Part shown: positions 1 through 64,000 of the stretch, piece by piece
How positions within the stretch are numbered: the stretch's first letter is position 1
Layout of the letters: every line of letters starts with the position of its first letter
Source of the DNA: Sphingopyxis macrogoltabida
GTDB lineage: Bacteria; Pseudomonadota; Alphaproteobacteria; Sphingomonadales; Sphingomonadaceae
DNA: 64,000 nt
Reading direction: 5' to 3'
NCBI RefSeq assembly: GCF_001314325.1
Contig: NZ_CP009429.1
Coordinates: forward strand, 4,340,501 to 4,404,500
Position numbers and translations under genes: made by a program
The notes under the pieces: generated by a model
Told to the model about the DNA's origin: nothing
The model's input: only the letters and a program-made list of their open reading frames with translations
Databases searched by the model: none

Positions 1-1
1 G

Positions 2-361
2 TTCGGCCATCCGTGGCCGGCGTTTCCGGGCAGCATGCCTGCATGGGAGCGCCTGCTCGCGCGCACAACCCATGTCCTCTTCTATGTGCTGATGATCGGC
101 GCGCCGCTCCTCGGCTGGGCCGCGGCGTCGGCCGGCGGCGCGCCCGAAGTGCCGCTTTACGGCGCCGTGCCCGCGCCCAACCTTCCCCTGCCGCTGAACG
201 ACAATCTCGCCGACGAGCTGGGGGACCTGCACAAACTCATGGTGAAAGCCATCTATGTCGTGCTCGCACTCCATGTGCTTGGCGCACTGAAGCATCATTT
301 CTTCGACAAGGACGAAGTGCTGCACCGGATGCTGCCGCTGTTCCGAAATCCGCGGGGCTAG
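2..361 (+). CDS. cytochrome b561 family protein, C-terminal part (5' end outside window)
   Basis: The reading frame is open from the first bases of the window, so the gene starts upstream and only its last ~120 residues are seen. The fragment has a hydrophobic helix (HVLFYVLMIGAPLLGW) and a second one near the end (IYVVLALHVLGALKHH). The paired histidines in HVLGALKHHF fit the haem-ligating helix of a b561-type di-haem membrane cytochrome, which passes electrons from quinol or a small donor across the inner membrane. An internal ATG at 35 could be mistaken for the start, but the residues before it (FGHPWPAFPGS) continue the family-like sequence. Its stop overlaps the end of the convergent DUF1810 gene. 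Confidence 0.8.
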   Translation, partial: FGHPWPAFPGSMPAWERLLARTTHVLFYVLMIGAPLLGWAAASAGGAPEVPLYGAVPAPNLPLPLNDNLADELGDLHKLMVKAIYVVLALHVLGALKHHFFDKDEVLHRMLPLFRNPRG

Positions 362-810
362 GAAAGCCGCTCCGGCATCATGTCGCCGGCGTCGGTCAGC
401 ATGGCCAATGTGCGCGCATCGCGCTCGCCGCCGAACCAGCGCATGAGCGCGGCCGCGAACAACGGACGTCCGCTCACCGCCTCGAACAGGGTCAGCGAAG
501 AGCGCAGCTTCGTCGCATCCACCTCGCCAAAGACGGCCACCGGATCGCTCGCGGACAGGTCCTGAAGCGCCTCGACGCATTCGACATAGCGCGCGCCGAG
601 ATGCGGGTGCGCGAGATAGACCCGCGCCTCATCGGCCCCGCCAAGACCGTAAAGCTTCGCCATCGCGCTCCGGCCGAGACCCGTAAGCTGCGGGAAAATG
701 AACCACATCCAGTGCGAACTCTTATGGCCCCGGCGAATCTCGCCGAGCGCTCGCGCATAGATTTGATCCTGCGCCTCTACGAACCGGTCGAGCCCGTCTT
801 CCTTCGTCAT
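358..810 (-). CDS. DUF1810 family protein
   Basis: 150-residue protein of the DUF1810 family, of unknown biochemical role. Family hallmarks are visible: the N-terminal stretch FVEAQDQIYARALGEIRRG, then SSHWMWFIFPQLTGLGRS, and the later YLAHPHLGARYVEC. The start at 810 gives the normal family length and overlaps the stop of the SRAP gene by four bases (ATGA), so the two are probably translated together. A longer open frame runs upstream, but it is antisense-like and overlaps the whole SRAP gene, so I reject it. Pairing with SRAP and a LexA box suggests a damage-response link; that is inference from context. Confidence 0.85.
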   Translation of the reverse strand: MTKEDGLDRFVEAQDQIYARALGEIRRGHKSSHWMWFIFPQLTGLGRSAMAKLYGLGGADEARVYLAHPHLGARYVECVEALQDLSASDPVAVFGEVDATKLRSSLTLFEAVSGRPLFAAALMRWFGGERDARTLAMLTDAGDMMPERLS

Positions 811-1424
811 AGGGCGAGGGCGCCTTGCGCGGGCGGCTTGCCATAGACTTGCGATACATCGAGGCTCCCCTCGGGGAGCCATTTCAATATCTCGTCGGCC
901 GGGACGCGCGGATCGAGCCAGGCCGCCCATTGATCGCGCGCGAGCGGGACGATCTGGCGATGGTGGTAGGGCGCGACGTCGGGACCGGCATCCATGGTCA
1001 GGAGGCTGAAGGCTTCGCCAACATGGCTGTCGCGCCATACGCCCGCCATGCAGAACCAGCGATGATCCTTCATCGTGAACAGCCATTTGTCCAAACGCTT
1101 CTGCGCCGGGTCGGTGGGGTCGGTGAACTCGTAGAAGCCGTCGCAGAGGACGAGGCATCGCTGCATGCCGAGATCGCGGCGCTCCGATCGCACATTATAG
1201 ACCGGCTTGCCGCCTTGCCCCGGCCAGCTCCAGCGCCGGTTGACGAGCGATCCGGAGGCCGCGCCGTCGCTGCTCTTCACGATCGGCGCGGTGTCGGTGA
1301 TGCGGACATCCTCGCGCGCGGGCACGTTCGGCGCGCCTTCGGGCATGTCGATATTGATCTCGAGCCCGTCAAAATCCTCGGCGATCGAAGCGATGTCGAC
1401 CTCGAGCCTGTAATCATTGCACAT
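807..1424 (-). CDS. SOS response-associated peptidase (SRAP/YedK/HMCES family)
   Basis: 205 residues, full length for the family. SRAP proteins bind abasic sites in single-stranded DNA and form a protective covalent link through Cys2 after self-removal of Met1. The key residues are visible: Cys2 in MCNDYRL, Asn77 in YNVRSE, Glu99 in CDGFYEF, and His154/155 in PYHHRQIVPL. The start is fixed by the need for Cys2. It is the first gene of a two-gene unit with DUF1810 (4-base overlap). A GTTC-N7-GTTC LexA box lies 36 bases upstream in the divergent promoter region, so SOS control is likely. Confidence 0.93.
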   Translation of the reverse strand: MCNDYRLEVDIASIAEDFDGLEINIDMPEGAPNVPAREDVRITDTAPIVKSSDGAASGSLVNRRWSWPGQGGKPVYNVRSERRDLGMQRCLVLCDGFYEFTDPTDPAQKRLDKWLFTMKDHRWFCMAGVWRDSHVGEAFSLLTMDAGPDVAPYHHRQIVPLARDQWAAWLDPRVPADEILKWLPEGSLDVSQVYGKPPAQGALAL

Positions 1425-1459
1425 CGTCGGCCGTCCCCTGACCCTTGCGACTCACCATC

Positions 1460-1485
1460 GTTCCCATTATGTTCCGATTGTGAAC
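1460..1485. promoter_or_regulatory. LexA (SOS) box, GTTC-N7-GTTC with a third GAAC half site
   Basis: The sequence reads GTTC, seven bases, GTTC (1460-1474), then seven bases and GAAC (1475-1485). The direct repeat GTTC-N7-GTTC is the known alphaproteobacterial LexA operator; the last pair also forms an inverted GTTC-N7-GAAC. It sits between the divergent SRAP gene (start 1424) and SRAP-like gene (start about 1561), where it could control both, and perhaps alkB behind the latter. Confidence 0.75.
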
Positions 1486-1560
1486 CTGACGCCAACCCCA
1501 TTCGACTCGGAGGGTGCCGATAGTAGCGCCCGCGCCCTTATCAGGCGCAAGCCTGACGAT

Positions 1561-1992
1561 ATGACCAAGGTCGAAATGGTCAAAGCGATATGGGGAAGCG
1601 ATCCGCGGTTCAGCGACGGAATCAACTTTCGTTTCGTGCGATCGGAAGGCCGCGCATTCCCGAACCGGCGCTGCCTGATCCCGGCTTCCGAGTTTCGGAT
1701 GGGCACGGGCGATCATCGCTACCGGGTGACGCTCGACAGCGGCAATTTCTTCTACCTCGCCGCGATCTGGGATCCGCCGCTCGCCGACTGGCCGCTGTCC
1801 TACCGGATCCTGACGATCCCCGCGGGCGCCGATGTCATCCCCTATCAGCAGCGTCATGGCGTCATCATTCATCGCCGCGATGTGATGCACTGGCTCGACG
1901 GCACGCTGCCGAACGAGGTCCTGTTCGAGGAACCCCCGCGCCACACCTTCTTCGTCGATCCGCTTCGCGCGCAGGCCGAGCTTTCGCTATGA
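1561..1992 (+). CDS. SRAP-fold protein lacking the catalytic residues
   Basis: About 143 residues. The core clearly matches SRAP: NFRFVRSEG, then FPNRRCLIPASEF, FFYLAAIWDPP, YRILTIPAGADV, VIIHRRDVMHWLDG. Several features of an active enzyme are missing. There is no Met-Cys N-terminus, the position of the catalytic Glu (GFYEW in typical members) reads SEFRM, and the His of the usual HxRMPV motif is replaced in YQQRHGVII. It may be an inactive paralogue with a binding or regulatory role. I chose ATG 1561; GTG 1480 or ATG 1417 would lengthen it, but they overlap the LexA box or the divergent gene. Its stop overlaps the alkB start (ATGA at 1989). Confidence 0.7.
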   Translation: MTKVEMVKAIWGSDPRFSDGINFRFVRSEGRAFPNRRCLIPASEFRMGTGDHRYRVTLDSGNFFYLAAIWDPPLADWPLSYRILTIPAGADVIPYQQRHGVIIHRRDVMHWLDGTLPNEVLFEEPPRHTFFVDPLRAQAELSL

Positions 1993-2577
1993 CGCGCGCC
2001 GCCGCGCGCTCGCTCCCGTCCGCGCTCCACCCCGATCTCTTCGGCACGCCGCTTCTTCCCGGCCTCTCCGTCGCCGAAGATATCGTCACGACCGCCGAAG
2101 AAACCGATTATATCGGGCAAATTAAAGACTCCGCACTCACTCCGTTTCAGTTTCAACTGGGAAGGCAAGCGCCCCACGCGCTCGTTCGGATGGACCTATG
2201 ATTTTCAGACGGGCCGATTTTCCCGCGGCGAGACGATCCCAGATTGGCTCTTGCCGCTTAGGGATCGCGCGGCAGCCTTCGCGAGGCTCGCGCCCTCCGA
2301 GCTCGAACAGGTCTTGCTCATTCAATATGGGCTTGGCGCGGGCATCGGCTGGCACAAGGACCGCCCGGTGTTCGAACATGTCATCGGCGTCTCGCTGGGC
2401 GCTCCGGCGCTGATGCGCTTTCGCCTTCGGCGCGGCGACAGGTTCGAGCGCGCCGAGGCACCGCTCGCCCCGCGCGCCATTTATCATATGGCGGGCGAAG
2501 CGCGCGAGGAGTGGGAGCACAGCATCGCGCCGATGCCCGCTCCGCGCTGGTCGATCACATTTCGTAGCCTTCGGTGA
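1989..2577 (+). pseudogene. alkB: alkB-like alpha-ketoglutarate-dependent dioxygenase, frameshifted
   Basis: AlkB-type enzymes remove alkyl groups from DNA bases using Fe(II) and 2-oxoglutarate. The N-terminal part (from ATG 1989, with ATAEETDYI-like and LTPFQF segments) is in one frame and stops at 2201. The remainder lies in another frame: NWEGKRPTRSFGWTYDF, then LIQYGLGAGIGWHKDRPVFEHVIGVSLG with the HxD iron motif (HKD), and a C-terminal WEHSIAP...RWSITFR with the second His and the 2-oxoglutarate Arg. The frames meet at about 2151-2157 (after TTTCAGTTTC), consistent with loss of two bases or gain of one. All catalytic motifs lie after the break, so the copy is dead unless this is a sequencing error. 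It overlaps the SRAP-like gene by ATGA. Confidence 0.8.
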
Positions 2578-2590
2578 GACCAGGCCCGCA

Positions 2591-2971
2591 TCAGCCGTCG
2601 TCGGGGATTGCCGAGCAATGGGCAAGGACGACGCGCCACTGGCCGCTTTTTTGGCGCCATATGCGCGAGTAAGCGAAGCGTCCGAAGAAGGCCTCGTCCT
2701 TGTAGAAACCGGCGAGATCGACCGTCACCCAAACCAATGCGTAATCGCCGCAAATCCGGATGTCGGGTGCGCCCACGGGCTCCAGCGTCTCGATCCGCAG
2801 AAGCCCTGACCGGTGGCCAGCCAGATCGTCGTCCTTCGAGAGACGCCGACCTGATTGGTCGGTGAACCGGACATCATCGTCGAGAAGATCATCCAGTGCC
2901 GCGATATCGCCGCCGAGCATCGCTTTGCCGAGCGCAGCTTCTGCCAGGATCAGGGTTTCATAGTCCTGCAA
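2591..2971 (-). CDS. NTF2-like (SnoaL/DUF4440-type) small protein
   Basis: 126 residues with the cone-fold pattern of nuclear-transport-factor-2-like proteins: an N-terminal helix region ending in MLGGDIAALDDLLDDDVRFTD, then GDYALVWVTVDLAG, and near the C-terminus YSRIWRQKSGQWRVVLAHCS. These proteins are ligand-binding or enzymatic in varied pathways, and no specific function can be assigned. The first codon is TTG (2969-2971), with a GGAAGG ribosome-binding sequence about 12 bases upstream; no better ATG exists in frame. It is convergent with alkB and shows no clear operon partner. Confidence 0.75.
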   Translation of the reverse strand: MQDYETLILAEAALGKAMLGGDIAALDDLLDDDVRFTDQSGRRLSKDDDLAGHRSGLLRIETLEPVGAPDIRICGDYALVWVTVDLAGFYKDEAFFGRFAYSRIWRQKSGQWRVVLAHCSAIPDDG

Positions 2972-2995
2972 CGCGCGCGCATCCTTCCCGCAAAC

Positions 2996-3250
2996 TCATT
3001 GAACCGGCGAATCTGGACGCTGAAGCAAGGCGGCAATGTCGTCTGCGGAGAAGGCCTGACCATTGTCGAGAATGAGACTATAGCGCTCGCGTTCCCACGC
3101 CGGAGCCGCCGCGAACTCGGAGAGGAGGTCGCGAAGCGGCCGCAACTCGGCTTCGCCTGCGGGCAGTGGAGGAAGCGCGACATCCGCGCCTTCGTCATGT
3201 ACCCGCGTCAACGTCCCGCGCTGATTCCAGATATCGTCGTCGTCGCTCAT
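2996..3250 (-). CDS. small hypothetical protein, acidic N-terminus
   Basis: 84 residues beginning MSDDDDIWNQRGTL. Hydrophilic, with no membrane segment or signal peptide. The middle (PLRDLLSEFAAAPAWERERYSLILDNG) looks helical. I do not recognise a family. It is read as a gene because it is open over its whole length, has a balanced composition, lies tightly between neighbours on the same strand (24 bases from the NTF2-like gene) and leaves no other good frame in this interval. Confidence 0.55.
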   Translation of the reverse strand: MSDDDDIWNQRGTLTRVHDEGADVALPPLPAGEAELRPLRDLLSEFAAAPAWERERYSLILDNGQAFSADDIAALLQRPDSPVQ

Positions 3251-3298
3251 CGATCGATCTCGCTACCGGTGCCAAGCGCGGGGCGCTGCCGTGCTACG

Positions 3299-3667
3299 TC
3301 AGAAGGGATAGTTCATCCCGTAATAGCCATAGACCTGACGGCCATAGTCGCGGTCGAAGGCCGGCTCTTCGCTCGCGGCATAGCGCGGCGCCTTCTCGAG
3401 CACGGCCTTGTCGAGACCGACGGCATAGCCGCCCACGCTCACATCATAGGTCAGGACATCCCACGGGAGCGGATAATAGTCGCTGCCGAGGCCGAGAAAG
3501 CCGCCGAACTGCAGCACGGCATATTCGACCTTCCCCGATTCCTTGTCGACCATGAAATTGTAGATCGAGCCGAGCTTCTCGCCCTCGCGGTTGTAGACCG
3601 CGGTGCCCTCGACCTTGTTCGAGGCGATCAGGCGTTGGGTTTCGTCGGTGGCGATATCGGCTGTCAT
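3299..3667 (-). CDS. PRC-barrel domain protein
   Basis: 122 residues. The PRC-barrel signature is clear: a beta-rich stretch with IASNKVEGTAVYNREGEKLG, then VDKESGKVEYAVLQFGGFLGLG and YYPLPWDVLTYD. Such stand-alone PRC proteins are soluble, and many in Sphingomonadales and Rhizobiales are linked to stress or envelope functions, but no defined reaction is known. The C-terminal tail is Tyr-rich (YGRQVYGYYGMNYPF). The start at 3667 has GGAA upstream. Confidence 0.85.
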   Translation of the reverse strand: MTADIATDETQRLIASNKVEGTAVYNREGEKLGSIYNFMVDKESGKVEYAVLQFGGFLGLGSDYYPLPWDVLTYDVSVGGYAVGLDKAVLEKAPRYAASEEPAFDRDYGRQVYGYYGMNYPF

Positions 3668-3801
3668 GAGACTGTTCCTTTTCTGCCCCTCGCTAACGCT
3701 ACGCCCCCCGAGGCCGATCTATCCATCCGGCATCGGATTTGCGACGAACCGAGATTGAATTCGCGTCGCTGCCGCTGAGCAGACAAGCTGGCGGGCCCGA
3801 A

Positions 3802-4071
3802 CTAGTCGGCGATAGTTTCATCTTCGATCGCGGCGCGTATCATCCGATCCCAGACCTCCGCGTCGCCGACGGCGAGCATCGCCGCACTCGGCTCGCGCAA
3901 GGTCTTCAGCACGGCAAGCGCGGCGTCGGCATATTCGCCCCAGAGGGCGTCCACCGCCTCGCCCGCGGACTGCACATCACCCTCGGCATTCTGGCTGAGC
4001 GCATGACCCGCGAGAACGCGCGCCACGCGTTCCACTGGCGACGTCACGGCCCGATCAAGCTCGGTCGGCAT
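3802..4071 (-). CDS. small hypothetical helical protein
   Basis: 89 residues from MPTELDRAV. The start at 4071 is chosen because an AAGGAG ribosome-binding sequence lies 6-8 bases upstream; the open frame reaches 4122 but without a site. The protein is Ala-rich and predicted helical by eye (VERVARVLAGHAL, DAALAVLKTLRE, VWDRMIRAAIEDE). No domain recognised. It is on the same strand as the next gene upstream (4146-4400), separated by 74 bases. Confidence 0.55.
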   Translation of the reverse strand: MPTELDRAVTSPVERVARVLAGHALSQNAEGDVQSAGEAVDALWGEYADAALAVLKTLREPSAAMLAVGDAEVWDRMIRAAIEDETIAD

Positions 4072-4145
4072 GATATTCTCCTTCGGCTGAGCAACACGAT
4101 CCAGCGCAGGAGGTTGCAACATGCCCAGCCGCGATCGCCAAAACC

Positions 4146-4400
4146 CTAGATCGACATAGAGGAATCCCCGGCCGCCATCGTCACGACATTGCCGGGACGG
4201 ACAGGAAGAAGCTGCCAGACATCGGCTTCACCCTTCGTCATCCGGGCCAGAAGGGTCGCTCCTTCCCAGAGCTCGACGTGGATGCCTTCCTCTTCGTTTC
4301 GCGCAACCTGAGACGCGTGGTCGGGACTTTCAGCCACGAAATCGACGCGGCGGGGCTCGGGCACTGACGCGCCCGACAAAATCAGATGGAAGGGACGCAC
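4146..4400 (-). CDS. small hypothetical protein
   Basis: 84 residues starting at GTG 4400 (MRPFHLILSGASVPEP), selected because GAGGAG lies just upstream (4408-4413 region). Longer in-frame extension to ATG 4472 has no visible ribosome-binding site. The sequence alternates short beta-like segments (RRVDFVAESPDHA, IHVELWEGATLLARMT). Not recognised as a named family. Expressed from the minus strand together with the preceding and following small genes. Confidence 0.5.
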   Translation of the reverse strand: MRPFHLILSGASVPEPRRVDFVAESPDHASQVARNEEEGIHVELWEGATLLARMTKGEADVWQLLPVRPGNVVTMAAGDSSMSI

Positions 4401-4656
4401 GATGTGCTCCTCAGTGTCGGGAGCAAGCGTCACCAGGCTCACGGCATTCAATCGATCGGCCGACCGTAACAACGGGACTGCGGGTTATGCCGGAACCACG
4501 AGTAGCCGATCAGGGGTGGATCCGCAGCCAGTGGAAGCAGCGTAACAGCTTTTGGAGAAGAATGTCAGAAATCTCCGCAAAATGGCGCAATCGCGTCCGT
4601 TCGGGCGATACCCTCCTGTAATGTCCGGCTATAATTCCGAAGCGCAGAATTTGGAA

Positions 4657-4686
4657 GGCCGGGCCGCATCGAAATGCGGCCCGGCC
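4657..4686 (-). terminator. strong GC hairpin with TTCG tetraloop
   Basis: Perfect 13-bp inverted repeat (GGCCGGGCCGCAT at 4657-4669, partner 4674-4686). Read on the minus strand the loop is the very stable TTCG. It lies 38 bases after the stop of the Gln-rich small protein. There is only a weak T-tract (TTCC), so it may be a terminator or an mRNA-stabilising hairpin. Confidence 0.6.
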
Positions 4687-4723
4687 CCAAGAGGACGCCT
4701 CGGCGTCGACTCTGCGATCGCGA

Positions 4724-4888
4724 TCAGCGGTTCTGACGATTCTCGTCGTCGCGGCCGGCCTTGTTGTCGCGGTCCTGGTCTTCCTGACCGGGCTGGCGGC
4801 GCTGCTGGTCCTGCTGGTCCTGCTGGCCGCCGCCCTGACCGGGCTTCTTTTCGGGCTGGCCGCCCTGCTGTTGATTATTCTGTCCCAT
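4724..4888 (-). CDS. 54-residue Gln/Gly/Asp-rich hydrophilic protein
   Basis: Starts MGQNNQQQGG and is built almost only of Gln, Gly, Asp, Arg, Lys and Asn, with no hydrophobic core, so it is probably intrinsically disordered. Small Gln/Asp-rich proteins of this kind are common beside stress genes in Sphingomonadales; the function is unknown. The start at 4888 is preferred over ATG 4897, because the AGAGG motif is at proper spacing only from the former. It is followed by the TTCG hairpin at 4657-4686. Confidence 0.6.
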   Translation of the reverse strand: MGQNNQQQGGQPEKKPGQGGGQQDQQDQQRRQPGQEDQDRDNKAGRDDENRQNR

Positions 4889-5206
4889 CTGGGTCATCCT
4901 CTTTCCATATCTGCCTGGGGGGTAGGCATGAAGACGACGCCCCGGTGAGGCGGATGTTCCGCCGCGGCCAACGGCCCGTCGCAAATCGGGGACAGAAGGA
5001 GACAGCGAGCCCGCAGGGCGAACGGACGCGCTCTTGGCGAGCCCGCAGCGGGGCGGCGTGCGATGCGGGCCTGGGCCTAGCCGCCGCCCGGCAAGGAAAG
5101 CGAGCCAAGTGCGCTCGCGCGGCCAGAACAAGACGCGGTCCCGGGCCGAGCCTGCGAGGTCCGAGCACGCTCTTCAGATGCCGCGCTCGACACGCCGCCG
5201 CGCGGC
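4889..5206. other. gene-free stretch
   Basis: About 320 bases between the Gln-rich protein and the HU terminator. I see the Shine-Dalgarno of the former and GC-rich sequence with no convincing frame: the open frames here are Arg/Ala-rich shadows. No tRNA-like structure noticed. Confidence 0.4.
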
Positions 5207-5233
5207 CGTCCCGCCGGGCACACCGGCGGGACG
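5207..5233 (-). terminator. hairpin downstream of HU gene
   Basis: 11-bp perfect stem (CGTCCCGCCGG at 5207-5217, partner 5223-5233) with a 5-base loop, starting 8 bases after the HU stop codon on the minus strand. No T-run follows, so it may be a pause or stability element rather than a full intrinsic terminator. Confidence 0.55.
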
Positions 5234-5240
5234 TACCGGC

Positions 5241-5516
5241 TTAGCCGTTCAGACGATCCTTGACGGCCTTCGCGGCGCCGAAGGTCAGCTTCTTCGAAGC
5301 CGAAATCTGGATGGTTTCGCCGGTCGAGGGATTGCGGCCTTCACGCGCGGCCGATTCCTTGACCTTGAACTTGCCGAAGCCGTTCACCGAGACTTCGTCG
5401 CCCTTGGCGGCGGCGTCGGTGATCGCGGCGAAAACGGCATCGACAGCCTTCTTCGCATCGGCCTTGCTCAGACCAAGTGCGGTTGCGACGCTGTCCGACA
5501 GTTCGGCGTGGTTCAT
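5241..5516 (-). CDS. HU family DNA-binding protein
   Basis: 91 residues, normal length for HU. Hallmarks: N-terminal helices MNHAELSDSVATALGLSKADAKKAVDAV broken at typical positions, the core VSVNGFGKFKVKESAAREGRNPSTGE with the DNA-intercalating arm (RNPSTGE), and the C-terminal FGAAKAVKDRLNG. HU bends and compacts DNA as a dimer in the nucleoid. The start at 5516 is set by GAGGAG seven bases upstream; five earlier residues in frame are excluded. Monocistronic, with its own downstream hairpin. Confidence 0.95.
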   Translation of the reverse strand: MNHAELSDSVATALGLSKADAKKAVDAVFAAITDAAAKGDEVSVNGFGKFKVKESAAREGRNPSTGETIQISASKKLTFGAAKAVKDRLNG

Positions 5517-5655
5517 AAAATATCTCCTCACGCGGCCGGAAGGATCCCGGCCGGGCGGGCGCTATAGCGCCGAGTACCGGGCGGCGCCATCTGCGCCGCG
5601 CCAAGGCGCGGCACGGCGAGTTGCACTCGGTGGCGGTGTGCGGCAGTAGCGGCGG

Positions 5656-6561
5656 ATGCTTCCCCACCGTCTCATCGCATCCGCCCTGCTCCTGCTGGCT
5701 GCTGCCTGCTCGCCCGCGACCTCCGCACCCGCAAACCCGTCTGTTCCATCGAAACCGCTCAAGCTCGCGAGCTGGAACCTCGAATTTCTGGCTGAGCGGA
5801 ACGGCGAGGGCTGCAACCCCAGGGATGACACCGACTATGCCGCGATGCGCCGCATCGCCGATGGCCTCGACGCCGATGTGATCGCCTTTCAGGAGGCCGA
5901 GAATGAGACCGCCGCAGCGCGGGTCTTCGATCCCGCCAAATTTGTCGTGATCATGGAAGCGCGAAAGGGTTCGCCGGACGGCACCTGCGGCGGCAAGTTC
6001 CCGGCGCAGACGGTGATCCGCCAGGCGGTCGGCTTCGCCATCCGCAAGGATATCGCGTTCGACCGCCATGCCGATGTGACCTCGTTGATGCGCGGCAACG
6101 AACAGCTTCGTTCGGGCATCGACATCACGCTCCGCCCCGAGGGCCGCACACCGATCCGCCTTCTCGGCATCCACTTGAAGTCGGGCTGCTTCTCGGGGAG
6201 CGAGGCGAAGGCCTGCCCCATATTCCAGGATCAGATCCCGGCACTCGAAGCCTGGATCGACGCGGCCGCCGCCGAGCCCGATCGCTTCGCGGTGCTGGGA
6301 GACTGGAACCGCCGCCTCGCGCTTCCCGGCGATATGATATGGACCGAAATCGACGATGGCGATCCGGTCAACGCCGACCTGACGCTCGCCGACGCGGGCC
6401 AGCCGCCGGCCTGCAACCCGCGCTATGACAGTTTCATCGATCATATCGTGCTCGACCGGCGCGCCGCCGCCGACCGGACCGGATTCAGCGAAACGCTCTA
6501 TGTGCCCGGCGAGAAGCATTACTCGGACCACTGCCCGATCGCGGTCACGCTGCGGCGCTAA
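5656..6561 (+). CDS. secreted endonuclease/exonuclease/phosphatase (EEP) family lipoprotein
   Basis: 301 residues. The N-terminus is a lipoprotein signal (MLPHRLIASALLLLAAACSPA, lipobox LAAAC). The EEP fold follows: LASWNLEFL with the metal-binding Asn, VIAFQEAEN with the catalytic Glu, HLKSGCF, LGDWNRRL with the Asp-Asn pair, and C-terminal YSDHCPIAV with the catalytic His. Members hydrolyse phosphodiester bonds in DNA, RNA or lipids; an exported one may scavenge phosphate or nucleotides, but the substrate cannot be read from sequence. It is divergent from the HU gene. Confidence 0.85.
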   Translation: MLPHRLIASALLLLAAACSPATSAPANPSVPSKPLKLASWNLEFLAERNGEGCNPRDDTDYAAMRRIADGLDADVIAFQEAENETAAARVFDPAKFVVIMEARKGSPDGTCGGKFPAQTVIRQAVGFAIRKDIAFDRHADVTSLMRGNEQLRSGIDITLRPEGRTPIRLLGIHLKSGCFSGSEAKACPIFQDQIPALEAWIDAAAAEPDRFAVLGDWNRRLALPGDMIWTEIDDGDPVNADLTLADAGQPPACNPRYDSFIDHIVLDRRAAADRTGFSETLYVPGEKHYSDHCPIAVTLRR

Positions 6562-6648
6562 AAATCGCGGACGCCCACAACGCCCACGGAACTATCATGC
6601 CCCTGGCACGTTTCACTTACCTGTCCAGACGAAAGAATGGCAGAATTT

Positions 6649-6705
6649 GATCGCATCTTCGGATGCAATCTAGGGAAGCCCCGCTGCAGAGATGTAGCGG
6701 GGCTT
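6649..6705. other. two tandem hairpins between convergent genes
   Basis: First hairpin: GCATC-TTCG-GATGC (6653-6666), extended by GAT/ATC outside one mismatch. Second: AAGCCCCGCT (6676-6685) pairing perfectly with 6696-6705 around a 10-base loop. They lie between the end of the EEP gene (plus) and the small acidic protein (minus), so a bidirectional terminator is the simplest reading, although no T-run follows either stem. A small structured RNA is possible. Confidence 0.45.
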
Positions 6706-6769
6706 ACCATTTCCGCTCGCGAGATCAGCGCGACAAGATGCCGCAGGCGAGATGCCATGCGGCCGTTCA

Positions 6770-6898
6770 TCACTCCGTTTCAGGCACATCCTCGATGCTC
6801 TCCCTGCCGTCGTCACCGGGGAGGGGAACCTGCTCCGGAATTTGTTCGGGGCCAGTCGGCAGAGAATCGGGATGCGGATCGGGCGGTGCGCTGGCCAT
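6770..6898 (-). CDS. 42-residue Pro/Asp/Glu-rich small protein
   Basis: MASAPPDPHPDSLPTGPEQI at the start, then a Gly-Asp-Asp-Gly-Arg-Glu motif and an acidic end (IEDVPETE). The start at 6898 has GGAATCCCTC upstream. No hydrophobic core, so probably disordered. Short proline- and acid-rich proteins ending in this way recur in sphingomonad genomes; the role is unknown. It is convergent with the EEP gene. Confidence 0.5.
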   Translation of the reverse strand: MASAPPDPHPDSLPTGPEQIPEQVPLPGDDGRESIEDVPETE

Positions 6899-7166
6899 GA
6901 GGGATTCCTTGTTATGACAGGTAGACCAACGACGCCTTGGCACGATTGTTCCGCCCGCAGCCCCGGTCTCCCCGAAAGGCGCCGCGAGTGCCTCATACGG
7001 CCCTCTAGCGCCATCGAAGGTCTTGACGAACTTGCGAGCCGATCTGGACCAATTAGCCTTGCATCTAGAGTGGTGCGGCAAGCCCACAATCTTTATGAAC
7101 CTGCTGGCGGCATGTCCGTGCTGAATAAATTTGAGACAAAGCCTAAAAAGGCGTCGGGAGGGCATA

Positions 7167-9839
7167 ATGGATATCACTCAGGCTCTGGCCCTGGACAATG
7201 GCGCCCGATTCTTCCGCGGCGATCTTCATATCCACAGTGTTACGGGCTCGCATGATGTCAGCGATGCGACCGCCACGCCGGAAGCAATAGTCGCGACCGC
7301 GAGGTCGGAGGGCTTGCACATTATCGCGATTGCCGACCACAATGAAATCGGAGGTGTCGGGCCAGCACTGGAAGCTGCGAAAGGAACCGGCCTGCTCGTC
7401 GTTCCCGCCGTCGAGTTATCGACGGCTCACGGTCATATCCTTTGTTATTTTGGCACCTTGGACGCGCTAACGCGCTTTCACGCGAAGCTGTCGCTGGCGG
7501 ATCGAAACACCGCAAACTCGCGATGCTCCAATGGCGTCGTCGATATTCTTGACCTTGTGAAACAAGGAGGGGGCTTTGCCATCCTCGCACATGTTGACGG
7601 CGGGAAAGGCCTCGAAACCGAGATTCCGGGAAATCCGCCCCACAAGAAGGACATAATTTGCCATGCGGCGCTGCTCGGAATCGAACTGAAGCGAGCCGAT
7701 AGCGATATCTCCTATTCCGACCTTGATCCGGATGGTGATCGAAAGACGCTCGGCCGCCAACGGATAGAAGCCCTCGGCCTCGGAAAGTCGCAATTTCTGG
7801 CGCGTCTGCTCAATTCGGACTCGCACACGCTCAACGCTTTGGGCCGGAATGCGGCAGGCGACCGCAAGGTGACCCGATACAAGATGCAGGAAGTCACTTT
7901 CGACGCATTGCGGCTTGCGCTGCAAGACAGTGATGCTCGTGTGCGCATTGAGGAAGATGTGCCGGCACGAATACCCATGGTGCGGGCCTTGGCGATGCAC
8001 GGCGGCTTTCTCAGCGATCAAGGCGTACATTTCAGTCCGAACCTGAACTGCATCATCGGGGGGCGGGGCACGGGAAAATCGACGACTTTCGAAGCCATTC
8101 GTTGTCTGACGGGCCATTCCGGCGCCGGCGATGTGGTGGACTCCGAGGTTTGGCCCGACCTCATCGACCTCGTCGTCAATGACCAGTCGGGACAGACGAT
8201 AAAGATGCAACGCCGGCGCGATTCCAACGTCGAGGATCCTGATGACCCGGAAGCATTGCTGCCTCATTTCGCCGTTGAATGTTATGCCCAGAGCGAGGCC
8301 GCGACGATCAGTCAAAACGCCACCGCCGACCCTGCGGGATTGCTAAGCTTCCTCGATCGGTTCATCGGCGTTTCGGCCGACCTCAAGGAGGAACGGGATG
8401 TTCGGCAAGCGCTTCTCGATTCCGAAGCCGAACTCAAAAAGGCCACGGAATATGTCGCCCTCATTCCGGGGGTGGACCGCGATCTCAAATATAAGAAGTC
8501 CCAATTGGCGGCACTCGAAGCGCAAAAGGGCAAGGAGGTAATCGCCCTCATCCGCAAGCTCGAGAAGGAGAAGGAGGTTCGCTCTTCGCTTCGCCGCGAC
8601 CTAGACGAGCTTCTAGGCCTAACCTCGAACGAGGCGCTGCGGGAGTGCATCGAGAGTATCGAGACGTCTGTCGACCCTGCCGACCTCACCATTGGCGGGG
8701 ACGAGTATCAAGCGATCGCGACCCAGGCGTCGGCATTTAAATCGAAGGTCGTTGCTGCGGAAACAGATCTTCAGGACGCAGCCAAGGCACTGGGGACGGT
8801 CATGGAACGCGAATTGGCCGCGTGGCGGGTAAAGGAAGCGACAGCCAAGGCCGAAATCGATCAGAAGCGCGAAGCGCTTGAGCAAAGTGGCGTCCGCCTC
8901 GACATCGTCTTCATCAATAGCCTGTCCACCGACGAGGCCAAGCTGACCGAGCGCCTCCGGAAGCTGAAGACCTGGGAGCCCGCACTCGAGCGAGCGCGAA
9001 AGGAACGCGCTGAGCTCGTGAAGAAGCGCTGGGAAATTCGACAGCGGATTGCCACGAAGCGGAGCGCCTACGGCGTCAAGGCGAGCACCACTCTCAAGGC
9101 AGTCCTCACCGACCTGAGCGTGTCGCTGAAGTTTCTTCACAGCGCATATTCGCCGTCAGGCTGCTCCGTCATCAGCGAAGCGATGAGCTGGCGGACGTCC
9201 CGGGTTCCAAGAGCGGAAGTTCTGATCGAGACCTTGTCATTGCCGGTGTTGGTGCAAGCCGTGCTGAAGAAGGATAAGGCAACGATCAAGGGCGTTAAGG
9301 AAAAGGACGGATCAACGGTTTTTTCCGACGCCGATGCGCAATCCATCATCGACAACCTGTCTCCGCCGGAGGTGATGTACAAACTTCAAGCCGTTGAAGT
9401 CAGCGACAAGCCCCAGCTGATTGTCGCCAAGGCCATGGCAGGCAGGCCGCAGCCGATGATCCGGGATTTCAGCCGGCTTAGCCTCGGACAGAAGCAGTCC
9501 GTCCTGCTTGCGCTCATGCTTTCGGCGGAATCCAACCGGCCACTCATCATCGACCAGCCCGAAGATCATCTCGACAGCGAGTTCATTTATCAAACCCTTG
9601 TTCCTGTCCTCCGTCGCGCGAAAGAGCGTCGCCAGGTGATCATTGTAACTCACAATGCGAATATTGCGGTCTTGGGGGATGCTGAGCAAATCATCGTGCT
9701 CAAGGCGCAAGATGACAATGGCCGGATCGTATCGAGTGGCTCGATCGATCATCCGGACACGCGGCAATATGCCTGCGACATCCTCGAAGGATCGGCGGAA
9801 GCGTTCAAGCGGCGCGCCGCGATCTACGGGGTCGCTTAG
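7167..9839 (+). CDS. PHP-domain phosphoesterase fused to SMC-like ATPase (TrlF-like)
   Basis: 890 residues from ATG 7167, set by GGGAGGG seven bases upstream. Residues 15-260 form a PHP metallophosphoesterase domain: GDLHIHS (Asp19, His21, His23), IADHNE (Asp57, His58) and VVPAVELS. The rest is an SMC/RecN-like ABC ATPase: Walker A GGRGTGKST, a long coiled-coil middle rich in Glu/Lys, signature LSLGQKQSV, Walker B RPLIIDQPEDHLDS and the H-loop VIIVTHNAN. The layout resembles proteins annotated as TrlF-family AAA-like ATPases and is typical of nuclease-ATPase defence proteins; the substrate is unknown. It opens a run of defence-type genes, supporting but not proving an antiphage role. It appears monocistronic. 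Confidence 0.85.
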   Translation: MDITQALALDNGARFFRGDLHIHSVTGSHDVSDATATPEAIVATARSEGLHIIAIADHNEIGGVGPALEAAKGTGLLVVPAVELSTAHGHILCYFGTLDALTRFHAKLSLADRNTANSRCSNGVVDILDLVKQGGGFAILAHVDGGKGLETEIPGNPPHKKDIICHAALLGIELKRADSDISYSDLDPDGDRKTLGRQRIEALGLGKSQFLARLLNSDSHTLNALGRNAAGDRKVTRYKMQEVTFDALRLALQDSDARVRIEEDVPARIPMVRALAMHGGFLSDQGVHFSPNLNCIIGGRGTGKSTTFEAIRCLTGHSGAGDVVDSEVWPDLIDLVVNDQSGQTIKMQRRRDSNVEDPDDPEALLPHFAVECYAQSEAATISQNATADPAGLLSFLDRFIGVSADLKEERDVRQALLDSEAELKKATEYVALIPGVDRDLKYKKSQLAALEAQKGKEVIALIRKLEKEKEVRSSLRRDLDELLGLTSNEALRECIESIETSVDPADLTIGGDEYQAIATQASAFKSKVVAAETDLQDAAKALGTVMERELAAWRVKEATAKAEIDQKREALEQSGVRLDIVFINSLSTDEAKLTERLRKLKTWEPALERARKERAELVKKRWEIRQRIATKRSAYGVKASTTLKAVLTDLSVSLKFLHSAYSPSGCSVISEAMSWRTSRVPRAEVLIETLSLPVLVQAVLKKDKATIKGVKEKDGSTVFSDADAQSIIDNLSPPEVMYKLQAVEVSDKPQLIVAKAMAGRPQPMIRDFSRLSLGQKQSVLLALMLSAESNRPLIIDQPEDHLDSEFIYQTLVPVLRRAKERRQVIIVTHNANIAVLGDAEQIIVLKAQDDNGRIVSSGSIDHPDTRQYACDILEGSAEAFKRRAAIYGVA

Positions 9840-9948
9840 CCTGCCGGATCGCTCGGGCGGTCGGCCGTCCGCGACCGCTGTGGGATTGCAGATGCGCATC
9901 CTTTTCTAGTCTTCCGACGTTCAAAAATGGCTCGGCAGAGGAGAGGAT

Positions 9949-10635
9949 ATGGAGCTTTTCAACCCACAGCTTTTGTGGCCGATCGTCGGTGCGGTCGCGA
10001 CTGGCACGATCATCGGAGCCGAACGCGAATATCGGGCGAGCCCCGCTGGCCTTCGCACCCATATTCTGGTTGCCCTGTCCTGCTGCCTGCTGATGCTCGC
10101 CGCGGTACACCAGATGGCCTGGCTCACCGAAACACCCAAGGAGGTCATTCGTATCGATCCAGTGCGCATGGCGCACGGGATCCTCACGGGTATCGGGTTT
10201 CTATGCGGCGGCGTAATCTTTCGCGAAGGGTTCAATGTGCGCGGGCTGACGACTGCAGCATCGCTCTGGACGACATCGACCTTGGGCATGCTCTTCGGGG
10301 TCGGCTTTTACGAGCTCGCCATGTTCGGCGCTATTGCAACGCTGCTCGTTCTTGCTGCGGTCTCCATTACGGAAAGACATGCACCACAACGCCGCATCGC
10401 GCATATAAAAGCCAGTTATCGCCGGGACGCCGCCATCACCCGCAGTCAGTTCAGCGCGCATCTCGCCCAGAACGCAATGCGCACGATTACCGTTGATCAC
10501 CGCGTGGAAGGAGAGACGCGCGAATACCACGCGATCGTCGATGGCTATAGCGAGGACAGAGCGGAAACACTCGACGAAGCATGGACCCATGATGACAGCG
10601 TCATCGGTTTCGAGATCAAGCCTCAACCGGGATGA
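9949..10635 (+). CDS. MgtC/SapB family membrane protein
   Basis: 228 residues. Four or five hydrophobic helices in the first 145 residues, with the family motifs IIGAEREYRASPAGLRTH and GIGFLCGGVIFREG...VRGLTTAASLW. MgtC proteins are inner-membrane modulators of the F-type ATP synthase and magnesium/acid stress survival in other bacteria. The C-terminal ~80 residues are a soluble ACT-like domain, as in longer members. The start at 9949 follows AGGAGAGG. The family is usually 140-230 residues, so this is complete. No partner gene is obvious. Confidence 0.9.
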   Translation: MELFNPQLLWPIVGAVATGTIIGAEREYRASPAGLRTHILVALSCCLLMLAAVHQMAWLTETPKEVIRIDPVRMAHGILTGIGFLCGGVIFREGFNVRGLTTAASLWTTSTLGMLFGVGFYELAMFGAIATLLVLAAVSITERHAPQRRIAHIKASYRRDAAITRSQFSAHLAQNAMRTITVDHRVEGETREYHAIVDGYSEDRAETLDEAWTHDDSVIGFEIKPQPG

Positions 10636-10768
10636 CAGCTGCGGCTTGGCAGAACCCGGCGGCGTGAAAAGCCCCTCCTTGGTTGCGATTTTTCAATTGG
10701 CGTCTTTTGGACATTCTCTCCTCTGCTAAAGAAGGAAATATCTCGAGCAGATACAAGGGCGGGGGCCA

Positions 10769-11554
10769 ATGAAGACAATCTTCCTCACTGCAGCATTAGT
10801 TTGTGCGCCTACGATGGCGCAGGCGCAATCGGGCTGCGCAGCCTATACGAGCACGACGGTACAGCCGCAGACCTTCGACCAGGCCATTGCGTCGATCAAG
10901 CCCGTTACGCCGAAAGACGAATTCGAGACCAGCGATGCATATCGCACCCGGCTTGCAGCAGCGGGCAGCTCCGGCCCCCTCATCATCTCGAAGAAGATCG
11001 AAGGCGCGGAATATCTGGCCTACAATGCCGATATCGGAGCCTTCGAGGTGAAGTCCTATCTGTTCGACAATACGAACTTCAGCGCTTGGGACACCTTCTA
11101 TTACGCAAAAGTCGAAAGTCCGAAGGCCAGCACCCTCAGCAATCTCGACGTGACGATTTCGAGCAGCGAAGTCACGACCGGCACCTATTCCGCGCAGAAT
11201 GGCTTCGGGGCAAAGGCCACCATCAGCAAGATTACCCGGACCGAGAAGGCGATCTTCGAGGGCGAACCGGCGCGCTACGGCGAAGAGCTTTTCCTCCCCA
11301 ACAAGGGAGGGGTGATCGGGACCGTCCCCATGAGCGTCGCCGAAGCGCAAGCCTTCAAACCGCAAGCGAAGATCGCATTTGTTGTCGTGCCGAAGCTCCC
11401 GAATGTCGTTCGCGCCACCTACCCCTATGGCAAGACGACGATCAGCAATCCGACCGATATCACGGTGAATTCGACGGTCCTGGTCGCCGACATTCAGTGC
11501 GGCCTGCTCATGGACGGGACGAACAAGGTCGTCGCAGCCTTTACGACCCGATGA
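10769..11554 (+). CDS. exported protein of unknown function, coupled to the STAND gene
   Basis: 261 residues with a clear Sec signal peptide (MKTIFLTAALVCAPTMAQAQ, cleavage after AQA). The mature part is soluble, with beta-strand-like stretches (YLAYNADIGAFEVKSYLFDN, LSNLDVTISSSEV, KIAFVVVPKL) and two Cys (one near the mature N-terminus, one in DIQCGLLM) that could form a disulphide in the periplasm. No family recognised. Its stop overlaps the start of the following 978-residue NTPase gene by four bases (ATGA), implying co-translation. That is odd for an exported protein and a cytosolic NTPase. Confidence 0.75.
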   Translation: MKTIFLTAALVCAPTMAQAQSGCAAYTSTTVQPQTFDQAIASIKPVTPKDEFETSDAYRTRLAAAGSSGPLIISKKIEGAEYLAYNADIGAFEVKSYLFDNTNFSAWDTFYYAKVESPKASTLSNLDVTISSSEVTTGTYSAQNGFGAKATISKITRTEKAIFEGEPARYGEELFLPNKGGVIGTVPMSVAEAQAFKPQAKIAFVVVPKLPNVVRATYPYGKTTISNPTDITVNSTVLVADIQCGLLMDGTNKVVAAFTTR

Positions 11555-14487
11555 CGGCGTCAGAAGATCCCGGAGACAATTCCGGTCATAATGCGGTCGA
11601 TGACCGCGCGGAGGATGAGGCAGAAAGCACACAACCGCCGGTCGACGAATTCCTCGTTCTCGACGAGCGCCAACTCATCCGGATCGAGGCCGTACACAGG
11701 GGTTTCCTCTACCAGCATCTTTACGCGGCAGCGTGCCTTCTCCTCGCGGGAAAGGCGGGAGCCGAACATATCATCGTCGAGCGGGACGAGGACATCGAAG
11801 TCCAGCTTCCGGACGCCCGTATCTATGCGCAGGTCAAAACGCGGCAGGACGTCCTCAATCCCAGTGATATTTCAGGAGCGCTAGAGCGTTTCGAGGACAT
11901 ACGTGCGGAGCATCAGAACGGCCTGCGAGCTGGCGACGCGAGATTCGTGATCGCGACGAATGCGCCTCCGTCGCCAGCCCTGCTCAAGAAGATTGCCGCG
12001 GATGACTGGCCTGACGATGTCGAGCTGCATTGGTCAGGCGGTCCCGAGCCCTCCGACAATTGCCTGCCTCGACCCGCCGACAATGTTGCCGGTATGGCTG
12101 CATATTGCTCGGATCTCGCGGCGCAGCTGCCATTCGGGTTGCTCAGGCCGGAGACGCTGACCTGGAAGCTGGCCGCCATGGTCATGCTCGCATCCGCTGG
12201 CACGCCTCCCCGCGAGGATCACAGCTTTTCCCGCGAGGAATTGCCGGAACTGTTCGAGCAGCTCGTGGTGCAGATGCAGCAGCTTCCGGCGCCGCCCCCG
12301 GTGTACCGCGCCCAGGTCGACGAACCCGCCCTGCTTGGTGACCAGCCCGTCCGCATCATAGCGGGACTTTCGGGCTCGGGGAAAACCGCCTGGATGGCCG
12401 AGGCCGCGGTCCATGCTCCGCTCCCGGTTACCTATCTTGACGTCGGGGACACGCCGGGACCCGCGCTCGCGTCGGCGGTAGCGCGCGAAGTGGCGGCCAA
12501 GATGTTCGGACGCTCCAACGACAAGCTCGGCGAGATTCTTCTGCCGGGGGCGAGCGGATTGGACATGGTGAGCGCGCTGAGCATCAAGCTCGGCGAAGGC
12601 GGCCTTCACGCGGCTGTCGTCATCGATAACAGCCACCGGATTCCGGCAGCCGATATAGAGGCGCTGGTAGCACGGGGCCCCAATCTCCGATTTGTCCTGC
12701 TGAGCCAACCCGGACGGCACATCGCCGAACTCGAAGCAGGACTGGATATTCAAGCAGAGACTCTGAACGGCTGGGACGAAGACACTATCGCGGCGGCAGT
12801 TCAAGATGCTGGTTGCCGGGCCGATTTCGGCGATTGCGAGCGGCTATCCAGAATTACCGGAGGCCTGCCATTTTATGTGCTCAATGCGGCGGCGATCACG
12901 GCGCGCGAATATGGCGGCGATATTCGGGCCTTTTGTACAGATATCGAGCAGCAGACCAATATCGTTGAGACGGCTCAAGAGATTATCCTGAGGCGCGCGT
13001 TCGAAGGCTTGCCGCCGGCCGACAGAGAAACGATCGCGGTCCTGAGCCTCGCCGATGTCGCGCTCTCAAGGGACGAAGCCAGTGCCTTGCTTCAAGCCGC
13101 GTGCGACATCGACGCGAAGGCGGCCACGGCCCGGTTGCGCGCGCTTCCCGCAACGGGTGCGCTGGAATTATTCGGGAATAGCGGCCTAAAAATTCACGAC
13201 GCGGTGAGGATTCTCGGCAAGGCGGACGTCTCGGCAAAGGGTCAGGACTTCGAGCAGAAGGCCTTGGGCTCGCTGCAGCGGGTCATCGTAAGCTCGATCC
13301 GCACCAACTGGAGCCTCGCGAAGTTAGGACTGCTCATCCGCCTGTTCGGGCTTCTCGGCCAGGCGAGAATATTGGTGCAGTTCGCGACAGACGAATTGTT
13401 CCACGAACTCGGGGTCTGGCCAGAAATCGAACCCTATCTGCTGACGATCGCGGCCGATCCGAACGGGGATGCCGAGACAAGGCTCTGGGCGCGCGACGGC
13501 CTGGTCTTCAATGATCTGCGCGAGGGAGATTATGAGGCCGGCCGGGAGCGGGTCGACGAGATGGAATTGCTGCTGAGGGCAAACGAGCTCGGCGACGAGG
13601 AGTGGATGGCTTGGGGCATGAAGCGGATGTTGCTCTTGTCCGAGCTTGGCGACATCGATGGCGTCCGGGCCATGCTTGACCAAGTTGCGGACCGACTTCC
13701 CGACCAACCCGAACATCTGCGCGTGTTTCGCTACAATCGCGCCCTCGCCCTGTTCAAGCTCGGCGACAACGATACAGCGGTAAGTGAGGCACTCGCCCTC
13801 ATCGGCGAATATTATCGGGAGCTCGGGATCAGGCCCGACGATGTGGTGGGACGGAACGCCCCCGAACTTCGGGAGCTTCTTCCCAAAGACGAAGATCTCA
13901 CCGATCGGCTGAAACATCTGGCAGACAGTCACGATCTTTTCGCGCAGGCCTTGGGCCGGAAGAGCCAGCGATCTACTCTCGCACGCATCCATGCGATGAA
14001 ATTCTACGAACTGTCGCAATCCTTCCAGTCATTCGTCCGGGTTGGTCTCGATCTTGTCGAAGAACTGGTCTGGGTGAACGACTTCATAAGCGCCCGCGAG
14101 GCCTTCGAACGGAACATCTTCCCCGTCCTGCAAGGCGCGGGTCTCGCGGGACGCGTTCTCGAAGCTCGCGCTCTATACGCGGTGGTCCTTGCGTACTGCG
14201 GCGACCATGATGCGGCGGCGAATGAGGTCGAGCGGCTGCTGCCGTTCGAGGATGCGATGGATCCGAACCATCGCGCGGCATTCCAGGAGCAGAAAGCCAT
14301 TATTCGCCAAGTTCGACTCAGGGGCGGTCCCCCGCAGCGACAGGTTGTGATTCCTGCTCCGTTGCAGGCGCTGTTTGATCAGCGTCGCGGTGCCCCCCGG
14401 GAGATAGAGCCGAGGAAGAAGGTCGGCCGCAACGAAAAATGTCCCTGCGGTTCTGGCAAGAAATTCAAAATCTGCCACGGACGGTGA
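11551..14487 (+). CDS. nuclease-STAND NTPase-TPR-SEC-C protein, probable defence gene
   Basis: 978 residues. Residues ~40-120 look like a PD-(D/E)xK nuclease of the Cap4/DUF4297 type: GFLYQHLYAAACLL, then DEDIEVQ (Glu83) and IYAQVKTR (Gln94, Lys96). A P-loop follows at 272-279 (GLSGSGKT) and a Walker-B-like AAVVIDNSHRI near 355, then a winged-helix-like part and helical repeats (WARDGLVFNDLREGDYEAG, RYNRALALFKLGDNDTAV) of TPR type. The last 20 residues are a SEC-C zinc motif (CPCGSGKKFKICHG). Nuclease + STAND + repeats is the plan of AVAST-like antiphage sensors; the SEC-C end is unusual. The start at ATG 11551 overlaps the upstream stop. The frame is open much further upstream only as a shadow of that gene. 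Confidence 0.8.
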   Translation: MTASEDPGDNSGHNAVDDRAEDEAESTQPPVDEFLVLDERQLIRIEAVHRGFLYQHLYAAACLLLAGKAGAEHIIVERDEDIEVQLPDARIYAQVKTRQDVLNPSDISGALERFEDIRAEHQNGLRAGDARFVIATNAPPSPALLKKIAADDWPDDVELHWSGGPEPSDNCLPRPADNVAGMAAYCSDLAAQLPFGLLRPETLTWKLAAMVMLASAGTPPREDHSFSREELPELFEQLVVQMQQLPAPPPVYRAQVDEPALLGDQPVRIIAGLSGSGKTAWMAEAAVHAPLPVTYLDVGDTPGPALASAVAREVAAKMFGRSNDKLGEILLPGASGLDMVSALSIKLGEGGLHAAVVIDNSHRIPAADIEALVARGPNLRFVLLSQPGRHIAELEAGLDIQAETLNGWDEDTIAAAVQDAGCRADFGDCERLSRITGGLPFYVLNAAAITAREYGGDIRAFCTDIEQQTNIVETAQEIILRRAFEGLPPADRETIAVLSLADVALSRDEASALLQAACDIDAKAATARLRALPATGALELFGNSGLKIHDAVRILGKADVSAKGQDFEQKALGSLQRVIVSSIRTNWSLAKLGLLIRLFGLLGQARILVQFATDELFHELGVWPEIEPYLLTIAADPNGDAETRLWARDGLVFNDLREGDYEAGRERVDEMELLLRANELGDEEWMAWGMKRMLLLSELGDIDGVRAMLDQVADRLPDQPEHLRVFRYNRALALFKLGDNDTAVSEALALIGEYYRELGIRPDDVVGRNAPELRELLPKDEDLTDRLKHLADSHDLFAQALGRKSQRSTLARIHAMKFYELSQSFQSFVRVGLDLVEELVWVNDFISAREAFERNIFPVLQGAGLAGRVLEARALYAVVLAYCGDHDAAANEVERLLPFEDAMDPNHRAAFQEQKAIIRQVRLRGGPPQRQVVIPAPLQALFDQRRGAPREIEPRKKVGRNEKCPCGSGKKFKICHGR

Positions 14488-14628
14488 GCGGGAGCCAAGC
14501 GGCTAGAGGCGGTCGTAGATGGCGTTCGGCAGAAGTATCCCCGAACTCGCGCCGGCTATGAGCGCTCTATTTGCGGACAAGCTCCTGAAAAGCGAAGGAA
14601 CAATACTGCGATCGCGACCTTCCCGTCA

Positions 14629-15537
14629 TCAAATTTCGAATGGGGCGAGGAAATCGGCCATGACCTCCGCGGCATGCCGTTGCCGCAATATCCGAGCGTT
14701 CAGCAGGTCAGGGTCTGCCGAAACATCGGCTTCGTCGTCTTCAAAGCTTGCGACGGCGACCGGTCCGTCGCGCAAATAGCTCTCGTCGGGATTGGGATCA
14801 CGGAAGCGGGCTGCCAGACGGGCAAGCGCCTCGCGTATGGCATCGGCATGCGGCCCCGTCAGTGCTGCCCCGAATGCGGATTGCGCCGCGCTGACGCCAC
14901 CTTCCAGATTCTCGATGCAGTAGATCAGATCGTGCGCATCCTTCCGCTCGAACCTCTGGTCGAAGGCAAAGGCCTTGAGGCAGGTGAATGTGACGATATC
15001 GGCGTAGCGCACGAGCTCGGTAGCGCGGCCCTTCCCGTTCAGCAGCTCGGCCGTGATTTCGACGGTCCCATGATGGTCGAACACCATGGAGGCGTGGGGA
15101 ATATTCAGCGCCGAGACATTGCCGTCCGAAGGCAGCTCCTTCACCTTGCCGCCTCCGAGTTCGGGTGAGTCCGCCAGAAACTCGAGGATCATCGTCGTGC
15201 CGTCCTCGATCTCGGCGCGCCACCGCCAGGATTGCTTCGCGCCCTTGTCATTCTCGGCGCGCTCGAAGTTCATCGCCTTCAGATTCTCCTCAAGCGTGCT
15301 GTAGGCCTCGGTCGTCGTGAGGATTCCGACATCGACGACGATATCCACGTCGCCCGTGCCGGCATGTTTCGGCACCTTCGGCGGACGAGCGGTCACGAGA
15401 TAGCGGGGCGCGAGACCGCCAACTAGAAAGGCGGAGTCCTTCCACGGACCCAGTCCGCGCAAGAGCGTGACCAGGACGCGCTCGCACGCATCGGTGACCA
15501 GATCCTCATAGCCGCTGATCGTTTGTGGTTTCGGCAT
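14629..15537 (-). CDS. nucleotidyltransferase-like protein, putative toxin of an AbiE-like pair
   Basis: 302 residues. The nucleotidyltransferase fingerprint is near the N-terminus: FLVGGLAPRYLV (Gly40-Gly41) and GTGDVDIVVDV with Asp63 and Asp65, the metal-binding pair. Downstream lie helices with the conserved-looking ADIVTFTCLKAFAFDQRFERKDAHDLIY, like the helical half of AbiEii toxins. AbiEii enzymes block growth by transferring nucleotides to tRNA or GTP binding. The gene starts one base inside the stop codon of the upstream AbiEi-like gene (TGATG), as expected of a toxin behind its antitoxin. The family is divergent, so the exact class is inferred. Confidence 0.75.
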   Translation of the reverse strand: MPKPQTISGYEDLVTDACERVLVTLLRGLGPWKDSAFLVGGLAPRYLVTARPPKVPKHAGTGDVDIVVDVGILTTTEAYSTLEENLKAMNFERAENDKGAKQSWRWRAEIEDGTTMILEFLADSPELGGGKVKELPSDGNVSALNIPHASMVFDHHGTVEITAELLNGKGRATELVRYADIVTFTCLKAFAFDQRFERKDAHDLIYCIENLEGGVSAAQSAFGAALTGPHADAIREALARLAARFRDPNPDESYLRDGPVAVASFEDDEADVSADPDLLNARILRQRHAAEVMADFLAPFEI

Positions 15538-16634
15538 CAGTTATCCAGACATTCGCTACGGAGGTGCATCGCCATTTCACGGGAACGGCCGGACGCCTGG
15601 AGCAGGTCGAGATAGACCTGCAGCGGCGGCGCATAGCAGACGCCATCGATCCGTTGGCCGACCGCGACATCGCGCCGGCTCTTCGCCTCGATGATACCGA
15701 GATTCCACCCCTCCGCCACGGGCCGGGCGTCGAGATTGAGCAGCGCCTCGATCAGCTTCTGCCCGGGCTCGATCCGGCAACGGAGCTGCGAGATGGAAGA
15801 AAGATAGGGGGCATAGATTTGAGCGGCTACCTCGCCAGTGACCGCATAGGCGGCTTTCGCCTCGTCGCACGCCTGATCAAGGCGCAGCGCCAGCGCCAGT
15901 GCGTCACTCCCTTTCGGGACATAGTAACGCCGCACCGTCGGCGCCTTCTGATCGCTCGCATAGCTGGTCCAAGCTTCGAGAAGGGGCCGTGCGGCGCGCA
16001 ATCGACGCTGTTTCGACGGACCCGCGCCCTGCACATCGACCCACTCGCGCCGTTCGAGCTCCGTGAGGGTCTCGGAAGCCGTAGCGGGCGATACGCCGCT
16101 CGCATCGGCGAGATCCTTCACGCCCAGCCAGTCCTGCCGCCTCTCATAAATTTCATGGAGTGCGCGCGCTTTTTGCCCCTGAAAAATGGAATCGAATTTC
16201 TTCGTCCCTTTTTTCGGAGCCGGTTTATCGAGAAATATAAATGCCTTTTTGCCCGGAATATAAAGTGAGCCTCCAAGGTCGAAATATCCGACGCGTTCTT
16301 CCCGAAAAATCTCTCGAGCTCCCGGCGAGATGGCACGAGCGACGAAAAAGGGAATAATTTCCCGGTCGTCCCCGGAATTGCTGAGATGGGCCTGATTATT
16401 CCGAAGCTGCCAGATCGCTTCGCGCACATCGCGCGGAAAGAGCTGCGCCTTGATTTCGACGAGCAAGAGCAGCGGTTGGCGGTTGATAAATGCACCGATC
16501 AGCGCATCGGCTTCGCCGCGAGGCCCGATTTTGACTTCAGATTGCTCGATCTGCGCATGCGATTGCGGAAGCGCCAGAAGCGCCTCCAAAAGCGCATCAA
16601 GCAATTCGCGCTCGGTATTTTGAAATTCGGCCAT
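15537..16634 (-). CDS. AbiEi-like antitoxin with N-terminal nuclease-like domain
   Basis: 365 residues from ATG 16634. Residues ~30-110 have a PD-(D/E)xK-like pattern: EADALIGAF (Asp43) and LLLLVEIKAQLF (Glu60, Lys62). A winged helix follows (WLGVKDLADASGVSPATASETL..LERREW), then the C-terminal AbiEi-type region ending in a repeated-looking domain (GWNLGIIEAKSRRDVAVGQR). AbiEi antitoxins repress their own promoter with the winged helix. Here a nuclease-like fold is fused in front, which is not the classic layout. Parts of the gene (16180-16340) and the upstream 130 bases are markedly richer in A+T than neighbours, suggesting transfer. It overlaps the downstream toxin gene by one base. Confidence 0.75.
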   Translation of the reverse strand: MAEFQNTERELLDALLEALLALPQSHAQIEQSEVKIGPRGEADALIGAFINRQPLLLLVEIKAQLFPRDVREAIWQLRNNQAHLSNSGDDREIIPFFVARAISPGAREIFREERVGYFDLGGSLYIPGKKAFIFLDKPAPKKGTKKFDSIFQGQKARALHEIYERRQDWLGVKDLADASGVSPATASETLTELERREWVDVQGAGPSKQRRLRAARPLLEAWTSYASDQKAPTVRRYYVPKGSDALALALRLDQACDEAKAAYAVTGEVAAQIYAPYLSSISQLRCRIEPGQKLIEALLNLDARPVAEGWNLGIIEAKSRRDVAVGQRIDGVCYAPPLQVYLDLLQASGRSREMAMHLRSECLDN

Positions 16635-16722
16635 ATTTTGTGCCCAGCAAAAATCACCATAAAAGTGAATATTCGGAAAAACGTTGATATTTGCTGCGCA
16701 GAAAATTTGCATTAAAAAAGTG

Positions 16723-16754
16723 AAAAAAATTTCGGCAGGCCGTTTTGTGCCGAA
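16723..16754 (-). terminator. intrinsic terminator of the 16770-17402 gene
   Basis: On the minus strand TTCGGCA (16748-16754) pairs with TGCCGAA (16731-16737), followed at once by a run of seven T after one A. Good Rho-independent terminator, 15 bases after the stop codon, which separates that gene from the AbiE-like pair. Confidence 0.8.
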
Positions 16755-16769
16755 TTTTCCGACTTGGGG

Positions 16770-17402
16770 TTAAAGCCCAAATCGTTTGAGCAAATCCCCA
16801 TATTCATTGAGATTGAAAATGATGCCGCCTGCAAGCGGGTCAGAAAAATCCCCGCCATGGATGCCACCATTGGACAAAAGGCCTGCCGCGAGCAAACTTT
16901 CGGCGATCGGCGTCTTCTCACGCTGAACGCCATTGCTGAAAGTGCGCAGCAATTCGAGATCTTCGGCATAACAGCGCGACACAATCGACGTCAGACGCAT
17001 CATCTTATCGTAATCCAGATCGCCGCGAATATGCGCCGCAACGAGCCGCCCAAGAATGCCGGGCTTTACCGTGTCATCGAGCCGATCGAGAATGAGAAGG
17101 ATCGCTTCTCCAAACTCTTCCGTCTTTCCGTCAGCCTTCAGACGGTCCACGAAATCGATCCGCTCCTGATCGGCTGTTTGATTGGTTTCGCGAAGGAAAC
17201 GAGCGACTTTACGCATGAATAATTGTTGCCCGATCTCCTTGTGCGCGCGCCAAATTCCGGTCGCCGCGCCAAGAATGGGCACGCCGTCCAACGCGCCCGA
17301 AGAAATAGCGGCGTCGAGGGCAGCGTCACCGACCGTCGCGAGGGCAGTAGTTGTCTCTTTCGATGCAATCGAGGCAGGCAGCGCGGCGTTCAAATTCGAC
17401 AT
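16770..17402 (-). CDS. hypothetical protein with one hydrophobic segment
   Basis: 210 residues from MSNLNAALP. ATG 17402 is chosen over ATG 17405 because the GGGGGA ribosome site is then five bases away. One amphipathic/hydrophobic stretch (ALDGVPILGAATGIWRAHKE) precedes a helical charged body (LFMRKVARFLRETNQ, ILLILDRLDDTVKPGILGRLVAAHI). Single-segment proteins of this shape are often found beside toxin and defence genes, but I do not recognise a named family. It has its own terminator. A membrane-acting effector is possible but only a guess. Confidence 0.65.
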   Translation of the reverse strand: MSNLNAALPASIASKETTTALATVGDAALDAAISSGALDGVPILGAATGIWRAHKEIGQQLFMRKVARFLRETNQTADQERIDFVDRLKADGKTEEFGEAILLILDRLDDTVKPGILGRLVAAHIRGDLDYDKMMRLTSIVSRCYAEDLELLRTFSNGVQREKTPIAESLLAAGLLSNGGIHGGDFSDPLAGGIIFNLNEYGDLLKRFGL

Positions 17403-17568
17403 CATTTCCCCCAAGTTAATCCTCGCAAGGCTCCTGCACCCCATATTGCGACGCGAAGCCGGCGGCAAAGTCGCCATACAGGAGAATAGCCCCAATCTGG
17501 TTCTATCTGCCAGCGCGCCGCTGCAGTTCCGGACACTCTGGCGCTAAGATCGGCCACTGGAGGTGACG

Positions 17569-17799
17569 ATGATCGATGTGAAGATGCTGGCGATCGCCGG
17601 CCTCGCGACCCTGACAGCATGCGCGCCGCCCGAACCGCGAAGCGTTCAATACTTCGAGGCCAATCTTGAAGAGGCGCGCGATATCGTCAATCGCTGTAAG
17701 GCGGGCGATATGGGCGGCGATGAATGCAGCAATGCAAACGTCGCTGTTGAGACAGCGGACGGCAAGGCTCGTTTCGAACGCTTTCGCGGCAGGAAGTAA
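17569..17799 (+). CDS. EexN-like small lipoprotein (entry exclusion family)
   Basis: 76 residues. Lipoprotein signal MIDVKMLAIAGLATLTACAP with lipobox LTAC. The mature part has the EexN pattern: SVQYFEANLEEARDIVNRC followed by a short loop and ECSNANVAVETADG. EexN proteins of conjugative systems reduce uptake of related plasmids. GGAGG lies five bases before ATG 17569 (a GTG at 17563 is too close). No tra or trb genes are near, so it is an orphan or a remnant of a mobile element. Confidence 0.65.
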   Translation: MIDVKMLAIAGLATLTACAPPEPRSVQYFEANLEEARDIVNRCKAGDMGGDECSNANVAVETADGKARFERFRGRK

Positions 17800-17848
17800 T
17801 CCCCGCTCCAATATGCTAAGGTATCGGACGGAGCGATCTTGGGGCGAG

Positions 17849-18544
17849 ATGAACTTATACCGGCACAAGGAATGGGCAGCCTATCGTGCAGAGCAGATCA
17901 GGCTGCATGGTGGAGTATGTGCCCACTGCCTTCGCTCCGGCGACGAGGTTGTGCTTCAAGTCCATCATCGCGATTATGTCGCGGGACGCCTCCCTTGGGA
18001 ATATCCCTACCAGGAATGTGAAGTTCTTTGCAGAGGATGCCACGCAAAGGAGCATGGCATTATCCAGCCATCGAAGGACTGGGTCCTTATCGGGCATGAC
18101 GATCTCGGCGGTTTAGATGGCGAATGCGAACAATGTGGCCAAGCGCTGCGCTACGCCCACATGGTGTTCCATCCTAAATGGTGGGCAATGGTCGTCGGCG
18201 AAAAATGTTGCAATGATCTCACCGAGGGCACCGTAGGAACTGAGAGCCATGCCGATTTCCTGAATTTTCTCGATCGAAGAAAGCGCTTCGTCGGTTCCAG
18301 CAAATGGCAGGCTAACAACGATGGGAGCCTGTCCATCCGACGTAGCGGCATTGCGATCCTAATCGTTATGACGGCCCCTGGGCAGTTTCGGTTTCACCTC
18401 GACGAAGCGCATGGAAAGGTCGATCATCCGACGATACTGGATGCAAAGATCAGTGCGTTCGATTTCGTTGAAAGCGGAAAGGCGGCTGCCTATCTCGCCG
18501 AGCGGCTGCAAAGGGCCAAATCCGCCTCGCATCGGAGCCAGTGA
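17849..18544 (+). CDS. HNH endonuclease-like protein
   Basis: 231 residues. N-terminal HNH/zinc module: GGVCAHCLRSG (Cys-x2-Cys), VLQVHHRDYV (the His-His of the beta-beta-alpha metal site), then EVLCRGCHAKEHG (second Cys-x2-Cys plus His). A further Cys cluster (GECEQCGQALRYAH, GEKCCND) may bind another zinc. The C-terminal half is unrecognised. HNH enzymes cut DNA using one metal ion. The ATG at 17849 follows GGGGCGAG. The stop overlaps the start of the RES gene by one base (TGATG), so the two are co-translated and probably act together. Confidence 0.75.
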   Translation: MNLYRHKEWAAYRAEQIRLHGGVCAHCLRSGDEVVLQVHHRDYVAGRLPWEYPYQECEVLCRGCHAKEHGIIQPSKDWVLIGHDDLGGLDGECEQCGQALRYAHMVFHPKWWAMVVGEKCCNDLTEGTVGTESHADFLNFLDRRKRFVGSSKWQANNDGSLSIRRSGIAILIVMTAPGQFRFHLDEAHGKVDHPTILDAKISAFDFVESGKAAAYLAERLQRAKSASHRSQ

Positions 18545-19416
18545 TGGAACTCGACAATCCCGACGCCAAGGAGTTTGCGTCTTGGCGCAGTTACGACGTC
18601 TATGCGGATCGAGTGCGCCATTCGAGCCGGTACGTTTGGGACCCCGCAATCCAAGCCTTTTTGGCAACAGTCATCGCAACGATCGAACAGCGCGATCAGA
18701 CACTGCACACCGGACGCATTCTGTTTCGTGCGCAGCAAGGCGTCGAGGTCTTCGACCAGCATGACGAACAAGGAAACTGGATCGGCGAGTACACTTCAGG
18801 TTTCGGTGCAAAGCGGATGAAGCCACTGGAACGCCGCGCGAAAGAGGGCCGAGCCAACCCCGCAGGCATCCCGGTCCTCTACCTCGGGAGCACCGCGGAG
18901 ACATCCATTTCAGAAGTTCGACCTTGGGTCGGCGCAGAAGTCTCTGTAGCAAAGTGCAGAATTCTCCGCGATCTCAGGACTCTGGATCTGTCGCTCGGCC
19001 ACGGACATAGTTCGTTTGGCGGTCTAAACATGGGCCAGATTATGGGAACTACGCCTATATCAGCGCCGGAGAAGAAGAGCGCCGTTTGGACCGATATCGA
19101 CAACGCGTTCTCACGACCTGTCACCCTGTCGGACGATTCAGCCGACTATGTTCCGACCCAAATTCTCGCGGAGCTTTTCCGCGCGCAAGGCTATGATGCA
19201 ATCGCGTACAAGAGCCAGTTCGGTGACGATGAGGGCTACAATATTGCGGTGTTCGATCCATCAGCAGTCGATGTGATCAGCTGCGCCCCATATCGCGTGG
19301 AGACGATCAAGGTCACCGCCGCGCAGTTTGACAACGACTGGTACAAGCACGTCGCTGGGGAGGAGGAGCTGAACCAGCTAGCGAACAGTACCGAAGAAGA
19401 TCACCGACCGACCTGA
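18544..19416 (+). CDS. RES-domain NAD+ phosphorylase-like toxin
   Basis: 290 residues. RES features in order: GRILFRAQQG (Arg of the motif), MKPLERRAKEGRANPAGIPVLYLGST (Tyr), AETSISEVRPW (Glu), a long insertion, YVPTQILAELFRAQGYDAIAYKS (Ser) and GYNIAVFDP (Asn). RES toxins degrade cellular NAD+ by phosphorolysis and normally pair with an Xre/COG5642 antitoxin. None is next to this gene; the coupled partner is an HNH protein. GTG 18541 is an alternative start two codons earlier. At 290 residues it is longer than the ~150-residue toxins of Xre-RES modules, so it belongs to a long RES class. Confidence 0.8.
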   Translation: MELDNPDAKEFASWRSYDVYADRVRHSSRYVWDPAIQAFLATVIATIEQRDQTLHTGRILFRAQQGVEVFDQHDEQGNWIGEYTSGFGAKRMKPLERRAKEGRANPAGIPVLYLGSTAETSISEVRPWVGAEVSVAKCRILRDLRTLDLSLGHGHSSFGGLNMGQIMGTTPISAPEKKSAVWTDIDNAFSRPVTLSDDSADYVPTQILAELFRAQGYDAIAYKSQFGDDEGYNIAVFDPSAVDVISCAPYRVETIKVTAAQFDNDWYKHVAGEEELNQLANSTEEDHRPT

Positions 19417-19445
19417 AGCGCATCGCGCAACTTTGAGGAACAAGA

Positions 19446-19577
19446 TCAGCCTGCGCGGCGGGCTGTGGTCTCCAGCTCGGCGATACGATCGCGGCAGATT
19501 CCATCAACGATCTCCGCGAGCCGCTCTACGCGCGCGCCGAGCCATTCAAGCTCCTCCGCTGATATGCTGTAATGCTT
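19446..19577 (-). pseudogene. 3' fragment of the MNT-HEPN gene split by RIT1
   Basis: Read on the minus strand this piece encodes KHYSISAEELEWLGARVERL and continues to an RAG stop at 19446. It aligns with the C-terminal helix of the intact MNT-HEPN protein at 19749-20654 (AAYDIGSDDLQAIRAAVAML). It continues in frame from the interrupted N-terminal part at 23984-24784, where the break falls after KARYS. Removing the RIT element restores one frame. By itself it has no start and is not expressed as a protein. Confidence 0.85.
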
Positions 19578-19578
19578 T

Positions 19579-19670
19579 GATTATGCCGAGCGCCACACTA
19601 TGCCGAGCGGGCGCGGTAGGTCCCGGCTTTCCAGCAACTTTGCGGTGATCGGCTCGGCATAGTTTTACGC
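19579..19670 (+). repeat. RIT1 left terminal inverted repeat (92 bp)
   Basis: Perfect inverted copy of 23868-23959. Contains TATGCCGAG twice directly (near 19582 and 19600) and once inverted (near 19652), likely recombinase-binding motifs. Confidence 0.92.
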
Positions 19671-19748
19671 ATCCGATCTGGGGCAATCGATGCCGATCGG
19701 CCGCAATGAGGTCTTGCCACCGGGCGTGAAGATGGCGAGACTCCGGGG

Positions 19749-20654
19749 ATGAAGAACGATGTCGATCATCTTCCGCCGGCGCAGCAGGAAGAACTGGCGC
19801 TAGCAACGCGGATTTTGATGGACGAATTTGCCGTCGCGATCTCGCGCGCGACGCAGCCGTGGAAGAAGAACGGCAAGGTCCGGAAGGTCATCCTCTTCGG
19901 CAGCTATGCGCGCGGCGACTGGGTCGATGAGCCCGAGAACGGGTATCAGTCTGATTATGATCTGCTGATCATCGTCAGCCACGCTGACCTCGCCGATATC
20001 GCGGAATATTGGTATGTCGCCGAGGACAAGATCCTGCGTGATGCGGCGATTGCACGGCCCGTGAACATTATCGTCCACACGCTCGAAGAGGTGAATCGGG
20101 GGCTCACTCGCGGCGAGTATTTTTGGGTCGACATCGCGCAGGACGGTGTCGCTCTCTACGAGTTGCACGGCACGGCGCTCGCCACGCCGCAGCCGCTGAC
20201 CGCGGCGGATGCCTATGAAATGGCGAGCGGCTATTTTGCGGACTGGTTGGCCAAGGTCGACACGGCGCTTGAGGGGGCCGATTTTTATATCGGCAAAGGA
20301 CACAAGAACGACGCCGCCTTCACGCTGCATCAGGCTGCCGAGCGGGCGTACACCTGCTTCCTTCTGGTGCGCAGCCAATATGTTCCGCGTTCGCATAATC
20401 TGAAGTTTTTGCGTTCGCTCGCCGAGGACCGGGAGACGCGGCTCGTCGAGGCCTGGCCGAGGGCAACGAAGGTCGATCGCCGGCGCTTCGAACTGGCGAA
20501 ACGCGCTTATGTCGAGGCGCGCTACTCGGCTGCGTACGATATCGGCAGCGATGATCTGCAGGCGATCAGGGCGGCGGTGGCCATGCTGCGCGACACGGTT
20601 GAGACGGTGTCGCGCGAATGGCTCGATGGGCTCCGGCAGAAGGCCGACCTCTGA
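19749..20654 (+). CDS. MNT-HEPN fusion protein (nucleotidyltransferase + HEPN), RIT1 cargo
   Basis: 301 residues. N-terminal minimal nucleotidyltransferase: KVILFGSYARGDWVDE (Gly-Ser) and QSDYDLLIIV (Asp-x-Asp). C-terminal HEPN helices: FTLHQAAERAYTCFLLVRSQYVPRSHNLKFLRSL and a final KRAYVEARYSAAYDI. In two-gene MNT-HEPN systems the HEPN half is an RNase or tRNA-directed toxin and the MNT half modifies it; here both are one chain. It lies inside the RIT element, convergent with the recombinases (18-base gap). Its closest relative in the window is the gene RIT1 interrupts, roughly half identical by eye. The start follows CCGGGG. Confidence 0.85.
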   Translation: MKNDVDHLPPAQQEELALATRILMDEFAVAISRATQPWKKNGKVRKVILFGSYARGDWVDEPENGYQSDYDLLIIVSHADLADIAEYWYVAEDKILRDAAIARPVNIIVHTLEEVNRGLTRGEYFWVDIAQDGVALYELHGTALATPQPLTAADAYEMASGYFADWLAKVDTALEGADFYIGKGHKNDAAFTLHQAAERAYTCFLLVRSQYVPRSHNLKFLRSLAEDRETRLVEAWPRATKVDRRRFELAKRAYVEARYSAAYDIGSDDLQAIRAAVAMLRDTVETVSREWLDGLRQKADL

Positions 20655-20672
20655 TCGCTGCGGCGGTCCGAG

Positions 20673-21674
20673 CTACAGCGCGTCGAGAAAGGCCAGCAGT
20701 CGATCTTCCGGTTCGAACCGCCCGGGTCGCTTCATATTATGCGGCTGGAGCTTGGCGAGCGCGGCGGTCTTGAGTGCGATATGAGCATGGAGATAGGCCT
20801 GCGTCGTCAGGATCGACTCATGTCCGAGCCACAGCGCGATCACCGACAGGTCGACACCCGCCTGGAGCAGTTCCATCGCGGCGGTGTGCCGAAGGACATG
20901 CGGCGATACCCGCTTGTGTCGCAGCGATGGGCAATGCGCGCGCGCCGTCCGGACGTGCTTGGCGAGCAGATACTGGATGGCGTCGGGGCTGAGGCGGCCA
21001 CCGTGGATGTTGGGGAACAGCGCCGATGCCCCGCCGCGTGGCGACTCCTTCAGCCAGTTCTGCATCGCAGCGCGGACCTTGCCTGCGAGCGGCGTGCGCC
21101 GTTCTTTGCGGCCCTTGCCGACGCATCGGACATGCGCGCCGGTGCCGAGCATGATGTCGCTGCGATCAAGGCTGGCGATCTCCGAAAGGCGCAGGCCCGT
21201 CTGGATCGCGAAGAGCAGCAGCATATGATCGCGGCGGCCGAGCCAGCATGTTCGATCGGGCGCGGCGAGGACCGCGTCGATCTCCGGGCGCGACAGGAAA
21301 TGGACCTCGCGCTTCTCGGTGAGCTTGCCGGGGATCGCGAGAATGCGCTGAATCTGCCCGCTGCTTGCCGGTTCCTCGAAAGCGAGAAAACGGAAGAACG
21401 CCCGTATCGCCGTCAGCCGGAGGTTGCGGGTCTTGGCTCCGATCGCGCGGCCCGCTTCGAGATCGTCGAGGAAGGCGATGATGAAGGGGGCATCGAGATC
21501 GGCGAGATCGAGGTGCGAAGGCGGCTTCCCGAGCCTGCGCTGTGCAAAGCGCAACAGCAGCCGGAACGTGTCGCGGTAGGATGCGACGGTGTGCGGGCTG
21601 ACACCGCGCTGATGCATGAGGCGCTGAGCGAAATACCGCTCGATCAGTGGCGCAATGGACGGGGACCGGGTCAT
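20673..21674 (-). CDS. RIT1 tyrosine recombinase, third of trio
   Basis: 333 residues from MTRSPSIAP. N-terminal core-binding domain (YRDTFRLLLRFAQRRLG) and catalytic domain with the tyrosine-recombinase set: Arg in QTGLRLSEIASL, Lys in VGKGRKERRTPL, His-x-x-Arg in SPHVLRHTAAM, His in WLGHESILTTQAY and the nucleophile Tyr in AYLHAH. ATG 21674 overlaps the previous gene's stop (ATGA). Together the three proteins catalyse strand exchange at the element's ends. It resembles 48433-49437 of RIT2 in length and position. Confidence 0.92.
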   Translation of the reverse strand: MTRSPSIAPLIERYFAQRLMHQRGVSPHTVASYRDTFRLLLRFAQRRLGKPPSHLDLADLDAPFIIAFLDDLEAGRAIGAKTRNLRLTAIRAFFRFLAFEEPASSGQIQRILAIPGKLTEKREVHFLSRPEIDAVLAAPDRTCWLGRRDHMLLLFAIQTGLRLSEIASLDRSDIMLGTGAHVRCVGKGRKERRTPLAGKVRAAMQNWLKESPRGGASALFPNIHGGRLSPDAIQYLLAKHVRTARAHCPSLRHKRVSPHVLRHTAAMELLQAGVDLSVIALWLGHESILTTQAYLHAHIALKTAALAKLQPHNMKRPGRFEPEDRLLAFLDAL

Positions 21675-22597
21675 GACGCCTGCTCCCATCGGGCATCGAG
21701 CCGCCGCGCGGCATGCTCCATCAGCTCGGGACAGGCCGACAGATACCAATATGTGCAACTGGTATGGCTGTGCCCTAGATAGGTCGACAGGATGGGCAAT
21801 CGCTGCTCGACGTCGTCGCCGGCACGGTACCAGCGCAGCAGGGTGGCGACCGCATAGCTGTGGCGCAGGTCGTGAATGCGCGGGCCGCGATATGCATCGC
21901 CGGGACGGCGCAAGCCGATCTGGCGAGCGACCGTACGAAATATCAGATGGATCGCGCTATGATTTAACGCGCGACCTTGTTCCCCGACGAAGAATGTCGG
22001 GCTGATCGGCGTGAAGCAGACTGCATCGCGGCGCTTGGCGTAATCGGTGAGCACGGCAACCGTGGTCGAATGGATCGGAACGAGGCGGGACTTGCCGAAC
22101 TTGGTATCGCGGATAGTCAGAAGGCCAGCGCCGAGATCGACATCGTCATGCTTGAGCCTGAGCGCTTCACCGATCCGTAATCCAGTGACCGCAAGCAGGC
22201 CGAAAATGCAGTAATAGGTCCAGCGATGCAGGCCCTTCGCCGAGCGAACCGTCAGCATCGCATTGAGCAGGCTGCCGATCTCCTGGTCGGTATAGATATA
22301 GGGCGTTCGGCGCTGCCTTGCCGCGAGGATGTCCGTCGGCGGAATCTGGGTGCGCGGCTCGGTGCTCGACAAATGCCTGGCAAAGGCGCGGACGGCCGAC
22401 AGGCGTCCCGGCCAGGTTGGCGGCCTTGCCTCCTTGGTGGCCCAGTCGAGGGCAAGCTTGGTGGTGATAATCGCCGCACCCTGTTGCTCCATGTCGGCGA
22501 CGAAACGCGAGAGCAGCAGAGCCTGGCATCGCAGCTTGTATCCGAACCCGCGGCGCATGGTGATGTAGCGCTCGAGCGCGTCGCGTAGCGGGCTCAT
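21671..22597 (-). CDS. RIT1 tyrosine recombinase, second of trio
   Basis: 308 residues from MSPLRDALERYITMRRGFG. Catalytic residues: Arg in VTGLRIGEALRL, Lys in DTKFGKSRLVP, His-x-x-Arg in RIHDLRHSYAV, His in YLGHSHTSCTYWY and the Tyr that follows. The spacer between the HxxR box and the last His is long (RWYRAGDDVEQRLPILS), a feature shared with the middle gene of RIT2. ATGA overlaps join it to both neighbours. No stand-alone function is expected without its partners. Confidence 0.92.
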   Translation of the reverse strand: MSPLRDALERYITMRRGFGYKLRCQALLLSRFVADMEQQGAAIITTKLALDWATKEARPPTWPGRLSAVRAFARHLSSTEPRTQIPPTDILAARQRRTPYIYTDQEIGSLLNAMLTVRSAKGLHRWTYYCIFGLLAVTGLRIGEALRLKHDDVDLGAGLLTIRDTKFGKSRLVPIHSTTVAVLTDYAKRRDAVCFTPISPTFFVGEQGRALNHSAIHLIFRTVARQIGLRRPGDAYRGPRIHDLRHSYAVATLLRWYRAGDDVEQRLPILSTYLGHSHTSCTYWYLSACPELMEHAARRLDARWEQAS

Positions 22598-23835
22598 TGC
22601 ACGCCTCCCGGCCATGGCTGGCTCAGGGTACGCAGGCTTGCCAGATCCACCTTCGCGTAGATGCGCGTGGTATCGTGATCTTTATGCCGCAGCACCTGGC
22701 TGATCTGGGTCAGAGCGGCGCCCGAACGCAGAAGTTCGGTTGCAAGGCTGTGGCGGAATATATGCGAACCGCGATGGGCGATATCGCTGATCCCCGCCCG
22801 CCGGAGCGCTCTCCCGGCAATATCCCTGATGCCGCTCGTCGGCGGGAATCCCGAATGCGGCGGGTAGGCCTTCAGGAAGAGCTGGCGTCTATCGGATACC
22901 GGGCGACCGCTCTGAAGATATGCGGCGATGGCGGCGCCAACATCGGGAGGCAGCGGCATGATCGCCTGTTGCCGTCCCTTGCCCTGAATGCGGAACTGCC
23001 CAGCGCGCCAGTCGATGTCATCGAGCGTGAGGGTCGCCACTTCTTGTGCCCGCAGTCCAAGCCGGGAGAGCAATAGCAGGATCGCATAATCGCGGCGCCC
23101 TGAAGCGGTGTTCTGGTCACAGTGCTGGAGCACCTGCTCAAGCTGCGCGGCCGAAAGATAGGTCGGCAGCGCTGTAAAGCGCCACTTTTTTACCGAGGGG
23201 ACGCAGGCCGCAAGATCGTTCGCGATCAAGCCTTCGACCTGAAGATATCGCAGGAACGATCGGAGCCGTGAGCACATCGCCACCGCCGTCGCCGCACTGG
23301 CGTCGCGGGCACGCCGTTCGACATATCCGAGGACGTCGGCCGTTGTCAGTTGAGCGAAATCGCCAGGCCCGGTAATCGACATGTCGCGCAAAAAGGGGCG
23401 CGTGAACTTGACATAGGCCGCGCACGACCTCGCGTTGAGACCGTGCCGATGATCGAGATACGCGCGGAAGCGCTCGAGTATCTGATCGGTGGGGCTGGAC
23501 GGAAGCGGTAACGCCGGAGCGACAATCTTCGCCTCGCGGAGGACCTCCACAAATCTACCGATCGCCGCCGGGTCGCCGCCCCGCAAACGGCAACCCCGAT
23601 CCCCATCCTCAAAAAAGCGAGCGGCGAGCTGTTCGTTGATGTTGCGGCGATCGAAATGGCGCTCGGTCAGCCACCGGATGAAACCGTTGACGATCCTGAC
23701 CGAATATCTTGCCGTGACCGTGCTGTAGCCGTCGTTGCGAAGCCGGTCCGAATACAGGTCGATGCAGTCCCTGAATGGCCCCGCCCGCAAATCGCGGATC
23801 GTCCAGCTTCCGTTCAAAAAATCATTTAGCGTCAT
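22594..23835 (-). CDS. RIT1 tyrosine recombinase, first of trio
   Basis: 413 residues. N-terminal ~120 residues form an extra domain before the usual core-binding part (AYLDHRHGLNARSCAAYVKF). Catalytic set: Arg in LGLRAQEVATL, Lys in QGKGRQQAIMPL, His-x-x-Arg in GSHIFRHSLAT, His in LRHKDHDTT and Tyr in RIYAKVD. First gene of the operon, starting 33 bases inside the right inverted repeat. A promoter may lie in that repeat. Confidence 0.92.
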   Translation of the reverse strand: MTLNDFLNGSWTIRDLRAGPFRDCIDLYSDRLRNDGYSTVTARYSVRIVNGFIRWLTERHFDRRNINEQLAARFFEDGDRGCRLRGGDPAAIGRFVEVLREAKIVAPALPLPSSPTDQILERFRAYLDHRHGLNARSCAAYVKFTRPFLRDMSITGPGDFAQLTTADVLGYVERRARDASAATAVAMCSRLRSFLRYLQVEGLIANDLAACVPSVKKWRFTALPTYLSAAQLEQVLQHCDQNTASGRRDYAILLLLSRLGLRAQEVATLTLDDIDWRAGQFRIQGKGRQQAIMPLPPDVGAAIAAYLQSGRPVSDRRQLFLKAYPPHSGFPPTSGIRDIAGRALRRAGISDIAHRGSHIFRHSLATELLRSGAALTQISQVLRHKDHDTTRIYAKVDLASLRTLSQPWPGGVQ

Positions 23836-23867
23836 AGCTTCCTCCTCTGCGATGGGTGCAGGGAGGA

Positions 23868-23959
23868 GCGTAAAACTATGCCGAGCCGATCACCGCAAAG
23901 TTGCTGGAAAGCCGGGACCTACCGCGCCCGCTCGGCATAGTGTGGCGCTCGGCATAATC
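23868..23959 (-). repeat. RIT1 right terminal inverted repeat (92 bp)
   Basis: Exact reverse complement of 19579-19670. Reads into the truncated MNT-HEPN gene and supplies part of its new C-terminal tail. Confidence 0.92.
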
Positions 23960-24784
23960 GAAATTATGCCGAGTTCGGCATAACTTCGAGTAGCGTGCCT
24001 TGATGTACGCTTCCTTCAATTTCTCGAAGCGTGACCGATCGGTCTTCACCTCTCTAGGCCATGCCTCGAACAGGCGCGCGTCTATCCGTTCAGCCTGCGT
24101 GCGCAGGAAGGCAAGATTATGGATGTGCGGTGTGTGCAGCGTGCCAACAAGCAATACACAGTGATAGTAGCTCTCGACAGCCTGATGAAGGAGAAACGCC
24201 GCCTTCTTGAAGCTCTTTCGATCCAGGTAGAACTTGTAACCCTCGATGAATTCCGTCGCGCCGGAGTACCACTCGTCAAAATATTCTTGCGCCATCTCGA
24301 GCGCTGCATGCGGCGTCATAGGCTTGGGTTCTGCGAGCTCCTTCCCGTCGGCCTCGTACAGCGCGATCCCGTCACGAGCGACGTCGATGAAGAAATAGCG
24401 CCCCTGCGTAAGTCCGGAGTTCACCTCGTCGAGGCTGTGGACAATGAAGTTCACCGGCGTGCGGAGCCGCTTGGTCACCGACAGCTCACGAATGAGCCGA
24501 TCGTCGAGCTTCGACCAATAGTCCGCCCGATCGGTCAGCCGCTTGTCGTTGACGATGATCAGCAGGTCATAGTCGGACTGATAGCCCTTCGCCGTGTGCG
24601 GCTCGTCGACCCAGCCACCCCGTGCATAGCTGCCGTAGAGGATGATCTTGGAAATCCGGCCCTTGCGCTTCCAGTCCTGCGTCGCGAGCGCCAGCGCATC
24701 CTCGAATTCCTCGAAGATGATCTCGACGACGCGCTCGATCTCGCGTTGCTTGTGCGGGGGAAGATGTTCGAGGCTGCTCTGCAT
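23876..24784 (-). pseudogene. MNT-HEPN fusion gene truncated by RIT1 (5' part)
   Basis: Starts MQSSLEHLPPHKQREIERV at 24784. The nucleotidyltransferase motifs are intact: KIILYGSYARGGWVDEP and YQSDYDLLIIV. The HEPN helices run to FEKLKEAYIKARYS, where the original sequence ends at about 23987. The open frame then continues through the palindrome and inverted repeat, giving a foreign tail (KLCRTRHNFDYAERHT...) of about 37 residues to a stop at 23876. The true last ~40 residues are at 19446-19577. The main MNT and most HEPN residues remain, so the product may still be made, with altered activity. Confidence 0.85.
23964..23983. repeat. palindrome at outer edge of RIT1
   Basis: TTATGCCGA-GT-TCGGCATAA: 9-bp arms around two bases, four bases outside the right inverted repeat. 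The arm repeats the TATGCCGA motif of the inverted repeats. No such palindrome is at the left end. Confidence 0.85.
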
Positions 24785-24867
24785 TGGGGTCACCCTAACA
24801 AGGTGGCGACACCCTTGCACCCGGAAGATTGTTCCGATGCGCAAGGATGCCGCAAGATGGCTGCCGC

Positions 24868-25191
24868 TCAGTCGGCGGGTGTCCAGATGATCGCGAAGAC
24901 ATCGTCGCGATCCTGCCCCGCGGCGCGGCCGAGATTGGCGTAGATGCGCCGCGGCCCGAACTCGGGGGTCGCGAGCGAAAGGGAGACATAGGGTCGCCCG
25001 GATTGCTCGGCGACGCGGATCCAGCCGGCTCCGATCTCGACGCCATCGGACCAAACGCGATAGTCGGGCTGCACATCGCTCGCCTTGCCGCGGTTGGGGC
25101 GTATCTCGACCGGGGCCTTGATCGACAGCGTGATGAGCTGACCTACAAACCCCTTTTCGATGCTGCCGCTGACGATGCCGATGCTCGCCAT
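24868..25191 (-). CDS. DUF736 family protein
   Basis: 107 residues from MASIGIVSGSIEKGFVGQL. The DUF736 pattern is clear: IKAPVEIRPN, PDYRVWSDGVEIGAGW, GRPYVSLSLATPEFGPRRIYANLG, ending in DDVFAIIWTP. The function is unknown, but in Alphaproteobacteria the gene is a regular passenger of conjugative plasmids and integrative elements, where it sits near replication and transfer genes. Its presence marks this part as mobile DNA. The longer frame upstream is GC-rich shadow. Confidence 0.9.
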   Translation of the reverse strand: MASIGIVSGSIEKGFVGQLITLSIKAPVEIRPNRGKASDVQPDYRVWSDGVEIGAGWIRVAEQSGRPYVSLSLATPEFGPRRIYANLGRAAGQDRDDVFAIIWTPAD

Positions 25192-25497
25192 ATCCGGTCT
25201 CCTGCTAGTCGACCCGAGACCATCCCGGGCGTGAAGCCGGGCAGGACGGCGGCACAAGGCAGTCGCGCACCCGCAGGGCCGAAGCGAAGCGGCGGAGCGG
25301 GACGAAGGACCGCTTGCGCGGCAGCCGCCGCCGTCCAGTTTGGCGAAGCGCCTCAGGATGGTCACGGACGCGCAGGACATTCAGCGAAGGACGGTGGGTA
25401 GCGTAAGCTGGCCTCGAGGCAGGTTGGCCAAGTTAGCGGAGGATAGCGCGTAAGACCCGGGAAGAACGCCTCACGACAATCGGGCTGCTGCTTCGCT
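25192..25497. other. gene-free stretch
   Basis: 306 bases between DUF736 and the MerR gene. High GC, no convincing frame or repeat; likely holds the DUF736 promoter on the minus strand. Confidence 0.4.
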
Positions 25498-25899
25498 TCA
25501 GTCCCGCAGTGCGTCGAGGACCCGGCATTGCTCCACGGTCGTGTGGCTGCAAATGTCGAGCAGTCCTTCGAGCGTTCCCTCAAGCGACTTCAGGGCAGCA
25601 ATCTTCTCGCGCACATCGACAAGATGCCGCGAGGCGATGTGATCGACATCGGCACAGGGTGTGCCTTCGGGCGTCTCCGACAACGACAACAGGCTGCGCA
25701 CGGTGTCGAGCGAGAATCCCAGCTCGCGCGCCTTTCGCACGAAGGTGAGCCGGTCGCGATGCTCTGGCCCATAGATGCGGTGCCCGCCGCCACTGCGCCC
25801 AGGCTCGGCCAATATGCCAATCTTCTCGTAATATCGGATGGTCACCACCTGACAGCCGGTAAGCCGGCCCAAATCGCCGATCGAGAAGCTTTCCTGCAT
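25498..25899 (-). CDS. MerR-family metal-responsive regulator
   Basis: 133 residues from MQESFSIGDLGRLTG. MerR winged helix: TGCQVVTIRYYEKIGILAEPGRSGGGHRIYG broken at usual places, then a dimerisation helix, and Cys residues in TPCADVDHI and ICSHTTVEQC. Cys near the middle and end are typical of the Zn/Cd/Pb branch (CadR/PbrR). It twists the 19-bp-spacer promoter at 25907-25937 to switch on the divergent exporter. ATG 25899 is chosen as the domain start; the upstream 21 residues of open frame overlap the operator. Confidence 0.9.
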   Translation of the reverse strand: MQESFSIGDLGRLTGCQVVTIRYYEKIGILAEPGRSGGGHRIYGPEHRDRLTFVRKARELGFSLDTVRSLLSLSETPEGTPCADVDHIASRHLVDVREKIAALKSLEGTLEGLLDICSHTTVEQCRVLDALRD

Positions 25900-25906
25900 A
25901 AAGTGC

Positions 25907-25937
25907 TTGAACCTATAGTTGCTATAGGTCGTATAGG
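25907..25937 (+). promoter_or_regulatory. MerR-type promoter and operator
   Basis: -35 TTGAAC (25907-25912), 19-bp spacer, -10 TATAGG (25932-25937). The spacer holds the dyad ACCTATAG-TTG-CTATAGGT (25911-25929). The overlong spacer with a central dyad is the signature of MerR-activated promoters. It drives the exporter at 25974. Confidence 0.88.
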
Positions 25938-25973
25938 CCTGCGCGAACCAGTTGCCAAACATGGAACGCGATC

Positions 25974-26813
25974 ATGGATAAATGCTGCGACGACGGCGAT
26001 GCCGTCTCGAAACCTGTCACCGAAAAGAGCGGATGCTGCGGCGAGACGGCCCCGAATCCGCCGGTGATCGACAGCTGCTGCGCACCTGCCTCGGGTTGTT
26101 CCAGCACGGCTGCGAAGGCCCCCGCGTCCGACGCGCCTGCCGTCGAAGCGCCGCGCCATTTCGCCGGGGATGATTGCTGCTCGGCAAAGGAAGACGAGAT
26201 CGCGGCGCTCGGCGCCTATGCGGACGTCCGCCGCGTCCTGCAGATCGTGCTCGTCATCAACCTTGTGCTGTTCTTCGCCGAGTTCACCGCGGGCGTCTTC
26301 GCCCGTTCGACCGCGCTGATGGCCGACTCGGTCGACATGCTGGGCGATGCGCTCGTCTATATTCTCAGTCTTTACGCCCTGGAACGGAGCCTCCGCTGGC
26401 GCGCAGGGGCCGCATTGTTCAAGGGCGGGATCATCGCAGCTTTCGGCATCTGGGTGGCGATCGAGGTTGTCCTCAAACTCACCGGCGACATCGTCCCGAC
26501 GGCTGGAACGATGGGCATTTTCGGCTTCATCGCACTGGCAGCCAATCTCACTTGCCTCGCGCTGCTCTATCAGCACCGTAACCGCGACGTGAACATGTCG
26601 AGCACTTTCGAATGCTCGCGCAACGACGTCATCGCCAACACCGGCGTGATCGTGGCGGCCGCGGGCGTCTGGCTGACGGGGTCGGGATGGCCTGACATTC
26701 TTGTCGGGAGCATCATTGCCATCCTCTTCTTCCGGTCGGCGATCCGCGTTCTCAGCCAGGCATGGCCGCAATTTCGCACCGCGCGACCGACGGTAGCGGC
26801 CGCACTGGACTAA
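25974..26813 (+). CDS. cation diffusion facilitator-type transporter with Cys-rich N-terminus
   Basis: 279 residues. The first ~70 residues contain repeated Cys pairs (MDKCCDDG, SGCCGET, DSCCAPASGC, DDCCSAKED) that likely bind soft metals such as Cd, Pb or Zn. Six hydrophobic helices follow, with CDF motifs in the first and fifth: AEFTAGVFARSTALMADSVDMLGDAL and SRNDVIANTGVIVAAAGVWL. It exports metal from the cytosol using the proton gradient. The divergent MerR gene and the 19-bp-spacer promoter show metal-induced expression. CDF members usually have a C-terminal cytosolic domain; it is nearly absent here (~30 residues). Confidence 0.9.
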   Translation: MDKCCDDGDAVSKPVTEKSGCCGETAPNPPVIDSCCAPASGCSSTAAKAPASDAPAVEAPRHFAGDDCCSAKEDEIAALGAYADVRRVLQIVLVINLVLFFAEFTAGVFARSTALMADSVDMLGDALVYILSLYALERSLRWRAGAALFKGGIIAAFGIWVAIEVVLKLTGDIVPTAGTMGIFGFIALAANLTCLALLYQHRNRDVNMSSTFECSRNDVIANTGVIVAAAGVWLTGSGWPDILVGSIIAILFFRSAIRVLSQAWPQFRTARPTVAAALD

Positions 26814-26994
26814 CCGCTGGTCAGCTTCATCGCCGCCGCTCCGCATCTAGTAGGCACGAGCCTTAAAATATCCCGTCCCATCGCAAGCTCTTCCCGGTGT
26901 TCAAGAGGCGACGTATAAGCCACGTCCATCGGCGCGCCGCCTTTCAAAGCGCGCGGCGATGGCATGAATTCTTCCTCCACACAGGGATCAGCAG

Positions 26995-27921
26995 ATGACG
27001 TGGCCCAAAGGAACGCGCGCCCTCGTGCTGCACAATGCCAAGGCGCGGCACGGCGAGCAGGCGCTCGTTCCCGTTCGCGAGCGCCTCGCTGCCGGCGGCC
27101 TGCTGGTGACGGTCGAACCGTTCGAGAGCCTTCCCGAAATTGCACGCGACGTGACACGCCTGCATCAGACCGCCGATATCATCGTCGTGTGCGGCGGCGA
27201 CGGTTCGATCTCATCCGCTGCGCCGGCAGTGATCGAGAGCGGCCTGCCGCTGGGGATCATTCCCGCCGGAACCGCGAATGACCTGGCGCGCACACTGTCG
27301 ATCCCGCTCGATTTCGCGGCGGCGGCCGACGTCATTGTCGAGGGTCACAGCCGGCGGATCGATGTCGGCACGGTCAATGGCCATGCCTTCTTCAATGTCG
27401 CGAGCATCGGGATCAGCAGCGAGCTCGCGCAGAAGCTCGACCCGGTGATCAAGAAAAGGTTCGGGCGCCTCGGCTATGCCGTCGCCGCGCTGCGGGTCAT
27501 CCTGGCTGCCCAACGGTTCCGGGCGAGGATCAGCGAGAAAGGCGAGTCGAGGACCGTCAGTACCTACCAGGTCGCGATTGGAAACGGGCGCCTCTATGGC
27601 GGTGGCAATGTCGTCGAGGAAAATGCCGCGATCGATGACGGCACCCTCGATCTCTATAGTCTCGAGGTGAAAAACCTCTGGAAGCTCGCCCTCATGCTGC
27701 GCGCTTTCCGGTCCGGCACGCACGGCGCGTGGAAGGAAGTGCGCACCGCCAAATGCGTCGAGTTCGATATCGAGACGCGGCGACCGATGCCGGTGAACAC
27801 CGATGGTGAGATCGTCACCGCGACGCCGGCGCATTTCCGGATTCTGCCGCGAGCGATATCGGTGCTCGCCCCATGCGAATGCCCCGTCACTGCGCGGCAA
27901 TTCCCACTCTATCATCATTGA
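26995..27921 (+). CDS. diacylglycerol kinase-type lipid kinase (YegS/DagK family)
   Basis: 308 residues. The DAGK catalytic motif is seen as VVCGGDGSISSAAPAVIES, followed by LGIIPAGTANDLARTL. The C-terminal half carries FFNVASIGISSELAQK, NGRLYGGGN and a DDGTLDLYSLE element, as in YegS-like enzymes. They phosphorylate diacylglycerol or phosphatidylglycerol at the inner face of the membrane with ATP and Mg. A weak ribosome site precedes ATG 26995. No operon partner is clear. Confidence 0.9.
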   Translation: MTWPKGTRALVLHNAKARHGEQALVPVRERLAAGGLLVTVEPFESLPEIARDVTRLHQTADIIVVCGGDGSISSAAPAVIESGLPLGIIPAGTANDLARTLSIPLDFAAAADVIVEGHSRRIDVGTVNGHAFFNVASIGISSELAQKLDPVIKKRFGRLGYAVAALRVILAAQRFRARISEKGESRTVSTYQVAIGNGRLYGGGNVVEENAAIDDGTLDLYSLEVKNLWKLALMLRAFRSGTHGAWKEVRTAKCVEFDIETRRPMPVNTDGEIVTATPAHFRILPRAISVLAPCECPVTARQFPLYHH

Positions 27922-28135
27922 GCGAGGATCGGCGATCCGCCGCGAAGCCCTTGTGAGAAGGACGGCTTTGCCGTAAATCGCGAAGCGCGGGCCGGGCCCC
28001 TCTGACGGTCGTACAGCGACGGCCGTGATGTCGGACCGCATCGAGCGACGCTCGGTGCAATTGTCTGCGTTCCCATCGATCTGCACCTTCGCGCGACCGG
28101 TTCAGTGGCAGCATCGCTGAGGAAGGGCGTTCGAC

Positions 28136-28948
28136 ATGGAAGGCTTGGTCACCCTGTTTCAAGATCCCGCGGTGTGGGCGGCACTACTTACGCTCGTGGT
28201 GATGGAAATCGTCCTCGGCATCGACAACCTCATTTTCATCTCGATTATCTCCAACAAATTGCCCGAAGCCCAGCGCCAGAGAGCTCGGCGCATCGGCATC
28301 TCGCTGGCCCTAGTCATGCGCCTCGCGCTGCTTTCGGTGATTGCCTGGCTCGTCGGGCTCACGGCGATCGTCGTCGATTTCGGGTTGCAGGGCGCGCCGG
28401 ATGCCTATGGCAAGCCAAGCTTCGAGACCGCCTTTTCCTGGCGCGACATCATATTGATCGCCGGCGGCCTCTTCCTGATCTGGAAGGCGACTTCGGAAAT
28501 CCACCATAATGTCGATCCTAACCCGAACGACGATGTCTTCAACGCGGGCAAGAAGGCGCTAACGTTCGGATCGGCCATCGTCCAGATCCTGCTGCTTGAT
28601 CTCGTCTTCTCGGTCGACTCGATCCTGACCGCTGTGGGCATGACCGAACATCTTCCGATCATGGTGATCGCGGTGGTTTCGGCGGTTCTCGTCATGCTGC
28701 TCGCGGCCGACCCATTGGCAAACTTCATCCGCGACAACCCGACCGTGGTGATGCTGGCGCTCGGCTTCCTTCTGATGATCGGTGTCGTGCTGATCGCTGA
28801 TGGCTTCGGAGCAAAGGTGCCCAAGGGCTATATCTACACCGCCATGGCATTCTCGGCTGGGGTGGAGGGGCTCAACATTTGGGCGCGGCGCCGACGTGAC
28901 CGGATCGCGCTTGCAAAAGCCTCGGGCGAAACCGCCGAAGCGAAATAG
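28136..28948 (+). CDS. TerC family integral membrane protein
   Basis: 270 residues, seven or eight membrane helices. TerC motifs: [20 protein letters not shown] (acidic Glu and Asp in the membrane) and [18 protein letters not shown] in the repeat half. TerC proteins are linked to tellurite resistance and to export or metalation with manganese; which applies here is not shown. GAGGAAGGG lies before ATG 28136. I saw no yybP-ykoY manganese riboswitch upstream. Confidence 0.92.
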
Positions 28949-29248
28949 TCGAAGCCCCGCGGCACCGAAGCTGCTCTGCCGTCGTTTCCGGAGAATAGAC
29001 TAGATCTGGATCTATCTCGGTGCAGTCGGCTTGCATGCCGCAGCGGCAAGGCTATGCTTCGAACTGCATCGGGCAAGGCGCACGGTGTCAGGCGTGAGAA
29101 CCTGCTTAGCTTAGTTTTCCTATTCCATCCTGCCGGGTGGCCGCTGCGCATGTCCAAGCCCTCGGGCTAAAGGCGGCGGCGCTTGTTCGCTAAGCAAGTT
29201 CTCAACGCCCGGCTTGCCGCCTTCGTCCCGAACGGGAAGGCGGCAGGT
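28949..29248. other. gene-free stretch before the ECF sigma gene
   Basis: 300 bases with no convincing frame. Probably holds the promoter of the sigma/anti-sigma operon. An in-frame ATG at 29183 could extend the sigma gene by 22 residues. No inverted repeat of note. Confidence 0.4.
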
Positions 29249-29827
29249 ATGGACTTCGAGGACAAGGACAGCGAGCGACCGGGTGTTGCCGGCGGCGATC
29301 CCTTGCCGCCAGAGGATTGGGAGCGGGTCGGGCGCTCGGCGCGCATTGAGGCGATCTACTCCGAACACCGGCCGCAAATCACCCGCTACTTCCGCGGGCG
29401 CGCCCCGAACCAAGATGTCGGCGACCTTGTACAGGAAGTCTTCAGCCGCTTTGCGAGCGCACGCGGCGGCCTCGCTGCGCTGGTCGAAGGCCCCGGCGCC
29501 TATCTCGTGAAAAGCGCCCGGATGCTCCTCGCCGAATATGGTCGCGCCGACGGGCGCCGTCACCGGTCGCAACACGACAGCTTCAGCGATGAACATGAGG
29601 GAGCGAGCGACCCGCACGCCGCGCTCGAGGCGCGCGACGTCCTTCGCCGGGCAGAAAGAGCCATTTCGAGGCTATCTCCGCTCACGCGCGAGATTTTCCT
29701 GATGCATCGCTTCGAAGGACTACGCTATCCCGAGATCGCTCGAATCAAGGGAATCAGCGTGAAGACGGTCGAAAGCCACATGACCAAAGCTCTTGCCGCC
29801 ATCAAGCGCGCGCGGGGTAAGCAGTGA
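29249..29827 (+). CDS. ECF-type RNA polymerase sigma factor (FecI-like)
   Basis: 192 residues from MDFEDKDSER. Region 2: IYSEHRPQITRYFRGRAPNQDVGDLVQEVFSRF; region 4: AISRLSPLTREIFLMHRFEGLRYPEIARIKGISVKTVESHMTKAL, each broken where expected. It directs polymerase to a small set of genes, here most likely the TonB receptor and isopeptidase behind it. The downstream FecR anti-sigma gene starts inside its stop (GTGA overlap). FecI-FecR-TonB receptor sets with an isopeptidase belong to lasso peptide clusters. Confidence 0.9.
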   Translation: MDFEDKDSERPGVAGGDPLPPEDWERVGRSARIEAIYSEHRPQITRYFRGRAPNQDVGDLVQEVFSRFASARGGLAALVEGPGAYLVKSARMLLAEYGRADGRRHRSQHDSFSDEHEGASDPHAALEARDVLRRAERAISRLSPLTREIFLMHRFEGLRYPEIARIKGISVKTVESHMTKALAAIKRARGKQ

Positions 29828-30744
29828 GCCGCGCCGAGAGCGAAGCCACCGCCTGGCTCGACAAGATGATGGGACCCGATGCCGAATTGCACCGGGAAGC
29901 GTTCGAGGAGTGGCTGGCCAAGCCGGGCAATGCCACGGCCTATGACGAAGCGCGCGACAATTGGACCTGGGCCGCCGCCATGTCGCCGTCCCGGATCGAG
30001 GCCGATGTCCGGGCCGATGCTCGGGAGCGAGAACCCGGCGGGCGGCGATGGGCTTTCGCCACGATACTCGCTGCGGTGATCGCGGTCGGATTCGCTTGGT
30101 ATCTGGTCGGTCGAGACAGCGATCAGCCGATTGTCGCGACCAATTCGGAGCAAGGCGAGAACAGGCTTGCCGATGGTACGCGCGTGACGCTGATGGACGG
30201 CGCCCGCATCGAGACACGCTTCACGGACGGCGAACGCCGCGTCATCCTGCATGATGGCCGCGCTAGGTTCGAAGTCGCACACGACGCGTCGCGTCCCTTC
30301 CTCGTCGAGGCCGGAGATTCGGTCACGCGCGCGCTCGGCACCATCTTCGAGGTCGATCTCCGCGCGGATGTCCCGCGCATCGCACTGGTCGAAGGCTCGG
30401 TCGAGGTGCGGCGCCTTGAGGGCGGAAAGGCACTTCGCCTCCGTCCCGGCGAACGCGCCGAGGTCAGGTCGACCGGCCCCCAACAGATAGCGGGCGAGGA
30501 GGCGAACGCCCCGACCAAATCGCTGTGGGCCGACAATCTCCCGCTTGGTGCGATCCTCGACCGCGCGGGCCGCGAGAATGGCGTCAAGATCAGCTTGGCC
30601 GATCCAGCGCTGGCCTCACTGCAGGTGACGGGACGCTTCGACATGACCGACGCCCGGAAACTTGCGCTGAAGCTTGGCGCCGCGCTCGATCTCAAGGTCG
30701 AGTTCGGTGCCAACGGACCAATTCTCGGCGCTAAATCCGAGTAG
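29824..30744 (+). CDS. FecR-domain anti-sigma regulator
   Basis: 306 residues starting at GTG 29824. N-terminal DUF4880-like sigma-binding part (EATAWLDKMMGPDAEL..AFEEWLA), one membrane helix (WAFATILAAVIAVGFAWYLVG, about 75-95) and a periplasmic FecR domain (LADGTRVTLMDGARIETRF, GRARFEVAHDASRPFLVEAG, FEVDLR). The C-terminal part (LGAILDRAGRENGVKISL) resembles the STN fold. It holds the sigma factor at the membrane until the TonB receptor signals. A 4-base overlap couples it to the sigma gene. Confidence 0.92.
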   Translation: MSRAESEATAWLDKMMGPDAELHREAFEEWLAKPGNATAYDEARDNWTWAAAMSPSRIEADVRADAREREPGGRRWAFATILAAVIAVGFAWYLVGRDSDQPIVATNSEQGENRLADGTRVTLMDGARIETRFTDGERRVILHDGRARFEVAHDASRPFLVEAGDSVTRALGTIFEVDLRADVPRIALVEGSVEVRRLEGGKALRLRPGERAEVRSTGPQQIAGEEANAPTKSLWADNLPLGAILDRAGRENGVKISLADPALASLQVTGRFDMTDARKLALKLGAALDLKVEFGANGPILGAKSE

Positions 30745-30831
30745 GACACCCAAGAAAAACCCATAGGGTGTTCGGAGCACCCGTCATTTTTTCCCTTCAG
30801 ACGGCCAAAATCGGCCGCACGGGAGGGATGA

Positions 30832-33759
30832 ATGACGATGAAATTTTTCGCGGCCGTTCTGGCTTCGGGCGTCTCGGCGACCGCACTCTATGCACCCAGC
30901 GCATGTGCGCAGACTGGCGAGCAGACCTACAACATCGAGGCACAGCGCCTTGGCGACGCGCTTCGCAAATATTCGGATATCTCCGGCCGCGAGGTTATTG
31001 CGGCTTCGAGCCTGTTGGAAGGCCGACGCAGCACCCGAATTCGCGGGCGCCTGTCTCCCGACGCCGCCCTCTCGCGCCTCCTCACCGGCACGGGCCTAAC
31101 GATCGAACTCGTCGAGGGCGCCTGGGTGCTTCGGTCGGGAAACGGCGATGCAGTCGAGACTGGATCGACTGAAGTTACGTCCGACCAGTCCATCATCGTC
31201 ACGGGCACGCGGATTCGAGGAGCCGGGCCTGTTGGCTCGGCTGTCACTACGATCGATCGGGATCGGCTCGATCAGAGCGGCCGCGCCACGCTCGCCGACT
31301 TCATTCAAACTATCCCCCAAAATTTCTCCGGTGGCCCCACGGAGGCCGTGACGGGGTCGAGCGCACGCGGCAATGCTGGAACCAATCTCGGCTTTGGGAG
31401 CGGTATCAATCTCCGCGGTCTGGGAAGCGGCTCGACCCTGACCCTGTTCGACAACAGCCGACCTGCGCTGGGCGGCGGAGCGGGTGCCTTCACCGATCTC
31501 TCGCTCGTGCCTTCGGTCGCTATCGAGCGAATCGAGATCCTCACCGATGGCGCGTCAGCCATTTACGGTTCCGATGCGATTGCGGGCGTGGTCAACCTGA
31601 GGTTTCGCAACCGCTTCGACGGGTTCGAGACACGACTGCGCGCAGGTTCAGCGGGCGGCGACTTCGGCGAGTATCAAGCGAGCCAAATTGCCGGCTTCGG
31701 CTGGGGCAGCGGACATCTCGTCATCGCAGGCGAATATTATACGCGAGGTAACCTTGCTTCGACTAGCCGCGACTTCGCCACCGAAGATCTCCGCCCGTTC
31801 GGCGGACCCGACCTAAGATCGAACTTCAATAATCCGGGATCGATCCTCGCCGCAAACGGGCAGGTCTTCGGCATTCCCAGCGGGCAGAATGGCACGAACC
31901 TGACGCGCGCGCAGCTCGTCCCTGGCGGTTTCAACCGAGGCGACACGCGCCGGAACATCGACCTTCTCCCAAAACAGGAGACCGCCAGCCTCTATCTCGC
32001 TGCCGATCAGGACATCGGTAATCACATAAGCCTTTTTGCCCGGACGCTTTACGCGGAGCGGCGGTTCGAGGTTCGTCGCCGCCTCTTCGGCATCACGACC
32101 CAGCGTGTCACGAGCGCCAATCCCTATTATGTTGATCCGATTGGCACGAGCCAGCCGATCACTGTCTATTACGACCCCTCAGCCGACTTCGGACCGGAAG
32201 GAACGCGGGGACGCGTGCGTGCGCTTAACAGCCTCGTCGGCGGACGAGCAACGCTCGGCGACTGGTCAATTGAACTGTCGGGCGGGTATGGCCTCCAGCG
32301 CGAACGCGACAAAGGGGTCAATGTCGTCAACCGACTACGCCTTTCGCGTGCGGTGGCGGCGACCAATCGCGCCCAAGCGATCAATCTGTTCGGCGATGGA
32401 GCGGTGAATGACACGGCGCTTATCGACAGCTTGCGCGGCGGGCAGCTCCGCCACGTTCGCTTCGAGGTGCTCTCGGCTGCGGTGCGCGCCGATGGACCGC
32501 TCTTCACGCTGCCGGCCGGCCCGTTGAAAGCAGCGATCGGCGCGGAATATCGGCGCGATCGGCTACGCTATCAGGCGATCACGGACGTTACGAGCGACGT
32601 ACCTCTAGTTTCGGGCGTGCCTGGCCTGCCGGATCAAAGGATCGTCCGCGCATTCTATGGCGAGCTTATTGTCCCAGTCTTCGACGCGGGCGACAATTTT
32701 CCAGGCACCTTCGCGTTGAGCGCCGCCGGACGATATGAAGATTACTCGGACGTCGGCGCCACTTCCAATCCGAAATTCGGCGCACGCTGGACACCCCTCC
32801 CCGGGCTGGCTCTTCGAGCATCATATGGCCGCTCGTTCCGCGCCCCCTATTTCACCGAGCTGGTTGGGAGCGCCAATGCACTTTATCAGACAGTCCGCTT
32901 GCCGGATCCACAATCCCCGACGGGCCAAACGGTCGTGCTCGGTCTTTTCGGCTTCCGCCCAGATCTCGGTCCCGAGAAGGCAGTGAGTTGGACCGCCGGG
33001 TTCGATGCCGAACCACGCGCTTTGCCGGGCCTCAAGTTTTCCGCGACCTGGTTCCGGATCGACTATCGCGACCGTATCGCAAGTGCGAGCGCAGACCTTC
33101 AAAACTTCCTTGTTCGCCGCGATGTCTATGGCGGTATCATCGATGAAAGCCCGGACCCCGCGACGATTGCAGCATATTTCGCTGATCCAAGCTTCTCCAA
33201 CGCACTTGGGGTGACCGCGAGTCAAATTGGGGCGATCGTCGACGGTCGCACACTCAATCTCAGTCGTTCTAAGGTTACCGGCGTGGATTTCGATCTTGGC
33301 TACTCACGCCCAATCGGAAACGGCAACATCAATTTCTCGATCGGCGGAACGCGCACCCTGAAGATCGACAGCCAGGTCACCGATACAGCTCCGGCCATCA
33401 ATGTGGTGGGAACGCTGGGCAATCCGGTCAAGCTTCGCATGCGCGGCAGGTTGGGTGTCTTACTAGGTGCTTTCGATGCGGGTGTCGGCTTCAACTATGT
33501 CGGCGGATACCGGAACCTCACGGTGACCCCCGCCGAAAAGGTGAAGAGTTGGACCACTTTCGACCTGCAAGTGGGAGCTAAAATTGCGTCCGGCTCCGAC
33601 GGTCGCACACTGCGACTGGCGCTGACCGTCAATAATATTCTTGACCGCGATCCGCCCTACGTCCGGTTTCTTACCAGCAACTCGGCCTTTGGATATGATC
33701 CAGAGCAGGCGAGCGCTGTCGGTCGGATGGTCGCGCTGCAGGCCGTGATCGGGTGGTGA
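30832..33759 (+). CDS. TonB-dependent receptor with STN signalling domain
   Basis: 975 residues. Signal peptide MTMKFFAAVLASGVSATALYA-type; STN domain (LGDALRKYSDISGREVIAAS..LLTGTGLTIELVEGAWVL); plug with TGTRIRGAG, DGASAIYGSDAIAGVVNLRF; 22-strand beta-barrel ending in ...GRMVALQAVIGW with the terminal aromatic. The STN domain passes a signal to FecR. By position it should import a lasso peptide or its metal complex across the outer membrane. ATG 30838 is an alternative start, two codons later. Confidence 0.92.
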   Translation: MTMKFFAAVLASGVSATALYAPSACAQTGEQTYNIEAQRLGDALRKYSDISGREVIAASSLLEGRRSTRIRGRLSPDAALSRLLTGTGLTIELVEGAWVLRSGNGDAVETGSTEVTSDQSIIVTGTRIRGAGPVGSAVTTIDRDRLDQSGRATLADFIQTIPQNFSGGPTEAVTGSSARGNAGTNLGFGSGINLRGLGSGSTLTLFDNSRPALGGGAGAFTDLSLVPSVAIERIEILTDGASAIYGSDAIAGVVNLRFRNRFDGFETRLRAGSAGGDFGEYQASQIAGFGWGSGHLVIAGEYYTRGNLASTSRDFATEDLRPFGGPDLRSNFNNPGSILAANGQVFGIPSGQNGTNLTRAQLVPGGFNRGDTRRNIDLLPKQETASLYLAADQDIGNHISLFARTLYAERRFEVRRRLFGITTQRVTSANPYYVDPIGTSQPITVYYDPSADFGPEGTRGRVRALNSLVGGRATLGDWSIELSGGYGLQRERDKGVNVVNRLRLSRAVAATNRAQAINLFGDGAVNDTALIDSLRGGQLRHVRFEVLSAAVRADGPLFTLPAGPLKAAIGAEYRRDRLRYQAITDVTSDVPLVSGVPGLPDQRIVRAFYGELIVPVFDAGDNFPGTFALSAAGRYEDYSDVGATSNPKFGARWTPLPGLALRASYGRSFRAPYFTELVGSANALYQTVRLPDPQSPTGQTVVLGLFGFRPDLGPEKAVSWTAGFDAEPRALPGLKFSATWFRIDYRDRIASASADLQNFLVRRDVYGGIIDESPDPATIAAYFADPSFSNALGVTASQIGAIVDGRTLNLSRSKVTGVDFDLGYSRPIGNGNINFSIGGTRTLKIDSQVTDTAPAINVVGTLGNPVKLRMRGRLGVLLGAFDAGVGFNYVGGYRNLTVTPAEKVKSWTTFDLQVGAKIASGSDGRTLRLALTVNNILDRDPPYVRFLTSNSAFGYDPEQASAVGRMVALQAVIGW

Positions 33760-35777
33760 CACGGAATTGGATGCTTGCGGGCGCCGCGCTGGTGAGCTGC
33801 GCGAGTTCCGCATCGGGAGCAGAAGTCAGCGGGCCGGGGGTGGCGGAGGTTGACCGCTCCCGGCTTCCTATCAGTGCGCGCGACTTGGTCGAGGTCGGTG
33901 AAATCAGCGGCGTGAGCCTGTCTCCTGATGGGCAATATGCGGCATTCCGTGTCAGCCGTGCGTCAGTGGCCACCAATTCGATCGCGCTTGACTGGTATGT
34001 CGTTTCCTTGGCGGGTGGAACGCCAGTCCGCATTGGCAGCGGCGGCGTCGCGCAGCATGGGGGCTCCGGTGTGCTGCTCGAGCAAGCCGCGCTTTGGGAT
34101 CTGGATTCCGGGGGGTTTCGCTTCCGGGCGCTTGTCGATGGCGCAGTGGGAATCTGGCACTGGCGCCGAGGGAGCGAAGCAGAGCGCGAGATTGTCGCGC
34201 CCGGCGACATCTCCGCGATGACACTTTCGCAGGATGGCAGTCATCTTCGATATAGTGTCGGAGCGCCGCGCAAAGATATCGCCGATGCGGAAAGGCAGGC
34301 CTACGTCGACGGAGCGCTTGTCGATCACCAGCTCGACATCATGGAGCCGATCGCAGGCGGGACGATCGAAGATGGCAAGCGGATCATGCAGCGGCTTCCC
34401 GGGAACTGGTTCGAACGACGCCGTCTACTGTCGGAGAAGCCAGAAGAAACTGTCGTCATCAATCTACGGCCCGATAGCCCGTCAGCGTTGCCCACCTTCG
34501 CCGACGAGGGGCCGCGGCAAGGTCGGCGCGTTCAGTCTCGCGATGGCACCATCGCAGAACTTGAACATGATGGAGGCACCAAAGCGCTGGCCATTACGCG
34601 TCCGGACGGCAGCAGAACCATTTGCGAGATCGACCTGTGCAGAAGCGAAAAGGTCGCGGCGATTGCCTGGCGACCGGGGAAAGACATGCTCCTGCTGTTC
34701 GAACGAGCGGGAAGTGCCCGGGAGAATATATGGCTATGGAAAATCGGCGCGACGTCGGCCCGGCGCCTAGCCGAAACGGATGGCGCTCAGCGGTCGGAGA
34801 TGAGACCACCGCGGTGTGCAGTCGGAGCCGACAAGATGATCTGCGCCGAAGCCAGCGCGATCAATCCCCCGAAGCTCGTCGCGATCGACTATTCTGGATA
34901 CGTGCGCGTTCTTGCCGATCCGAATGAAGCGCTTCGCAGTCGAATTGTGGCTGTCGCCACATCATTCGAATGGGATCGCGGCGTCACCGGCATATTGCTC
35001 CGGCCGCGCGCAACTTCCACGCGGCCACCTGTGGTTGTTCAATATTACCACTGCGCAGGTTTTCTTAAGGGCGGGGTAGGCGACGAGATACCGATGCTCC
35101 CGCTTGTGGAGAGTGGCATAGCAGTGCTCTGTATGGACCGCGTTCGCGCGCCCGAAGGAAGCGGTACTGACCAGAGCTATGCCTTGGCGTTGAGCGATAT
35201 AGACGCTGCGCTTGATGGGCTGGACGCGGATGGCCTGATCGATGGCGAGCGGGTCGGGATCGGGGGCCTCAGCTTCGGATCCGAGGTGGCACTGTGGGCT
35301 ATTCGGCACTCACGGCGTTTCGCCGCCGCGACGCTCGCCTCGGGGCAGATGTCTCCGATCTACTACTGGGCGAACGCGCTCCCAGGCCGAGGGTTTACCG
35401 AGATGCTCGATCGCTACTGGAAGATCGGTGATCCAGACGTCGACAAGCAGCGTTGGAGGCAACTCGCGGGACTTGACGATGTCGGCGGGATCAACACTCC
35501 GGTACTGATGCAACTCCCAGAATCCGAAGCTCGGTTCGTCATAGAGTTGCACGCCAAGCTCAAGCGGGCCGGAAAGCCAGCCGAGCTTTACGCGTTCGCC
35601 GACGAGCCGCACATCAAGAAGCAGCCAACGCACAAGCTCGCCGTCTATCAGCGAAACCTCGACTGGTATCGGTTCTGGCTTAAGGGAGAAGAGGACACCG
35701 ATCCGCAAAAGTCGGACCAATATGCGCGCTGGCGAAGCTATAGCGCGGGGCAATCCTTGCTCGCTCCCGCGCCGTAA
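33753..35777 (+). CDS. atxE2: lasso peptide isopeptidase (AtxE2-like)
   Basis: 674 residues with a signal peptide (MLAGAALVSCASSASGAE). N-terminal beta-propeller-like region (ISGVSLSPDGQYAAFRV, ISAMTLSQDGSHLRYSV) and a C-terminal alpha/beta hydrolase with the nucleophile elbow GIGGLSFGSEVALWAI and a late His (FADEPHIKKQPTHK). This is the prolyl-oligopeptidase-like plan of AtxE2, which cuts the isopeptide ring bond of its cognate lasso peptide after import. It begins at GTG 33753 inside the receptor's last codons; ATG 33771 is also possible. It faces the biosynthetic genes from the opposite strand. Confidence 0.85.
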   Translation: MVTRNWMLAGAALVSCASSASGAEVSGPGVAEVDRSRLPISARDLVEVGEISGVSLSPDGQYAAFRVSRASVATNSIALDWYVVSLAGGTPVRIGSGGVAQHGGSGVLLEQAALWDLDSGGFRFRALVDGAVGIWHWRRGSEAEREIVAPGDISAMTLSQDGSHLRYSVGAPRKDIADAERQAYVDGALVDHQLDIMEPIAGGTIEDGKRIMQRLPGNWFERRRLLSEKPEETVVINLRPDSPSALPTFADEGPRQGRRVQSRDGTIAELEHDGGTKALAITRPDGSRTICEIDLCRSEKVAAIAWRPGKDMLLLFERAGSARENIWLWKIGATSARRLAETDGAQRSEMRPPRCAVGADKMICAEASAINPPKLVAIDYSGYVRVLADPNEALRSRIVAVATSFEWDRGVTGILLRPRATSTRPPVVVQYYHCAGFLKGGVGDEIPMLPLVESGIAVLCMDRVRAPEGSGTDQSYALALSDIDAALDGLDADGLIDGERVGIGGLSFGSEVALWAIRHSRRFAAATLASGQMSPIYYWANALPGRGFTEMLDRYWKIGDPDVDKQRWRQLAGLDDVGGINTPVLMQLPESEARFVIELHAKLKRAGKPAELYAFADEPHIKKQPTHKLAVYQRNLDWYRFWLKGEEDTDPQKSDQYARWRSYSAGQSLLAPAP

Positions 35778-35823
35778 GTCCGTGCCGAGCGGACGTTCCC
35801 CGGCGACCGCCCGGCGCGGACTT
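35776..35823. terminator. hairpin between convergent isopeptidase and cyclase genes
   Basis: AAGTCCG (35776-35782) pairs with CGGACTT (35817-35823); the inner part (GCCG/CGGC) extends the stem with one bulge. It starts at the last base of the isopeptidase gene. A bidirectional terminator is likely. Confidence 0.5.
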
Positions 35824-35868
35824 ATAGCTGCCTAAGCCCACCGCCAATTCGATGGCCGGCGGCTCCAC

Positions 35869-37581
35869 TTAATCTCGCCGACCAGATAATGATCGTGCCC
35901 AGCGCTCGATATCGACGATCTGAAGCAGACGGATATAAACGGCATCGCGCGCATCCGCCGGGCGCTCGAGTTCAGCGTCGATGGCCGCGCAATCGAGCAC
36001 GCCTGCACTGGCAAGCCACCCGTCGAGTAGAAAGCGACGGATCGCCGCGCGATTCGCGTCGAACGCCGGAACAATGAGTGACTCCACGCGGCCCTTGGTG
36101 CGTCGATTGCGAACGGCCGGCGCTAAATCTTCGGCGAAGGCTCGTCTCGCTAACGCGCGATCTTGGCCACCTTCGCACCAGAGCCAGGTGGCAACGCCGA
36201 GACCGAATTCAACGATCGGTTGCGAAAGCAGGGGAGCTATCATCGGGAAAGCAAAGGCCCGATCATAGCCATCAACGAAGGGCTGGATGGGTAACAAGGC
36301 CCTGCCGTAGCCGAATTGACCAGGATTTTGCATCGGCGCGGCCTCGAGCCAGGGATGGTCGGGGTTCACGGTGGCAAATTGCCGGGCGAGGAAAGTTCCA
36401 TCACGCGGCCAAGCGCGCGGGCCAGAGATGGCGCGGCGGGCGGCAAGGTATATCGCGCGCCAAACGCTGTCGCGAGTCATATGGGCCAGATCGGCCGCAG
36501 TTCGCCATGCGGTGCGAAGCCCCGCGAAATGCGCAGCATCGACGACGGGATCCGGCCGGCGGATCAGGCCGAAAATATTGTCGCCGCCGACTCCGGTGAA
36601 AATTGCATCAGCCCCAAATTCTTCGGCCGCGTTCAAAAGTGCAGCGTCACTTGTTCCGAGCAGACCGAAGCCGCCGGGGCGGGTGCGCATCACCGGTAAA
36701 GCAGCCAGCGGATCGCCTGGTACGTCGGGCATCACGATTTCGTCGAGCAACACGCCCGCTCGCTCGGCCATAGCCCGTGCATAGGGACGCTCATCTCCCG
36801 GAGCGCCCGGGGTGGCGAGGTTCGCGGCGCGCCACGATCCTTTTCTGCCACTAAGGCAGGCCGCGACGATGGAGCTGTCCAAGCCTCCGGACAGTTCGAG
36901 CTGAATGCGCTCGAAGCGATCGGACCAGGCGCCGATCGTATTGCGTACGATTTCGCGAAGCTCATCGGCGGCGATTCGGACCGGGGGCGTTCGGATATGG
37001 TCCCAAGGCGACCAGCCTCTTTTCGATCTCGTGCCGTCGTTCAGCCGTACTATCTCCCCCGGCAATATTTCGCTTACGCCTGCGATGCCTGTCGATCGCC
37101 CCCGGAGGAGAGGAAAGCGGATCTGGGCGTCCAGCGCAGCCGCATCGGGCCGATCAAGATCAAAGCCGAGCGCCCTTCCAAGCCTTAAATCGGTAAATGC
37201 AACAGCTCGCCCCGTGCCCGACGGCAAGCTCTCCTCTACCGCAAGATAGATTGCTGGCCCCGCCGCAGGCGAGCGTAGGATCCAGCCGTCGCCGTGTTCG
37301 TCGATCCAGAATAGCAGATAGTGACCCCACAGATGGCGAAGGGCCCACTGCCCTTCCGAGGCGATGATCGCCTGTTCGTCAGCGGCGGCGAGGGTCTCGT
37401 AAGCGGCGAAGTTATCACGGCGGAACGCCCACCCAACCAACGCGACCGACCGGGAAATGAAGTGTGGCCCTCGAGGTGCGCCGACGACCCGCAGAGAGCC
37501 AAGACGCCCCAACTCGAAGAGGCCAACGGGAAGGCGATCGGGCCACGCCCGCTCCGAAATGAAGGCGAGACCCAAAGTCAT
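35869..37581 (-). CDS. atxC: lasso peptide macrolactam synthetase (asparagine synthetase-like, C protein)
   Basis: 570 residues. N-terminal glutamine-amidotransferase-like region without the catalytic Cys2 (starts MTLGLAFIS). ATP-pyrophosphatase domain with SGGLDSS at 231-237, GADAIFTGVGGDNIF, and the later RALLPIQPFVDGYDRAF, QDRALARRAFAEDLAP and TKGRVESL. It adenylates the acidic side chain of the precursor (predicted Glu8) and closes the ring with Gly1. The start ATG overlaps the stop of the B gene (ATGA), so both are made together. It is of usual length (560-610). Confidence 0.92.
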   Translation of the reverse strand: MTLGLAFISERAWPDRLPVGLFELGRLGSLRVVGAPRGPHFISRSVALVGWAFRRDNFAAYETLAAADEQAIIASEGQWALRHLWGHYLLFWIDEHGDGWILRSPAAGPAIYLAVEESLPSGTGRAVAFTDLRLGRALGFDLDRPDAAALDAQIRFPLLRGRSTGIAGVSEILPGEIVRLNDGTRSKRGWSPWDHIRTPPVRIAADELREIVRNTIGAWSDRFERIQLELSGGLDSSIVAACLSGRKGSWRAANLATPGAPGDERPYARAMAERAGVLLDEIVMPDVPGDPLAALPVMRTRPGGFGLLGTSDAALLNAAEEFGADAIFTGVGGDNIFGLIRRPDPVVDAAHFAGLRTAWRTAADLAHMTRDSVWRAIYLAARRAISGPRAWPRDGTFLARQFATVNPDHPWLEAAPMQNPGQFGYGRALLPIQPFVDGYDRAFAFPMIAPLLSQPIVEFGLGVATWLWCEGGQDRALARRAFAEDLAPAVRNRRTKGRVESLIVPAFDANRAAIRRFLLDGWLASAGVLDCAAIDAELERPADARDAVYIRLLQIVDIERWARSLSGRRD

Positions 37582-38264
37582 AAGCGGAACACCGGGGTGA
37601 ACTCGGCGACGCTATCCAATGGATCGCTGAGAAGGAGAGTTCCCGTCTGGACCCACGCATGCGCGGCGAAGGGAGCCAGCCGAACGCCGAAAAAAAGCTC
37701 TGCGGGGATTCCGCGGCGCCACAGGCAGCCAATGAGCGCTAGCGAGTCGGGAACGCAGCGCCGTTGCACCGGTAGCAGGCTGCGAGCCCCAGCATAATCC
37801 TGGGATATTTTCGTTGCAGCTGCAGCAGCGTCAACCCGTCCCGGCGCCAGGCGGCTGCGCAGGTCTCGCCATCGGTCGACCGTGCCCGACAACCCCGCGA
37901 TGCGCATCCACGAGCCGGCGATTACACGCGCGCTGATCACCTCAAAAGCCGGAAGCTTCTCGATGCTCACCTGAGACGAGTGTTGCGCGGCCTCGGCATA
38001 TAGTGATCGCTCCAATATGCTGGTGACGACGACTGGCGCTTCGATGGGAAGGACAGGCTCGCCTCGATCGCGAGTCAGAATGCCGGCCGCAACGAGGCCA
38101 TCGGCGGTGCCGGATGAGCGGGCCGTATTTGATCGCGCCAAATGTTCCAGCGTTTCCACACGCGCGCCGGTGAGACGTAGATAGCGGTCCGCCGTCAGAT
38201 CGAGCACCACGGCGTCGGATCCGATCATGCCAAAGCTGATTCCTTGGGCGAGGGAGTAGGTCAT
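37578..38264 (-). CDS. atxB: lasso peptide B protein (fused leader-binding and protease domains)
   Basis: 228 residues. Residues 1-75 look like the PqqD/RRE-type B1 domain (SDAVVLDLTADRYLRL, VETLEHLARSN, GLVAAGILTRD). Residues 85-228 form the transglutaminase-like B2 protease with Cys170 in RRCVPDSLALIGCL, His202 in AHAWVQTG and Asp214 in LLSDPLD. It binds the leader peptide and cuts it off in front of Gly1. In proteobacterial lasso clusters the two domains are fused as here. Located 45 bases after the precursor gene, behind a hairpin. Confidence 0.9.
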   Translation of the reverse strand: MTYSLAQGISFGMIGSDAVVLDLTADRYLRLTGARVETLEHLARSNTARSSGTADGLVAAGILTRDRGEPVLPIEAPVVVTSILERSLYAEAAQHSSQVSIEKLPAFEVISARVIAGSWMRIAGLSGTVDRWRDLRSRLAPGRVDAAAAATKISQDYAGARSLLPVQRRCVPDSLALIGCLWRRGIPAELFFGVRLAPFAAHAWVQTGTLLLSDPLDSVAEFTPVFRL

Positions 38265-38273
38265 AACAGCAAA

Positions 38274-38300
38274 GGACGCGGCTGCATGGCGGCCGCGTCC
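38274..38300 (-). terminator. hairpin between lasso precursor and B gene (attenuator)
   Basis: GGACGCGGC (38274-38282) pairs exactly with 38292-38300 around a 9-base loop, in the 45-base gap between precursor and processing genes. Such a stem allows high transcript levels of the precursor relative to B and C. Confidence 0.65.
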
Positions 38301-38309
38301 CCTTGGCCG

Positions 38310-38441
38310 TCAGTCGGCGGAGATGCTGCCGCCCTGCTTCAGGTCGTAGCCGCCGATTTCCGGGACGGGGAATTCCTCGCCCTGGGTTTCGACGCTGGCG
38401 ATGCCCAGCTCTTCGATCGCCTCGATGTCCTTGCGGTCCAT
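38310..38441 (-). CDS. lasso peptide precursor (43 residues)
   Basis: Too short for ordinary gene calls. ATG 38441 follows AAGGAGGG. The leader is MDRKDIEAIEELGIASVETQ (20 residues), with the required Thr at the second-last position. The core has 23 residues: it begins GEEFPVPE and ends GGSISAD. Gly1 and Glu8 have the right spacing for an 8-residue macrolactam ring; Glu2 and Glu3 are too near. Tyr12, Leu14, Lys15 or Gln16 could be plugs. The Asp end and the GGxxxxD-type tail resemble known sphingomonad lasso peptides (sphingopyxin, sphingonodin), but the core is not one I know. It lies directly upstream of the B and C genes. Confidence 0.9.
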   Translation of the reverse strand: MDRKDIEAIEELGIASVETQGEEFPVPEIGGYDLKQGGSISAD

Positions 38442-38522
38442 GGGACCCTCCTTGGTTGATGCCGCGGAATTGCGGCACGTTCGAAGCTAGGGAGGCCGCG
38501 CCGTATAGGAATTTAATACGAC

Positions 38523-39161
38523 TCATATTCTCCGAATATTATCCAGTGGCTCAGACCGCCGCCGGATCTCGGCAGCGACACGGCCGGCATAGGAGGCGCG
38601 GCGGCGATGGAAGCGCGTGATTTTGCTACGCAAAGCGCTCCACCGGCCGAACCGGTAATCGTCCGCCATCGCGGTGAGCGCATCATTGGCGGACCCGTCG
38701 ACACGAGCCTCCAATGTGCGGATTGTCATGCTTCGCTCGACACAATTGATGATGGAAGCGCGAAGTTCGCCATTGCTGCTGCCGATTGCGATGGTCCGGA
38801 AGAGGCCATCGAGTCCCTCCGGGTAAGCTTGGTGATTCGCGAGCGAGATCAGTCCGCCCGGCAAGTCGGGTCTCGGCGTTCTCCCTTTCAGGGCCAGGGA
38901 AAGAAGGGCGCCGGTCCACCAATAAAGTTCGACCAAATCCGCCTCATTGAGAAGTGGCTGCCGAAACCCTTCCTGGTGCCAGCTCTCGATAATCCGCTCG
39001 CCCGACAGGCGATACAGGGCATCTCGAACGGGGGTGGCGCTGGCCGCCAGCGACTTTGCGAGTTGTGCCGCCTCCAGGCGCATACCGGGCGGATAGGTGC
39101 CCGAAAGGATACGCGCCTTGAGGTCCAGATAGACCCGCTCCATCGTGGTGCCCGGGCTCAT
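38523..39161 (-). CDS. GntR-family transcriptional regulator (FadR-like)
   Basis: 212 residues. GntR winged helix at the N-terminus: MERVYLDLKARILSGTYPPG, then LEAAQLAKSLAASATPVRDALYRL. A helical C-terminal domain follows (LVELYWWTGALLSLAL, RASIINCVERSMTI), shortened compared with FCD members. It lies 81 bases upstream of the precursor gene and overlaps the PhyH gene by ATGA. Control of the lasso precursor is likely from position; the ligand is unknown. Confidence 0.85.
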   Translation of the reverse strand: MSPGTTMERVYLDLKARILSGTYPPGMRLEAAQLAKSLAASATPVRDALYRLSGERIIESWHQEGFRQPLLNEADLVELYWWTGALLSLALKGRTPRPDLPGGLISLANHQAYPEGLDGLFRTIAIGSSNGELRASIINCVERSMTIRTLEARVDGSANDALTAMADDYRFGRWSALRSKITRFHRRRASYAGRVAAEIRRRSEPLDNIRRI

Positions 39162-40069
39162 GCCGCGAGCGTCCCGTCTCCGCCCGCCGATCGTTGTTCG
39201 CCGACATAGTCAGCAAGAAGCGCCTGCTGGTCGGGCCGGAGCGCATCCACGGCTGCGATCGGGTCGGGGGGATAGCCGCGGAACAGGATCGAGGGGCACT
39301 GACCCTCGAAGTTGCCGAGGTTCGGGCGATGCTGGACATAGCCGGTCAAGGCCGCCAGCTCGGGCGGAAAGTCCTTCGCGACGTCGGGTGGATAGACGAG
39401 CCACTGATTCTCATATGGTTTCAGCCAACCAAGGCAGTAGCTGATGATGATCCCGCGCCGCACCGACGGGCTGCAATTGCCGCCGGCGCCGTGGAGCGTT
39501 GAACCCAGGAAGACGATGGCATCGCCCGGCACCGTCTCGGCAATGATCGGTTCCTCCGCCGGCTCTTCGACGAGCGCCTCGAGCCCATGGCTCTTCGGCC
39601 AGATGATTGTGGCGCCATTTTCCGCGGTGAAGGGCGTCAGCGGCCACATCACATTGACGAGATATTCGACCTCTCCGAGCGTGCCCTGCCACATATCTTG
39701 ATCGCGGTGCGGGAATTGCGGAAGCGCTCCCGGATGCAGTTCGATCGCCTGGGCGAGATTGAGCTGGATGCGCTCGCACCATTCGCCGAGCGCGGCTTCG
39801 GCGAGGGCAAGGATCGCCGGGTTCATGACCAGCGCGCCGACATGCGGTGAACGGATGAGCAGGCGGCCGAAGCGCTTGGTGCGCTCACCATAGAAGCCGC
39901 CCTCGCAGAACGGCGTGGCGACGTAGCGCGGATCGAGGTCGCGATCGATCGCCGCGATCAGTTCGGCGGGCGCCGCCCCGCGGACGATCGCATAGCCGTC
40001 GTCCTTGAGCGCCTGCATCGAAGCGGAGGGTGGCTGATGGCTATCGACTGGAGCGATGTTGGTGATCAT
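39158..40069 (-). CDS. phytanoyl-CoA dioxygenase (PhyH) family protein
   Basis: 303 residues from MITNIAPVDSHQ; AAAGGAG precedes ATG 40069. Fe(II)/2-oxoglutarate dioxygenase: FPHRDQDMW gives the His-x-Asp, LGSTLHGAGGN the distal His and RRGIIISYCLG the 2-oxoglutarate Arg. A phyH gene next to luxI is a recurring pair in Sphingomonadaceae. It could modify the homoserine-lactone acyl chain, or it could hydroxylate the lasso peptide, since it is in the same gene string. Only context supports either. Confidence 0.88.
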   Translation of the reverse strand: MITNIAPVDSHQPPSASMQALKDDGYAIVRGAAPAELIAAIDRDLDPRYVATPFCEGGFYGERTKRFGRLLIRSPHVGALVMNPAILALAEAALGEWCERIQLNLAQAIELHPGALPQFPHRDQDMWQGTLGEVEYLVNVMWPLTPFTAENGATIIWPKSHGLEALVEEPAEEPIIAETVPGDAIVFLGSTLHGAGGNCSPSVRRGIIISYCLGWLKPYENQWLVYPPDVAKDFPPELAALTGYVQHRPNLGNFEGQCPSILFRGYPPDPIAAVDALRPDQQALLADYVGEQRSAGGDGTLAA

Positions 40070-40082
40070 GGCCCCGCTCCTT

Positions 40083-40700
40083 TCACGCTGCATCGGCCGC
40101 GACCGGCGTCGCAGCGCTGCCCGAAACAATCCCCGCCGCCTTGAGCCTTGCGGGGGTATCGGCGTCGATCTCGATCCGCAGGGAGGTCAGCGCGCGGCCA
40201 TCGTAAATGCCGGGTTCGCTGAGCGCCGTGCAGGCCCAGCCGAAGGTCCGGATCTGAGCGAACCAGTCGAGCTCGGCGACGCCGGTGTAGGAGCGGATGC
40301 CGTTGGCGAGCGCATATTCGACCAGCCCGACAAGAAGCGTGTCGCGCGCGGTGCGGCGTTGCCGCGCACCGATCCCAGGCGACAGGCAGAAGCGGGTGAT
40401 CTCGAAGATATCGGGACCGGACGGCGGGATGCCGTTAACGAGGCCGGGGAAGAGACCATCGAGAAGAGCCGGGCGCGTGGTGGGAAGGAGGCGCGCCGAA
40501 GCGAGATGCCCGCCGTCCTGATCGCCGACGATCAGATAGGTCGCGTGGGGATCGTCGAAATGATCGATCTCGAACCGGTCGGCGAGCACCGGCAGGTCCC
40601 ATTTCAGAAGATCGATGAAGACGCGCTTGCGCGCCTCGAACATCGCGCGGAGCAATTGATGCTCGTGTGCGCGGTTGGAATGGTCGATTACCGAAAGCAT
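40083..40700 (-). CDS. luxI: acyl-homoserine-lactone synthase (LuxI family)
   Basis: 205 residues from MLSVIDHSNRAHEHQLL. LuxI invariants: ARKRVFIDLLKWDLPV (Arg, Phe, Trp), EIDHFDDPHATYLI (Asp), ASARLLPTTRP (Arg), and EITRFCLSPG (Glu, Arg). It joins S-adenosylmethionine with an acyl-ACP to make the quorum signal. AAAAGGAGA lies upstream. The next gene (PhyH) begins 13 bases later, so they form an operon. The acyl length cannot be read from sequence. Confidence 0.95.
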   Translation of the reverse strand: MLSVIDHSNRAHEHQLLRAMFEARKRVFIDLLKWDLPVLADRFEIDHFDDPHATYLIVGDQDGGHLASARLLPTTRPALLDGLFPGLVNGIPPSGPDIFEITRFCLSPGIGARQRRTARDTLLVGLVEYALANGIRSYTGVAELDWFAQIRTFGWACTALSEPGIYDGRALTSLRIEIDADTPARLKAAGIVSGSAATPVAADAA

Positions 40701-40791
40701 GGATGTGTCTCCTTTTCGAAAGAGACCATCCAATTGAACCGCTTTGGGGACCCGCACCATAGCACGATCGGGGGGTGTCGACGAAAAAAGT

Positions 40792-41535
40792 TCAGCGCCT
40801 GGCAATATCCTCGAAGCTGAGATCGCCGGCATAAAGCGCGCGCACGGTAAGGGTGATGCCGCCATTCGCCTCATAGCGCTGCCGCGCGTTGCGAAGATGT
40901 TCGCGAACCGTGTCGGGACTGAGATCGAGGATCCGTCCGACCTTCGGAGTGCTGTTGCCCTTGGCCGAGAGGATCAGGCATTCGCGCTGCCGATCGGTCA
41001 GTCGCGGCCCGACCTGCGCGAGCTCGGGATTGGCGAGCAGGCGCGCAGCTTCGAAGGCCGGCCCACCGATCATCCGGGCGAAGAGCAGCGCTCTGTCGTT
41101 GGCCGCGATTCCCGGCGTCCAGGCGAAGGACACCGAACCATGCGCCTCCCCGGGGATGTGTGCCGGGATGGTCAGACCGTCACCGATCCCGTGCCGCTGC
41201 GCTTCGCTGAGGATCAGCTCGTCTTCAGGCCGTTCGCCCGCAAGCGGCTTCATGTTGCGCCAGAAAAAGCCCTCGAGACTGCGGTGGCTGGCGCGATGCA
41301 CCGGATCGGTAAGCCCAAGGCCGCGCTCGTCGAACCAGCGGGCCCAATCCTCGGGATAGTTGTGGACGCGAACGCCCCTGTCGGGAGCCGCCAGGAAATC
41401 GACATGGTGGCTCAGCGCGAACCAGGAACAGCCCATGCGCGCACAGGCTTCCTCGAGCAGATCGGCCAGACCCGCCGCATCCTTCACCCGCGTGACGTCG
41501 AGCGCAAAAGCATGCGCAGCGTCCATCGTCGGCAT
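40792..41535 (-). CDS. luxR: LuxR-family quorum-sensing regulator
   Basis: 247 residues. N-terminal autoinducer-binding domain (YPEDWARWFDERGLGLTDPV with the conserved Trp-Tyr-Asp set) and C-terminal LuxR helix-turn-helix (LTDRQRECLILSAKGNSTPKVGRILDLSPDTVREHL). It binds the homoserine lactone and then activates luxI and other targets. It lies 91 bases upstream of luxI on the same strand. No clear 20-bp lux box was found in the gap. Confidence 0.93.
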   Translation of the reverse strand: MPTMDAAHAFALDVTRVKDAAGLADLLEEACARMGCSWFALSHHVDFLAAPDRGVRVHNYPEDWARWFDERGLGLTDPVHRASHRSLEGFFWRNMKPLAGERPEDELILSEAQRHGIGDGLTIPAHIPGEAHGSVSFAWTPGIAANDRALLFARMIGGPAFEAARLLANPELAQVGPRLTDRQRECLILSAKGNSTPKVGRILDLSPDTVREHLRNARQRYEANGGITLTVRALYAGDLSFEDIARR

Positions 41536-41699
41536 TGCGACCCATGGCAGCAGACGGCAGTCGTCGCCAAGTCGGCCGACCGTCCCTGCTCCTCGTCATG
41601 GCCTGCGAGCGATGCCCTCTCAATGGGCCGTCCCGCCGGCGACGGGTGATCGCCGCTGGTCATAGCGATCTACAATGATGTAAATTTTGCGGATGTTAC

Positions 41700-41720
41700 G
41701 AATATATTTCAAATATATTC
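41700..41720. promoter_or_regulatory. A+T-rich perfect palindrome
   Basis: GAATATATTT-C-AAATATATTC: 10-bp arms around one base, in A+T-rich sequence 165 bases upstream of luxR and 60 bases after the DUF2493 stop. It may be a regulator site, or a junction between the lasso/quorum region and the plasmid-type block. Confidence 0.5.
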
Positions 41721-41779
41721 GGGAGATAGAACCAGATTGGGGCCATTTAGCCGAAAGCCTCCGAATGCCCCGACTGACA

Positions 41780-42712
41780 TCATCGGGCCCGCTTGCGAAA
41801 ATCCCAGACGGGAAGGCCGATCTTCGCAGCCTTGTCGGCGAGATTGTCCTGGATTCCCGTGCCGGGGAAGACGATGACCCCGACCGGCAGTGCTTCGAGC
41901 ATCCGGTCGTTGCGCTTGAACGGCGCGGATTTGCCGTGCCGGCTCCAGTCGGGCCGAAATGCCACCTGCGTCACCTTGCGGGTTTCGGCCCAGCAGGCGG
42001 CGATGCGTTCGGCCCCCGTCGGCGTAGCCCCATGGAGCAGGATCATATCGGGATGACGGTCGCGTGCGCGATCGAGAGCATCCCAGATCGCCCGGTGATC
42101 GTCGATGTCGGCGCCGCCGGTGAACAATATGCGCGTGCCCTCGGGGAGGAGCGCAGCCGCTTTCTGACGCAACCGCGCGTCGAGAAAATCGCGGCCGTCG
42201 ATCAGTGCCGCGGTCATCGACCGGTGCTGCGCCCGCGATCCGCTGCGGGGTGCCCAGGCTTTCCGACAATGGATCCGGAACTGCTCGGCGGCCCCCTCGC
42301 GGAAGAATTCCATCGTGTCTCGGCGTTCGATCAGCGAAATTCCTTCGCGCGTGGCCCGCTCAAGCTCGACCGAGCGTATCTCGCTGCCGTCCTGCTCGCG
42401 CTGGAGCCGCCGTTGCAGCTGCTCATTGTCGTCCAGCGCGCGTTCGACACGGTCGCCGGCGCGGTGGAAGAGGTTGACGAGGTTCCAGAGGAGGTCGTCG
42501 AGGTCAGGTTCGATACGCGTTTCCGCGAGGCAGCCCGCCAGCGCGTCGAACATATCAGCAATCGCGCCGCCGGCGAGGCGAGCGTCGGGAAGCGGCCTCG
42601 GATCGGGTTCGTCCTCGAAGGGTCGGTGACCGAAGAGCTGCATTTCCTGGAGGAGATAGGCAGTCGTGCCGGGTTCGGCGGGTTGGTCTTGGGAGGTGGC
42701 ATCGCCGTGCAT
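41780..42712 (-). CDS. DUF2493 (SLOG-fold) plasmid/ICE protein
   Basis: 310 residues. The C-terminal DUF2493 domain is a Rossmann-like SLOG fold: GTRILFTGGADIDDHRAIWDAL, MILLHGATPTGAERIAACWAE and VGVIVFPGTGIQDNLADKA. The N-terminal half is helical (LFHRAGDRVERALDDNEQLQRRLQ, coiled-coil-like). SLOG proteins bind nucleotides; this group is standard in alphaproteobacterial plasmids and integrative elements and its role is unknown. ATG 42712 follows GGAG. It marks the start of the plasmid-like block. Confidence 0.85.
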   Translation of the reverse strand: MHGDATSQDQPAEPGTTAYLLQEMQLFGHRPFEDEPDPRPLPDARLAGGAIADMFDALAGCLAETRIEPDLDDLLWNLVNLFHRAGDRVERALDDNEQLQRRLQREQDGSEIRSVELERATREGISLIERRDTMEFFREGAAEQFRIHCRKAWAPRSGSRAQHRSMTAALIDGRDFLDARLRQKAAALLPEGTRILFTGGADIDDHRAIWDALDRARDRHPDMILLHGATPTGAERIAACWAETRKVTQVAFRPDWSRHGKSAPFKRNDRMLEALPVGVIVFPGTGIQDNLADKAAKIGLPVWDFRKRAR

Positions 42713-42823
42713 CTTGGGTCTCCGTCTGTCTGAGCCGCGCCTCGCGCGGCCTTCGTGGCGACGGCTCGCGGCATTCGGGGCGGGACCGCATCGCGGCTTG
42801 CCGCGACTGGAGCGCAGCGGAGG

Positions 42824-42903
42824 ATGGCGGGCGCGCGGCTATTTTGCCTCGCGATGCAAAGGGGCCGCGTGGCCCCGGCGGAAAATAGCCGCGCGCCCGC
42901 CAT
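42824..42903. repeat. 22-bp perfect inverted repeat with inner hairpin
   Basis: Arm 42824-42845 (ATGGCGGGCGCGCGGCTATT and two more bases) is exactly inverted at 42882-42903. The 36-base loop holds a second hairpin (GGGGCC-GCGT-GGCCCC is the core). It lies in the 306-base gap between the DUF2493 and Toprim genes; the rest of that gap is GC-rich with no gene seen. Cruciform, terminator or replication/transfer origin element are all possible. Confidence 0.8.
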
Positions 42904-43018
42904 TGCGGTGCTGCCCTGCATGCCGCAGTCGCCCTCTAACGAAGGCCGGGGCGCGCCTGCAGCGGAAAGCTAGCGCAGCTCCCGCCATCTCCTGCCCGTC
43001 CCGGCGATCCCGACGCGC

Positions 43019-44050
43019 TCAGAGATATTCCGTGCGATCGGCGGACATAAGCTGACCGCGAAGCGAAGCCGCCATCGCGCTTCGGCCCAGCGCTCGCAGA
43101 TCGCCGTTGAAGTCGCCATGCTGCGGTTCGAGCGGGCAGACCTCGATACCGCATTCCGACGCACGCTCGCCGAGCTTCGCCAAAGCGGTGTCGCCGGCGG
43201 GATCATCGTCGCGCGCAACATAGAGTCGCTTGAGACGCTCCGGAAAAGCGATGGCGGCAAGATGCGCTCCCGATAGACCGGCGATCATCGGCAGGGTCGG
43301 CATTACCTGCCGCAGCGAGAGGATGGTCTCAAGGCCCTCGCCCGCTGCCATGACCGCGCCCGAGGCACCGAAGCGGACGCCATTGCCGAGGAGATGACCC
43401 ATAGCCCGACGGGGATAGGCGACCGGCGCTTTGTCTTTGGTGTCGGGATCGAGCCAGGTCCTATGCACGCCTGTGACGATCCCGGCGAGGTCAGTGACAG
43501 CCGCGATTATCGCCGGCCACGCCGGCCGCCCTTGGGGCGCGTCATCGCTGGACGGCCGGTAAAAGCAGTGCGGGTGGAATCGCACGGGATCCCCGGCATG
43601 AAAATCGGTGATCAATCGGCCAGCGAGATAGGCCTCGCCGAGACTGCCCCTGAGCGGTTTTGTAGCAGCCAGCAGCCTTCGCGCCGATTCCCGCGAACCC
43701 CTCCGCGCCTTGGTCGGTGCCGGGTTTCGTGGTCCCTCAAGTGATGGCGGCAGACTGAGAAAGCGCCGCGCTTCGTCCAATGTTTCGCGAAAGCCCGTGT
43801 GACCACAGCTCGCGGCGATGATGTCGAGAAGGTCGCCATGGTCGCCGCTCGCGGCATCGGTCCATTTTCCCGGAGCGCCGCCATCGCCGTTGACGGCAAG
43901 CCGTACATAGAGACTGCGGCCCGGGGTATTGCGGACGTCGCCGACCATCCAATACTGGCCTTCGCGTCGGCCGTTGGAAAGATAGCGTCGGCACACCGCC
44001 TCGGCAATTTCTCCGAGACGGCGCGCGATATCTGATGCTGAACTGGTCAT
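43019..44050 (-). CDS. Toprim-domain primase-like protein (DUF7146/TraC type)
   Basis: 343 residues from MTSSASDIARRLGEIAEAV. The N-terminal zinc-less primase-like region has REGQYWMVGD and PGKWTDAASGDHGDLLDII; the Toprim domain has VMAAGEGLETILSL (Glu) and RLYVARDDDPAGDTAL (Asp-x-Asp). It fits the plasmid primases that start replication or help conjugation. GGAG lies before ATG 44050. The gene is 11 bases after the 3' piece of the strawberry-notch helicase and was once in one operon with it. Confidence 0.85.
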   Translation of the reverse strand: MTSSASDIARRLGEIAEAVCRRYLSNGRREGQYWMVGDVRNTPGRSLYVRLAVNGDGGAPGKWTDAASGDHGDLLDIIAASCGHTGFRETLDEARRFLSLPPSLEGPRNPAPTKARRGSRESARRLLAATKPLRGSLGEAYLAGRLITDFHAGDPVRFHPHCFYRPSSDDAPQGRPAWPAIIAAVTDLAGIVTGVHRTWLDPDTKDKAPVAYPRRAMGHLLGNGVRFGASGAVMAAGEGLETILSLRQVMPTLPMIAGLSGAHLAAIAFPERLKRLYVARDDDPAGDTALAKLGERASECGIEVCPLEPQHGDFNGDLRALGRSAMAASLRGQLMSADRTEYL

Positions 44051-44061
44051 GCGGGGCTCCT

Positions 44062-45924
44062 TCAGGCGGCCTTGCGATCCTGAACCCGCTGGATCGGAAA
44101 CCGATCGACGAGCGCAGCGAACACGTCGGCGCCAGCAGCCCCTGCCGGCACGTAGAGCTTCAGTTGCCACGAGACGATCTCAGAAATCAAGCCGATCGTC
44201 TTCAGGCGCTCGACCCCTAGATCGTTGAATCCCGAAAGCTCGATCCGCCAGTCGTTCATGGCGCGAACTCGCCGCAGCGTCTGGCCTTCGGCAAGCGACA
44301 GCGAGATGTCGCCAGCCAGGAGCATTCGCCAAGCTTCGGGTACGGCAAGCCGTCCCGGCGCATCGCCGGTGACGCTCGCCGCCCATGCGGGAGAGACCTT
44401 GCGCCCGATGATCCGCTCGCCGCCATCGGACTGCAGGCGATACACCCGTGTCGATTCCTTGGGCAGGCGTTTCCAGATCGGGAGCAGCAACCCCGCGACG
44501 ATATGAAGCGTCGACATCTCATGGCTTGGAAGCTCGGCGAGTTCGCCATCCCACGCCGAGCCGAATGCCTCGGCGTCGACCGCCTGCCAGTGCGAATGCT
44601 CGAAATCCTCGGCGAGCATATGCATCTTCTCGAGCGGGCGCTGGAGAGCCACGCGCCGATGAACGGCGCCATCGTCGTCGATCAGGCTGCGCGCGCGAAG
44701 CTGCACCGCGGCCCGGCCCGAGCGGGCGTTGACGACGAGCTGACCGCCCCATGACGTGACAAGCTCCAGCGCGTCCGCGCGGAGAAGCGGCGCGACGCGG
44801 TCCTTGCGCTCGATCGTGAGCAACTGGGTCACGGCCCCGGTGCCGGGATGCGTGTAGATCGTCTCGCGTCCGGTCACGAGGAAGCTCTCTGCCCGCAGCG
44901 TCTCGAGTCCCATCTCGTATGTCCCCGACACGATCGCTCCCTCGATCCGACTTGCGAGCAGGCCCTCGAAGGTCTCGAAGAGGATGTTCTGGAGGCCGAT
45001 CGTCAGCGCGAGCATGCGGTTGAGGAACGTCGTGATCGACGGCAGCTCGTCCTTGAGGCCGCAGTCGTCGACCAACGACAGCCCCGTCGCTGCCTCGAAG
45101 GCGAGCAGTGAGCAGCCCTCGACCTTGCCGTCGGCGAGCAACTGGTAGAGCTGGCGCAGAGCGTCGCGCGCATAGGAGGATTCCAGATTGTCCTGCGGAC
45201 GGAACATGTTCTGACCGCCCGTCTGCCGCTGGCCGCGCGTAATAGCGCCCAAGGTGTCGAGACGCCGTGCGATTGTCGAAATGAAACGTTTCTGCGCCTT
45301 CACATCGGTCGAGACGGGACGGAAAAGCGGCGGCTGCTTCTGGTTCGTGCGGTTGGTGCGCCCGAAGCCCTGGATCGCGGTGTCGGCCTTCCAGCCGGGT
45401 TCGAGCAGATAGTGAATGCGCCGCCGCTGATTCTTGACCCCCAGGTCAGCATGATAGGATCGCCCCGTGCCGCCTGCCTCCGAGAAGATAAGGATGCGCT
45501 TCTCATCGTCCATGAAGGCGTGGGTCTCGCCGAGATTGGCGCCGCCGGGCCGGTTCTGGGCCGCAAAGCGCGTCGAGCCGTCGCCCGCCTTGACCGGCAC
45601 GATGCGCCGCGAGCGCCCGGTCACTTCGGCGACCACGTCGGTCCCGAAATGCTGGACGATCTGGTCGAGCGCCCCCGGCACCGGCGGCAGCGATGCAAGC
45701 TTTTCGATCATCGCATCGCGCCTGCGGCAGGCCTCGCGATTGACGATAGGATTGCCGTCGCCGTCGAACGCGGCGCGCGACGCGAGATTGCCTTCGCTGT
45801 CGGTGCAGGGCTCGTAAAGCTGGACCGGAAAGCTGTGCGCAAGATAGTCGAGGACATATTCTTTGCAGTCGCAGTTTATGTCGAGCGTGGCGGCGGTAGG
45901 CGCAGGTTTCCTTCGGTTTTCCAT
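44062..45924 (-). pseudogene. strawberry-notch helicase, 3' fragment (possibly re-started from RIT2 end)
   Basis: From about 45855 down this encodes the C-terminal ~597 residues of an SNO-type helicase: LDYLAHSFPVQLYEPCTD, KRILIFSEAGGTGRSYHADL, and GFGRTNRTNQKQPPLF of the helicase C-terminal core. The frame continues upstream into the RIT2 left inverted repeat, where ATG 45924 is preceded by GGAG at seven bases. Translation could thus start in the repeat (MENRRKPAPTAATLD...CKEYV) and run into the helicase half. The missing N-terminal 852 residues are at 49575-52133. Confidence 0.88.
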
Positions 45925-45941
45925 GATTTCACTCCAGATAA
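45853..45941 (+). repeat. RIT2 left terminal inverted repeat (89 bp)
   Basis: Exact inverse of 49469-49557. It holds TTATGTCGAGCG and GCGGTAGG, which match the core of the RIT1 repeats. On the minus strand it carries GGAG and ATG 45924 reading outward into the helicase fragment. Confidence 0.93.
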
Positions 45942-45980
45942 CTACGGTTCCGTCGACCTCAGCAAGTCGAAGGAGCCAAC

Positions 45981-47528
45981 ATGCGAACACGATCATCACT
46001 GCCGTTTCGGACTGCCCCGCTCCGGGTCGAAGATTCGCCCAGTCACGGCACTCTTCTCGCCGCATTTCTCTCCTCTCTGTCGCTCGACGAGAGGTCAGGC
46101 TGTGCGGTTCTGTATGGCGCGGCGGTCCGCCATTTCCTGCATTGGCTGGACCTGCACGAGATCGCGATCCGCACGATTGACGATCGGGCTGTCCGGCGGT
46201 TCGAGAAGCATCGGTGTCGGTGCCACCGGTATTCGGCGCAGCAAGCGCACTACAAGGCTGACCAAGCAGCAAGGGTCAGGCGCTTCGTCCGGTTCCTGGA
46301 AGATCAAGGCTACGTCGAAGTCGACGACGGGATCGACGATCTGCCACGGCACCTCGCTGACTATTCCGATGCGATCGATCGCCTGCAACTCGCCGAGGGA
46401 CCCGCGCAGGCCTATCGGTCCGAGGCCGAGCATTTCATGGCCTGGCTTCGCATTACGCGACGCCAATGGATCGATATCGACGACACGATCATCGACCAGT
46501 ACGCTGCGCATGATTGCCGATGCCCGGTATGGCGCAAGCGCGGCAAGCTGGTCGCCACGGGCACGAAGCGGCGGCGGCGATGCGCACGGCACTTCGTCGA
46601 GTTCCTGCGAGGCCGCGGTGTCATCCCATCGGTTGAACCGGTGGCTGACGATGACCCGCACATGTCGGCTTACCTCACGTGGCTCAAGCAACATCGCGGC
46701 GTCACCGATGAGACGATCCGGCGCTACCGGACCGATATCAGACGGCTCATGCCGATGCTGGGCGAGCCTTCGCAATGGGATGCCGCCGGACTCAGGAGCG
46801 CATTTCAACGACGAAGCAAGGAGACGCCGGGCTCGGCATCGCTGCTCGTCACGATAATGAGGAGCTACATCCGGTTTCTGGTCGTGCGTGGCGAGTGCCG
46901 GCCTGCATTGTTGCATGCAGTTCCATCAGTGCAGCGCTACCGCCTTTCGACGCTGCCGCGCCACGTCGACCCGGCAACGATCGAGAGGATCATTGCGGCC
47001 TGCCCGACAGATCGTCCGGTAGAAGTCCGGGACAAGGCCATCATTCTCCTGCTCGCCAGGCTCGGCCTGAGGGCTGCCGATGTTCAGGACATGCGTCTCG
47101 ACGACATCGACTGGCGGTCCGGCCACCTGACGGTCAAGGGCAAGACGCGTCGACCGGACCGTCTGCCATTGCCGCAGGATGTCGGCGACGCGATCTTGGC
47201 ATATCTTGCGGCAGCCCGCCCGGAGGCCGCCGAAGAGCATCTGTTCCTGCGTGCACAAGCACCGTTTCGGCCATTCCGCTCGTCCGCCGAGATCGCGGGC
47301 ATCGTCGCTCGAACGCGCGACCGCGGTGGGATCGAAGGAGTGTCGACCGGGTCGCACATATTCCGGCATTCGCTTGCCACCAACCTGCTGCGCGCGGGCG
47401 CAGGCCTGGAGTCCGTTGGGACCATCCTGCGTCACAGCTCGCCTGAGACCACTGCCATCTACGCCAAGGTCGATCTGCCGATGCTCATGAAGATCGCGCA
47501 GCCATGGCCGGGAGAACCGTCATGCTGA
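45981..47528 (+). CDS. RIT2 tyrosine recombinase, first of trio
   Basis: 515 residues, about 100 longer than its RIT1 counterpart. The N-terminal half contains two copies of a Cys/His-rich unit (EKHRCRCHRYSAQ and AAHDCRCPVWRKRGK), each followed by a helical 'xRFVRFLxxxGY'-like stretch, which suggests a duplicated DNA-binding part. Catalytic domain: Arg in LGLRAADVQDM, Lys in VKGKTRRPDRLPL, His-x-x-Arg in GSHIFRHSLAT, His in LRHSSPETT and Tyr in AIYAKVD. The stop overlaps the next gene's start. Confidence 0.92.
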   Translation: MRTRSSLPFRTAPLRVEDSPSHGTLLAAFLSSLSLDERSGCAVLYGAAVRHFLHWLDLHEIAIRTIDDRAVRRFEKHRCRCHRYSAQQAHYKADQAARVRRFVRFLEDQGYVEVDDGIDDLPRHLADYSDAIDRLQLAEGPAQAYRSEAEHFMAWLRITRRQWIDIDDTIIDQYAAHDCRCPVWRKRGKLVATGTKRRRRCARHFVEFLRGRGVIPSVEPVADDDPHMSAYLTWLKQHRGVTDETIRRYRTDIRRLMPMLGEPSQWDAAGLRSAFQRRSKETPGSASLLVTIMRSYIRFLVVRGECRPALLHAVPSVQRYRLSTLPRHVDPATIERIIAACPTDRPVEVRDKAIILLLARLGLRAADVQDMRLDDIDWRSGHLTVKGKTRRPDRLPLPQDVGDAILAYLAAARPEAAEEHLFLRAQAPFRPFRSSAEIAGIVARTRDRGGIEGVSTGSHIFRHSLATNLLRAGAGLESVGTILRHSSPETTAIYAKVDLPMLMKIAQPWPGEPSC

Positions 47529-48436
47529 ACATGCACATTTCCAGATACGTCTCGCTCCATCGCAGCTTGGGACGGAAGTTCTCCGAACAGGAACGCTTGC
47601 TGCGCCAATACGCCGATTTCGCCGGCCGCGCCGGTGACCGGCACACCCAAGTGCAGCGCATTTACGACTGGTGCCACACGGCAAGCTCGCAGAACGTGGC
47701 CCGCCATAGGTTCGACGCCGTACGTAACTTCAGCCTTTTCGCTCATGCTGAAGATCCAGCTCACGAGGTTCCGCCTGCGGGCGTCTTCGGTCGGGGCAAG
47801 CGGCCACGCCCGACCCCGACCATCATCGAACCGGAACAGGTCCGGGCGATCATGACCGCGGTATTGGACGTTGCGCCCCAAGGCACGATCAGCCCGTACA
47901 CGTATCATTATCTGTTCGGCCTGCTGGCGGCGACAGGTCTCCGGATTTCCGAGGCCCTCGCTCTTCAATGCAACGATCTGGTCGAGGATGGCCTGATCGT
48001 CCGCAACGGCAAGTTCGGCAAGCAGCGGCTGATTACCTTGCAGCCATCGACCCGTCAGGCGCTCGAAGCATATCTCGCCACCCGAGCAAGGCTTGGCGCC
48101 ACGGGCAATGACCTGTTCGTGACCATTCGGGGGAGAGCACCACACAAGGTGCGCGCCCACGTGGTGTTCGTCAGGCTGGCCCGGCAGCTCGGATACCGCG
48201 GACCGACCGGAACGGCCGGGATGCGGTTACACGACCTGCGGCACACTTTCGCCGTGCGTTCCCTTGAGTCCTGTCCGCGCGACAGGGAAGCCATCGCACA
48301 CCACATGGCCGGACTCAGCGTATATCTGGGGCATGCGTCGGTCGCCAACACCTATTGGTATCTCGAGGCCACTCCGGTGCTGCTGCGCGATATCGCTGTC
48401 GCCAGCGAGCAACTTTACCGGGGAGAAGCGGCATGA
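47522..48436 (+). CDS. RIT2 tyrosine recombinase, second of trio
   Basis: 304 residues from ATG 47522, inside the end of the first gene (ATG 47531 also possible). Catalytic set: Arg in ATGLRISEALAL, Lys in NGKFGKQRLITL, His-x-x-Arg in RLHDLRHTFAV, then a long spacer and His in YLGHASVANTYWY with the nucleophile Tyr. The N-terminus (YVSLHRSLGRKFSEQERLLRQY) matches the RIT1 middle protein (YITMRRGFGYKLRCQALLL) in shape. The stop overlaps the third gene by ATGA. Confidence 0.92.
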   Translation: MLNMHISRYVSLHRSLGRKFSEQERLLRQYADFAGRAGDRHTQVQRIYDWCHTASSQNVARHRFDAVRNFSLFAHAEDPAHEVPPAGVFGRGKRPRPTPTIIEPEQVRAIMTAVLDVAPQGTISPYTYHYLFGLLAATGLRISEALALQCNDLVEDGLIVRNGKFGKQRLITLQPSTRQALEAYLATRARLGATGNDLFVTIRGRAPHKVRAHVVFVRLARQLGYRGPTGTAGMRLHDLRHTFAVRSLESCPRDREAIAHHMAGLSVYLGHASVANTYWYLEATPVLLRDIAVASEQLYRGEAA

Positions 48437-49437
48437 CGGCACTCGCTCCGCACCTCTCGATCTACCTGCGTGAACATCTGCCGCGCGAACGTGCTGTCAG
48501 TCCGCACACGGTGAAGACCTATGCCAACTGCTTTGTCCTCCTGGTCCAGTTCGCTGCCGATCGGCTGAAGCGTCGGCCGACCGATCTCGAGATCGAGGAT
48601 CTCGGCACCGACATGATCATGGCCTTCCTTGACCATGTCGAGAACGGTCGCGGCAGCTGTGTTCGGACCCGCAATGGCAGGCTCGCCGCGATCCGGTCCT
48701 TCTTCCGCTACATCGAGTATCGTATTCCGGCCTGCCTGGATCAGGCCCTTCGCGTCAGATCGATCCCTACCAAGAAGACCGACAAGGCGCTGATCGACTA
48801 CCTCGACCGGGCAGAGATCAAGGCTTTGCTCGACGCCCCGGATCCCCGGACACGCCTTGGCACCCGCGATCGCGCAATGCTGCATCTGGCCTATGCTGGC
48901 GGGCTGAGGGTGTCGGAACTCGTAACGCTACAACTGCGCGATTTCCCGGACCGCTTCCTGTCCACCGTGCACATCATGGGCAAGGGACGGCGTGAACGGG
49001 TCCTCCCGCTCTGGAAGGAGACTCAGTTCGCATTGCGCGCGTGGCTTGCGATCCGCCCCGATGCGCAAGCTGCCGAGATATTCCTCAATGCCAGCGGGCA
49101 ACCCATGACCCGCGACGGATTTGCGTTCCGTTTGGCGGAGCACGTCAAGCGCGCGGCAGAGAAGCAGCCGTCGATCCTTGGCAAGCGCGTAACACCGCAC
49201 GTGCTGCGCCACTCCTGCGCAATGCACACGCTCGCGGCGACAGGGGACATTCGCAAAGTCGCATTGTGGCTCGGCCATGCCAGCATCCAGAGCACCGAGA
49301 CCTATTTGCGCGCCGATCCCGAGGAGAAGCTGCAGATTCTCGCGGCGCACGGCGCTCCTGCCATCAAGCCCGGGCGCTTCAAGCCGCCATCCGATGCCCT
49401 GATCACGATGCTCACCGACGTTCGAAGGCGGGCCTAG
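48433..49437 (+). CDS. RIT2 tyrosine recombinase, third of trio
   Basis: 334 residues from MTALAPHLSIYLREHLPRE. Catalytic set: Arg in AGGLRVSELVTL, Lys in MGKGRRERVLPL, His-x-x-Arg in TPHVLRHSCAM, His in WLGHASIQSTETY and the following Tyr. The last residues (AIKPGRFKPPSDALITML) match the RIT1 third protein (NMKRPGRFEPEDRLLAFL), a shared tail. Coupled to the second gene by ATGA. Confidence 0.93.
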   Translation: MTALAPHLSIYLREHLPRERAVSPHTVKTYANCFVLLVQFAADRLKRRPTDLEIEDLGTDMIMAFLDHVENGRGSCVRTRNGRLAAIRSFFRYIEYRIPACLDQALRVRSIPTKKTDKALIDYLDRAEIKALLDAPDPRTRLGTRDRAMLHLAYAGGLRVSELVTLQLRDFPDRFLSTVHIMGKGRRERVLPLWKETQFALRAWLAIRPDAQAAEIFLNASGQPMTRDGFAFRLAEHVKRAAEKQPSILGKRVTPHVLRHSCAMHTLAATGDIRKVALWLGHASIQSTETYLRADPEEKLQILAAHGAPAIKPGRFKPPSDALITMLTDVRRRA

Positions 49438-49468
49438 CCCGTCTCCGGACAACCCCCTGGCACTCATA

Positions 49469-49557
49469 TTATCTGGAGTGAAATCATGGAAAACCGAAGG
49501 AAACCTGCGCCTACCGCCGCCACGCTCGACATAAACTGCGACTGCAAAGAATATGTC
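49469..49557 (-). repeat. RIT2 right terminal inverted repeat (89 bp)
   Basis: Exact inverse of 45853-45941. Its outward ATG (plus strand) meets a TAA at once in the adjacent palindrome. Confidence 0.93.
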
Positions 49558-49577
49558 TAATGTTGAGCTCAACATTA
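49558..49577. repeat. perfect 20-bp palindrome at outer edge of RIT2
   Basis: TAATGTTGAGCTCAACATTA, directly next to the right inverted repeat and the target gene. It supplies the TAA that ends the 5' helicase fragment. The counterpart of the RIT1 palindrome. Confidence 0.92.
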
Positions 49578-52133
49578 CACGTATTCGCGCGGCGTAATGT
49601 CGACCGACACATCGCCCCATTCCTCGGTCGGGATCTCGGCAAGCCGACGCTCCTGCAGCGCCTCGCCGGTCGAGACGATCTGCACCACCGCGGCATGCCC
49701 CGCCTCGAGATCGCCCGCGATGCTCGCGATCGTGCTCGGCGTCTGCATCGCGGTGATGAGATGGTTGAAGAAGCGCTGCTTGGTGCTCTCGAAAGCCGAG
49801 CGGGCCGCCGACTTCGCCTGCGCGTTGAGCGTGCCGTGGAGCGAACTCGTCACGCCGGCAGCCTCCATCGCAGCATCCAGATTGTTGTGGATGACCTGGA
49901 AGGCCCCCGCATAGCTGTCGTAGATGCGCCGCTGCTCATCGGTCAGCGCATGCTCGAGCAGCTCATATTCGACGCCATCGAACGAAAGCGACCGCGCCGC
50001 ATAGAGACCGAGCGCCTTCAGGTCGCGCGCGAGTACCTCCATCGCCGCGACCCCGCCGTCCTCGATCGCCGCCACGAATTCGCTTCGCGACGCGAAGGGG
50101 AAGTCGGTGCCGCTCCAGAGACCCAGGCGCTGCGCATAGGCAAGGTTCTGGACCGTTGTTGCGCCGGTCGCCGACACATAGACGATGCGCGCATCGGGGA
50201 GCGCATGCTGAAGTCGCAGACCGGCACGCCCCTGTTGCGACGGTTTCTGTTCACCGCGCGCCCCCTTGCCGCCGGCGGCATTCGCCATCGCATGCGCCTC
50301 GTCGAAAACGATCACCCCGTCGAAATCGCGGCCCAGCCATTCGACGATCTGCTCGACGCGGCTCGCCTTGCCCTCGCGCGCCTGGCTGCGCAGCGTTGCG
50401 TATGTGGTGAACAGGATGCCTTCGGCGAGCTTGATCGGCGTGCCCTGACGCAAACGCGAGAGCGGCGTCACGAGCAGCCGTTCCTGCCCGAGCGCCGACC
50501 AGTCGCGCTGTGCATCTTCGAGCAGCCGGTCCGACACCGACAGCCAGACGGCGCGGCGCCGACCCTTGAGCCAATTGTCGAGAATGATCCCCGCGACTTG
50601 CCGCCCTTTGCCGGCACCGGTGCCGTCGCCGAGGAACCAGCCGCGCCGGAAGCGAACCGCCTCGTCATTGTCATCGCTGACCGCGGACAGCATGTCCCAG
50701 GTTTCGTCGACCATCCAGGCGCCCGAAAGATGACCGCCATGGGCTTCACCCGCAAAGATCACCGATTCCAGCTGCGCGTCAGAGAGGATGCCTCCCGTCA
50801 CCAGCCGCGCGGGAAGATGTGGCCGATAGGAGGGTTTCGGCGGCGCGACCGATGCCATTGCTGCTGACTGCACAAGCGCGGTCGGATGCGGGTGTGCGCC
50901 CTCGATAGAGAGAGACTGCAGCGCATAGGGTTCGTATATCGTGTCGCCAAGGCGGCCTTCGGGCGCCTTCCAGTCGCGCGTCACATAGGCAAGTTCGGGC
51001 GGCGCTTCGTGCGCCGGACGCTCGAAGACAGGGGCCGCCGGAGCTGCGGCGGCCGCGCGCCCAAAGCCGGGCATCGCCGACCGGGATGATGTTGCCGTCG
51101 CCGCCGGTGGCGGCTCTGACGGACCCGGCCGGTGGGGCACATCGCTTTCGACCCATGCGAGGAGCGAAGCGAGGTCGGGCGTCTCACCACGGCTCGGGAC
51201 AAGCAAGGCCGGGTCGCTCGCCGGAACCTTGTCGAACACCAGCAGACGCGTGCTCGTCGTGGTTCCGTGCTTCGCATAGACCTTTCCGGCAATGGCCGCC
51301 GAGAAGCGAAGCGTGCCATGCTCCTGCAAGCGCATAAAGGCGTCGCGCCAGGCGGGCGCCTCGGGGGCGCAGTTTGCGCCGACAATGGCAACCAGCCGCC
51401 CGCCATCGCGCAGCCGGGCGAGCGCCGAGGCGATATGTCGGAGCGCGGCATCGCGCATCGGACGGTCGACGCTCGCGACGGCCGAGAAGGGCGGGTTCAT
51501 GAGGATGATGTCGGGGCGGACACTCTGGTCCAGCCGGTCGTCGATCGAAGCGGCATCGTGTCGCGTGACGCCGACGGCCGGAAACAGCAGGTCGAGGAAT
51601 TCAGCGCGGCCGGCATCGAGCTCGTTGAGCGCGAGCTTGGCGCCCGCCAGCTCAGCGTGAATCGCCAGCATGCCGGTGCCGGCGGAAGGCTCGAAAACAA
51701 GATCGCCTGCGACGATCGAAGCGGCGTGAGCCGCGACATAAGCGAGCGGGAGCGGCGTCGAAAATTGCTGGAGCGCCTGTCCGGTCTCCGACCGGCGCGT
51801 GTGCGTGGGCACGCGCCGCGCGATCCGCTCCCACATCGTCAGGCGGTGCTGGGATGAGCCGGCCCGGCTCATCAGCGCGCGGCCATAGGCGCGCAGCAGG
51901 AGGATCTGCGCACCCTCGCACGCGTCATAAGCCGCCTTCCAGTCCCAGCCGCCCTCGGCATCGGTGGCGCCAAAGGCAGAGATCATCGCGGCGCGAAGCT
52001 GGCCCGTGTCGAAGGGCTGCCCGGCCTCGAGAAGCGGCAGGATAGTTTCGGCGGCAGCGAGGAGGCGCGGGGCGGCGGACGAAGGCGCGTGCACCGCGGC
52101 GCCTTGCGCCGCGCGGGAAGGAAGGAATTGCAT
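49575..52133 (-). pseudogene. strawberry-notch helicase, 5' fragment (split by RIT2)
   Basis: 852 residues. Residues ~100-300 look like a methyltransferase fold: QQFSTPLPLAYVAAHAAS, VFEPSAGTGMLAIHAE, ILMNPPFSAV. A superfamily-2 helicase N-terminal core follows: RRGWFLGDGTGAGKGRQVAGII (Walker A), FDGVIVFDEAHAMANA (DEAH-type Walker B) and ARIVYVSATGAT (motif III). This is the plasmid/ICE SNO-type helicase-methylase, probably for DNA maintenance or antirestriction. It ends at the TAA of the RIT2 palindrome after DVSVDITPREYV; the C-terminal helicase core is lost to 44062-45855. Confidence 0.9.
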
Positions 52134-52224
52134 GTGGGAATCCTCGAGAGAGCGGGACGGGGCGAGCCGCCCGGCGCTCTCTCTAGGCCCGGCGGTTCCC
52201 CCGTCCCGGCCCCGCCTCTCCCTC

Positions 52225-53025
52225 TCAATCCGCGCGAAAATGCCTCGAAAGATCTATCACAAAGCCGTGCCTGCCTCGCTCATACTCGCCGCCCGGGATC
52301 AGAAAGTTGCGCGTGGGGGCAGCGCCGCGCTTGCCGCCGCGCGACGCGATGCCGATGACGTCGCCCGGATGCGCCTTCGACTGGGTCGCTGCAATCACGA
52401 TCCAGTCTTCTGCGTGATCGCGCTCGAATCCTTCGCGATCGCGCGCGAAGGATTCGGCGCGCTCGAGCTGCGGGCCGTGAAAGCCCTCCCAGGCATCGGG
52501 GAGCCAGTCGCGCAGCGTCTTGTCCGCCGACGCCCTTTCCTTGTCGGTGAAGAGGTCGGGATAGCCGGTGGCGACCAGCGCCCAGTCGCAATCCTCTTCG
52601 TACCAGCCGTCCTGCAGCCGAAGGGCGGGAGGCATCGCGGCATTGCGCAACTGTTCGAGGAAGAAGCCGCCGTGGCTCGCCGTGTCGAAACAGATGATGC
52701 CTTCGCCGTAGCGCGTCGCGAGCTGCGAGGGGCCCCATGGCGTCGACATCAGGAGGTCGATGCGCGTTCGGCTCAGCGCAGCGCGTTGACGGAAGTGCAA
52801 CATGCAATCTTCGACATGTGCGCGGAAGCTGGCTTCGTCGGCGACCTGTCCGTCGAAGCCGAAGCCATCGGCGGCCGACCATTGCGAGATCGGTTTCGAT
52901 CGCGTCGAGGCGGTCGCGAGGCGGTAGCCGTCACGGATCGGGATCGCGATCAGCGCGAGATAGTCGACCCGCGCCGCCCAATGGCCGTCGGCGGTGGTGC
53001 CATATTCGGCGACCATATCGCTCAT
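52225..53025 (-). CDS. DUF7007-like plasmid protein
   Basis: 266 residues, soluble, no signal peptide. Recognisable stretches: STPWGPSQLATRYGEGI, FFDTASHGGFFLE-like (ICFDTASHGGFFLE) and WYEEDCDWALVATGYPDLF. This family recurs between SNO helicases and ParB-like genes in alphaproteobacterial plasmids and integrative elements; the function is unknown. The start at 53025 overlaps the upstream gene's stop by ATGA, so the two are one unit. It is followed by the helicase gene after 91 bases. Confidence 0.75.
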   Translation of the reverse strand: MSDMVAEYGTTADGHWAARVDYLALIAIPIRDGYRLATASTRSKPISQWSAADGFGFDGQVADEASFRAHVEDCMLHFRQRAALSRTRIDLLMSTPWGPSQLATRYGEGIICFDTASHGGFFLEQLRNAAMPPALRLQDGWYEEDCDWALVATGYPDLFTDKERASADKTLRDWLPDAWEGFHGPQLERAESFARDREGFERDHAEDWIVIAATQSKAHPGDVIGIASRGGKRGAAPTRNFLIPGGEYERGRHGFVIDLSRHFRAD

Positions 53026-53501
53026 GCCGCCGCCCTCCCGCGAAACAGCGGACGGTTGGGGGCGTCGGGATCATCGACCAGCTCGATGCGCGCGTTATGA
53101 TAGCGATGCTCGCCGAGCCACGCCTGCGCCGCCGCCTCGTCGGCAGCGAGGTGACGCAGTTCGTCGCCCTCGCCGATGACCGTGAGCACCCGGGCCATGC
53201 CGGGTCGCGGGCGCTCGACGATCTCGAAATCGAGCCGGCTCACGACCGAATAAATGCGGCGCACGACGAGGATCTGGACGCCGCCGCTGCTGTATGTCGC
53301 CAGATGCAGCGCGAAGGTCGGCGGCGACGAGTAGGTCGTGCTCTCGCATCCGGGACGATATTCGATGAGCGTCCCGGTGCCGTTGTCATTCTCCCACGCC
53401 TTGACCTTGCGGGTGCAACGATCGGGCGGACGCGGCTCGCCGTTGGAGAAGCGGATCTTGGCGCCGAGCGGCGCATGGCAATAGATATCCATCGGTGACA
53501 T
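53022..53501 (-). CDS. plasmid-associated hypothetical protein
   Basis: 159 residues from MSPMDIYCHAPLGAKIRF. Soluble, beta-rich in the middle (TFALHLATYSSGGVQILVVRRIYSVV), with one acidic C-terminal part. Not recognised as a named family, but it is always coupled here to the DUF7007-like gene (4-base overlap). AGGAAA lies before the start. ATG 53492 is an alternative. Function unknown; position suggests element maintenance. Confidence 0.65.
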   Translation of the reverse strand: MSPMDIYCHAPLGAKIRFSNGEPRPPDRCTRKVKAWENDNGTGTLIEYRPGCESTTYSSPPTFALHLATYSSGGVQILVVRRIYSVVSRLDFEIVERPRPGMARVLTVIGEGDELRHLAADEAAAQAWLGEHRYHNARIELVDDPDAPNRPLFRGRAAA

Positions 53502-53523
53502 TTCGGGTTTCCTGATAAAGGAA

Positions 53524-53545
53524 AGCCCGGCGCTGCGGCCGGGCT
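53524..53545 (-). terminator. intrinsic terminator of the 53572-54075 gene
   Basis: AGCCCGGC (53524-53531) pairs with 53538-53545 around six bases; on the minus strand it is followed by TTTCCTTT. It lies 26 bases after the stop codon. Confidence 0.75.
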
Positions 53546-53571
53546 CTAAGTTGGGGGTGGGAAAGGTTCTG

Positions 53572-54075
53572 TCAGCCAGGCGGTGGGCCGAGCGACAGCG
53601 CGGCGATCGCCTCTTCGAGGAAGCTGGCGGTCGACATGCTGACCATCCCGGACTTGCTGATCAGAGTGGCGGCGCCGCCAAAGCCGTCAGGACGCATCGT
53701 CGAACAGCTCCACGCTGTCTCGATTTCGATGTAGTCGAGCGCCGAGCGCTTCACGACATCCTCAAAGATGCCCTCGAAGCTGAGCATGGACATGTCCACC
53801 TCGAACTCCGCCGCTTCCGGATCGAGCTTTTCCAGCGCCTCGCGGACGACATCGGTGACGCTGCTCGCGATGCTTTCCTCGGCTGCGATCATCCGCTTCA
53901 CTTCGGCGACGTCCAGCAAGACGAAGTCGCTCACACCGTCAGAGGCCGAGAAATAGACGTCCTCGCCGACGGGCTCCGCGTCGAACATCCTCGCGAGAAT
54001 GACATATTCAAGCTCGGTCATCGCCATCTTCGGGATGTCGGGGCGAACGACGATTTGAGAGAAATAGTCAGCCAT
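53572..54075 (-). CDS. plasmid-associated hypothetical protein
   Basis: 167 residues from MADYFSQIVVRPDIPKMAM. Acidic, soluble. TELEYVILARMFDAEPVGEDVYFSASD and FEVDMSMLSFEGIFEDVVKR are the notable stretches. Family not recognised. The gene overlaps the next upstream gene by eight bases, so they are translated together. Strong terminator behind it. Proteins of this size and acidity in this block can be antirestriction or regulatory, but nothing specific is seen. Confidence 0.65.
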   Translation of the reverse strand: MADYFSQIVVRPDIPKMAMTELEYVILARMFDAEPVGEDVYFSASDGVSDFVLLDVAEVKRMIAAEESIASSVTDVVREALEKLDPEAAEFEVDMSMLSFEGIFEDVVKRSALDYIEIETAWSCSTMRPDGFGGAATLISKSGMVSMSTASFLEEAIAALSLGPPPG

Positions 54076-54559
54076 GACGGTCGCTCCCCTCGTCCGCAGC
54101 CGCTGCTGGCTCGGGATCGCCCTCGACAATCAGCGGCGGCACTTCGAACTCCGCCTCGTCGAAATAGGCGAGGATCGCCTCGATGCTGTCGCGGTCAGCG
54201 ACGAGATGCCGGTCGATCATCACACGGTCATTCTCATCGACCATGTAAGAGTGGGGTTCGCCTTCGGCCCGGAAGACGATACGCTCGGCGCTCCATTCCC
54301 CGGGATAGCCGCCCGACCAGCGGGCGTACGGCAGCCCATGCTCGGCACAGAAGGTTTCGAGCGGCTCGACGCGGCCCCACGCGACCTCGTGCGCGAAGAG
54401 CGACAGGGCTTCGCCGATCTCGCGATGACCCGGCTCGAAAGCGGGCCCGTCCCACTCGGTGGAGAGATCTTCGGCGGCGACGATCTCGGCGAGCACCGCG
54501 TAGGTGTCCGCGCTCACGCGCCCGCCGATCGTGATCGAGATGGAAACGCGATCAGCCAT
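54068..54559 (-). CDS. plasmid-associated hypothetical protein
   Basis: 163 residues from MADRVSISITIGGRVSAD. Acidic (many Glu/Asp), soluble. RVSISITIGG and AEIVAAEDLSTEWDGPAFEP, then LFAHEVAWGRVEPLETFCAEHGLPY are notable. No family recognised. It starts at 54559 after GGAGGGCATC. It overlaps the following gene by eight bases. It lies between two terminators (54638-54669 and 53524-53545), so the two genes form a separate unit. Confidence 0.65.
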   Translation of the reverse strand: MADRVSISITIGGRVSADTYAVLAEIVAAEDLSTEWDGPAFEPGHREIGEALSLFAHEVAWGRVEPLETFCAEHGLPYARWSGGYPGEWSAERIVFRAEGEPHSYMVDENDRVMIDRHLVADRDSIEAILAYFDEAEFEVPPLIVEGDPEPAAAADEGSDRHG

Positions 54560-54637
54560 GATGCCCTCCATCGACAGGGGCTGGGAGTGCCGATCCGATT
54601 GCATTGTTCAGCTTGTCCATTTTCAGTCTCCGAAAAG

Positions 54638-54669
54638 CCGAAAGCCCGGCGCGACGGCCGGGCTTTCGG
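54638..54669 (-). terminator. intrinsic terminator of the ParB-like gene
   Basis: CCGAAAGCCCGGC (54638-54650) pairs exactly with 54657-54669; on the minus strand the 13-bp stem is followed by CTTTTC. About 40 bases after the ParB stop. Confidence 0.85.
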
Positions 54670-54709
54670 GAGTTTCATTTCAAGGGTGAGCCGCACAGCG
54701 CGGCCCGCG

Positions 54710-56839
54710 TCATTCGGCGGCGATCTCGTCGGCACTTCCATCGTAGTCGGCGGCGTCGCTGACATCGTCGGCGAGACCGGGCGGCAGCGCGTCTGCCCCA
54801 TCGTCATTCGCGGCCGGCGACGGCGTGGCCCCTTCCTCGTCCGGCGTGCGCAGCGGCTCGGGCAGCCAGTTCGTCTCTTCGAGCAGCCGTTCGGCTTCGC
54901 GGGCCATGTCCGCCTTTTTCAGATGGTCGATCATCCCGGCAAACTGCTCGCCGCGCGCTTCGGTAACATCGGCGAGCAGCCGCGGCTTGGGCACGCTTTT
55001 GAAGTAGCCGTCGGCAGTCGGCCGCCAGCCAGCCGCGATGAGATCGAGACCCACCGCGCGCGCGAGTACGTGGCTGTGCACGATGCGCCGCGCGACGGTA
55101 TGCGACGAGATGCGCCCATTGTCGTACTTGGGCACGATCTCAGCCTGCGCGTTGACACCGAGCGACGCGCAATGCGCGAAGAGGCTCGCCTGCTCATCGT
55201 CGTCCAGTGTCAGGAGCCAGTCCCAGGCATCGCGATCGGTCTTCGGCATCCGCGCGCGCCACGCCTCATGGCGTTCGGCGATCGCCCGTCCGGGCGGACA
55301 GTCGCGAAGGCCCGCTGGCGCGTTCGAGAAGGCAACGCCGTTCACATGAACCTGCACGCAGCCCTCGCGGCTGTATCCGAAGAAGCAGGAAACGACGAAA
55401 GCGTGAAGCACCGCGGCGAAGGCGGTCGAGGGACAGCGCGCGACGGCGTCTTGGAGCGCAAGCGTGCGCCACGCCGTCAGATCCGAGACGAGCCGATCGG
55501 ACATCGGCTTGAGCCCGGCGTCCTCTTCCTCGTCGCCGCTTGCAGCATCGCCGTCCTGTCCGGCAGCGCCATCGACCCCTGGCGCCGTGTGTTCCGCGCC
55601 GTTAGCGGCGGCGTCGGCGTCCGCGCCGGGACCGTCCTCGCCCTCCGCCTCGGGTTCGTCTTCGGGACGCACGAAGCCGCGCTCGACACGCAGCGAGCCG
55701 TCATGCTCGATCGAGACGAAAACGCCGGCGATTGGCAGTTCCGCGGGATCGAAGATCTGCGGCCGCTCGCTGATCGCGCCGATCTCGGCATCGATCGCCT
55801 CGAGCTTGGCGTGGATCTCGTCGGGGACCTCGTCGGCGTCGCTCCATTCGTCGCTGAGATCTTCCGCATCGGCCTCGAGCATTGTCAGGCGTTCCTGCTC
55901 GGCGTCGCTGATCGGCACTTCCTCGCCGACGATCCGGCGCATGTCGCGGCCTGCGTGCCACGGGATCTCAATCGCGGCTTCGACCCATTTCCAGCCCTCG
56001 CCGCCGATGCGTTCGGCCTCAGCCGCGAGCTTTTCGTCGACGAGGCGGTCGAGCAGCGCCGGATCGGTGAGCCAGCCGCCGTCGTCGCGCTCGAACAGGT
56101 CGCGGATCACGCTCCCGCCCGCCGCGACATAGGCATCGACGGTCACGAAGCGGACCCGCTTGTCGACCGCGCGGACGCTGTTCTCGGTCAGCTTCTGGCG
56201 GATGAAGGCGGGCGAGGTGTTGTAGCTCGACCGCAGCATCTCGAACACCTGCTCCTGGCGGGCATGATCGTTCGACACCGTGAAGGCCATGAGCTGATCG
56301 AGGCTCACGCCGTCCTCGGCGTAGACTTCGTGCAACGTGGGCGAGACCGAGGCGAGTTTCAGCCGCTGCCGGACAACGGCCGGCGTCACGAAGCTGTTCG
56401 CCGCGATCGTCTCGATATCCTCACCCTTGTCGGCCATCGCCTGCATCGCGCGAAACTGATCGAGCGGATGGAGTGCTTCGCGCCGCGCGTTTTCGGCGTA
56501 GCTGTCGTCTTCTGCCAGAATGGTGCGACCGACCGGTTGGACGATGCAGGGAATCAGCGCGTCTTTCGCGAGCCGCTTCTGCGTCACGAGCAATTCGAGC
56601 GCGCGAAAGCGCCGGCCCCCGGCCGGAACTTCGAACAGGCCCGTTTCCTTGCCGTCCGCATCAAGCATCGGCCGCACGTTGAGGCTCTGGAGAAGCCCCA
56701 AGCGAGCGATGTCTTCCGCAAGCTCGGGGATCGTTTCGCCGGACTTCGTCCGGCGGACGTTGGATTGGGAAAGCCTCAGCTTGTCGAAGGGAAGGTCCCT
56801 TGAAGGGCTGAGGGTGATTTTCGGTTGTGCTCTGGCCAT
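54710..56839 (-). CDS. ParB/Spo0J-like nuclease-fold protein, long plasmid type
   Basis: 709 residues from MARAQPKITLSPSRDLPF. ParB N-terminal domain: LRLSQSNVRRTKSG, IPELAEDIARLGLLQSLNVRP, FEVPAGGRRFRALE, and YAENARREALHPLDQF. A helix-turn-helix follows (IETIAANSFVTPAVVRQRLKLAS). The C-terminal ~400 residues are extra, with an acidic linker (EDEPEAEGEDGPGADAD) and a helical end. ParB-like proteins of this long class are found in ICEs and megaplasmids, where they bind DNA; partitioning needs a ParA, and none is in view. GGAGATGG lies before ATG 56839. Confidence 0.88.
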   Translation of the reverse strand: MARAQPKITLSPSRDLPFDKLRLSQSNVRRTKSGETIPELAEDIARLGLLQSLNVRPMLDADGKETGLFEVPAGGRRFRALELLVTQKRLAKDALIPCIVQPVGRTILAEDDSYAENARREALHPLDQFRAMQAMADKGEDIETIAANSFVTPAVVRQRLKLASVSPTLHEVYAEDGVSLDQLMAFTVSNDHARQEQVFEMLRSSYNTSPAFIRQKLTENSVRAVDKRVRFVTVDAYVAAGGSVIRDLFERDDGGWLTDPALLDRLVDEKLAAEAERIGGEGWKWVEAAIEIPWHAGRDMRRIVGEEVPISDAEQERLTMLEADAEDLSDEWSDADEVPDEIHAKLEAIDAEIGAISERPQIFDPAELPIAGVFVSIEHDGSLRVERGFVRPEDEPEAEGEDGPGADADAAANGAEHTAPGVDGAAGQDGDAASGDEEEDAGLKPMSDRLVSDLTAWRTLALQDAVARCPSTAFAAVLHAFVVSCFFGYSREGCVQVHVNGVAFSNAPAGLRDCPPGRAIAERHEAWRARMPKTDRDAWDWLLTLDDDEQASLFAHCASLGVNAQAEIVPKYDNGRISSHTVARRIVHSHVLARAVGLDLIAAGWRPTADGYFKSVPKPRLLADVTEARGEQFAGMIDHLKKADMAREAERLLEETNWLPEPLRTPDEEGATPSPAANDDGADALPPGLADDVSDAADYDGSADEIAAE

Positions 56840-57253
56840 TTGCCATCTCCGTGGCGAGCGCCGCGAGACACTCTCTCGGCCCTTGACTCGCCACCCGGCA
56901 CCCGGCTCCTCTCCCTCTCGGCTGGGCTTGCCCAGCCGCTTCTGGGAGCGCGCAACATTTCTCACCACAAAGCGATTAAGCAGGTCGGACTGACGCTGAA
57001 TGACCACTCAGACTAGTGGATGATGCCCCGTCTGCCTATACTACCGGGCTTCATCAGTGCCCGGCTGTTCCGCATCGGTCGAAACCGTCGCTGCCCCCAA
57101 CCGACGTCGTGCCAAGCACCAAATTTTTCTCCCGGCATGCACGGTGGATACCTAAGGTCTCGAAAACCGAAGCTTCGTGAGGAGAATCGCTCGGCAATGC
57201 GGTTCGACGTTTTCAACGAAATATGTCGGAGCGCTTGGAATTTAAGCAGTTTC
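56840..57253. other. gene-free stretch at the edge of the plasmid-like block
   Basis: About 410 bases between the ParB-like gene and the HutC-type regulator. Holds the ParB promoter on the minus strand. No clear gene, tRNA or repeat seen. It may contain the junction between mobile and core DNA. Confidence 0.35.
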
Positions 57254-57265
57254 ACCTGTATAGAC
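57254..57265 (+). promoter_or_regulatory. putative HutC-type operator at the regulator's own gene
   Basis: ACCTGTATAGAC; the same ACCTGTATA-K-AC string occurs inverted upstream of the TonB receptor (minus strand, 62242-62256). Position just before the regulator start fits self-repression. Confidence 0.45.
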
Positions 57266-57270
57266 GGGTG

Positions 57271-58041
57271 ATGGATCTCATCCCCGGAATGACCTCGAAC
57301 AACGCCAAACGGTCCACCCATGGCGCTTCCCCGGATACGCCTCCGCGCTATGCCGCGATCAAGCAGAGCATCTATGATGCGATTCGCGATGGCCGCCTCA
57401 AGCCAGGTGACCGGGTGCCGTCGGAAGCGGAACTGGTCGGGCAATTCGATGTTTCACGCATGACGGCGAACCGGGCCCTTCGCGAACTGCAATCCGCCGG
57501 TATCATTGTGCGCCGCGCCGGCAGCGGCTCGTTCATCGCCGAACCCAAACCAATCGGGCACATGATCGAGATCCGGAACATCGCCGAGGAAATTCGCGGA
57601 CGCGGTCATGACTACCGGGCCCGGGTCATCCAGAATCTCGAGGAAAAGGCCGGCGCCGAGACTGCCGCACTGCTAGAGGTTCCGGTAGGCACGAAAATCT
57701 TCCACTCGGTCATCGTCCATCACGAGGCCGAGTTTCCGATCCAGCTCGAGGAGCGGTTCGTGCTTGCGTCCGCCGCGCCCGATTACGGCACGCTCGATTT
57801 CACGCAGCTGACGCCCAACGAATATTTGACGCGCACTGCGCCGCTCGAGCGGGTCGAGCACCGCGTCCGCGCGGAAATGCCCGACGCGCGCACGCGCGGC
57901 ATGCTTGGTCTCAACGAGGGGGAACCTGTTCTGCGCATGACGCGGCGGACCTGGAGTAACGGTCGGCTGGTATCGCACGCCTGGCTCTCCCATCCCGGCA
58001 CGCGCTTCGAGCTTTCCGCAGCTTTTTCGGTCGACGACTGA
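57271..58041 (+). CDS. GntR/HutC-type regulator with UTRA domain
   Basis: 256 residues from ATG 57271 (MDLIPGMTSNN); ATG 57289 and 57223 are alternatives and none has a strong ribosome site. GntR winged helix: YAAIKQSIYDAIRDGRLKPG, VPSEAELVGQFDVSRMTANRALREL, GIIVRRAGSGSFIAE. UTRA ligand domain: GHDYRARVIQN, HSVIVHHEAEFPIQLEERF, and LNEGEPVLRMTRRTWSNGRLVS. Closest in shape to histidine-utilisation repressors, which sense urocanate. No hut genes are here; the likely targets are the convergent receptor operon. The ligand is unknown. Confidence 0.85.
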   Translation: MDLIPGMTSNNAKRSTHGASPDTPPRYAAIKQSIYDAIRDGRLKPGDRVPSEAELVGQFDVSRMTANRALRELQSAGIIVRRAGSGSFIAEPKPIGHMIEIRNIAEEIRGRGHDYRARVIQNLEEKAGAETAALLEVPVGTKIFHSVIVHHEAEFPIQLEERFVLASAAPDYGTLDFTQLTPNEYLTRTAPLERVEHRVRAEMPDARTRGMLGLNEGEPVLRMTRRTWSNGRLVSHAWLSHPGTRFELSAAFSVDD

Positions 58042-58045
58042 CGGG

Positions 58046-58780
58046 TCAGACCGTGCTGCGGGTAACGATGGGCTTGCGCCGACGGCGCAGCCAGCGAAAA
58101 TCGGCGCGGCTGAAGCTTTTAAAGAGTAGATAGAAACCAGTCCCCGAAAGCCACAGCGCGCCGAAAGCGACGAAGATGATCAGCGGGTGGTTAAAGCTCT
58201 TCCGGTTCACATAATCCATATTGTGGAGCATCCAGAAGAAATCCCACGTCCGCCACGTGTCGCCGCGCATGACGAGAAAGCGCGCGTTGTCGAGCGCGAC
58301 ATAGGCGCTGCTATTATCGGCGTCGGCAAAGTCGACGCGCCACATCGCACCTTCATGGTCGCGTGATTCGAGATTCGGCTTCGCAATCACGCTCACCTTT
58401 CGGATTGGTGCCTCGTTCATCATCGATGCGACTTCGCGGGCCATCCCCTCATCGACACGAATATTCTCGCCGCTCGTAGCGTCGACCAGCCGCACGCCCT
58501 TGGTGGTGCGGAGCTCGTAGATCGGTCGGACGCCAAGATCGCGCAAAACCAGCCCGGTGACGGGCTCACCGCGCGGCAAGGCGGCGACGTCAAAATACTC
58601 GCCGGCCGGCAAGGGATGCGCGTGGCTCATTCCGCCGCCGTGGCCGCCGACCTTGTCTTTGTCGAGCAGCGCCATCACCGAGCCGCTCAAAGCCCAGAGC
58701 AGGAACTGGAGCCCGAGGATCAGACCGACCCATTTGTGGATGCGCCGAAAGAAGAGCGGCGTGAAACGGATTTTCTTCAT
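58046..58780 (-). CDS. PepSY-domain membrane protein
   Basis: 244 residues from MKKIRFTPLFFRRIHKWVG. N-terminal helix (HKWVGLILGLQFLLWALSGSVMALL) with a conserved His, a periplasmic PepSY part (VTGLVLRDLG, SGENIRVDEGMAREVA), a second His-containing stretch (FFWMLHNMDYVNRKSFNHPL) and a C-terminal helix (LIIFVAFGALWLSGTGFYLLF). Such PepSY proteins beside TonB receptors act as haem-containing reductases of imported iron complexes in some systems. It overlaps the upstream PepSY gene by ATGA. Confidence 0.85.
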   Translation of the reverse strand: MKKIRFTPLFFRRIHKWVGLILGLQFLLWALSGSVMALLDKDKVGGHGGGMSHAHPLPAGEYFDVAALPRGEPVTGLVLRDLGVRPIYELRTTKGVRLVDATSGENIRVDEGMAREVASMMNEAPIRKVSVIAKPNLESRDHEGAMWRVDFADADNSSAYVALDNARFLVMRGDTWRTWDFFWMLHNMDYVNRKSFNHPLIIFVAFGALWLSGTGFYLLFKSFSRADFRWLRRRRKPIVTRSTV

Positions 58781-59481
58781 GCCTTCTTCCTTTTGCGGCG
58801 CTGGAACGACCAGATCAGCAACCAAGCTCCGGTGAGCGCCATGGCGAAGGCGCTCCAGGTCGCGACGCGAAGCAGCGGATTGTTGACGTCGGTGCGCTCG
58901 TCATAGTCCATGATGTGGAGCATCCAGGCGAAGTCGAAGACGCGCCAGAGTGCGTGGCGCCGCGAGATCAACTCGCCCGTCTGCGGCGACAGATAGAGCA
59001 TCGGGCGGTTCCAGCCCTCGAACTCGACCTGCCAATAGGGCGGCTTGCGCGACTGCATTTCCTGTGGCGCTTCGGTCAACAGCCGCACCGACACGATCTT
59101 GCCGTCGCCGGTGTAGATGCGCCGCGCCTGCTCGCGGACCTGGGACTCGGTAAGCGCAGGCAGCGGCGCACCCGAGCGGGCATCGAACAGCCGCGCCCCT
59201 TCGGGAGTTTCAGCGCGCCAGACGGGGCGATCGAAGAAACGCTGCAAGCGAACCTCGGACGCACCCGGTGCGGCCGCAACGATCCGCGACGGCGGCGCGA
59301 GGCCCGCGAGGTCGAAGGGCTGAACCATCGGCGCGCGCACGAGATGGTCGCCATGGATGGTGTCGATGTGCACGACCACCATGTAGAAGCCCGTCAGCGT
59401 CCAGAGCAGCGCCTGGACGCCGACCACCAGGGCCAGCCATTTATGCGTTCGCCGGACGAGCAGCGGCCAACGGATCGCCAT
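58777..59481 (-). CDS. PepSY-domain membrane protein
   Basis: 234 residues. Same plan as its neighbour: TM1 with HKWLALVVGVQALLWTLTGFY, PepSY stretch ESQVREQARRIYTGDGKIVS, then PYWQVEFEGWNRPMLYLSPQTGE, FAWMLHIMDYDERTDVNNPLL and a last helix (SAFAMALTGAWLLIWSF). The two are a tandem pair, probably from duplication, and may work as a heterodimer. It lies 11 bases after the TonB receptor, so all three share an operon. Confidence 0.85.
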   Translation of the reverse strand: MAIRWPLLVRRTHKWLALVVGVQALLWTLTGFYMVVVHIDTIHGDHLVRAPMVQPFDLAGLAPPSRIVAAAPGASEVRLQRFFDRPVWRAETPEGARLFDARSGAPLPALTESQVREQARRIYTGDGKIVSVRLLTEAPQEMQSRKPPYWQVEFEGWNRPMLYLSPQTGELISRRHALWRVFDFAWMLHIMDYDERTDVNNPLLRVATWSAFAMALTGAWLLIWSFQRRKRKKA

Positions 59482-59492
59482 ATCGATTACCC

Positions 59493-62195
59493 TCAGAACG
59501 CGGTGCGGAAGCCGACGTAGAAACGCCGTCCGAGCAGGTCATAGGTCATCGTGTCGGTGTTCGCATCGGTGAAGCTCTGGATATAGGGCGCCTTGCGATC
59601 GAAAAGATTGTCGACGCCGACCTGGAAGCGGGTCTTCTCGTCGATTTCGAAAGCGACCTGAAGATTGTGGTAGAAGACATTGGGCGTGCTGTAGCCGATT
59701 TCGCCGGGCGCCGCATTGAAGTCGGTCGCCTTGCCGATCCACTGGGTCGACCAGGTCGCGCTGACACCATCCTTTTCGGCGGTCAGCACGCCATAGCCGC
59801 GCCACTTCGGATAACCGCCATTGCCGCCGCCGATAAAGCCGTCGAAGTCGATCGGCGCGCCGCCCGGGAAGGGCAGGACGACATATTTGTTGAGATAGGT
59901 CACGTTGACGTCAAGCGAGACGTTCATGCTGCCGATGTCATTGTTGTAAACGAGACCCAGATCGAGGCCGTTCATTTCCTCGCGGCCCGTATTGATCGGT
60001 TGCGCGGAGAGGAAGGTGACTTCGCCGGTCAGCGGGCTGCGCGTAAAATCTTCGCAGAAGGGATGCGACAGATTCTGGCTCGCATAACAGATGCCGAGCT
60101 TGGTCGACCCGGGAATAGCACGGATCGCATCCTTGATCTTGATGTCGAACCAGTCGGCAGTGAGCGAGAGTCCCGGAACCAGTCCCTTCGGTGAAATCAC
60201 CGTCCCGACCGTCCAAGTCGTCGAGCTTTCGGGTTTCAGATTCTCGTTGCCGCCGACCGTCGTCAGGATCGTTGTACCAAGCTGAACATAATTGGCCGGC
60301 ACGCCCGACGCCTGACAATTGGCGATCAGCGTCGCGTTTCCGCTTGTCGCATAGCGCGAGCAGGGGTCGGTGGTCGTCAGATTGCCCTCGGAGACGCCGC
60401 CGAACAATTCGGGGACGTTCGGAATGCGAAAGCCGGTGCCGTAGGTGCCGCGCAGACGGAAGCTGTCGTTGATGACCCAGTCGACGCTCCCCTTGTAGTT
60501 CCAGTCGCTGCCGAACAGGTCGTAGTTCGAGTAGCGAACCGCGCCATCGAGAGTAAGCGACTGGAAGAAGGGTGTGTCGGCCAGAACGGGCACCGACAGT
60601 TCGAGATAGGCTTCCTTCGCCGTGCTCGTTCCGGAGATCGGATCCTGCTGGTTCGTGTTCGCGATACCAAGCACCGTCAGCGGGTCCGGATCGCGCCAAC
60701 CCTTTTCCTTACGATAGACGACACCGGCCGCGAAGGAGACGGGTCCCGCGGGCAGCTTGAAGAGATCGCCGTTGATATCGGCCGTCACCGTCGCGAGCTC
60801 ATTGCCACCGCGGTCGCGCGACGTGAACAGGATATAGTCGAGCACTTCGGGGGTCAGGTCGCCGAAACCCAGATAGTCGGCGCAGGGGATCGAAGCCCCC
60901 GCCGCGAGGCTGCACTTGGTCGTATCGAGGGAATTCGCCACTCGCTCAAGATTGGCGATGTTGGTGGAGCCGTCGACCGCGGTGTTGCGGCCGAACGCGC
61001 CGGCGATTTCCCATCCCCAATTGTTCGAGAGCTTGCCGCGGAGGCCGAAAGTGCCCTGCCAGGTGTCGGTTTCCTGGAAGAATTGGCGCGGGCCGGGCTC
61101 GGCGAGGCGGCGCTGGACGAGGACGATATTCTGCCCCGTCGGATTGGTGGGATTGCTCGCCGCGATCGAGAGGTTACGAAGCGTTCCGGGCGTCGCGATC
61201 TGGTTCGACTTGCGGAAGGTGTAAAGGAATTCGCCGAACGCCTCGATATTGTCGGTCAAATCATAGTCGGCGAAGAAGGCCGTGCTGACGCGCTCGACGG
61301 GACTAACCGCGTTGAGGAACGGGTTCGAGTTGAAATTGTGCTTCGCCGCGCTGTACGGCTCGAAGAAATTGCCGTTGCCGCCCAGCACCTGATTGAAGTT
61401 GATCTGCTGGCCGTTCGGCAGCACCGCGCGGCCGCCGATCGTCGAGGCGCTGTTGACGCAGCTCAGCATGCCGGGCGTGGTTTCCGCCAGCGAGCAGGGC
61501 GCGCGGCTCGCCATGTTGACCGCCTTGGTCTTCTGATAGGTGACGGCCGCCATGAAGCCGCCGCGATCATTGCGGACGCCCCAGAGGAGGTCGGCGGTAA
61601 AGTCCGACCCGTCGCCCTTTTCGGTGATGCCCTGACGCACGCTGAGGCCAAGACCTTCATAGTCGGTGCGGGTCACGAGGTTGACGACGCCCGCCATCGC
61701 GTCGGCACCGTAGATTGCCGAGGCGCCGTCCTTGAGCACATCGGTGCGTGCGAGCGCCGCGACGGGAATCATGTTGAGGTCGGGCGAGGAGTTCGCCCCG
61801 GTGCCGCCCGCGACGAGGCGGCGGCCGTTGAGCAGGACGAGGGTGCGCTTGATGCCGAGACCGCGCAGGTTCACCTGCGCCGTGCCATATCCATTGTTCG
61901 CCCAATAGGCCGAAGTCTGGTTGCCCGCGAAGCCGGCGTTGGCGGGCAAGCGCTGCAGCACCGTCTCGATATTGACGACACCGGTATTTTCGATCTGCTC
62001 GGCCGACACGACCGTTGCCGGACCAACCCCCGCCAGATCCTGCCGGCGGATGCGCGAGCCGGTTACGACGATGTCCGAGCCGTTCGGGGCATCCTCGGCG
62101 GCGGGCGGCTGCGCCGGAGCGTCGCTCTGCGCAAAAGCCGGCGTCGCAAAGGTAGCGACCACTGCGGCGCTGGCGAGCAAAAATGTCTTGGTCAT
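59493..62195 (-). CDS. TonB-dependent receptor
   Basis: 900 residues. Signal peptide MTKTFLLASAAVVATFATPAFAQ. Plug: SDIVVTGSRIRRQDLAG, ETVLQRLPANAGFAG, RTLVLLNGRRLVAGG and DGASAIYGADAMAGVVNLVT; barrel ends in GRRFYVGFRTAF with the terminal Phe. No STN domain, so it is a transporter and not a signalling receptor. Several Cys pairs in extracellular loops (SRAPCSLAE, TKCSLAAGASIPCAD) point to large ligands such as peptides. Operon with two PepSY proteins; a HutC-like operator is upstream. Confidence 0.92.
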   Translation of the reverse strand: MTKTFLLASAAVVATFATPAFAQSDAPAQPPAAEDAPNGSDIVVTGSRIRRQDLAGVGPATVVSAEQIENTGVVNIETVLQRLPANAGFAGNQTSAYWANNGYGTAQVNLRGLGIKRTLVLLNGRRLVAGGTGANSSPDLNMIPVAALARTDVLKDGASAIYGADAMAGVVNLVTRTDYEGLGLSVRQGITEKGDGSDFTADLLWGVRNDRGGFMAAVTYQKTKAVNMASRAPCSLAETTPGMLSCVNSASTIGGRAVLPNGQQINFNQVLGGNGNFFEPYSAAKHNFNSNPFLNAVSPVERVSTAFFADYDLTDNIEAFGEFLYTFRKSNQIATPGTLRNLSIAASNPTNPTGQNIVLVQRRLAEPGPRQFFQETDTWQGTFGLRGKLSNNWGWEIAGAFGRNTAVDGSTNIANLERVANSLDTTKCSLAAGASIPCADYLGFGDLTPEVLDYILFTSRDRGGNELATVTADINGDLFKLPAGPVSFAAGVVYRKEKGWRDPDPLTVLGIANTNQQDPISGTSTAKEAYLELSVPVLADTPFFQSLTLDGAVRYSNYDLFGSDWNYKGSVDWVINDSFRLRGTYGTGFRIPNVPELFGGVSEGNLTTTDPCSRYATSGNATLIANCQASGVPANYVQLGTTILTTVGGNENLKPESSTTWTVGTVISPKGLVPGLSLTADWFDIKIKDAIRAIPGSTKLGICYASQNLSHPFCEDFTRSPLTGEVTFLSAQPINTGREEMNGLDLGLVYNNDIGSMNVSLDVNVTYLNKYVVLPFPGGAPIDFDGFIGGGNGGYPKWRGYGVLTAEKDGVSATWSTQWIGKATDFNAAPGEIGYSTPNVFYHNLQVAFEIDEKTRFQVGVDNLFDRKAPYIQSFTDANTDTMTYDLLGRRFYVGFRTAF

Positions 62196-62242
62196 AGCGA
62201 AACCCCCTGATGGTTGGCTGATTCCCCTCAGAGAGCATCAAA

Positions 62243-62252
62243 TGTATATACA
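62243..62252 (-). promoter_or_regulatory. putative HutC-type operator of the receptor operon
   Basis: TGTATATACA, a perfect 10-bp palindrome 48 bases before the receptor start. On the minus strand it extends as ACCTGTATATACA, matching the string at 57254. A half-site CTTGTATAAC lies about 35 bases further upstream. The rest of the 62196-62479 gap is A+T-rich, with no gene seen. Confidence 0.5.
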
Positions 62253-62479
62253 GGTCAATAGGAATTTCTTGAATTATCTCAATTAGTTATACAAGAAAAT
62301 GGGGGCGCAAGACACGCATTAAATACGCATGCCAAAGCGTTACCCCTCATCGATTTTGAAATTTTTTTCCAGGCCTGAGCCTTTTCGCGCAAGGAGCCAC
62401 CTGCCCCTTCCTTCACCTTACTTATGAAATGACAGGATAAGTAGGCCGGCGCAACGCGGTGCGGCTGGCACGGGGCCGC

Positions 62480-63232
62480 CTAATGCGACAGTATCTGTTC
62501 CAGGAACGTCCGCGCACGTTCACTTTTCGGAGCGGCAAAAAAATCGACAGGCTTTGCATCCTCGATGATCTGCCCCTGGTCCATGAACAATATTCGGTCG
62601 GCCGCCTCGCGCGCGAATCCCATCTCGTGCGTCACGCACACCATCGTCCGCCCCTCGCCAGCAAGGGCGGTCATGACGTCGAGCACTTCCTTGATCATCT
62701 CGGGATCGAGCGCCGATGTCGGCTCGTCGAAGAGAAGAATCCGGGGTTCCATCGCCAGCGCGCGCGCGATGGCTGCCCGCTGCTGCTGCCCGCCCGAAAG
62801 CTGCCCCGGATATTTGTTCGCCTGATCCGCAATCCTCACTTTTTCGAGATAGGACATAGCCCGCGCCTCGGCCTCCGGAAGGGCGACGCCGCCGACAAGG
62901 ACGGGCGCGAGGGTACAATTTTCGAGCACCGTCTTGTGCGGAAACAGATTGAACTGCTGAAAGACCATGCCGACCGAGCGAAGCGCCGCGGCGGCGTCGC
63001 GCGAGGCGTCCGTCACCTTGGTGCCCTCGATCAGGACCGCGCCGGAATCGGGCACTTCGAGCATGTTCATGCAGCGGATGAGCGTCGACTTGCCCGAGCC
63101 TGAAGGTCCGCAAACGACAACCCGCTCGCGCGGCGCAACTTCGAGGTCGATTGTGCGGAGCGCGTGATAGGGGCCGTAATATTTCTCGACTTGCCGAAGG
63201 CTGACAGCCGCTGGAGACGAAGCATCCGTCAT
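62480..63232 (-). CDS. polar amino-acid ABC transporter ATP-binding protein (GlnQ-like)
   Basis: 250 residues from MTDASSPAAVSLRQVEKYYG. Walker A VVCGPSGSGKSTLIRC, Q-loop MVFQQFNLFPHKTVLEN, signature LSGGQQQRAAIARAL, Walker B RILLFDEPTSALDPE and the H-loop VCVTHEMGF. The PheProHis stretch after the Q-loop is typical of amino-acid importers. Overlaps the end of the lyase gene upstream (ATGA), so it is in one operon; the permease and binding protein are not in the window downstream, so they may lie upstream of the lyase. Confidence 0.93.
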   Translation of the reverse strand: MTDASSPAAVSLRQVEKYYGPYHALRTIDLEVAPRERVVVCGPSGSGKSTLIRCMNMLEVPDSGAVLIEGTKVTDASRDAAAALRSVGMVFQQFNLFPHKTVLENCTLAPVLVGGVALPEAEARAMSYLEKVRIADQANKYPGQLSGGQQQRAAIARALAMEPRILLFDEPTSALDPEMIKEVLDVMTALAGEGRTMVCVTHEMGFAREAADRILFMDQGQIIEDAKPVDFFAAPKSERARTFLEQILSH

Positions 63233-64000
63233 GATGTCTTCCGTCCGCCGCGCATGGCCCGCACCCGCCCGAAGGCCGCATCGAGGTCGACGATCAAATC
63301 CTGCGGCGCCTCGAGCCCCGCGTGAATGCGGATCAGCGCGCCGTCGGCCTCGCCGTTGGGAAAATCGCGTATCGGCGCGGGCCATGCCGGGACCGCGAGG
63401 CTTTCGAAGCCGCCCCAGCTGGAGCCGAGCTGGAAAAGCGAGAAATTGTCGAAAAAGCTGCTTGTTTCAGCTGGAGTCAGGCGATCGAGCTGGACGCCGA
63501 ACAATCCGGACGCACCGGTGAAATCTCTCTTCCAGATCGCATGACCCGGATCGGCGGGGTGGGCCGGATAGCGGACTGCGACCACCTCGGGCTGCTCGAG
63601 AAACCAGTCGATCAGCGTCATCGCGGTGCGCTGATGACGCTCAAGGCGCGTGTCGAGAGTTCGAATTCCCCGGTGGACCAGATAGCAATTGTCGGGGCTC
63701 GCGCAATTCCCCCAACGCGCCGCAGCGTCCTTGAGCTGGCGGTAGATGGTCTCGCTTGCGGCCGTCATCGTTCCGAGCAGGCAATCGGAGTGTCCCGAGA
63801 GATATTTGGTCGCCGACGCGACCGAGACATCGACGCCATGAGCGAGGGGCTTGAAGAAAAGCGGCGTCGCCCAGGTGTTGTCGATGGCGGTCACAATTCC
63901 CCGGCTGCGCGCAACCGCCGTTATCGCGGGCACGTCGATCATATCGAACGTCTGCGAGCCCGGGGTCTCCATATAGATGAGCCGGGTATTGCTACGGCAC
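63229..64000 (-). CDS. cystathionine beta-lyase-type PLP enzyme (5' end outside window)
   Basis: The last ~256 residues; the frame continues past the window edge (…RSNTRLIYMETPGSQTFDM). Cys/Met-metabolism PLP fold: VTAIDNTWATPLFFKPLAHG, the PLP lysine in VASATKYLSGHSD, RLERHQRTAMTLIDWF and SLFQLGSSWGGFESL. The set TRLIYMETPGS is typical of MetC, which splits cystathionine to homocysteine, pyruvate and ammonia, or cystine. Coupling to an amino-acid ABC ATPase suggests use of an imported sulphur amino acid. An ATG at 63972 is internal and not the start. Confidence 0.9.
   Translation of the reverse strand, partial: CRSNTRLIYMETPGSQTFDMIDVPAITAVARSRGIVTAIDNTWATPLFFKPLAHGVDVSVASATKYLSGHSDCLLGTMTAASETIYRQLKDAAARWGNCASPDNCYLVHRGIRTLDTRLERHQRTAMTLIDWFLEQPEVVAVRYPAHPADPGHAIWKRDFTGASGLFGVQLDRLTPAETSSFFDNFSLFQLGSSWGGFESLAVPAWPAPIRDFPNGEADGALIRIHAGLEAPQDLIVDLDAAFGRVRAMRGGRKTS

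Follow-up and report, generated by a model that had tools for sequence, protein, structure and literature searches.

A recombinase-in-trio element that carries an MNT-HEPN gene and resides in MNT-HEPN genes of Sphingopyxis macrogoltabida and other sphingomonads

The stretch of Sphingopyxis macrogoltabida DNA analysed here (64,000 nucleotides, referred to throughout as the window) holds a 4,377-bp recombinase-in-trio (RIT) element composed of inverted-repeat ends, three tyrosine recombinase genes and an intact MNT-HEPN gene, and its insertion site is a second MNT-HEPN gene, which is cut in two. The ends of the element proper, corrected by reading the cores and the palindrome, are placed at 19581-23957. 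On the minus strand, the 5' part of the target (23984..24784; MNT domain and most of HEPN) reads ...KARYSK and closes with the target-side 6-bp core (TCGAAG on the coding strand); in Pfam comparisons its Polbeta match is over the cut-off and its HEPN match slightly under. The 3' part (19446..19577, minus strand) supplies the last 43 codons and the stop (KHYSISAEEL...), and across the insertion point uncut MNT-HEPN paralogues elsewhere in this genome have the uninterrupted sequence ...KARYSKHYRI... The initial annotation, which had a RIT element cutting this gene after KARYS, thus agrees with a 5' piece ending at 23984 and a 3' piece at 19446-19577.

Proceeding inward from the target's 5' part, a 20-bp palindrome (TTATGCCG-N4-CGGCATAA, 23964..23983) is followed by an inner 6-bp core (23958..23963), which sits between the palindrome and the inverted repeat, and by the terminal inverted repeat of the ritA side (23868..23962, minus strand; the alignment spans 95 nt, and the element proper stops at 23957). 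The recombinase genes are consecutive and overlapping, as expected of a RIT element, and all are on the minus strand: ritA (22594..23835; the first, by position and size), ritB (21671..22615; by position) and ritC (20673..21758; by position, its start codon uncertain). A Phage_integrase domain was detected in each of the three products. Convergent with ritC is the cargo, an intact MNT-HEPN gene of 301 aa (19749..20654, plus strand; NTP_transf/HEPN), and beyond it lie the cargo-side inverted repeat (19576..19670, plus strand; 95 nt in the alignment, with the element proper beginning at 19581) and the 3'-side 6-bp core (19575..19580; TCAAAG on the target's coding strand). The two repeats are 99% complementary over 95 nt. 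The cargo and the cut target share 50% identity over 266 residues, much as had been estimated by eye (about half).

Four copies of the element, one of them truncated, are present in the S. macrogoltabida genome, each in a different MNT-HEPN gene and at the same codons, and these further copies rule out a one-off insertion. One matches the window's element at 4377 of 4377 bases, the copy on contig C2 departs from it only in one extra base within ritB, and no difference separates it from the truncated copy across the first 3206 bases counted from the cargo end; near-identical copies at different sites are a sign of RIT mobility. All four carry the MNT-HEPN cargo as well as sitting in MNT-HEPN genes, and neither of the findings that the initial annotation had named as refuting its reading (the gene at its place without flanking RIT repeats, or copies that lack it and never lie in MNT-HEPN genes) was made. 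Among plasmid records, the window's element was matched solely in S. macrogoltabida 203N (two records).

The annotation had further proposed a search for other RIT elements with an MNT-HEPN gene and a listing of their targets, and the association does recur in other sphingomonad genomes. A target-blind scan of nine genomes by end signature gave 28 readable junctions, 25 inside MNT-HEPN genes and three outside recognisable ones, and the reversed pattern, used as a control, gave zero matches in these genomes. The MNT-HEPN insertions fall at one of two sites, both in the HEPN part. Separate from the 28 are a decayed element with cargo and no MNT-HEPN flank (L067 in G432) and a cargo-only element in an IS110 gene (G279). 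A second signature scan, of 397 genomes of the family, returned 18 matches in eight genomes together with three control-pattern matches; those in G087 and G216, with no RIT or MNT-HEPN gene within 3 kb, were taken as chance. Repeated MNT-HEPN genes are a feature of these genomes, partly within ICE- or plasmid-like gene clusters, and one might suppose that two of them came to flank a set of recombinases by accident or through misassembly. This supposition is next to inconceivable, and it is already refuted by the inverted repeats, the near-identical copies at the same codons of four targets, the junction counts and the empty control.

Some individual elements require comment. In G621 the element lies, at site 1, in genes that are themselves the cargo of further RITs. 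In S. tagetis the element bears a different cargo (no match in Pfam or PADLOC) and yet lies in MNT-HEPN genes, and because the same target family is used with other cargo, an MNT-HEPN cargo is not obligatory for the element. An MNT-HEPN gene beside the type-2 RIT L065 was rejected as cargo, being outside the inverted repeats. RitC relatives occur in 560 plasmid records, and no MNT-HEPN gene was found in the seven examined, drawn from the 60 matches listed among them. The inverted repeats of L060 were read by eye, those of L021 were aligned across 30 nt only, and those of L076, whose right end is on another contig, gave no alignment; the 58-base left flank of L018 (G090) yielded no identity.

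All 13 intact 5' junctions, a set from which Spaen_B with its decayed palindrome was left out, read TAY-core-palindrome-inner core-inverted repeat, the 20-bp palindrome standing between two 6-bp cores; a palindrome was found at none of the 15 3' junctions, and in G090 it is absent from both ends. In 10 of the 13 the inner core, when inverted, equals an outer core found at a different copy of that genome (for the window's inner core, the 5' cores at two such copies), four of these matches being from S. macrogoltabida, where cores vary little; the other three inner cores (G621, G150 and G407) match no known core. Nine of the ten core-matched pairs have opposite body orientation (seven of the eight assigned by computation, and two G624 pairs by eye), and the two outer cores of a single insertion are unequal in four of five cases.

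Because the inverted inner cores match cores of other copies in the same genome, it is reasonable to postulate successive moves of the element between MNT-HEPN genes. The transposition intermediate would be a joint of the form inverted repeat-core-palindrome-core-inverted repeat, in which the palindrome would provide two equivalent crossover points; the choice between them would permit either body orientation, and the core of the former site would be left beside the palindrome, much like a coupling sequence. Solo palindromes were considered as excision scars (20 places, in nine of ten genomes), and no scar was recognised among the flanks inspected; a candidate on G432 C21 was rejected as a contig end inside ardC.

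The region after ritC may be viewed as a cargo slot. An MNT-HEPN cargo occupies it in six of the seven distinct elements of the two MNT-HEPN-targeting clades in which this region is readable (L081 entered the clade comparison with the second piece of its broken ritA only), and in a tree from which the 144-aa C2 target was excluded, the seven cargos form one clade (100/100) separate from 12 of 13 target rows. Values of dN/dS are 0.08-0.20 for the cargo (36 pairs, nine genes), 0.13-0.32 for RitC and 0.16-0.44 for RitA (15 pairs of six genes each), all rough because dS is high; judged from these substitutions, the cargo is under purifying selection. The divergences of cargo and recombinases are not parallel, and therefore the cargo may have moved between elements by exchange. 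Furthermore, intact cargo is retained in two derivatives (S. paeninsulae L039, and L172/L174 of G279) that yielded no recombinase gene.

These observations bear upon one alternative, namely that RIT elements favour conserved motifs of repeated mobile-DNA genes and that the cargo was trapped through frequent residence, its link to the target being without function. Other RITs do lie in ardC, IS66, IS110 or (weak match) integrase genes, published sites include IS66 tnpA and radC (PMC2864759, PMC3414803), and one RIT, L080, carries unrelated ars genes within its repeats, which also qualifies the earlier description of RITs as three recombinases only. Strong purifying selection, persistence in two derivatives without recombinases and recurrence of the cargo in all but one of the readable elements speak against a trapped passenger, and we regard this explanation as unlikely, if still deserving of attention. 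We consider it probable, on the strength of the sequence comparisons, that this is a mobile RIT lineage specialised on MNT-HEPN genes, which moves via a double-core joint and keeps a useful acquired cargo. The cargo would have been acquired from the gene family in which the element inserts time and again, and retained because host or carrier element benefits from it; transposon and target family appear to be evolutionarily tied. Counting against this reading are the three junctions outside recognisable MNT-HEPN genes, the elements L067 and that of G279, the other cargo of S. tagetis, the missing palindrome in G090, the three unmatched inner cores, the little-varying cores of S. macrogoltabida, the unequal outer cores and the unparallel divergences of cargo and recombinases.

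G51, S52, D69 and D71, of the MNT GS...DxD nucleotidyltransferase motif, are invariant in all 17 sequences, as is H216; an R stands eight residues before H216 in eight of the 17 and five to seven residues before it in none, so that the HEPN R-x4-6-H RNase motif is absent. According to PMC3710099, the RNase residues are typically missing from HEPN domains that are fused to MNT, and here MNT-HEPN is a single fused ORF as opposed to separate toxin and antitoxin genes. The predicted fold is like that of nucleotidyltransferases: the modelled HEPN half is closest to 4nqf, the whole chain resembles aminoglycoside nucleotidyltransferases, and weaker resemblances include HalB of the Hailong defence system. 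PADLOC gave weak matches only, to candidate PDC models. While the annotated arrangement of an MNT-HEPN-carrying RIT inside an MNT-HEPN gene stands, the suggestion of a toxin is thus doubtful, given the missing RNase motif.

It is possible, judging from sequence, that the cargo makes good the lost function, in which case it would act as a nucleotidyltransferase, not an RNase toxin. In its strict form, a natural 'cleave and rescue', the element would destroy the resident gene and a site-changed cargo would take over its function, rendering the insertion harmless. The cargo is intact, homologous to the target and subject to purifying selection, and in S. macrogoltabida it has TAC-TCGGCT-GCG in place of the used site TAC-TCGAAG-CAT (site 2 changed). 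Against this, the cargos retain site 1, at which those of G621 have been invaded; uncut paralogues persist in the S. macrogoltabida genome; the cargo is merely half identical to the window's target; the S. tagetis insertions lack an MNT-HEPN cargo; and the cargo-only derivative of G279 lies in an IS110 gene, which likewise does not favour functional replacement. The strict form is, as such, rather improbable. A natural gene-drive-like strategy, whereby a transposon destroys one family at a fixed motif and supplies a site-changed functional member, we hold to be equally doubtful; were it true, the copy brought by the element would become indispensable to host plasmids and ICEs. Quite improbable, and somewhat more so than either, is the notion that MNT-HEPN genes serve ICEs and plasmids for defence or exclusion, and that the element knocks them out and puts in a version of its own to counter competitors. 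In some loci an MNT-HEPN gene does have DUF736 or ardC genes in its neighbourhood, these genomes also hold type-2 RITs inserted in the antirestriction gene ardC, and the predicted fold has the weak HalB likeness; however, the PADLOC matches are as slight as described, and the IS66 transposase genes that rhizobial RITs target have no defence role.

The specialised lineage that we favour is of wider interest. RIT elements are widespread, their transposition has not been reproduced in the laboratory to the knowledge of the authors of PMC10214605, and a multi-copy set offers a precise, testable picture of their movement: codon-level target sites, 6-bp cores that seem to keep a trace of earlier sites, and a joint with two cores around a palindrome. 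The system likewise provides a handle on the role of the fused MNT-HEPN proteins of mobile DNA. Among the open-access papers covered, which include neither Nielsen et al. 2017 nor the main RIT paper (Ricker et al. 2013), we found no cargo-target tie in RITs. Several tyrosine recombinases or related proteins are similarly encoded together in GInts and strand-biased circularizing integrative elements; their gene set differs, and the available text describes no cargo-target link (PMC10214605). The type VII HEPN-MNT toxin-antitoxin modules (HepT/MntA) have the same two domains, with MNT likewise preceding HEPN, whereas here the domains are fused in one protein and the R-x4-6-H RNase motif is lacking. 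Tn554 and conjugative transposons have coupling sequences, a short core retaining bases of a former site. They resemble the present element in combining a tyrosine recombinase with such a core, but here there are a palindrome with two equivalent cores, three recombinases and a target motif in the coding sequence of the family to which the cargo belongs. Also close in design are the RIT elements known from, for example, Cupriavidus metallidurans CH34, of about 3.5 kb, which, as far as the available text goes, share the three adjacent overlapping tyrosine recombinases, the end repeat with its overlapping palindrome and insertion in mobile-DNA genes (PMC2864759, PMC3414803); no cargo is described for them there, whereas the sphingomonad element has a fourth gene, homologous to its target, and inserts at fixed codons of MNT-HEPN genes.

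The window, C1:4340501-4404500 of a 5.75-Mb genome in three contigs (G000), holds at its positions 19576-23962 an element bounded by 95-nt inverted repeats (IRs; 99%), inside which three Phage_integrase genes lie in tandem on the minus strand, convergent with a cargo gene of 301 aa that carries NTP_transf/Polbeta and HEPN domains. A nucleotidyltransferase-HEPN (MNT-HEPN) gene flanks the element in two parts (24784 to 23984 for the 5' part, 19577 to 19446 for the 3' part), having been interrupted between KARYS and KHY, and the cargo is 50% identical to this cut gene over 266 residues. The initial annotation had proposed a recombinase-in-trio (RIT) element with an MNT-HEPN cargo inside another MNT-HEPN gene; the inverted repeats, the three recombinases and the split target bear this out, and the structural claim is very strong. 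A RES-domain gene (18541-19416) is convergent with the cut gene and a DUF736 gene (24871-25380) lies upstream of it; similarity among the paralogue loci L012 and L013 reaches across the DUF736 gene, which suggests a shared ICE/plasmid gene cluster.

Three further copies reside in the same genome. Over the 4377 bases of the element proper, the copy at C1:852.9k is identical to that of the window, while that at C2:392.7k carries a single inserted base (locus L010, about 6690-6730) which breaks the ritB frame; the copy at C1:731.5k is truncated in ritA and identical over 3206 bases counted from the cargo end. The four copies occupy four different MNT-HEPN targets (46-68% identity between the target piece in the window and each of the others), with body orientations two each way, and TAY precedes the core in all four, with CAY following it in the three whose 3' side is readable. 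Uncut MNT-HEPN paralogues with an intact site are present at 2279k, 2321k and 1787k. Plasmid NZ_CP013345.1 of Sphingopyxis macrogoltabida 203N matches the element at 100.0% identity; as with the frame-broken copy at C2:392.7k, its copy is without an annotated ritB, and it is also adjoined by a RES gene, and its MNT-HEPN target (L038, 6394-7565) is also split by the IS3 element ISSpma3.

Relatives were sought with RitA in the genome contigs (13 loci) and in 298 family genomes (5 matched), and with RitC, which matched 12 of 396 order genomes at 1e-70 and 4 of 397 family genomes at 1e-115; these sets overlap. The order ritA-ritB-ritC-MNT-HEPN cargo is common to six distinct elements, namely that of S. 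macrogoltabida (G000), L018/G090, L019/G621 (Novosphingobium endophyticum), L021/G623, L060/G407 and L076/G150, and the cargos of the other five are 75-79% identical to the window's; that of a decayed element (L067/G432) is 74% identical. The recombinase tree contains two sphingomonad clades, each with MNT-HEPN cargo and target. A seventh element (L020/G622, Sphingomonas tagetis), whose cargo slot holds an unrelated 218-aa ORF, is nested within one of these (95/95), and its cargo has therefore probably been replaced. MNT-HEPN was absent from all seven rhizobial/other plasmid relatives examined.

A search of carrier genomes with an intact MNT-HEPN protein returned many such genes cut at residue about 220, beside contig ends. 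Because such a search favours MNT-HEPN, a target-blind scan for the end signature TATGCCG-N10-TATGCCG was run on nine genomes, yielding 36 matches, and 0 for the reversed control pattern. The match at G000 C1:1361175 was ruled out as a RIT end by its flanks, six that form the ends of element-only contigs were left out of the junction count, and a junction found on two G150 contigs (C72/C75) was counted once. MNT-HEPN genes hold 25 of the 28 remaining junctions (seven in G000, three in G621, one in G407, two in G624, four in G623, five in G622, one in G090 and two in G150). Outside them, G621 C3:220179 and C42:18060 are apparently the two limits of an outer RIT, and no gene was recognised in the 58 bases of flank at G090 C23:4567. 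At the three MNT-HEPN junctions of G621 the interrupted genes adjoin RIT ends or ritC, so that these targets are cargos of other RITs. The case for an element specialised on MNT-HEPN genes is strong.

Two insertion sites are used. Site 1, near residue 219, where Y is followed by two codons of which the second encodes Pro, serves in G621, G622, G623, G624, G150, G407 and G090; S. macrogoltabida insertions use site 2, near residue 266, with the motif Y-[SK or SP]-H. All 13 of the 5' junctions compared read TAY-6 bp-TTATGCCGN4CGGCATAA-6 bp-TTATGCCG, with an outer core on the target side and an inner core between the 20-bp palindrome and the IR; 3' junctions (n=15) read CGGCATAA, then 6 bp, then target directly. 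G090 has the palindrome at neither end. The outer cores on the two sides of one insertion are unlike in four of five cases and alike in one (the pair G621 C3/C42, assumed to be one insertion), and they are therefore exchanged cores, not plain duplications. In 10/13 the inner core, once inverted, matches an outer core found at a different copy of that genome, comprising all ten of G000, G622, G623 and G624, though the four G000 matches are less telling since site-2 cores vary little; the three without a match come from G621, G150 and G407, genomes in which one or two insertions are readable. The two core-sharing copies have opposite body orientations in 9/10 (7/8 computed, the 852k copy being the exception, and two G624 cases by eye). 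The pattern would be explained by a joint of the form IR-core-palindrome-core-IR in which the two crossover points are interchangeable. Read by eye, the palindrome translates as L-C-R-x-R-H in the frame of cut MNT-HEPN, and also of the IS66, ardC and integrase-like targets read, and cut MNT-HEPN genes have a frame that remains open for about 35-41 codons within the element end, which may reflect selection or may follow from codon-phased sites.

Values of dN/dS, rough given the high dS, were 0.077-0.195 for the cargo (36 pairs, nine cargos), 0.132-0.323 for RitC and 0.157-0.438 for RitA (15 pairs of six each). In a derivative from S. paeninsulae, with the left end alone recognised, an intact cargo lies beside a cut MNT-HEPN gene and no recombinase gene was found in 16.5 kb; in another (G279), an intact cargo occupies 1.3 kb between two inverted repeats within an IS110 gene, and no recombinase gene was found in 3 kb. 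A minority reading has the cargo replace the broken target gene; we prefer to regard it as an accessory gene, retained in the cargo slot for a putative benefit. In a tree of 39 MNT-HEPN proteins, seven cargos and close relatives form one clade (100/100), which takes in one of 13 target rows, itself an interrupted cargo. The divergences of cargo and recombinase are not parallel, and cargo exchange is thus possible. Taken together, we consider the overall picture likely, that of an MNT-HEPN-specialised RIT which may retain its cargo as useful, a confidence tempered by inner cores that match in 10/13 and by G090, with its missing palindrome.

The same genomes carry type-2 RITs (L009, L010, L016 and L017 in G000; L062, L064, L065), inserted in the zincin-coding part of ardC-like genes at L009, L016, L062 and L064 (Pfam) and L065 (by eye), with the palindrome on the target's 3' side. 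For rhizobial RITs the target is an IS66 transposase gene (two cases checked, two judged by eye). The gene interrupted by one MAG element is integrase-like, on a match that falls below the Pfam cut-off. A Geminicoccaceae RIT (L080, CP122394.1, 3829-9436) has 91-bp inverted repeats and likewise bears cargo: arsC, an aquaporin gene, a regulator gene and arsH occupy the interval that separates ritC from its right repeat. Published RIT insertions include those into IS66 tnpA and radC (PMC2864759) and into a Tn6049-type transposase gene, with mention of an inverted repeat and overlapping palindrome (PMC3414803). Insertion into mobile genes is thus general among RITs, and what seems new here is the match of cargo to target, together with the record left in the cores.
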